The notes under the pieces are model-generated. The model made no database searches, was not told the DNA's origin, and saw only the letters and a list, made by a program, of their open reading frames with translations. This document shows positions 1 through 22,290 of a DNA stretch of 22,290 bases, piece after piece (position 1 is the first letter of the stretch; each line of letters opens with the position of its first letter). The position numbers and the translations under genes were made by a program. The stretch is from positions 1 through 22,290 of IMG/VR virus record IMGVR_UViG_3300044858_000531; one strand, written 5' to 3'. The DNA comes from a virus.

Positions 1-366
1 CGCATAGACAAACGACCCTATCTCAATAACAACCATAAGTAGCAGAAAAATATAGGTGACGATAGGGCGAACGCTACCGCGTAGGTTAGCAGCCCATTGA
101 CTAGCCCCCTTGCCGATCTCAATGTCGTGTGTGTACAGGGCTTGTTGCTCTGCGCTATCTGTTTGCGTCTGTATCTCGTCAAGTTTAATCTCCTCAATCT
201 TTACTTGTTGTACGAATCCAGCCTTCTGGAGTTCAAGTTCGCGTGTTAGTTGGAGGTGAGCCATCTCCAGTTCATGTTTCTTATCCCCCTTATCCTGGAA
301 GAAGTCCAATACCTTGGGAACTCCTGCTGTAAGAAAGCTAACGATAGTAGTGAATAGTGTAAACAT
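1..366 (-). CDS. Partial small membrane protein, possible holin or lysis protein (3' end outside window)
   Basis: I translated this open frame by hand from the ATG at 366. It runs 122 codons to the window edge with no stop, so the C-terminus is missing. The start overlaps the stop of the upstream gene by one base (TAATG), which points to coupled translation. The protein begins with a short hydrophobic stretch (MFTLFTTIVSFLTAGV, residues 1-16). A long charged, probably coiled-coil part follows (about 22-85, rich in E, Q and K). Near the end are the motif SVRPIVTY and a strongly hydrophobic membrane segment (about 101-122). This soluble-helix plus C-terminal membrane layout, downstream of tail genes, fits phage holin-like proteins such as the three-TM GTA-type holins, but I cannot assign a family. 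It is the last gene visible, and an endolysin may lie beyond the edge. Confidence 0.75.
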   Translation of the reverse strand, partial: MFTLFTTIVSFLTAGVPKVLDFFQDKGDKKHELEMAHLQLTRELELQKAGFVQQVKIEEIKLDEIQTQTDSAEQQALYTHDIEIGKGASQWAANLRGSVRPIVTYIFLLLMVVIEIGSFVYA

Positions 367-617
367 TATTTGCCTCCAAATAGATGAATTAGATAGCCGA
401 TACCTGACCCCATTGCAGCACCAGCACCTCCAACCACCATGAGCATCTTCCAACCACCCTTTGCTTCTGAGAGAGTGACAGAGATGTCGGTTAGTGTTAA
501 GTTTAGTTGTCTGATGGATGCGCCTAATTCTTCTAAGTCGGATTCTATCCTGTTAATCTTCTCAGATGTAACCGCTTGAATTACTTGCATTTCGCTAAAC
601 TTTCTACGTTCTTCCAT
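366..617 (-). CDS. Small membrane-anchored coiled-coil protein, possible lysis or holin accessory
   Basis: 83 residues. The first 50 or so are charged with heptad-like hydrophobic spacing (INRIESDLEELGASIRQLNL), suggesting a short coiled coil. Residues about 56-80 form one glycine-rich membrane helix (MLMVVGGAGAAMGSGIGYLI). This topology, a soluble N-terminal coil with one C-terminal membrane segment in about 80 residues, resembles XhlA-type proteins that act with holins, but I see no diagnostic motif. The gene starts 4 nt after the stop of the upstream gene, and its own stop overlaps the start of the next membrane protein by one base. The two membrane proteins are therefore probably made together. 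Function is inferred only from topology and position. Confidence 0.75.
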   Translation of the reverse strand: MEERRKFSEMQVIQAVTSEKINRIESDLEELGASIRQLNLTLTDISVTLSEAKGGWKMLMVVGGAGAAMGSGIGYLIHLFGGK

Positions 618-621
618 GACA

Positions 622-1149
622 TTATCCGTTAAATTTTCTAAAAGGAGTCCATCTGGCTACGAACTGACCAGAAGTTTTCCACCCAATGCTCGCTTCAAAA
701 CACTTGCCATTCCCACGATCTTTGACTAGCTTGTACTGAAAGTATTGAACTCCCTCGGCATCTTCAAAGATACGGAGATATGAGCCTTCAATAGCAGGTG
801 CTCTGTCGGATGGGTTAGCCCCCTCCTCGGAAAGTGTCACTAAGGGTGACTTTGCGCCTAGTACGCTGTAAGCAAATCCATACGCATTGTTACGATATAG
901 CCACATGACACGCAGTATGTAGGCACAGATGAAGTTTTTAGCGACACCATCAGTTCTAAGCCAGCTAGTAGCTTCGATAAACCTCGGTTCTTTACCATCT
1001 AATGTATCGTCGTAGGTCTGAAACCATCTGAGCCATGATGGTAGGTTTCCATCGCTGTCTGCGAAGATAGGCAGGATGGGGTTTATACAGTAACCTATTA
1101 GGTTGACTGTGAAGTCTGCTAGGAAGTATATTAGGAAGCGTGTGTACAT
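622..1149 (-). CDS. Conserved phage protein of unknown function, DUF7338-like
   Basis: 175 residues. The N-terminal 20 or so are hydrophobic (FLIYFLADFTVNLIGYCINP) and could be a membrane segment or signal anchor. The middle has the pattern LPSWLRWFQTYDDTLDG, then WLYRNNAYGFAYSVLG. From memory both are typical of a small phage family annotated as DUF7338, found near lysis and tail genes. The C-terminal half is probably beta-rich (YFQYKLVKDRGNGKCFEASIGW and a final FVARWTPFRKF). It starts one base after the stop of the fibre gene upstream, with no clear Shine-Dalgarno sequence, so coupling is likely. The role is unknown. Family recall is by eye and moderately sure; the gene itself is certain from length and context. 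Confidence 0.8.
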   Translation of the reverse strand: MYTRFLIYFLADFTVNLIGYCINPILPIFADSDGNLPSWLRWFQTYDDTLDGKEPRFIEATSWLRTDGVAKNFICAYILRVMWLYRNNAYGFAYSVLGAKSPLVTLSEEGANPSDRAPAIEGSYLRIFEDAEGVQYFQYKLVKDRGNGKCFEASIGWKTSGQFVARWTPFRKFNG

Positions 1150-1150
1150 A

Positions 1151-1792
1151 TTATTCGTACAAAATATTTATAGAGCCAGCATCGAAGGTGTTTGTGCCGT
1201 TTACTGTGGTTAGACGGATGCGGTCTAGCACCCCAGAAAGTGTTTTATTTCCAGCAGCAGTCATTGTGTATCCAGTTGAAACAGTACCTGTGCCAGATAG
1301 AACCCACAAATTAGGGCTTGTAGATAATTGGTGAATTGTGAAAGCACCGATTATATAATCTGCTGAACCACCAGAATATATTGCAAAACCTGTTACAGCA
1401 GATTGAGATGCAGAAGTTGTAGATGTAACGCTGCTTGCACTAATATATCCTGTTATCTCTATCCCTCCTGAAGTACCAAGTTGTATTAAGTTAGTGGAAG
1501 CAGCCCCAACCGTACTAACCCCATTAAACATCACAGTAATCCTCTTAACCCAACTAGGTATCCCTGTGAAGTCAATAGATGTACCAGATGTACTAGCGAC
1601 TGCTGTTCCACTTGTAATCACGCTACTTGCCATAGTAGACAAGACAGCCCCTGAGATGCTAGGAGAAGTCCCCAATACAACCGCACCTGTTCCTGTGCTT
1701 GTAGTTACTCCTGTACCGCCATTAGCTACTGGCAGAGTTCCTGTTACTGTGGTTACTGGTACGCCAGTGTCCCCTGATAAGATTAGGCTCAT
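1151..1792 (-). CDS. Tail-fibre or receptor-binding type protein, paralogue of the gene at 2774-3436
   Basis: 213 residues, rich in S, T, G and V with almost no Lys, as usual for phage fibre proteins. Residues 20-29 hold the fibre-repeat motif LPVANGGTGV. Residues about 52-94 are nearly identical to part of the fibre encoded at 2774-3436 (for example SIDFTGIPSWVKRITVMFNG). So is the last 25 or so residues (LDRIRLTTVNGT, then FDAGSINILYE). The stretch between (about 95-185) has diverged. Start: ATG at 1792, preceded by a good Shine-Dalgarno (TAGGGA, about 6 nt away). It lies 1 nt after the stop of the preceding small gene. The fibre role is inferred from composition, the GGTG motif and position after nozzle and adaptor genes. 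Which receptor it might bind is not visible. Confidence 0.8.
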   Translation of the reverse strand: MSLILSGDTGVPVTTVTGTLPVANGGTGVTTSTGTGAVVLGTSPSISGAVLSTMASSVITSGTAVASTSGTSIDFTGIPSWVKRITVMFNGVSTVGAASTNLIQLGTSGGIEITGYISASSVTSTTSASQSAVTGFAIYSGGSADYIIGAFTIHQLSTSPNLWVLSGTGTVSTGYTMTAAGNKTLSGVLDRIRLTTVNGTNTFDAGSINILYE

Positions 1793-1793
1793 A

Positions 1794-2036
1794 TTAAATC
1801 CCTACCTTTGCGTTTAATGTTTTCAACTCATCCAATGTGGTAGCAGTAATCTTTGTTATATCACGCAGTCTTTGCTTCTCAGCGACGATAGCTTTAGTGT
1901 CTGCACCTGATTCTAGGGCGCGTTGGAATAGAACGTCTTGTGCTTCCATGAGTGGCTTGCGTTCTGCTCTAAGTCTATCTTGAGTGATGGCTACTGCTTT
2001 GGTGAAGTTAATTGTTATCACGCTGTCATCTCCCAT
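1794..2036 (-). CDS. Fibre-assembly-like protein, C-terminal half; possible frameshifted part
   Basis: 80 residues, mostly alpha-helical and charged (AITQDRLRAERKPLMEAQDV, then EKQRLRDITKI). From memory the pattern of a DRLRAxR helix followed by EKQxLRDI is the C-terminal half of a single phage protein of about 140 residues found beside tail fibres. In that protein it follows directly on a DRTFRNAW segment. Here that segment ends the upstream overlapping ORF (2018-2215) in another frame. The ATG at 2036 has no Shine-Dalgarno and sits inside the upstream ORF. The product may therefore be made by coupling, by a -1 shift, or not at all in this genome. See the finding on the split gene. The exact biochemical role of this family, probably a fibre chaperone, is not established by anything in the sequence. 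Confidence 0.6.
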   Translation of the reverse strand: MGDDSVITINFTKAVAITQDRLRAERKPLMEAQDVLFQRALESGADTKAIVAEKQRLRDITKITATTLDELKTLNAKVGI

Positions 2037-2215
2037 GCGTTACGGAACGTGCGGTCTGTTGGGATATCAGCAACATCCACAATCTTAAATGGCTTGCCAA
2101 AAGGAACATCTTTGGCAGCAATTTCATCAATGGTCATTGTGGCAAGGGCTTCTTCTGTTGGTCGGGTGATGGCTACTGTGCCGTTGTCTTGTATATAGAT
2201 GATTACTTGGTTCAT
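2018..2215 (-). CDS. Fibre-assembly-like protein, N-terminal half; possible frameshifted part
   Basis: 65 residues beginning MNQVIIYIQDNGTVAITRPT and ending DRTFRNAWEMTA. The start at 2215 has a strong Shine-Dalgarno (AAAGGAAA, about 6 nt upstream), 15 nt after the stop of the fibre gene at 2231. The sequence looks like the N-terminal half of a small phage protein encoded between tail-fibre genes. Normally DRTFRNAW runs straight into a segment like the start of the next ORF (DDSVITINFTKA). The frame instead closes three codons later, within a 19-bp overlap with 1794-2036. Read as one gene with a -1 shift, the product would be about 140 residues. This may be a truncated gene, a real two-gene version or an assembly error. 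Confidence 0.65.
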   Translation of the reverse strand: MNQVIIYIQDNGTVAITRPTEEALATMTIDEIAAKDVPFGKPFKIVDVADIPTDRTFRNAWEMTA

Positions 2216-2230
2216 TTTGATTTCCTTTGA

Positions 2231-2749
2231 TTAGCGGAATACGGAAGCGCAGATAGGTGCACTATCCGTCTTCGCAAACGCTCCGTTCGTTGTGATAAAC
2301 CTAGCACTACCAGCCAGCAATGAGGATATATATCCTAAATTATTCAGAGAGTCTTTTGTTATGAATGAATAATTCGCATCAACCATAGCAGTCGTAAAGT
2401 TAACCGTGTAATCGCCAGTCCCGTTATCCGTGATAGAACTCACATTTCCACTTGCGTTAATAGCCACAGTGCCAGTGCCATTAAAGTTTACCCATGCGCG
2501 ACACATATAGAGTGGGGCAGTACCAGATACAGTTGATACGGTAGCTGAGTCTATAACTGGGGTTACAAACGTAGGAGATGTAGCACTTAGCACACCAGTA
2601 GCCGAGAGTGTCCCTGTGATGGCTACACCAGTAGAGGTGAGGGCTAGTATTGTGGTAGTGCCAGATTGTAGGTTGAGATTGCCAGAAGCGTCTGCAGACG
2701 TCACAACTCCACCACCCCCAGCCGTCAGAGCAGAAATCGAAGAACTCAT
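2231..2749 (-). CDS. Tail-fibre protein with common phage fibre-tip domain
   Basis: 172 residues. The N-terminal third has Ser/Thr/Gly-rich fibre repeats (SGTTTILALTSTGVAITGTL). From residue about 82 the sequence CRAWVNFNGTGTVAINASGN, then SSITDNGTGDYTVNFTTAM, looks like a C-terminal domain I recognise as common on the tips of fibres in many unrelated phages. Start: ATG at 2749 with an AAGGA site about 10 nt upstream, 24 nt after the end of the previous fibre gene. Small probable assembly genes follow directly. The domain is probably the distal, host-contacting part. There is no catalytic motif, so depolymerase activity is not suggested. Confidence 0.8.
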   Translation of the reverse strand: MSSSISALTAGGGGVVTSADASGNLNLQSGTTTILALTSTGVAITGTLSATGVLSATSPTFVTPVIDSATVSTVSGTAPLYMCRAWVNFNGTGTVAINASGNVSSITDNGTGDYTVNFTTAMVDANYSFITKDSLNNLGYISSLLAGSARFITTNGAFAKTDSAPICASVFR

Positions 2750-2773
2750 AGTGTTTTATCCTTATTCATTATT

Positions 2774-3436
2774 TTACTCATAAAGCAGGTTTATAGAGCC
2801 AGCATCGAAGGTGTCTGTGCCGTTTACAGTGGTGATGCGAACTCGGTCTAGAGTGCCAGAAAGAGCAACTGAACCAGAAGAATAAGTACCCAATGCAGTA
2901 GTTGTGGTATTTATTACAGTACCTGTCATAACCCAAGTATTTGAACCAAAACTTGAAAACACAAATGCGCCATGTTTGGCATAAGCTGCATTATCAGAAA
3001 ATGAAATCATCCCTGCGGTTGATGTTCCTGTGTATGCCGCTGTCAAACTTAAAGTGGTTAGACTTACATACCCTGTTGTTTGCACAGAACCAGAACCAAT
3101 TTGTAAAAGATGATTACTTGTGCCGCTAGTAGAAACCCCATTAAACATCACAGTAATCCGCTTAACCCAACTAGGTATCCCTGTGAAATCTATGGATGTA
3201 CCAGAGGTACTAGCGACTGCTGTGCCAGAGGTGATTACACTCGATGCCATAGTGGTAAGAACTGCGCTAGATATAGCTGGTGCAGTCAAAGTCTTATTCG
3301 TCAGCGTATCAGTCGTAGCCTTCCCGACTAATGTGTCAGTAGTGACAGGGAGAGTGAGTACGCTAGAACCTGATACCGCAGGTGATGATACTGTGATTGA
3401 CCCAGACGTACTTCCTGCTAAGATAATATCTGCCAT
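2774..3436 (-). CDS. Tail-fibre or receptor-binding type protein, paralogue of the gene at 1151-1792
   Basis: 220 residues from the chosen ATG at 3436. The open frame extends to 3469, but the internal ATG has a good Shine-Dalgarno (AGAGGA, about 7 nt upstream) and avoids overlapping the previous gene. The N-terminus (MADIILAGSTSGSITVSSPA) and the repeated TDTL segments (TTDTLVGKATTDTLTNKTL) are of the kind often seen in phage fibre shafts. Residues about 61-103 and the last 25 or so match the fibre at 1151-1792 closely at both protein and DNA level. The region between them (about 104-190) is different. The likely role is a distal tail-fibre subunit. The mosaic relation to its paralogue suggests exchange or duplication within the locus. 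Confidence 0.8.
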   Translation of the reverse strand: MADIILAGSTSGSITVSSPAVSGSSVLTLPVTTDTLVGKATTDTLTNKTLTAPAISSAVLTTMASSVITSGTAVASTSGTSIDFTGIPSWVKRITVMFNGVSTSGTSNHLLQIGSGSVQTTGYVSLTTLSLTAAYTGTSTAGMISFSDNAAYAKHGAFVFSSFGSNTWVMTGTVINTTTTALGTYSSGSVALSGTLDRVRITTVNGTDTFDAGSINLLYE

Positions 3437-3446
3437 ATATAATCCT

Positions 3447-4013
3447 CTACAAAATAACCCAACGCGCACCGCTGGGAATAGTAACTGCCACGCTCGAATT
3501 CAGAGTTATCGGCCCAACACTTGACGCACTTTTAGCAGTAGTCAGCGTATAGCTTGTTGTGACTATCATCGCGTTCTCCTGGAACACCGCATCACCGCCA
3601 GCACCAGTAGCCCCTCCACCTATTGATCCCCAAGCCGAGCCGTAGCCCTCGAAGGTTGCTGTGGTTGTATTATACCTTACATATCCTGCACTTGGGGCAG
3701 CATCTCGCTGTGCTGTTGTTCCTACTGGAGCAACTATGGAGCCAGTTGCAGCAGTGACTACGTTCAGTGCTATCTTAGCTGCTGCTGCGGTAGCGGATCC
3801 AGTACCACCACCGGCTACAGGAAGTCCTGTACAGTTGGTCAGAGTACCAGATGCCGGTGTGCCTAGCGCACCACCAGTTTTAAGGTTTAGCGCATCCTCT
3901 ATAACCAATGAGTCAAATTCAGCACCAATCTCAGTACCACGCACAACCTTGGATGGATTCCCAGTGATTAGTGCATCTTTTGCTGCAAAATTTGTTAGTC
4001 GTATGTATGCCAT
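3447..4013 (-). CDS. Tail-fibre protein, probably nearest the tail
   Basis: 188 residues starting MAYIRLTNFAAKDALITGNP; the ATG overlaps the stop of the nozzle-like gene by one base (TAATG). Residues about 21-45 (VVRGTEIGAEFDSL, then LKTGGALGTPASGTL) resemble the conserved N-terminal part of phage fibres that attaches to the tail. They are followed by a VAGGGTGSATAAAAK fibre motif. The C-terminal 50 or so residues (AMIVTTSYTLTTAKSASSVG, ending VTIPSGARWVIL) look like a widespread fibre-tip module. Being first in the fibre cluster and coupled to the tail gene, it is the best candidate for the adaptor fibre that carries the others. This order-based role is inference. Confidence 0.8.
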   Translation of the reverse strand: MAYIRLTNFAAKDALITGNPSKVVRGTEIGAEFDSLVIEDALNLKTGGALGTPASGTLTNCTGLPVAGGGTGSATAAAAKIALNVVTAATGSIVAPVGTTAQRDAAPSAGYVRYNTTTATFEGYGSAWGSIGGGATGAGGDAVFQENAMIVTTSYTLTTAKSASSVGPITLNSSVAVTIPSGARWVIL

Positions 4014-5554
4014 TATAGTTTACCGTTCTTTGTATATATATCCATGCGCTGAATGGATATTTTAGATCCGTTAATATCTGATTCGATACCAAATTGTATC
4101 ACTTTCCCACTCCCTCCACCATTTATTTGAGACACAACAACCAAATCTCCTGTGGTATATTGTGCTATACCATATTCGCCAATGCCGTATTGTGCAATGT
4201 TACTTAGCCCTGAAAGCGTATTGGAGGCTGATCTAAATACTCCAGAATAATCAAAAGACCACTTATAAACAACAGGTTGGCTAATGGAACCAGCTAAAGT
4301 GACGAGGATTTTCTTTAAAATTGACGTTCTGGATGCTTCTCCAAAGTCAATCCAAGTGGTGTAATAGCTGATTCTATATGTCGCAGCATTGTCTAAATAC
4401 CCTGTATATTCACCAACATAGCCAGCTTGCCCCAAGTACAGCACACGACTCTTGGCCTCCAAGAAGGCAGTTGGATTGATGTCGCTCCAAGTGGTGACGC
4501 GAGCAGAGCCATCCTGTAAAAGTGACCTAAAATCAAAGCAATAGGTAATAAAGCTCGCTGGGAACGTGAGCAGATAAAATGCGTTAGTCCTTGAATATAC
4601 TGACTTTACATCGCTTAATGTGTCGAAGTCAATGTATGTTCTTAGGCTATCCCGAACGTGAGCACTAAACTCCTTCAATGGAGCCGACTTGTCAGCAACG
4701 GTTCTAGCGACACCACGCAAGCCGGTTGCTGACAGGAATACAATGTCCTCGCCAATGTTTTGTACGGTGTCCCTAGCTATACAGCCTACGTTGGACAGGG
4801 TATCGTCTAATATCATTGTGCTTGGTGCACTTGCACCAGAATATATAAGTGTTTGATTGTACCCAAAGATAATCAATTTGCCGTTATGCGCTCCCAAGGC
4901 AACGATGGTATCACCACCATTAGGCCATACTCCATATAGATCCAGTGAACCGGACGTTCCAGCCGTCCACTTGTGAGGGGACAGCGTATCTGACCATGTA
5001 ACGGTATTCTTGTCGCTTGTAGTATCAGCACACCAGATACGGCCATATGCCGCTATAGCAGTGTTTGCTAGTGGTATAGTGCCTGTATAGCCAGTGCGCT
5101 CTGACATACGCCTAAAGGTCGTTGTAGACACTGCCGGCTCATATATGAGCGTGTCATGTGCGCTTTGAAAGAATATGCCCAATCCATTGAATGATACAAA
5201 CTGCCAGTTGTTCGCAGTGATAACTGGTGCAACACCACCGCCACCATATGTTAAGGTAGTGAGAGTCGATCCAGTTCCTGTGAATAGAAAGCCATTCCCA
5301 GCAGCCAATATGGTGATTGTACCGCTGTTCTCCACCAACTCACCAATGCAGGTAATGTTGGCAGAGCCGAGATCGGTATTAGTGGTATTGACTGGCAACC
5401 ACCCGTTTCTTGACCCGATTCGACCCGAATGGTCAATTACCACATTCTCAGCTATTAACGCATAGCCAGCATCCAAGTCTACAGACGCATCTTGTAGATT
5501 CAGCCCATAGAAGCCTGGTGCTTTGATTGAAAATGGTGCAATAGGAGATGCCAT
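4013..5554 (-). CDS. Tail nozzle / P22 gp10-like packaged-DNA stabilisation protein
   Basis: 513 residues from the ATG at 5554. An upstream TTG at 5569 would add five residues, but the ATG forms a TAATG junction with the adaptor gene, the same arrangement as at the next gene, so I prefer it. The protein begins ASPIAPFSIKAPGFYGLNLQ and continues with DAGYALIAENVVIDHSGRIG. From memory such openings are typical of large podovirus tail proteins that sit below the adaptor and close the DNA channel (P22 gp10 or SU10 nozzle type). The rest is beta-rich with repeated Trp/Tyr/Gly strands, as expected of a propeller-like nozzle. It sits between the adaptor and the first fibre, fitting an attachment site for fibres. 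Confidence in the exact family is moderate. Confidence 0.75.
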   Translation of the reverse strand: MASPIAPFSIKAPGFYGLNLQDASVDLDAGYALIAENVVIDHSGRIGSRNGWLPVNTTNTDLGSANITCIGELVENSGTITILAAGNGFLFTGTGSTLTTLTYGGGGVAPVITANNWQFVSFNGLGIFFQSAHDTLIYEPAVSTTTFRRMSERTGYTGTIPLANTAIAAYGRIWCADTTSDKNTVTWSDTLSPHKWTAGTSGSLDLYGVWPNGGDTIVALGAHNGKLIIFGYNQTLIYSGASAPSTMILDDTLSNVGCIARDTVQNIGEDIVFLSATGLRGVARTVADKSAPLKEFSAHVRDSLRTYIDFDTLSDVKSVYSRTNAFYLLTFPASFITYCFDFRSLLQDGSARVTTWSDINPTAFLEAKSRVLYLGQAGYVGEYTGYLDNAATYRISYYTTWIDFGEASRTSILKKILVTLAGSISQPVVYKWSFDYSGVFRSASNTLSGLSNIAQYGIGEYGIAQYTTGDLVVVSQINGGGSGKVIQFGIESDINGSKISIQRMDIYTKNGKL

Positions 5555-6201
5555 TAAACAGCAACCCAAGCAGTGTTTTCGCCAGACCTCATGCCATCCA
5601 AGGCGATGTAGTCGGATAGGATATTGGTGTACACCATCATGGCTTCGCTAGATGCAAGACCGCCATCCTCACCGCGCTCTGCCAATGCTCTTGCATAGGC
5701 ATATGCGACTATAGGATCGGCTGGAACAACCACCACATCACCATCTGCCGAGAGTGCGACTTGCGGTACATACATATTGAGTTTGAGTGAATACACGCCA
5801 TCTGGTGTGGGGAATATCTCAATCTTGCTGTCTGTTCCATCATTGCCGTACCAAGAATAGTACACCGGATGTGAATTGGTGACAGTGGTAAGCTGCTGTT
5901 GGTCAAGAATCCATTGGATTGCACAATTGCGTAGGCGAACCTTGCTTGTGGTGTCGTTGATAGATATAGTCTTTTGGCGTGTGCCAGAGCCAGTCACAAC
6001 GTAGTTGCTAGTTGATGCTATGGTTGGCAAGGTGATGGTAGTACGCATTGCCTCCCAATTCCAAGCGTTTTCAACACGCACCTTGCCGTCATTGACGAAC
6101 TTACCTATCATGGTAGAGTAGTCAGTGGTAGTCACAGATGCAACGCTAGATTCACGCAGTCTGGCGAGTACATCGTTAGTTAGCGTTAGGAATGTGCTCA
6201 T
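5554..6201 (-). CDS. Head-tail adaptor protein, SU10/podovirus type
   Basis: 215 residues. The N-terminus (FLTLTNDVLARLRE, then FVNDGKVRVENAWNWEAMR) and the C-terminal helices (ADPIVAYAYARALAERGEDG) resemble, by eye, small adaptor proteins that bind the portal in podoviruses of the SU10 and related groups. In that family N- and C-terminal helical parts frame a beta-rich middle; here the middle (LPTIASTSNYVV, then SKIEIFPTPDG and YSLKLNMYV) is beta-rich. It starts in an ATGA overlap with the gene upstream, and its stop overlaps the nozzle gene by one base. Adaptor and nozzle are thus probably made in step. The adaptor lies after the ejection proteins rather than directly after the capsid gene. 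Confidence 0.75.
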   Translation of the reverse strand: MSTFLTLTNDVLARLRESSVASVTTTDYSTMIGKFVNDGKVRVENAWNWEAMRTTITLPTIASTSNYVVTGSGTRQKTISINDTTSKVRLRNCAIQWILDQQQLTTVTNSHPVYYSWYGNDGTDSKIEIFPTPDGVYSLKLNMYVPQVALSADGDVVVVPADPIVAYAYARALAERGEDGGLASSEAMMVYTNILSDYIALDGMRSGENTAWVAV

Positions 6202-7841
6202 TGATTATTACCCTCTATGAAGTTTCTCATATCTTCTTCGTTAAGCATACTATTAGTAGATAGCGGTACTGCGCCTTGTGCTATGTTGCCAGCATTTTGT
6301 CTTAGTGCGGTTCCCGTGTATGATGGTGGTTGTGTTTGTAACCATCCTCTTTTAGCCATAGATGGAACTACAGCTCTAGATACAGTTGGGGTAAGCGCAA
6401 GCAATGATAATCCACCTGACGGCATTGCTCCAACTAACGCACCAGTATCTACAGCTCCTTCAAATCTACCAATAGTGCCAAATTTTGATTGTTCAGTAGG
6501 TTGCGTGACAGTTTTGTATGTATTGGAGAAATCAGCAATAGTTTTTAAATTACCTGTGACCATTTTTTTATTTGCTGCGTATTTTCCAACTACACCAGAT
6601 AGTTTTTGCAAATCAATCAATCCATCAGCCTTGCGAGCTTGGTCAATGATATTAATTTGAGATAGCTTTGTTCTGGAATCTCTAAATTTATTCAACAGTG
6701 CAGTTTTATTACCAAGTTGTGCCTCAACCAAATCCTCATACATATTTGCTAAATCTATACTAGATGCAGCCAGGTCTTTTTCAACTGTGCTTAAATCAGT
6801 TTTTTTGTATGCGGTTCTAGCGTCACTTCTTAATTTTTTAATCTTATCCATTAATATGCTTGGTGTAATATCGGTCTGTCTCAACTGTTGCTCAAGCAAT
6901 TTAATAGAACCTGCATATCCAGAAAATGCTTCAGGATCTTGAGCAAATCTCTCTTTCATAGGAATCAAAATCCTATCAACATCTGCTTTAAATTGTGGAG
7001 TAATCATTACTTTGGGCGGTAGTGTTTTTTGTACATTAGCATAATCTTGGGTTAATTCACCAATTCTAGCAGATAAAGCGTTATCACTAATTGCTCCTGC
7101 CTTCATTCCTATTTGTTCTGCTAATTTTCCAGTAGCAACCTCAGTGTTTTTGAATGATAAAACAGCATCTGCACCACCAAATTTACTGACAGTTCTTTTA
7201 AATCCTGATTCAGCAGGTGCTATTAATCCAATATCATTACCTGCTTTTTTAATACCTTTTTGTATATCTAGGTATGGATCTACTTGTGCTTGCAATTGAG
7301 CTTTACTGGCCTGTACTTTACCAGCGGATTTTAATAAACTAGAACCACCCAATGCTGTTCCGGCAAGTGGTAGAGCTACCTTACCCACTTCTTCGCCTAC
7401 ATTTCTCCCCTGCTCTCCATTAATTGACTCTCCAATGTACCCACCTAGCATACCTAATTTCTCATTCGCATAATCCAGAGCACCACCGATCTTACCGGTT
7501 ATGTACTTGCCTGTTTCTGTTCTGGGTTGATACGCTAAACCTTTGGATTTGTTGATGTCCTCAACAGCAGTCTCTAAGTTTTGACGAGTTGTTCCTTTGC
7601 CAGTCAATAAGGATGCACCTCCTTTTAATCCACCATAAATATCAGCGGCTGTCCCAGTTAGCATGGCTGCTGGAACTTCAAGCAAACCAGCTCCGAAGTC
7701 AGCAGCCTTTTGCAATGGTGACATTGGCTTACTAGCATTTTTTACAGATGCCAATGGCTTACGCGAAGCCACAACATCTGCGTCAGACCATGTATCCTTT
7801 GGCTTGACACCTTCAACAACATCAGCCTCAGACCAGCTCAT
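6198..7841 (-). CDS. Large internal virion / DNA-ejection protein candidate
   Basis: 547 residues. The first 30 hold a duplicated motif, WSEADVV then WSDADVV, which I recognise from the N-termini of other podovirus internal proteins. Residues about 45-80 (FGAGLLEVPAAMLTGTAADI) and 155-175 are glycine- and alanine-rich and could insert in a membrane. The remainder is mainly helical and charged. It is the longest gene of the ejection block and is joined by ATGA overlaps to genes on both sides, the upstream internal protein and the downstream adaptor. In podoviruses such proteins leave the capsid with the DNA and form a channel through the cell envelope. No lytic transglycosylase or peptidase motif is evident. 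The role is inferred from position, size and composition. Confidence 0.65.
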   Translation of the reverse strand: MSWSEADVVEGVKPKDTWSDADVVASRKPLASVKNASKPMSPLQKAADFGAGLLEVPAAMLTGTAADIYGGLKGGASLLTGKGTTRQNLETAVEDINKSKGLAYQPRTETGKYITGKIGGALDYANEKLGMLGGYIGESINGEQGRNVGEEVGKVALPLAGTALGGSSLLKSAGKVQASKAQLQAQVDPYLDIQKGIKKAGNDIGLIAPAESGFKRTVSKFGGADAVLSFKNTEVATGKLAEQIGMKAGAISDNALSARIGELTQDYANVQKTLPPKVMITPQFKADVDRILIPMKERFAQDPEAFSGYAGSIKLLEQQLRQTDITPSILMDKIKKLRSDARTAYKKTDLSTVEKDLAASSIDLANMYEDLVEAQLGNKTALLNKFRDSRTKLSQINIIDQARKADGLIDLQKLSGVVGKYAANKKMVTGNLKTIADFSNTYKTVTQPTEQSKFGTIGRFEGAVDTGALVGAMPSGGLSLLALTPTVSRAVVPSMAKRGWLQTQPPSYTGTALRQNAGNIAQGAVPLSTNSMLNEEDMRNFIEGNNQ

Positions 7842-9208
7842 TTGTAGCCTTTCGTTCCATCAGAATACTCAACTCCTATTCTTCCATCTTTCAACTTAAC
7901 CTCACGGATAACTGTTTTTGCAGAAGATGGCGGCATTTCAACAGTAAGAGGAATATTAGATTTAATTCCTTGTGCTCTGCTGTTATGCTGGTTAATAATC
8001 CATCTTGCTTGAGCTTCGTTGATGTCAAGAATTTTACGCAATGATTTCTCATCAAGAGTTATCAGGCCAGCAGCCATTTTTGTAGCATATTCTCTGTCAG
8101 CATCAGATAATCCTGTACCAGAACCAAATTGCTTAATAATCTTACCTACGTTTTGCGCCATGTTTGCCGCATACGCTTGAGAATTAGATGTGGCATCACC
8201 GCCAAAATCAATACCAGCTTGTTTTAATGCCTGACCTGCACCAACAATAAAATTAGCACCAAAACCAGTAACCATTCCTTTGTCTAGAATTGCTCTGCCG
8301 GTCTGCGCAGTTTTAATAATCTGCACAGCATCATCAGCAGATGCTCTGCCTTTGATAAGCTCCTCTGCTTGACCTTTGCCCAGTGTACCTTCAAACATTT
8401 GTTCTTGTCGTGGTAGATTAACACTAACACCTGCACCATGTCGCTCGTATTCTCCACCAACATTAACCCATTTTCCAGTCGCAGTATCATATTCTTGATC
8501 TTGTGCTAATTTTGGTTTTCCCTCAACTCCGATAGTTCTCTTCTTTAATGTCGGTGCTGAACCACCAACTTGTGTAACGTCAGCCAGTGTTAAGTCAACC
8601 ACACCAAAGGTTTTTTCACCTTTATCGTTTACATATTCTTTAAACTGAAGATTTGGATTCTTTAAGTATTTTGGCATTAATTCTGAAATAGCAGCAGACT
8701 CAGCCTCTGGATCATTGGGATGCAATCTTTTGGCTTCTGCGAGAGCCATGTTATATTCTTTTGGATAGGTATTTTTTAACTCACTATTTCTACGCGCCTT
8801 CGCAGCTCTAGCAGAGTTTTGCTCTATCTCTGATTTAGTTTTTTGCAGACCATAGTATTCTTTCTGCATAGCGTTGTCATATTGCTGCAACTCTAGCACA
8901 ACATCCATTCTACCCATAGCCTTGGCTGCTTGTATAGCTTGTGCTTGACCATCTTTCGTAGATATGTCATAGCGTGAAAGTATGGCTTGTTTTTGCTGTG
9001 CCTTCTCCTCTGCTGGATTGACCAGACCTGCCATCTGTGCGCCCACACCGCCTAAACCAGCTCCAGCTTGGAACATACTAGCACTAGCCTTTTGAAATGG
9101 ATCTAGTACAGCATAGTTGTGAGCTTGAGTATTGGTGTCTGCAATACGTTGTTGTTGTATCTCGTATGGAGAAAGACCGAATAATCCCTTGACAATATCT
9201 TCAGCCAT
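7838..9208 (-). CDS. Internal virion / DNA-ejection protein candidate
   Basis: 456 residues, second of three consecutive large internal proteins. The N-terminal part (about 35-65, AGAGLGGVGAQMAGLVNPAE) is glycine-rich. It is followed by long Gln/Lys/Ala-rich helices (about 65-160) that look like a coiled coil. A central region carries TFGVVDLTLADV and further short strands, and the C-terminal third is helical again (LDEKSLRKILDINEAQARWI). It begins at a TAATG junction with the gene upstream and ends in an ATGA overlap with the next. No enzyme motif is visible. A role in genome ejection is inferred from its place between small head genes and the adaptor. Residues 392-437 carry no known signature to me. 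Confidence 0.6.
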   Translation of the reverse strand: MAEDIVKGLFGLSPYEIQQQRIADTNTQAHNYAVLDPFQKASASMFQAGAGLGGVGAQMAGLVNPAEEKAQQKQAILSRYDISTKDGQAQAIQAAKAMGRMDVVLELQQYDNAMQKEYYGLQKTKSEIEQNSARAAKARRNSELKNTYPKEYNMALAEAKRLHPNDPEAESAAISELMPKYLKNPNLQFKEYVNDKGEKTFGVVDLTLADVTQVGGSAPTLKKRTIGVEGKPKLAQDQEYDTATGKWVNVGGEYERHGAGVSVNLPRQEQMFEGTLGKGQAEELIKGRASADDAVQIIKTAQTGRAILDKGMVTGFGANFIVGAGQALKQAGIDFGGDATSNSQAYAANMAQNVGKIIKQFGSGTGLSDADREYATKMAAGLITLDEKSLRKILDINEAQARWIINQHNSRAQGIKSNIPLTVEMPPSSAKTVIREVKLKDGRIGVEYSDGTKGYK

Positions 9209-10572
9209 TATGCTAACCTCGCGCCAGTTTGTGAATTATATAATGGTGCTTGAGCTGGATTTGCATAGTTGTTCAGTGCAGTGCCAGCTCCAGTCAACAA
9301 CCCACCCCAAGGACTGTAAGAATCCCCTTTGTATGCAGCAGTAGCAGCGTTAGTTGCACCACTGAGAGCCAACTGACCAGCATTAGCACCTGAAGTGCTT
9401 AGTTTAGCCCCGATTGCTGTACCTGCATCCATAGTACCAGCACCAAGTCCCTCTAGTGTGTTGGCACCACCTAGCGCAGTTGAGTATGGTGCAAATGAAG
9501 ATGTTTGAGTGCTGTATGCGTTCTTCATCATATCACCGCCAGAACCAACGAAGCCCAATCCTGCTTTGGCGTAGTCGATACCACCCTGAGTAGCTTGTGA
9601 TGCCAATAGAGCATCTTGTTGACGCAAGGAGTTGTAGTATGCCTCCATCTCTGGATTAGCGGCACCCATAGTGGATGTACCACCAGTAGACAGTCCAGCA
9701 CGACCTGTGGCTTGTAGATTAGCCCTTAAACTATCTAATGACCTTGTTCTGGATGGGTCAAGCAGTGCCATCTGATCTGCATAATACTTTTGCGCTTGTG
9801 CCTGTGGAGATGTGGTTAGATACTGATTACCAAGATCCATTGACCTATTAGCAGCCGTAAACATTGGCTGGGTGGCATCAAATGAGTCGTTAAATTGAGT
9901 TAATCCACGATTGGATATAGCCATCAATCTGTCTTGTTGCGCTTTAGCTTCTGGCGATAGCTGGTAGCCGGCACTATTTAGATTGCCGTTGGCATCATAT
10001 CCAAATTGCGACGCACCAAAGCGACTGGTAACTCCAATTGGCTTAAATTTAGCTGCATCTGCGGCAATTCTAGCTGCACCAAGAATGGCTTGTGATTGCG
10101 TAGCTGCTGCATCTTGTGCTTGTTGACCTTGTAAGTACCCACCAACAAGATTAAGTCCACCACTAATTATATTTGGTATATATTTACCAGCGGAATCCCA
10201 TAATCCACCAGTAGCGGAGCCACCAGCTGCAACATTTGCTGCGCCACCAGTGTACCCACCAGAGCCATAAATTGAACTGGCGGCTGACGGATCCATAGTT
10301 AGTGATCCTGTGCCGAAACTTGGTGGATTGCCAGTCGGAACCATACTGCCATCCGTTACTGGTGCTTGCGTCCCAGAGCCACCAAACATATTACTCGCCC
10401 CATAGAGGCTACTCCCAATCTGGGCAACTGTACCTAGTGTGGAGTTTAGTTGCTCTTGCGATCCTTTGCTTGCTATCTGAGAAGTTAATATTGAGGAACC
10501 AGGAATGAATGTATTCCCTGCGAGTACAGCAACACTTTGCACCGTATCTCTAATGCTTGTCCAAAAGCTCAT
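9208..10572 (-). CDS. Internal virion / DNA-transfer protein candidate, Gly/Ala/Ser/Gln-rich
   Basis: 454 residues, low in charge and rich in Gly, Ala, Ser, Thr and Gln. Residues about 1-60 contain a hydrophobic helix and strand (VQSVAVLAGNTFIPGSSILT). The 70-130 segment is low-complexity Gly/Ser. Residues about 195-330 are more regular (FGASQFGYDANGNLN, then LDPSRTRSLDSLRANLQATG), followed by a Gly/Ala-rich tail. The composition is typical of phage internal or DNA-transfer proteins near the tail vertex. It starts in an ATGA overlap with the upstream Pro/Gln-rich protein and ends at a TAATG junction. Taken with the next two genes it makes a set of three, like the three ejection proteins of P22 or T7. 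That parallel is by count and position, not by similarity I can demonstrate. Confidence 0.6.
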   Translation of the reverse strand: MSFWTSIRDTVQSVAVLAGNTFIPGSSILTSQIASKGSQEQLNSTLGTVAQIGSSLYGASNMFGGSGTQAPVTDGSMVPTGNPPSFGTGSLTMDPSAASSIYGSGGYTGGAANVAAGGSATGGLWDSAGKYIPNIISGGLNLVGGYLQGQQAQDAAATQSQAILGAARIAADAAKFKPIGVTSRFGASQFGYDANGNLNSAGYQLSPEAKAQQDRLMAISNRGLTQFNDSFDATQPMFTAANRSMDLGNQYLTTSPQAQAQKYYADQMALLDPSRTRSLDSLRANLQATGRAGLSTGGTSTMGAANPEMEAYYNSLRQQDALLASQATQGGIDYAKAGLGFVGSGGDMMKNAYSTQTSSFAPYSTALGGANTLEGLGAGTMDAGTAIGAKLSTSGANAGQLALSGATNAATAAYKGDSYSPWGGLLTGAGTALNNYANPAQAPLYNSQTGARLA

Positions 10573-10934
10573 TGTGCGCCACCATTTCCAGCAGCATCAA
10601 CCAAGCCTTGTTGCTTGAGTGCTTCCATATGTGCGTTATCCATTGGGCGAATTTCACCATTTTCAATGTAAGCAATGACTTGCTTATTACTGTCGATAAC
10701 CATTTGACCATCAGCAGTCACAAAGACAGTCTCGCCATCGTAGGTTAAATCACCGTTCTGAACTTGAACTGGCTTTCCTTCGATAGTTAGCGTTCCTGTG
10801 AATCCTTGAAGCTCTTTTGGTTGTTGGCCTTGTGGTGGCTGTGCGCCAGACATCATGCCTTGTGGAGATGCCTGTGGAGGCATCTGAGGGGGAATTTGTT
10901 GAGGACTCATCATCCCCTGTTGTGGTGCAATCAT
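10569..10934 (-). CDS. Small Pro/Gln/Met-rich phage protein, unknown function
   Basis: 121 residues. Residues 1-40 are almost wholly Pro, Gln, Met, Gly and Ala (PPQMPPQASPQG) and are probably disordered. Residues about 43-95 look like a compact beta domain (FTGTLTIEGKPVQVQNGDLT, then VFVTADGQMVID). The end is a short helix (AHMEALKQQGLVDAAGNG). Start: ATG at 10934 with a weak AGG site about 9 nt upstream. It begins a tightly overlapped gene series after an 88-bp gap holding two inverted repeats and a possible promoter. Short Pro/Gln-rich proteins with a small beta domain occur beside ejection genes in other phages, and it may be a chaperone or minor head protein. I do not recognise a named family. 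Confidence 0.7.
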   Translation of the reverse strand: MIAPQQGMMSPQQIPPQMPPQASPQGMMSGAQPPQGQQPKELQGFTGTLTIEGKPVQVQNGDLTYDGETVFVTADGQMVIDSNKQVIAYIENGEIRPMDNAHMEALKQQGLVDAAGNGGAQ

Positions 10935-10951
10935 GTGATAACCTATTCAAA

Positions 10952-10973
10952 TAATGTTGATATTTTAACATTA
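10952..10973. repeat. Inverted repeat, 7-bp AT-rich arms
   Basis: TAATGTT (10952-10958) and AACATTA (10967-10973) pair around an 8-bp loop, in the leader of the gene starting at 10934. It does not cover the weak Shine-Dalgarno at 10941-10946. AT-rich content makes it a weak structure, and chance is possible. Confidence 0.45.
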
Positions 10974-11002
10974 ATTAAAGTAGGCAATTGCACTATTTGC
11001 AA
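10974..11002 (-). promoter_or_regulatory. Possible promoter before the ejection/tail gene series
   Basis: On the minus strand TTGCAA (11002-10997) and TTTAAT (10979-10974) are spaced by 17 bp, four and five matches to consensus. It lies in an 88-bp gap, one of few in the operon, and overlaps two inverted repeats. The region is AT-rich, so chance matches are more likely here than elsewhere. Confidence 0.35.
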
Positions 11003-11005
11003 TTG
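10985..11005. repeat. Perfect inverted repeat, 8-bp arms
   Basis: CAATTGCA (10985-10992) and TGCAATTG (10998-11005) are exact reverse complements around a 5-bp centre. The repeat follows the stop of the AT-hook gene by 18 bp and lies across the -35 and spacer of a possible promoter. There is no T-run after it on the minus strand, so it is not a normal terminator. It could be an operator, an RNA processing site or a weak attenuator. Confidence 0.7.
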
Positions 11006-11022
11006 TTATCATCTTTAACTAC

Positions 11023-11367
11023 TTATCGTGCTGCTATTGCATTTGCTGCTTTTGGTCTACCGCGCTTCTTTAATATGACTTCTTGTTTGGCGTTGTTGAC
11101 ACTAATGCTGAGTTTTGCCTTAGATTTCTGCCCACTCCCTGAGTTGCAGACATTGATGGCATCACCGGTGCTGATACTGCTCTCGGCCTTGCTACCCTCA
11201 TTGTTGAGGTTAACGGCCTTACTGTTGGCGTTGCTTTCGTTCCCGACCAATTGTTCGCCATGCTTGATTACCTCAGTATATGATTCAAGTGAACGCATCT
11301 TAGCAATATCGCTAGGATTAATAAAACTAGCGGTATTGCCAGAGCGTTTACATTTAAAAGTTACCAA
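11023..11367 (-). CDS. Small protein with C-terminal AT-hook-like motif
   Basis: 114 residues. The start is TTG at 11367, overlapping the stop of the gene upstream by 7 nt; no in-frame ATG occurs until residue 24, so TTG fits best. The N-terminus (FKCKRSGNTASF, then SDIAKMRSLESYTEV) resembles a small domain of about 35 residues seen in other phage structural-region proteins. A Ser/Asn/Gly-rich linker follows. The C-terminus has KKRGRPKAA (residues 100-108), matching the AT-hook core RGRP that binds the minor groove of AT-rich DNA. It may bind packaged DNA or the head interior. The domain pattern is what I see; DNA binding and location are inference. Confidence 0.7.
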   Translation of the reverse strand: MVTFKCKRSGNTASFINPSDIAKMRSLESYTEVIKHGEQLVGNESNANSKAVNLNNEGSKAESSISTGDAINVCNSGSGQKSKAKLSISVNNAKQEVILKKRGRPKAANAIAAR

Positions 11368-11699
11368 CTAGGTCTACCAATAATCACCTTCCATGTAGAA
11401 GTAGCCAAATCCAATGCAACTGAGGCATGATGATTGTTGATTCTAATGGTAATGGTGTTAGCTGCTGAAACAAATACATTGACATCTGCGTCTATGGTTA
11501 GATCAACTCCAGCGGACACACCAAGAATCATATCTCCTAGTGCCACGTTCGGAATAGTAAATGTTGCGGTATCTTCAGCAGCAGCTGCAATAGATGCTGG
11601 ATTTACCGTAAGATTGGCAAGCCAGAGTTCCGTGAAGGCTCCCTGAAACATCTTTGCCCCTTGTGCTACGTTTGTTACTGTTGCTGTGGTAAAAGCCAT
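11361..11699 (-). CDS. Small beta-rich virion protein, possible capsid decoration
   Basis: 112 residues, hydrophobic and beta-rich (ALGDMILGVSAGVDLTIDAD, then NVFVSAANTITIRINNHHAS, with WKVIIGRP at the end). The N-terminus (MAFTTATVTNVAQGAKMFQG) and overall pattern resemble small phage head proteins usually encoded next to the major capsid gene. The ATG at 11699 has a textbook Shine-Dalgarno (AAGGAG, 6 nt spacing). That site lies inside the last codons of the endonuclease gene, whose stop codon abuts this start. Without the inserted endonuclease this gene would directly follow the capsid gene, the expected place for a decoration or stabilising protein. A similar small protein is encoded between terminase and portal (19455-19790), though I see no clear sequence identity. 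Confidence 0.7.
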   Translation of the reverse strand: MAFTTATVTNVAQGAKMFQGAFTELWLANLTVNPASIAAAAEDTATFTIPNVALGDMILGVSAGVDLTIDADVNVFVSAANTITIRINNHHASVALDLATSTWKVIIGRPSW

Positions 11700-12275
11700 T
11701 TATATCTCCTTGGTGTGTTTTATTAAATACTCCATTGCATTTGTAAGTCTGTTTATATCATCATTAAAATGCCCCAATCCTGTATTGCATTTTCCACATA
11801 ATAACTCTCTGATATGACCTTTACTATGACAATGGTCAATAACTAATCCATTTTTTCCATAATCAGATTTTTCATCATTACAAATTGCACACTTACCGCT
11901 TTGGTTTGCATACATTTTACGATAATCAAATAATCCAATTCCATATTTACTTTTCATCTTCCAATGTCGCCAATAGTCACTTCGGCTAAGATGTTTTATG
12001 GTATGAGCTCTTTCATCATAATCAGGGTTATTTTTTTTTCGTTCTTCAACTTCTAGTGCTTGTTTTGGATAAACATTTTCCTTATTGTATTCACGCATTT
12101 TAGCATTATAACCATCACGGTCTTTATCTCTAGTGCGTTGCTTTGATAATCTTTGTCTTTCACGTTCTTTTTCAAGATTACGCTCCCTATATTCTACCGC
12201 ATAACCTTTTTGTTTTGCAGCATACTCAGGGTCTATCTCTTTTCTTGCTTTTATCTTTTCATATGATATTGGCAT
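11700..12275 (-). CDS. HNH endonuclease, recombination endonuclease VII type, likely free-standing homing enzyme
   Basis: 191 residues. The N-terminal 100 or so are very basic and charged (YREREN-like helices, KERERQRLSKQRTRDKDRD) and may grip DNA. The C-terminal domain has the endonuclease VII signature. Zinc cysteines are CAIC (129, 132) and CGKC (160, 163), the active-site motif DHCH is at 147-150, and NTGLGHFNDD follows at 164-173. All expected residues are present, so it should be active. It separates the major capsid gene from a small head gene, a classic place for a mobile endonuclease in phages. Codons look AT-richer than its neighbours. It has its own promoter (12307-12335) and a hairpin over its ribosome-binding site (12282-12305). 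A packaging or Holliday-junction role cannot be ruled out. Confidence 0.88.
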   Translation of the reverse strand: MPISYEKIKARKEIDPEYAAKQKGYAVEYRERNLEKERERQRLSKQRTRDKDRDGYNAKMREYNKENVYPKQALEVEERKKNNPDYDERAHTIKHLSRSDYWRHWKMKSKYGIGLFDYRKMYANQSGKCAICNDEKSDYGKNGLVIDHCHSKGHIRELLCGKCNTGLGHFNDDINRLTNAMEYLIKHTKEI

Positions 12276-12281
12276 AATCTT

Positions 12282-12305
12282 CCCCTAGTGATAAATTACT
12301 AGGAG
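12282..12305 (-). promoter_or_regulatory. RNA hairpin masking the ribosome-binding site of the endonuclease VII-type gene
   Basis: On the minus strand CTCCTAGT (12305-12298) can pair with ACTAGGGG (12289-12282) around an 8-nt loop, giving eight pairs with one G-U. The 3' arm contains most of the Shine-Dalgarno AGGGGAAG of the gene starting at 12275. The predicted start of transcription from the gene's own promoter is the A at 12300, inside the 5' arm. Only three stem bases would then remain, leaving the site open. mRNA reading through from the capsid operon would carry the whole hairpin. Pairing is seen directly; the regulatory effect is inferred by analogy with T4 I-TevI. Confidence 0.65.
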
Positions 12306-12306
12306 A

Positions 12307-12335
12307 AGTATATACCTATCTTATATAAGAATCAA
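12307..12335 (-). promoter_or_regulatory. Sigma-70-like promoter for the endonuclease VII-type gene
   Basis: On the minus strand the -35 element is TTGATT (12335-12330) and the -10 is TATACT (12312-12307), with a 17-bp spacer. That is five of six matches at each box with ideal spacing. The first well-placed purine downstream is A12300. The leader would be about 25 nt, ending in the Shine-Dalgarno AGGGGAAG. The site lies in the 81-bp gap between the capsid gene stop and the endonuclease start. Confidence 0.65.
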
Positions 12336-12356
12336 GCGATTATTTTATAAAATTGC

Positions 12357-13409
12357 TCAAGCCGGCACAATTATCGAGAGGCCACCATAGTCACGCAATT
12401 CTTTAGTGCCGAAGATACAATCAGTTGTAACTAGATAACCTAGATACTCTTGCTTGTATTGCTTTTGAGTACGGATACCTTGTTGCTCAACAAGAACCAG
12501 AGAGTCCTTATGGAACATCATACCAGCACGATACTTTGTGTCAGTAGGTGAGGATGTATTCCAATCAACAGCAATAGCAAAATCATCTGAATACGATGCG
12601 CCAGTAGGAGCAGTAGATGAGAATGTCACTGATTGTGTACCAGTTTGGCTGTTAACGTGAATCCAAGGGCAGTTGCTGGAAACAAACAGCTCTACACCGT
12701 ATAGATTACCTAGTCTACCAGTGCGAATGACGTTATTACCGCCAGCCTCACCAACAAACGCTTGCTCTGTAAAGCGAGAGATTCCGCGCAGTACATTGCT
12801 TTCTACAGGTGGAAGCACCAATGACAACTCCATAGAGTTAACATCAGAATCTTCAAGAGTTTGAATCATACGTCTGATAGCTGCATCAGTAATAGCTGCA
12901 CCGTTACCAGTGTTGGTATTGGCAGAGCCACTGAAGTTTGTTGAACCATCGCTACCGATAACAGCCTTCTCATACAAAGCAGTTGCAGTTGCTACAGTAC
13001 CAGCGTTGAAGCCAGCTCCAAGTTTATGCAGTTCACGGTCAATACGCTTGGCTAGTGCATAGCCAGCATCTTCTGTGTAAAAGCTCTTCATGCCGTTCAA
13101 TGATTGAATGTCAGCCATATCTTCATATAGTTTGGAGTATTCATACCATTTATCAACATAAACAAGCACTTCAGTAGCTGTATCAGCGACTAGAGTAACT
13201 TGAGTGTTTGCTACCTTTGCAGATGCCTCACCGCGACCTGGTGATGGAATATGGAAAGTATCTCCTTTGCGACCTTTATGGTTCATTCTCTTAACGAGAT
13301 TAGCCATAACTGTTTTGGTCTTGTAAGTTGCTATTGCATCATCTTCCCACTGCTCCGGAATCCACTTGTCGCTTGTGGTGATGGTTGTATTATTTGTTCC
13401 TAGTCCCAT
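12357..13409 (-). CDS. Major capsid protein
   Basis: 350 residues, the right size for an HK97-fold coat protein. By eye the N-terminal pattern matches a large family of podovirus coat proteins. It opens with SDKWIPEQWEDDAIATYKTK, continues with GDTFHIPSPGRGEASAK (the GDTxHIP segment) and then VYVDKWYEYSKLYEDMADIQ. YALAKRIDRELHKLGAGF follows at about residues 117-135. The C-terminus (DYGGLSIIVPA) is also typical of the group. It follows the scaffold-like gene by 19 bp, with AGGGG about 7 nt before the ATG. A strong promoter upstream of the scaffold gene probably gives the high level a coat protein needs. It is interrupted from the next head gene by an inserted HNH endonuclease. Confidence 0.88.
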   Translation of the reverse strand: MGLGTNNTTITTSDKWIPEQWEDDAIATYKTKTVMANLVKRMNHKGRKGDTFHIPSPGRGEASAKVANTQVTLVADTATEVLVYVDKWYEYSKLYEDMADIQSLNGMKSFYTEDAGYALAKRIDRELHKLGAGFNAGTVATATALYEKAVIGSDGSTNFSGSANTNTGNGAAITDAAIRRMIQTLEDSDVNSMELSLVLPPVESNVLRGISRFTEQAFVGEAGGNNVIRTGRLGNLYGVELFVSSNCPWIHVNSQTGTQSVTFSSTAPTGASYSDDFAIAVDWNTSSPTDTKYRAGMMFHKDSLVLVEQQGIRTQKQYKQEYLGYLVTTDCIFGTKELRDYGGLSIIVPA

Positions 13410-13428
13410 GATAAAACCCCTATATTAT

Positions 13429-14190
13429 TTACCTAACTCGGCCTTCAGCATATGCTCTGTCAATCTCGTTTTGAGCTGCTGCGTAACCTGCTGGATCGTT
13501 AATTTTCTTTTGAATCAGTGCAATTCTGTTGTATATCTTCTTGGCGTTCTCTCCAGATCCACCTACATCTACCGAAGCTGCTTTGATAGAGTTGTTTCTA
13601 GCAGTTGTTTCAATGCTGGATTCAGCTCTAGTTCTGGCGTGTCTAACCTCTTTAAACGTACTTAAAAGATCATTAGCTGAGTCAAAATCATAGTTCTCTG
13701 CCTCTTGGAAGCTCCTAACACGCTTTGGATTGGCTTTAACCCAATTCACAAATTCCTCGTCTTTAACAATATCGTTAAAGTCGGGGTGAGCATTAGTAAT
13801 CGCCCTTAAAACATTTTCCCTATTTGTTTGCTGTGAAAACCTCTCGGCAGCAACCACTTTTGGATTATTCTCAACTGCTAACCTTATGGCTTCTTTGGGA
13901 TTTTCAAAGAAATCTACTTCAGGTTCTGCTACTTTTTCAACTCTATTATTTGACGATGATCTTAGTAACTCATCAGCTAACCGCCTGACATCACCAACCT
14001 CTTGTGCTTGTCTACCAACGACCAGTTCGACCTCTTGGTACATCTTCACTAATTCGGCTGGGCTTTTACCCCGAAACTTTACGGGAAGCTCTTGTTCTGT
14101 CTGCGTATCTTGATGTTCTGGTTCTTTGGACTTTGCAATCTCAGCAACCGCATCAATTTCACTTAAATCGTTCAAATCTACATCTGTCAT
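13429..14190 (-). CDS. Probable scaffolding protein
   Basis: 253 residues, acidic at the N-terminus (MTDVDLNDLSEIDAVAEI, then EPEHQDTQTEQELPVKF) and mainly helical. The part from about 35 to 75 (FRGKSPAELVKMYQEVELVV) looks like the conserved segment shared by many phage scaffold proteins before the coiled-coil centre. The C-terminal third is basic (IYNRIALIQKKINDPAG), the usual place for coat-protein contact. It directly precedes the major capsid gene, 19 bp apart, which is the standard order. A leader of about 69 nt from the promoter at 14266-14294 ends in a GGCAGGA Shine-Dalgarno. There is no sign of a protease domain, so the scaffold probably leaves or is degraded by another factor. Low sequence conservation is normal in this class. 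Confidence 0.8.
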   Translation of the reverse strand: MTDVDLNDLSEIDAVAEIAKSKEPEHQDTQTEQELPVKFRGKSPAELVKMYQEVELVVGRQAQEVGDVRRLADELLRSSSNNRVEKVAEPEVDFFENPKEAIRLAVENNPKVVAAERFSQQTNRENVLRAITNAHPDFNDIVKDEEFVNWVKANPKRVRSFQEAENYDFDSANDLLSTFKEVRHARTRAESSIETTARNNSIKAASVDVGGSGENAKKIYNRIALIQKKINDPAGYAAAQNEIDRAYAEGRVR

Positions 14191-14265
14191 GTTTTTCCTG
14201 CCTTTAAAAAGGTTATAGGGGTGTTAAGGTTGCCAGCCCATTCGGGTTATTAGCAAGTATGTGTC

Positions 14266-14294
14266 TTTATACCTATTTCATTGATAAAAGTCAA
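14266..14294 (-). promoter_or_regulatory. Strong sigma-70-like promoter for scaffold and capsid genes
   Basis: On the minus strand the -35 is TTGACT (14294-14289) and the -10 is TATAAA (14271-14266), separated by 17 bp: five of six matches in each box and ideal spacing. The -35 overlaps the last codon of the zinc-ribbon gene. Expected start near 14259, giving a leader of about 69 nt that includes a small CCCGAATGGG stem and a CCTT/AAGG stem before the scaffold start. It probably boosts scaffold and capsid over the genes upstream. Confidence 0.65.
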
Positions 14295-14521
14295 CTATTT
14301 TGTTTAGCGTGTATTTTTGCACGTTCCTGACGTTGGTTTGCCCACTTGTCACTAGCTGACGGAAAGTCACCAGATATGCCCTCCAAGTGAATATGTGGTG
14401 CTCCGATCATCCTATCTGCCATCTCACCACATGGACACTGTATATTCATAGATGTGTTATCTACATATGCCTCTGTTATGTTGCCACAAGTTTCACACTT
14501 AAAGTCAATTAGTATTCTCAT
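14291..14521 (-). CDS. Small zinc-ribbon protein
   Basis: 76 residues. The N-terminus MRILIDFKCETCGN and later CPCGEMADRMIG give four cysteines (C9, C12, C29, C31) in a zinc-ribbon arrangement of the FmdB type. The second knuckle is CxC rather than the more usual CxxC. The C-terminal half (LEGISGDFPSASDKWANQRQ) is a pattern I recall from other phage zinc-ribbon proteins found near head genes. It overlaps the gene upstream by 17 bp and ends inside a strong promoter for scaffold and capsid. The function in phages is unknown; roles as a virion assembly factor or a nucleic-acid-binding regulator are both possible. Confidence 0.78.
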   Translation of the reverse strand: MRILIDFKCETCGNITEAYVDNTSMNIQCPCGEMADRMIGAPHIHLEGISGDFPSASDKWANQRQERAKIHAKQNS

Positions 14522-14744
14522 TTAAATCTCTCCATGTTGCCTCACTTGCTGCTTGCCAGTTGATAATAAGTGATAAAATATTCATTTCACCCTTTGCTAA
14601 GTACAATTCTTGCTCGTTTTTGACTGTATTCAACTGATTGGTTGTCTCTAAAATAGCAGTCATTTCCTCAATGAAATCAAGCCATCCGCGAGTGGACATC
14701 ATCTCAAACTTGTCCTCATAGTGCCTTTGTAGCTCTATATCCAT
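14505..14744 (-). CDS. Small helical phage protein, unknown function
   Basis: 79 residues, acidic and almost all helix-forming (DFIEEMTAILETTNQLNTVK, then QELYLAKGEMNILSLIINWQ). It overlaps the repeat-protein gene upstream by 10 bp and the zinc-ribbon gene downstream by 17 bp, so the three are probably translated as a coupled set. I recall small helical proteins of about 80 residues with a central K-N-E-Q-E-x-Y segment and a closing W next to phage head genes, but know no function for them. Nothing suggests an enzyme or a membrane protein. The gene is accepted because of its coupling and its place in a gap-free array. Confidence 0.7.
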   Translation of the reverse strand: MDIELQRHYEDKFEMMSTRGWLDFIEEMTAILETTNQLNTVKNEQELYLAKGEMNILSLIINWQAASEATWRDLNENTN

Positions 14745-15304
14745 GTTCCTCCATTACTTGCTTTAAGTGTTTTTACTACCCATGCAAAACCATTCCATGT
14801 TTTAAGAGTCTTTGGAACCCATGCAGAGCCGTTCCAGTATTTAAGTCTTGCTGCTACTGTTGCTACATACGTTAATGTCGCTGCGTTTCCTGAGTAGCTG
14901 TAAGCACCTGCATCACAGGTCAGCGTATAGCCAACAATCCCAGCATACGTTAATGTCGCTGCGTTACCTGTGTAAGTGTAAGCACCAGTTGCACATGATA
15001 AAACGTAGCTTACAGATAGTGTGGCATCATTACCTGCGTAAGAATACGCACCAGCACCACATACAAGCCCATACTGTACAGATAGTGTTGCAGCCTGTCC
15101 TACATAATTATAAGCCCCAGCAGCGCAAGCCAGACTCTTGTCTACTTGTAATGTAGCCGCCTGTCCTGTGTAAGCATAAGCACCAGCATCACAAGTTAAC
15201 GTATACGCTGTAGGCCCTCCAGAATCGGGGGCATCAGTTCTGAGCCTAACACCATTAACGCTGTCCCCAGCGTCAGGTCTTAGATAAATGTCGTTTGTTG
15301 CCAT
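14735..15304 (-). CDS. Repeat-built virion surface protein with five 22-residue repeats
   Basis: 189 residues. After an N-terminal segment (IYLRPDAGDSVNGVRLRTDA) come five repeats of the pattern L-x-C-x-x-G-A-Y-x-Y-x-G-x-x-A-T-L, with their cysteines at residues 38, 60, 82, 104 and 130 (spacing 22, 22, 22, 26). The C-terminus has three shorter repeats of about 13 residues (LKYWNGSAWVPKT, LKTWNGFAWVVKT, LKASNGGTWI). Each repeat looks like one beta hairpin, so the protein may be a solenoid or fibre. The start abuts the stop of the gene upstream (TAG then ATG). I recognise both repeat types from other phage structural proteins. Place and composition suggest a capsid or neck decoration with possible binding to cell or matrix surfaces, which is inference. 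Confidence 0.75.
   Translation of the reverse strand: MATNDIYLRPDAGDSVNGVRLRTDAPDSGGPTAYTLTCDAGAYAYTGQAATLQVDKSLACAAGAYNYVGQAATLSVQYGLVCGAGAYSYAGNDATLSVSYVLSCATGAYTYTGNAATLTYAGIVGYTLTCDAGAYSYSGNAATLTYVATVAARLKYWNGSAWVPKTLKTWNGFAWVVKTLKASNGGTWI
14866..14965. repeat. Direct repeat within the repeat-protein gene
   Basis: A 22-bp sequence beginning CATACGTTAATG occurs identically at 14866-14887 and 14944-14965, 78 bp apart. It encodes the strand AATLTYV or AATLTYA of neighbouring protein repeats. Other copies at about 66-bp steps are diverged. Near-identity of these two suggests recent duplication or exchange between repeat units. Confidence 0.8.
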
Positions 15305-15883
15305 CTACGCACCTGGCGTAAATGTGGTGTAAGTGTTTGTATTTGGGCTAGTTCCAAAAACATCTGGGCTTCCAACCTTGTATTCTACAAAATAGTACGG
15401 GCCTTCTTGGTTGGGGTAGGCAGTCCAGTTACCAGAACCATCCGACACAGTAGAGGCTACGCATACATCGTCAGCAGTCCTGAAAACCTTAACTGTACAC
15501 GATCCTAGCGCAACCCCAGTGGAATCTCTACTCACTCCAATAATTCTTGCGTTTTGCGATCCAAGCACACGGTCATTGCCACTTATATCGTCAGACACCG
15601 CAAACGCTCTACGCGCAGGGTTAACGACTGACCGACCTACAGTTCCATCGTACATCGAGTTCAGGTTACGCAGATTGACTGCGCGCCACTCATGTAAACC
15701 CTTTCCTGGTGCTAGTGACCATCCAGATTGTCCGCTATACGGACAGTTCTGACCAAATGGTACACCAGGTCTTGCCATAGAGGGTGCTGGAATGACATTG
15801 AAAGCCTTAGACCGATTCTTCCACCATTGACCTTCGATATAAGATCGTGTTGGGCCAGTAGGTTTGGGGAACTGTATCGGCAT
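15305..15883 (-). CDS. Virion protein with C-terminal Ig/carboxypeptidase-regulatory-like domain
   Basis: 192 residues. Residues 1-110 have no family I know (many Pro, Gly, Arg and aromatic residues, for example FGQNCPYSGQSGWSLAPGKG). From about 113 the sequence follows the pattern of carboxypeptidase-regulatory or Ig-like beta sandwiches. It reads IIGVSRDSTGVALGSCTVKV, then ASTVSDGSGNWTAYPNQEGP and YYFVEYKVGSPDVFGT, with the typical V-x-V-F-R, S-D-x-x-G-x-W and Y-x-x-V-x-Y strands. Such domains on phage capsids and tails bind carbohydrate or stabilise the particle. The TAA stop abuts the start of nothing downstream but lies directly against the next gene's ATG region, and the previous gene's stop lies against this ATG. 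The gene is certain; the surface role is inferred. Confidence 0.75.
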   Translation of the reverse strand: MPIQFPKPTGPTRSYIEGQWWKNRSKAFNVIPAPSMARPGVPFGQNCPYSGQSGWSLAPGKGLHEWRAVNLRNLNSMYDGTVGRSVVNPARRAFAVSDDISGNDRVLGSQNARIIGVSRDSTGVALGSCTVKVFRTADDVCVASTVSDGSGNWTAYPNQEGPYYFVEYKVGSPDVFGTSPNTNTYTTFTPGA

Positions 15884-16438
15884 TTAGTTTAATACATCAA
15901 CTTGGTAGTTATGAACAGTCATTGAGCCTGTAGCGACAGTCTGAGTAAAGAACACATCTAGTGCTGAAGCTGCTGTGTTGTCCATACCAGCACCGACTGC
16001 TGGTGTTCCGACAGGTATAATTAGCGACCCATTACTGCCCACTGCTGGCAAAGGCGATCCAATTATCGCCTCTGACTGGATAAAAGACATAAGAGGGAAG
16101 AATGTGGTAGTTGTGCCTGTACCAACAGCACGGCATACCAACGTAGTTTGGAGAAACCAAGGAACAGTAGTCTTTGCTACGATATTCAGATTTAATGCTA
16201 GTGAATCAAATACAATGGTTGTGCCTGCCGAACCCATACATATGTCGAACCGCGCAGTACCTGGAGTGGTCACAGCACATGATATTCTGCCAGACATAGT
16301 AATTTTTATCGCCCTACCAATGTAGAAGAAGTTGTTAGGCAACACGATTCGGTTGGCTGTGGGTATACATGATGCTCTAGCAGCAGCCGTTAGTGTCGGG
16401 CCGTCTGTTGCGCTCATTACAATCGTTTCTTGTGACAT
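15884..16438 (-). CDS. Probable virion structural protein, beta-rich
   Basis: 184 residues, rich in Thr, Ala, Val and Ile, with alternating hydrophobic strands (FFYIGRAIKITMSGRISCAV, then TTIVFDSLALNLNIVAKTTV and a final SMTVHNYQVDVLN). The pattern is that of a jelly-roll or similar beta-sandwich used in phage head and fibre proteins. I have no named family. The gene starts 10 nt after the stop of the upstream one, with the weak Shine-Dalgarno AAAGGAA close to the ATG at 16438, and its stop abuts the next gene. It belongs to the run of surface-like genes between portal and scaffold, and may be a capsid decoration or head-fibre subunit. Confidence 0.7.
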   Translation of the reverse strand: MSQETIVMSATDGPTLTAAARASCIPTANRIVLPNNFFYIGRAIKITMSGRISCAVTTPGTARFDICMGSAGTTIVFDSLALNLNIVAKTTVPWFLQTTLVCRAVGTGTTTTFFPLMSFIQSEAIIGSPLPAVGSNGSLIIPVGTPAVGAGMDNTAASALDVFFTQTVATGSMTVHNYQVDVLN

Positions 16439-16448
16439 ATATATTCCT

Positions 16449-16868
16449 TTAGGTTATTGTATAAGTACCGCCAGAAGCATCTAGCGTTGGGGTGAAGGTT
16501 TGAGTATCTAGCATCACTACTGCTGAACCGTAGTCCCAGTAGCCTATACATTGAGTATTGGTTAAGTTGTACAGAATTACATATCGGAAGGTGAAGCCGC
16601 CACCAGTAGCAGTCCATGTAGGGCTTGCTGGTGCAGCTAAGACTAATTTATACACACCTGCTGTCTGTGATGATGAAGTAACTGTAGCCGTTACACCTCC
16701 AGCCGTGTAGCCACCAGCAGTTCCTAGTTCGGTAGCGGATGCAGCAGTAGTGTTAGTAGCTACGTTAGGTGTTGTGTTAGATAGGATGATCTTCCAGCTA
16801 TCTGTTGCAGCCTGAACTGTAGTAGCTAATATTCCTGTTCCTATTTGATACTTGACGTATGCTGCCAT
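16449..16868 (-). CDS. Probable virion structural protein, beta-rich
   Basis: 139 residues with the opening MAAYVKYQIGTGILATTVQA and then DSWKIILSNTTPNVAT. The order DxWKxxLxxxTP near the N-terminus followed by Gly/Thr-rich strands (GGYTAGGVTATVTSSSQTAG, then GGFTFRYVILYNLT) and the ending GYWDYG with TFTPTLDASGGTYTIT resembles small phage head or neck proteins that I have seen in many genomes without a set function. It lies between the collagen-like gene and the next beta-rich gene, 9 to 10 nt from each. A decoration or fibre role is inferred from this surrounding and from the composition, which is low in charge. Confidence 0.72.
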   Translation of the reverse strand: MAAYVKYQIGTGILATTVQAATDSWKIILSNTTPNVATNTTAASATELGTAGGYTAGGVTATVTSSSQTAGVYKLVLAAPASPTWTATGGGFTFRYVILYNLTNTQCIGYWDYGSAVVMLDTQTFTPTLDASGGTYTIT

Positions 16869-16877
16869 GTGTTACCT

Positions 16878-17360
16878 CTATGTTAAATCATACCACAAAT
16901 CATTAGGCTGTGGATTTGGTGGTGCAGTTAATGACACCACTATCTGTGGTGTTGCATGAGTGACAGAATACATCTCTGGACTACCACCACCCTTAACTAT
17001 ATTGCCAGCATCTATAATATCACCATTAGACAGATTCAAGACTAGGTGTCCATCAGCAGCAATCTCTGAATCTACTACAGATACTCCAGCCTTACCTGCC
17101 TTACCATCCTTACCGTCTTTCCCATCTTTACCGTCAGCTCCAATGCCATTCTTGCCATCTTTGCCATCTTTGCCATTCTTGCCGTCTTTCCCATCCTTAC
17201 CAGAATCGCCTGTGTCACCCTTTTGAAGTGCCTTTTGTTCAACCTTGACTAAGCGGTTGTCATATGACTTGAGTATCTTGCCCAAGAACATCGCCATGCC
17301 AGTGATTTTGGCATCTGGACTGACGTTTGGTCGAATCACATCAATTAACTTTTGCAACAT
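16878..17360 (-). CDS. Collagen-like virion protein
   Basis: 160 residues. An N-terminal helix (about 1-45, IDVIRPNVSPDAKITGMAMF) probably forms the trimer nucleus or attachment. Residues about 48-95 are collagen Gly-X-Y triplets, almost all GKD, GKN or GKA. There are eight triplets, then a two-residue break (GI), then seven more. The C-terminal part (VSVVDSEIAADGHLVLNLSN, then QIVVSLTAPPNPQPNDLWYD) is a small beta domain; the closing NDLWYDLT is common at fibre ends. Lys-Asp pairs stabilise collagen triple helices without hydroxyproline, as in other phage and bacterial collagens. The gene sits 3 nt after the portal gene. It probably forms a short trimeric spike on the head or neck; location is inferred. 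Confidence 0.8.
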   Translation of the reverse strand: MLQKLIDVIRPNVSPDAKITGMAMFLGKILKSYDNRLVKVEQKALQKGDTGDSGKDGKDGKNGKDGKDGKNGIGADGKDGKDGKDGKAGKAGVSVVDSEIAADGHLVLNLSNGDIIDAGNIVKGGGSPEMYSVTHATPQIVVSLTAPPNPQPNDLWYDLT

Positions 17361-17363
17361 GGC

Positions 17364-19445
17364 TTATTGTTGCTCTGGTGGATTTCTAAGTGAAGCCTCC
17401 AATTGATCCAAGTAAGATGTGTCAGCCTGCTTGACACCCTTCTTATCTTCCATCTGCATCTTCACAATATCCTTCTTGGACTTAATTCCTTCTTCCTTAA
17501 TCATCAAGTCAGCTATCTTGACGCGCCTATCGAACTCCATAGTAGCAGCGGCATCGTCATTTGGTAGGTTAGTGGAGATAGCGTTCATAATGCGAGCTTC
17601 AGTCTCTTTTGGAGCCAATTCAGCTTCAACAGCAGTCTTTGCAGTGTCTGCTTCATGTAGTTTAGCTTTTGCGTTCAATTCAGCAGCTTGTGCTTGTTTG
17701 AGCATACCATCAGCCATTGCAGCAGCTTGTGCAGCTTGCTCTTGCTCTGGGTTAGGTGCTGACTGTTTGGCAAGTTGTTCAAGCATTTCTTCTCTATTCG
17801 ATAGAGAGGAGTTCTTGAGTATGCCATTCATAAGGATTGGTGTGATTGGAGATTGCGCTCCAAGTGTTTGTATCATAAATGCTAGTTGCTTCTGCTCATA
17901 CTCACGCGCAATGATACCTAGCGTTGCTGTCGGCAAGAATTTGACATCCAATGAAGGATAGCGTTCTGGCGAGAACTGCATATACCGCCAAGATGCTTTG
18001 TTAATGAACGGTATAAGGAAGTCCTCTTGGAAGTTCACCAGAGTTCGTTTGTACTTTTTAATCATGGTAGCGGTAGCCATGTCCAGACCACCCATGTCGC
18101 GTGATACTGGCGAAACACCGCCACTTGCATCTGTTGTGCCGGTTGCCATGAGCAACATACGTTCAAATTCCTTGCTGACCTCCATAGACTGACCGTCTGA
18201 TACGCCAAACTTAAATGGGAACAGAATTTCTGCTGGATTGCCGTTGGTTAGGAACTGACCGCCTGGCTTGACTTCAAACTTCGCACCGCGAGGTAGCCGT
18301 GTAGCATCTACTCCAATCATGGGTGCAGTGGTTAGGGCTAGGCTGTCCATATGCGACCTCATGGAGCCATCTATAGCCATCTGCATATTAAATGCCTTCT
18401 CGACTGTGCCTCGTCCCAACAATCTATTAGGAACAGTGTCATCCTGATAAGAGATGACAGGGCGATCCTTCATCATGTAGGGCGATTCCTCTGCTTTCAG
18501 TATCATGGAGCCATTAGCAATGACAATGATAGCTTCCACCATGTCAGTGTAGTCCTCTACTGAATCGCTGTACTTATCTTCTTCTTCGTTTTCGTCCTTG
18601 GTGTCAGTAAGTTCGCCTTCATCGTCTGGCTGTAGATATTCCTTCGGAACTAAACCATAGTAGGTTAGCGTTAGGACTTTGTTGTCTTTGAAGTCGTTTT
18701 TTTGCTGACTGGCTTCGAGGCTATTGTCTCGATACATGGAATCAATATCCACATTACGATATTTGCCAGAAGCAATGCCAGACATAATCTTATGAATAGA
18801 AACATATCTTTCAATACCAATACCCATGCAGTCATCTATAGATACTCCGTTTGGATCAAAAATAAAGCTGTTGGGGTTAACTGGATTGAGTCTTACTGAG
18901 AATCTTTCGCCTTCTTTGACTCCATAGGCGGCTTGTTGGGCATCCATAGCAACTGTGGCTGGTGTGTATGTCTTTTCCGTAGAAATGACAATTTCGCCAA
19001 TGCCTGTGCCGTAAATCTCTGCCATCAACTCAATTTGGTCAATGGATTTGCGTATCTTGTCCTGTGCAAAATCCTCGTAAAGCTGTTTCTTTAGCTTTTC
19101 AATGTCAAGAGCAGTGCCATTCACATCTTGAAGGTCATCCTCAATGTCAAAGAACTCTCCCTGACCGAAGATAGCCTCCATGACTTCAGCATGGCGAGTT
19201 TCTACTGCTTGTTGAGTTGCTGGAGATATGATTCTAGAGCGTTCTGACTGTCGCTGCTTATCTTCTGCTGCCCAGACTCCACGAAAGATGCGCTCATATT
19301 TCAACCAGTCATCTGAGAAGTTCTGGTCGCGGTAATCTCGCCATCTATCTGTATGGTCTATGATAAATGCCAATAATTCCTTGTCGTTCTCACTTGGCTC
19401 GTCATATTTTGACTCAACCAGTGGATCATCCTCGTTATTTTGCAT
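17364..19445 (-). CDS. Portal protein, P22-like size class
   Basis: 693 residues, close to the length of the P22 portal. The N-terminus is acidic (EDDPLVESKYDEPSENDKEL) and is followed by DHTDRWRDYRDQNFSDDWLK. The sequence RSRIISPATQQAVETRHAEV, then MEAIFGQGEFFDIED, resembles the clip and wing region of podovirus portals. The centre has DRPVISYQDDTVPNRLLGRG and VEKAFNMQMAIDGSMRSHMD, which closely fit this family. The end (about 580-640, EQAAQAAAMADGMLKQAQAA) is a long Ala/Glu/Lys-rich helix that probably forms the barrel above the portal. It comes one small gene after the large terminase, the normal order. The ring of twelve copies would hold the terminase during packaging and then bind the adaptor. 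Confidence 0.88.
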   Translation of the reverse strand: MQNNEDDPLVESKYDEPSENDKELLAFIIDHTDRWRDYRDQNFSDDWLKYERIFRGVWAAEDKQRQSERSRIISPATQQAVETRHAEVMEAIFGQGEFFDIEDDLQDVNGTALDIEKLKKQLYEDFAQDKIRKSIDQIELMAEIYGTGIGEIVISTEKTYTPATVAMDAQQAAYGVKEGERFSVRLNPVNPNSFIFDPNGVSIDDCMGIGIERYVSIHKIMSGIASGKYRNVDIDSMYRDNSLEASQQKNDFKDNKVLTLTYYGLVPKEYLQPDDEGELTDTKDENEEEDKYSDSVEDYTDMVEAIIVIANGSMILKAEESPYMMKDRPVISYQDDTVPNRLLGRGTVEKAFNMQMAIDGSMRSHMDSLALTTAPMIGVDATRLPRGAKFEVKPGGQFLTNGNPAEILFPFKFGVSDGQSMEVSKEFERMLLMATGTTDASGGVSPVSRDMGGLDMATATMIKKYKRTLVNFQEDFLIPFINKASWRYMQFSPERYPSLDVKFLPTATLGIIAREYEQKQLAFMIQTLGAQSPITPILMNGILKNSSLSNREEMLEQLAKQSAPNPEQEQAAQAAAMADGMLKQAQAAELNAKAKLHEADTAKTAVEAELAPKETEARIMNAISTNLPNDDAAATMEFDRRVKIADLMIKEEGIKSKKDIVKMQMEDKKGVKQADTSYLDQLEASLRNPPEQQ

Positions 19446-19454
19446 TGTGACTGC

Positions 19455-19790
19455 CTATCGGTAGAGAACTAAGAATGTAGGTGATCCTGTACCGCCAACA
19501 GTGATAAACAGTCCTTTATCCAGTACAACTCCAGCAGTCATTGCTGGTACTGACACCAAAGTGCCAACTGAACTGCCGATACATGGTGTAAAGACTCCAG
19601 CTACGTTAGTTGTGGCTGTCGCTGTCACTGGGGTTATCAAACTGGCAGTCACGGCAGACGTATCGTCATACACCGCGATGGTTGTTGTTGTCCCTACTGC
19701 CTGAGTGATAATTCCTCCATAAGTATTACCAGCCCCGATGCCAGCGACCAATCCAGTAGCAGTAATCCTTAGTTTTTTCCATTGAACCAT
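19455..19790 (-). CDS. Small beta-rich phage protein, unknown virion function
   Basis: 111 residues, Gly/Thr/Val/Ala-rich. It begins MVQWKKLRITATGLVAGIGA and continues with strands such as QAVGTTTTIAVYDDTSAVTA and DKGLFITVGGTGSPTFLVLY. The last part (GVVLDKGLFITVGGTG) is a pattern found in small phage head or decoration proteins. It lies between the terminase (12 nt away) and portal (9 nt away) genes, where no packaging function is obvious, so a small capsid stabiliser or connector is the best guess. The start ATG at 19790 has AAGG-type context within GGGGGATAAGATAAT, a plausible site about 8 nt away. The gene is convincing; the role is not known. Confidence 0.7.
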   Translation of the reverse strand: MVQWKKLRITATGLVAGIGAGNTYGGIITQAVGTTTTIAVYDDTSAVTASLITPVTATATTNVAGVFTPCIGSSVGTLVSVPAMTAGVVLDKGLFITVGGTGSPTFLVLYR

Positions 19791-19802
19791 TATCTTATCC
19801 CC

Positions 19803-21086
19803 CTAAATTCCCGAAATTACGTCAAGAGGCTCATATTCTGGCGCATCATCGTCTGCTCCACCACGATAAGTTGTGACAGCCATCTGACTAACCATGCTAA
19901 GAGCATCAATAAGGTCATCATGCACGTTTTTCGTGGGGAACATAAGATATTCGTCCAAAAAAACACTCTGCCATGAATCTTTTGACTTCATGCCAGTACC
20001 GTTAAGCGTGATTCTACCGTGTTCGAACATCCCCTGTAAAGCCCACACCACTCTGTCAGTTTTGTTGCGATTTCCGTGACTTAGGGGATAAATGTGTGCG
20101 TATATGTTATTCTTTCTCATCAAGTCTGTCAAGTACGGCATGACAGCGTTCATCATTGTACCCTTTTCTATGCCAACTTGGGGTCTGTATTCGCGTATAT
20201 TCTTTAAAATTCTAACAGAAGTCTCTCTTATGTCCCATCTGCCGTATTCTATGTTCTTTACCCACCATTTGCCATCGTCAGACACCTTAACTATCGCAAT
20301 GGCCGTCTGATCCAAGCGTTTTTTGGAGGCACTGGCCTGACTTGACACACTTTCGAAGCCGGCACAGTCAATCGCCATGAACCAAGAGCCTTCTGGCTCG
20401 ACACTACCATACTTTACCCACTCCGAACGGAATATATTGGTGCCAGCGTTGTCAAATGAAGCCATGTACTCTTGCTTAAAGGCAAAAGATGACATGGTGC
20501 GACGCGCCTTCTCAATTTCCTCTGGGTCAATAAGCTCATTATCCTCAGTTGTCATGTGCCAAGACTTCCACTCGTCATCCTCGCCACTATCGCCCAACTG
20601 ATAAATGTCATAGAAGTGGTTTCGCCCGAATGGAGTACCAATGAACAGTGCTCGCCCCTTCTTATCACTCAAAGAGGCGCGAATTATCTGTTCCCACACC
20701 ATAGGTTTAATAGTGGCGTACTCGTCTAACACCACATAAGTCAATGATAATCCACGCAAAGCATCTGGATTATCGGCTCCACGAATGTAAATCTTAGCCC
20801 CATTAACCATCGTAATTTCAAGATTGTTAATGTGAGATGCAGTTATCACCTCCCTTCCAAGATCCAACAACAAATCCCAGATAATGACACGCGCTTGCCC
20901 CATGGTGGGTGCAACGTACATGACCGAGGAGCCTTTGGGGCATTGCAGTGCTTCAATTATCAGCGTGACGGCTGCTAGGCGTGACTTGCCACAGCGTCTG
21001 CCAGCGCATACGACCTTGAAGCGTGTCTTATCAGACAGTACGCCCCTTTGCCACGCCAAGAGAGAGAAGTTTAGGTCAGCCATCAT
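19803..21086 (-). CDS. Terminase large subunit
   Basis: 427 residues with all parts of a packaging ATPase-nuclease. The Walker A motif is AGRRCGKS (28-35), the Walker B is YVVLDE (117-122) and the coupling motif is IGTP (149-152). The nuclease acidic residues are visible at D240 (FMAIDCAG), E307 (VGIEKG) and the HDDLIDAL motif (389-396). The length is normal for compact phage large terminases. It would drive DNA into the prohead and cut it at the start and end of packaging. The start ATG ATG at 21086 overlaps the previous ORF by 11 nt, so small and large subunits are probably coupled. No frameshift or missing motif is seen. Confidence 0.95.
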   Translation of the reverse strand: MMADLNFSLLAWQRGVLSDKTRFKVVCAGRRCGKSRLAAVTLIIEALQCPKGSSVMYVAPTMGQARVIIWDLLLDLGREVITASHINNLEITMVNGAKIYIRGADNPDALRGLSLTYVVLDEYATIKPMVWEQIIRASLSDKKGRALFIGTPFGRNHFYDIYQLGDSGEDDEWKSWHMTTEDNELIDPEEIEKARRTMSSFAFKQEYMASFDNAGTNIFRSEWVKYGSVEPEGSWFMAIDCAGFESVSSQASASKKRLDQTAIAIVKVSDDGKWWVKNIEYGRWDIRETSVRILKNIREYRPQVGIEKGTMMNAVMPYLTDLMRKNNIYAHIYPLSHGNRNKTDRVVWALQGMFEHGRITLNGTGMKSKDSWQSVFLDEYLMFPTKNVHDDLIDALSMVSQMAVTTYRGGADDDAPEYEPLDVISGI

Positions 21087-21477
21087 GCTCCAATGTTAGT
21101 GGTTCATGCTCTGCCCCAATAGTTATCGGAGCCTCCCCTATCCCACCAATGGTGATAGTGACAGCAGTTCGCTCGCCACCACCTTTCTTCTCCTCAAACA
21201 AGGACATAGGCAGTATCCTGTCTATGCACATCTTGAGAGCAGCCATCTGACCAACGTGGGCATCATCTGTTGCTATATCTATGATTTTGTTGATAATGTT
21301 AGTGCCGACGGCAGACTTGAGTAGCCTTTCCTTGAACTCTGCCATACGTTGTTTATTGCCGACATCTGTGCCAACCTTCTGACAGGCGAAAGCCTTTTTG
21401 CCCTCCTTGTGCAGCCTCTTGTTCTCTTTAGATCGTTCTAGTCGTGCTTGGGCTGCTTGTGTCTTGGTGATTGCCAT
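21076..21477 (-). CDS. Probable terminase small subunit
   Basis: 133 residues. The first 45 or so are basic and helical (KTQAAQARLERSKENKRLHK), suited to DNA contact. The middle (residues about 42-100, NKQRMAEFKERLLKSAVGTN, then DAHVGQMAALKMCIDRILPM and SLFEEKK) is helical and matches the pattern of small proteins encoded directly before large terminases in many podoviruses. The end is beta-rich (VTITIGGIGEAPITIG). It overlaps the large subunit by 11 nt. The ATG at 21477 lies 39 nt after the stop of the HNH gene, with a GAGG 12 nt upstream that is rather far for a Shine-Dalgarno. The role of recognising the packaging site is inferred from position, as no specific motif proves it. Confidence 0.72.
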   Translation of the reverse strand: MAITKTQAAQARLERSKENKRLHKEGKKAFACQKVGTDVGNKQRMAEFKERLLKSAVGTNIINKIIDIATDDAHVGQMAALKMCIDRILPMSLFEEKKGGGERTAVTITIGGIGEAPITIGAEHEPLTLEHDG

Positions 21478-21483
21478 GAGCTT

Positions 21484-21512
21484 AATATACCTCTTTTTTT
21501 TTAAAATTGCAA
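21484..21512 (-). promoter_or_regulatory. Possible promoter before the small terminase gene
   Basis: On the minus strand TTGCAA (21512-21507) and TATATT (21489-21484) are spaced by 17 bp. That is four and five matches to the -35 and -10 consensus, with an A9 tract in the spacer. The predicted start falls at or next to the ATG at 21477, so the transcript would be leaderless or almost so. This reduces my confidence. The -35 lies in the palindrome ATTGCAAT; a similar TTGCAA is at 10997-11002. Confidence 0.35.
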
Positions 21513-21517
21513 TACGT

Positions 21518-21991
21518 CTAAACTACAGTGAACAGCGGTTTGTATTTTGCTCTAAATTCGTCTGAGCACTGTTTTGCGTCATCCAAAGACTTAAAACATC
21601 TAGTGTATGCCTTTCTTGCAGACTTGACGCGAACCCTAAAGAGATTTTTTCTGCTTAACCAGTGAACATTTGGATATATATTATTTGGTGGTGGCAAGCA
21701 ATTTTGTCTGTTTTCAAAATCTGTAACCTTTCTAAGATTGATAATTCGGTTATCAGTCTTAATCCTGTTTATGTGGTCTAAATGGCCTTCAGGAAACTGA
21801 CCGTAAACGTATAGCCAAGCAACTCTGTGCTGAAGATACAGTTTATAATCAATGCAAAGTGCAAGATAGCCGTCAACATTTAACTTATCACTTACCCTGT
21901 ATCCAGCTCGCTGTATAGATTTTATCCGCGTGAATATTCCAGTGCTTTCATCGTAAGTCATTAATTCTTTTAGCCTTTCTTGTGTCAACAT
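21518..21991 (-). CDS. HNH endonuclease with AP2-like C-terminal domain, likely homing enzyme
   Basis: 157 residues. The N-terminus (MLTQERLKELMTYDESTGIF, then GYRVSDKLNVDGYLALCIDY) is typical of the phage HNH_3/NUMOD-type nucleases. The HNH core runs from H55 (QHRVAWLYVYGQFPEGHLDH) with catalytic-type H70, D72 and H73, N81 and N85 (NRIINLR). Residues about 108-140 (NVHWLSRKNLFRVRVKSARK, then CFKSLDDAKQC) resemble an AP2 DNA-binding fold. The Shine-Dalgarno AAAGGAAG lies 5 to 8 nt before the ATG at 21991, at the foot of a hairpin. It is the first gene seen and precedes the terminase genes. HNH proteins next to terminases can help packaging (HK97 gp74 is an example), but the AP2-like domain points more to a homing role. 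Confidence 0.88.
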   Translation of the reverse strand: MLTQERLKELMTYDESTGIFTRIKSIQRAGYRVSDKLNVDGYLALCIDYKLYLQHRVAWLYVYGQFPEGHLDHINRIKTDNRIINLRKVTDFENRQNCLPPPNNIYPNVHWLSRKNLFRVRVKSARKAYTRCFKSLDDAKQCSDEFRAKYKPLFTVV

Positions 21992-22000
21992 GATTCTTCC

Positions 22001-22033
22001 TTTGTAGTTGGTTCATTAAGAGGATACTACAAA
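22001..22033 (-). promoter_or_regulatory. RNA hairpin at the ribosome-binding site of the HNH/AP2 gene
   Basis: On the minus strand TTTGTAGT (22033-22026) is an exact reverse complement of ACTACAAA (22008-22001), with a 17-nt loop. The 3' arm ends in the AAA of the Shine-Dalgarno AAAGGAAG and lies right against GGAAG, so it could hinder ribosome binding. The 5' arm lies in the spacer of the gene's promoter, upstream of the predicted start near 22014. Transcripts from that promoter would therefore lack it. Only read-through mRNA could fold. Complementarity is direct; the regulatory role is inferred. Confidence 0.55.
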
Positions 22034-22049
22034 CACAAAATAAAGTCAA
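22021..22049 (-). promoter_or_regulatory. Sigma-70-like promoter for the HNH/AP2 gene and perhaps the terminase genes
   Basis: On the minus strand the -35 is TTGACT (22049-22044) and the -10 is TATCCT (22026-22021), with a 17-bp spacer: five and four matches to consensus. The predicted start near 22014 gives a leader of about 23 nt with a good Shine-Dalgarno. The -35 is the same as in the scaffold promoter at 14266-14294. Confidence 0.5.
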
Positions 22050-22088
22050 TTACTACTCTTGTGAGAGGTGGCTGATACTGAAAATTTT

Positions 22089-22115
22089 CCCCCAATCCAA
22101 TACCCCTCCCCCCCC
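22089..22115 (-). other. G-rich tract with G-quadruplex potential
   Basis: On the minus strand the order is G8, A, G4, a 9-nt spacer, then G5 (plus-strand C-runs at 22108-22115, 22103-22106 and 22089-22093). The G8 can supply two GGG runs, so four runs are available for a quadruplex in the transcript or non-template strand. Confidence 0.5.
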
Positions 22116-22170
22116 TGTGGTCTCTCTCACTACACACATACAATCAACAGCTTGCGTGCGCTCAGTACAC

Positions 22171-22228
22171 AGCGCACACACAGCAAGCGCACACAGCACA
22201 GCGTAGCGCAACAAGCGTGCAACAAGCG
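22171..22228. repeat. Short GC-rich direct repeats
   Basis: AGCGCACACA occurs at 22171-22180 and 22186-22195, 15 bp apart. GCAACAAGCG occurs at 22208-22217 and 22219-22228, 11 bp apart. Further AGCG and GCGC words lie between and around them. Closely spaced short repeats of this kind are usual in small-terminase binding sites. Confidence 0.7.
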
Positions 22229-22269
22229 CGCAGCCGATGGGTGATTAATAGCTAATTGAATGAGCACCT

Positions 22270-22275
22270 ATTATA
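22270..22275 (-). promoter_or_regulatory. Possible -10 element at the window edge
   Basis: The minus strand carries an exact TATAAT here. A matching -35 at ideal spacing would lie just outside the window (22293-22298), so it cannot be checked. If real, it would make the long leader transcript that includes the repeat region and the hairpin at 22001-22033. Confidence 0.3.
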
Positions 22276-22290
22276 AGGACTGCATACATA

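Follow-up and report, generated by a model that had tools for sequence, protein, structure and literature searches.

A predicted transcript-origin lock on the endonuclease VII-type gene behind the major capsid gene of an uncultured phage

The endonuclease VII (EndoVII)-type gene that follows the major capsid protein (MCP) gene in the phage analysed here appears to carry a translational lock tied to the origin of its transcript, with the gene's own promoter overlapping the arm of a leader hairpin that pairs with the Shine-Dalgarno (SD) sequence. We put the probability of this reading at roughly two in three. On the long read-through mRNA of the capsid operon, a hairpin of 11 bp plus 6 bp would bury the SD and the AUG, and little endonuclease would be made. 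The gene's own sigma-70-like promoter would yield a transcript from about 12300 that lacks most of the anti-SD arm; because promoter and arm overlap, a transcript begun there would have an open ribosome-binding site (RBS). The hairpin is directly supported, as are its high stability and its persistence in diverged relatives and a second MCP lineage, where the arms have been rewritten.

The endonuclease locus

The window, by which we mean the whole stretch of DNA analysed, is the entire 22.3 kb IMG/VR contig, and its structural module is encoded on the − strand (Table 1).

Table 1. Features of the window locus, and SD-pairing arms in leaders of the same capsid lineage
Feature	Position	Strand	Sequence, evidence or remark
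MCP gene, upstream of endonuclease	12357..13409	−	PHROG 267 major head protein, 2.8e-37
EndoVII-type endonuclease, DHHRN motif, 191 aa	11700..12275	−	PF02945, 3.5e-23
Next structural-module gene	11361..11699	−	SD overlaps endonuclease's last codons; homologs at same place in occupied and empty relatives
−35-like element	12330..12335	−	TTGATT; 4/6 match, spacer 17
−10-like element	12307..12312	−	TATACT; 5/6 match; overlaps outer stem and first two bases of 5′ arm
Predicted transcription start, A12300, within 5′ arm	12300	−	7 nt past −10; truncated RNA would open SD
5′ (anti-SD) arm	12298..12308	−	CTTCTCCTAGT; fold, z −4.7
Hairpin loop, 8 nt	12290..12297	−	AATTTATC; fold
3′ arm, contains SD	12279..12289	−	ACTAGGGGAAG; fold
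Outer stem, 5′ side	12311..12316	−	GGTATA; pairs with 12276-12271
Outer stem, 3′ side, start codon included	12271..12276	−	TATGCC; fold
SD-pairing arms, window			CTTCTCCTAGT/ACTAGGGGAAG; −10-like TATACT
SD-pairing arms, L043			AATTCTCCTGTC/GGCAGGAGAATT; −10-like TACAAT
SD-pairing arms, L044			CCCCTCAC/GTGAGGGG; −10-like TAAACT
SD-pairing arms, L128			AATCCTCCTAC/GTAGGAGGATT; −10-like TATAAT
SD-pairing arms, L207			ATATCCTCTGGGTG/CACTCGGAGGATAT; −10-like TATCCT
SD-pairing arms, L045			GTTTCCTCTATATTGGT/ACCAATATAGGGGAAGC; −10-like TATATT
SD-pairing arms, L129			TCCATGT/ACATGGA, weak; −10-like TATAAT

Residues C129, C132, D147, H148, H150, R156, C160, C163 and N164 are invariant in alignments of the endonuclease and make up the DHHRN motif (CxxC, DHxH, R, CxxCN), for which we follow the DHHRN/EndoVII definition of PMC6083498; a profile built from the relatives of the window enzyme matches both Hpy99I and T4 EndoVII. 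Both the catalytic and the zinc residues of the motif are intact. The corresponding empty site is found in L016, which has a 97% identical MCP and no endonuclease gene. There an intrinsic terminator comes after the MCP stop and is itself followed by GGAGATATAAATGGCTTTTAC, the sequence that in the window forms the end of the endonuclease gene and the start of the next gene. The last codons of the endonuclease (AAG GAG ATA TAA, within 11700-11712) are the SD of the next gene, where the empty site has GGAGATATAAATGG, so that the insertion re-uses the ancestral junction. In most relatives for which both flanking genes were identified, a short junction, ~50-90 nt long, lies between them; the endonuclease occupies seven loci. 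On this comparison of alleles, we take the endonuclease gene to be an insertion between the MCP gene and the next gene, and probably a mobile one. Searched as DNA against phage records, the window locus had no match. Two side observations may be added: the junction of L017, a relative with a 92% identical MCP and a post-MCP terminator (from 1826), did not show the usual next gene, and the window gene at 14735-15304 contains an internal direct repeat (~14866-15195; offset 66-78 bases, ~68% identical).

An earlier, sequence-only reading had placed an eight-pair hairpin (12305-12298 with 12289-12282), an SD, a promoter match and a predicted +1 in this leader, and all of them are found on the − strand where it put them. 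The eight pairs exist, one of them U·G, but the stem is longer than described: 11 pairs close the 8-nt loop and, beyond a 2x2 internal loop, six more enclose the AUG in the window fold. The leader folds with a minimum free energy of −28.1 kcal/mol, shuffled sequences averaging −13.8 (sd 3.05; z = −4.7), and none of 200 shuffles was as stable; as for I-TevI, the predicted fold of long transcripts contains a stable hairpin that sequesters the RBS. When the leader is folded from 12300 and from an upstream start, as the same reading had proposed, predicted SD accessibility is 0.75 in the former and 0.00 in the latter, the long transcript being an upstream-initiated one with 84 nt of leader. The AUG is still partly paired in the short RNA (predicted accessibility 0.14). 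All seven leaders of the window's lineage, described below, behave in this way, with predicted SD accessibility rising from 0.00-0.13 in the long transcript to 0.32-0.75 from the predicted +1; the start codons used throughout are likewise predicted. We discounted ribosome coupling from the MCP gene, since ~40-50 nt separate its stop codon from the start of the stem. A search of Rfam returned one sub-threshold match to a microRNA hairpin, on the opposite strand, which we regard as chance.

The promoter match, TTGATT-17-TATACT, scores 9/12 against a sigma-70-like consensus, which may not be that of the host. Sites of similar score number 12 in 4 kb, compared with 10.0 ± 2.8 in shuffles, which is chance level, and the placement of the match within its own leader alone gives p = 0.09. 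In our scoring the window promoter gains significance only by comparison with its relatives, across which a match whose predicted start would remove the 5′ arm is significant. Activity of the promoter, and both the occurrence and the silence of read-through, we infer. The elements are of the sigma-70-like −35/−10 type and not of the T4 late or middle type, so the switch in the window would lie outside the T-even system and only work like it. PHROG scans of ten large non-structural proteins, drawn from three relatives, gave no match to an RNA polymerase, which makes use of the host enzyme plausible. The spacer between −35 and −10 holds a further dyad or palindrome (12330-12319, TCTTATATAAGA), a possible operator; L043 has a counterpart, GACTAATtatggATTAGTC, and L044 and L128 also have one.

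Hairpins and promoter-like sequences in two capsid lineages

An EndoVII-type gene lies right behind the MCP gene in seven diverged phages (the window, L043, L044, L045, L128, L129 and L207). In L043, L044 and L045 the endonuclease is 46, 45 and 34% identical to that of the window and lies in the gap between the MCP gene and the homologue of the next gene. This gap is also occupied in L207 and L129, and in L128 an MCP fragment is immediately upstream of the endonuclease. The SD is paired in every one of the seven leaders, by hairpins of differing sequence (Table 1), and in all seven the −10-like hexamer overlaps or adjoins the anti-SD arm. The sequence-only reading would have the arms kept as a pair in relatives, and SD-pairing hairpins are present in diverged alleles whose arms have been rewritten. 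Promoter-like sequences are placed non-randomly over the anti-SD arm: a −35/−10 score of at least 9 with the +1 in the arm or loop was obtained for six of the seven leaders but for only 1 of 58 control genes with SD hairpins, and comparison of the placement in the seven leaders with dinucleotide shuffles gave a Fisher p of 3e-7. It is important to note that the first hairpin-bearing members of this lineage (lineage A) were spotted by eye ahead of the formal tests.

The exact leader pattern occurs in just five viral contigs, all with the window gene, and close copies of the window share its leader letter for letter, leaving no close covariation to measure. Because MAFFT did not place the arms of the lineage A leaders correctly, column-wise covariation was replaced by a comparison of own-arm with cross-arm complementarity, which is partly circular because the arms were chosen by folding. 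Four further loci (L202, L227, L456 and L097) have an EndoVII gene behind a window-type MCP gene, with low identity to the window enzyme, and did not pass the SD-pairing criterion.

Alignment-based endonuclease scans also revealed many EndoVII genes that follow a Mu-type major head protein gene (PHROG 371) at a distance of 20-200 nt. By PHROG assignment this head protein belongs to another family than the window capsid (PHROG 267). SD pairing above 0.8 was found in 59% of 69 PHROG 371-adjacent leaders and 64% of 11 window-lineage leaders, compared with 9.5% of 148 EndoVII genes with neither capsid type just upstream and 8.3% of 1067 other genes; since the leaders were gathered from matches to a few seed proteins, these frequencies are not population estimates. 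Approximately 40% of MCP-adjacent EndoVII leaders fail this criterion. After clustering at 65% leader identity, which may still leave leaders phylogenetically non-independent, 22 of 37 MCP-adjacent leaders were SD-paired, as against 12 of 74 other EndoVII leaders (p 7e-6) and 89 of 1067 control genes (p 4e-14). A promoter score of at least 9/12, a cut-off chosen post hoc as the window's own score, was reached by 12 of the 22 clustered locked leaders and by 6 of 89 control hairpins (p 1.7e-6). The test of the second lineage (lineage B) was itself prompted by inspection of leaders.

In this second lineage the anti-SD arm is often inside the −35/−10 spacer, as in L346 (TTGACA-agaaatcGTCTCCCGGTG-TATGAT ... 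CATCGGGAGATGAAA-ATG; spacer 18). L346 and L128 both have stronger promoter matches than the window, and some matches over the anti-SD arm consist of perfect hexamers, as in L305 (TTGACA-16-TATAAT). When promoter score is considered as a function of offset, both lineages peak at zero, the position at which the +1 removes the anti-SD, and the resulting leaders would be 19-30 nt long; no antisense site in this positional scan reaches 9. In the tree of the EndoVII domain, which is short, the five locked enzymes that remain from the window's lineage after clustering group together with support (SH-aLRT 96), apart from those of the second lineage. In a phylogeny-controlled comparison of MCP adjacency with the lock, the tree provides one supported independent pair. 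L202, L227 and L456 fall outside the clade of locked window-lineage enzymes.

Inspection of Bas94, EcSW4, KpV2811, KN4-1, LPP-2, BUCT541, CHRF_20120 and Cy-LDV1, annotated phages whose EndoVII genes lie away from the MCP gene, revealed no SD hairpin comparable to the lock, and we found no laboratory phage with the lock among the annotated phages inspected. In Escherichia phage Bas94 (L293), the two parts of a split DNA polymerase I gene enclose the EndoVII gene (636-1136), which is probably intronic, and no strong SD hairpin is present in the 50 nt before its start.

What the hairpin might otherwise be

The I-TevI-type switch dependent on transcript origin that the sequence-only reading had proposed stands in part: the relatives keep the SD hairpin with rewritten arms and a promoter-like +1 within or past the anti-SD arm, but the window promoter taken alone is at chance. 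The latter would suit a hairpin that acts as a constant translational brake on every message, with no internal promoter and no switch, as would the 10 of 22 clustered locked leaders that have no promoter match of at least 9 in the critical place. We nevertheless consider a constant brake unlikely, given that promoter-like matches over the anti-SD far exceed those in shuffled sequences, in control hairpins, at shifted positions and on the antisense strand, and that some leaders, such as L305, have perfect −35 and −10 hexamers. The dyad might instead be a DNA operator, serving for example autorepression by the endonuclease, with the RNA fold incidental; the dyads do overlap the promoter, the window spacer holds a palindrome as well, and T4 I-TevI represses itself at its own promoter (PMC2988022). 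Against this, the arm covers the SD in all cases, and the off-dyad positions, read in the sense RNA, comprise 8 G·U, 2 C·A and 1 transversion. This bias (8/11 G·U) favours pairing in RNA, although the count is small and transitions alone stand at 8:2, and an operator seems to us improbable.

It is more doubtful still that the hairpin is a terminator or 3′-end stabiliser of the capsid message, substituting for the post-MCP stem-loop of the empty alleles. That terminator-like stem-loop is present in empty relatives such as L016 and absent from the window, and a T-run follows the hairpin in L427 and L429. However, no T-run follows the window hairpin, at least five T within the next 8 nt occur in just 1 of 16 dyads, and the lineage B loci L053, L057 and L083 have a separate post-MCP stem-loop in addition to the leader hairpin. 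In L427 (~1550-1639) and L429 (~590-668) the T-run is directly before the start codon, and the leader hairpin there may also act as a terminator with a promoter inside it. Finally, many weak promoter matches are to be expected in an AT-rich intergenic region, making us alert to a chance hairpin coinciding with a chance promoter, but recurrence in seven diverged alleles at one locus and in a second MCP lineage contradicts this reading, to which we give almost no credence.

The lock tied to transcript origin is thus the reading we prefer. Its benefit would be an endonuclease output independent of the abundant capsid message, and such a decoupling of dose is a simpler benefit, and a likely one. 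Protection of the capsid operon from untimely cutting, as the sequence-only reading had it, appears unsupported by analogy with T4, in which removal of the hairpin of I-TevI did not alter viability through the endonuclease (PMC2988022).

Relation to known locks

Promoter-in-hairpin locks have been described in T-even phages for I-TevI, I-TevII, I-TevIII, segB and Aeh1 mobE (PMC2988022, PMC3014915). In T4 I-TevI, I-TevII and I-TevIII, as predicted for the window, the RBS is concealed by a stable hairpin when the mRNA is initiated upstream, and mRNA from a promoter within that structure lacks the 5′ arm (PMC2988022, PMC3014915). The I-Tev enzymes are intron-encoded and use T4 middle or late promoters, whereas the window gene is free-standing, outside any intron, and has a putative sigma-70-like promoter; the T4 hairpin also mattered for intron splicing in the case of I-TevI (PMC2988022). 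The T4 lock silences early messages, whereas that of the window would silence capsid read-through. With the capsid transcript as the read-through message, the timing may be inverted relative to T4. The layout predicted for the window has counterparts in T4 segB and mobE of Aeromonas phage Aeh1, free-standing homing endonuclease genes with an RBS hairpin and an I-TevI-like promoter arrangement (PMC2988022), but they are GIY-YIG or HNH enzymes of T-even phages, are not behind the MCP gene, and have another promoter type.

Sequestration of the SD and/or AUG in an RNA helix is also shared with T4 genes e, soc and 49; the late-promoter message of gene e lacks the 5′ part, and the product of gene 49, endonuclease VII, has its catalytic motif in common with the window enzyme (PMC3014915). 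Unlike the window gene, these three are resident phage genes and not insertions, and they use T4 late promoters. EndoVII-motif homing endonucleases are already known (PMC6083498). Among them F-CphI, of the DHHRN family, is free-standing with a C-terminal EndoVII catalytic motif like the window enzyme, but it adjoins psbA, and no hairpin or RBS lock is mentioned for it (PMC6083498). Homing endonucleases cluster near capsid and other essential genes (PMC10448857), and T4 segD likewise adjoins the major capsid gene (gene 23); it differs from the window gene in being GIY-YIG, in opposite orientation and with no promoter identified (PMC2988022). In the literature searched, coverage of which is incomplete, we found no description of a capsid-adjacent EndoVII gene with a promoter-in-hairpin lock outside the T-even phages. 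The predicted switch would differ from those of T4 in its sigma-70-like promoters, its EndoVII (DHHRN) enzymes, its capsid-adjacent site and possibly its inverted timing.

A broader proposal, to which we commit ourselves only tentatively and which may well prove wrong, is that MCP-adjacent EndoVII genes have acquired, repeatedly in evolution, a promoter in which the anti-SD itself forms the spacer or discriminator, such that only transcripts from their own host-type (probably early) promoter would be translatable and the capsid message would be silent; convergent with the T4 switch but inverted in timing, this arrangement would be widespread among uncultured phages. That such a lock recurs in two capsid lineages of uncultured phages, its arms rewritten, points to a general route by which a mobile nuclease can reside behind the most heavily expressed gene of its phage without being driven by that gene, and an anti-SD inside a promoter, together with a leader of 19-30 nt, provides a rule by which further cases can be searched for.
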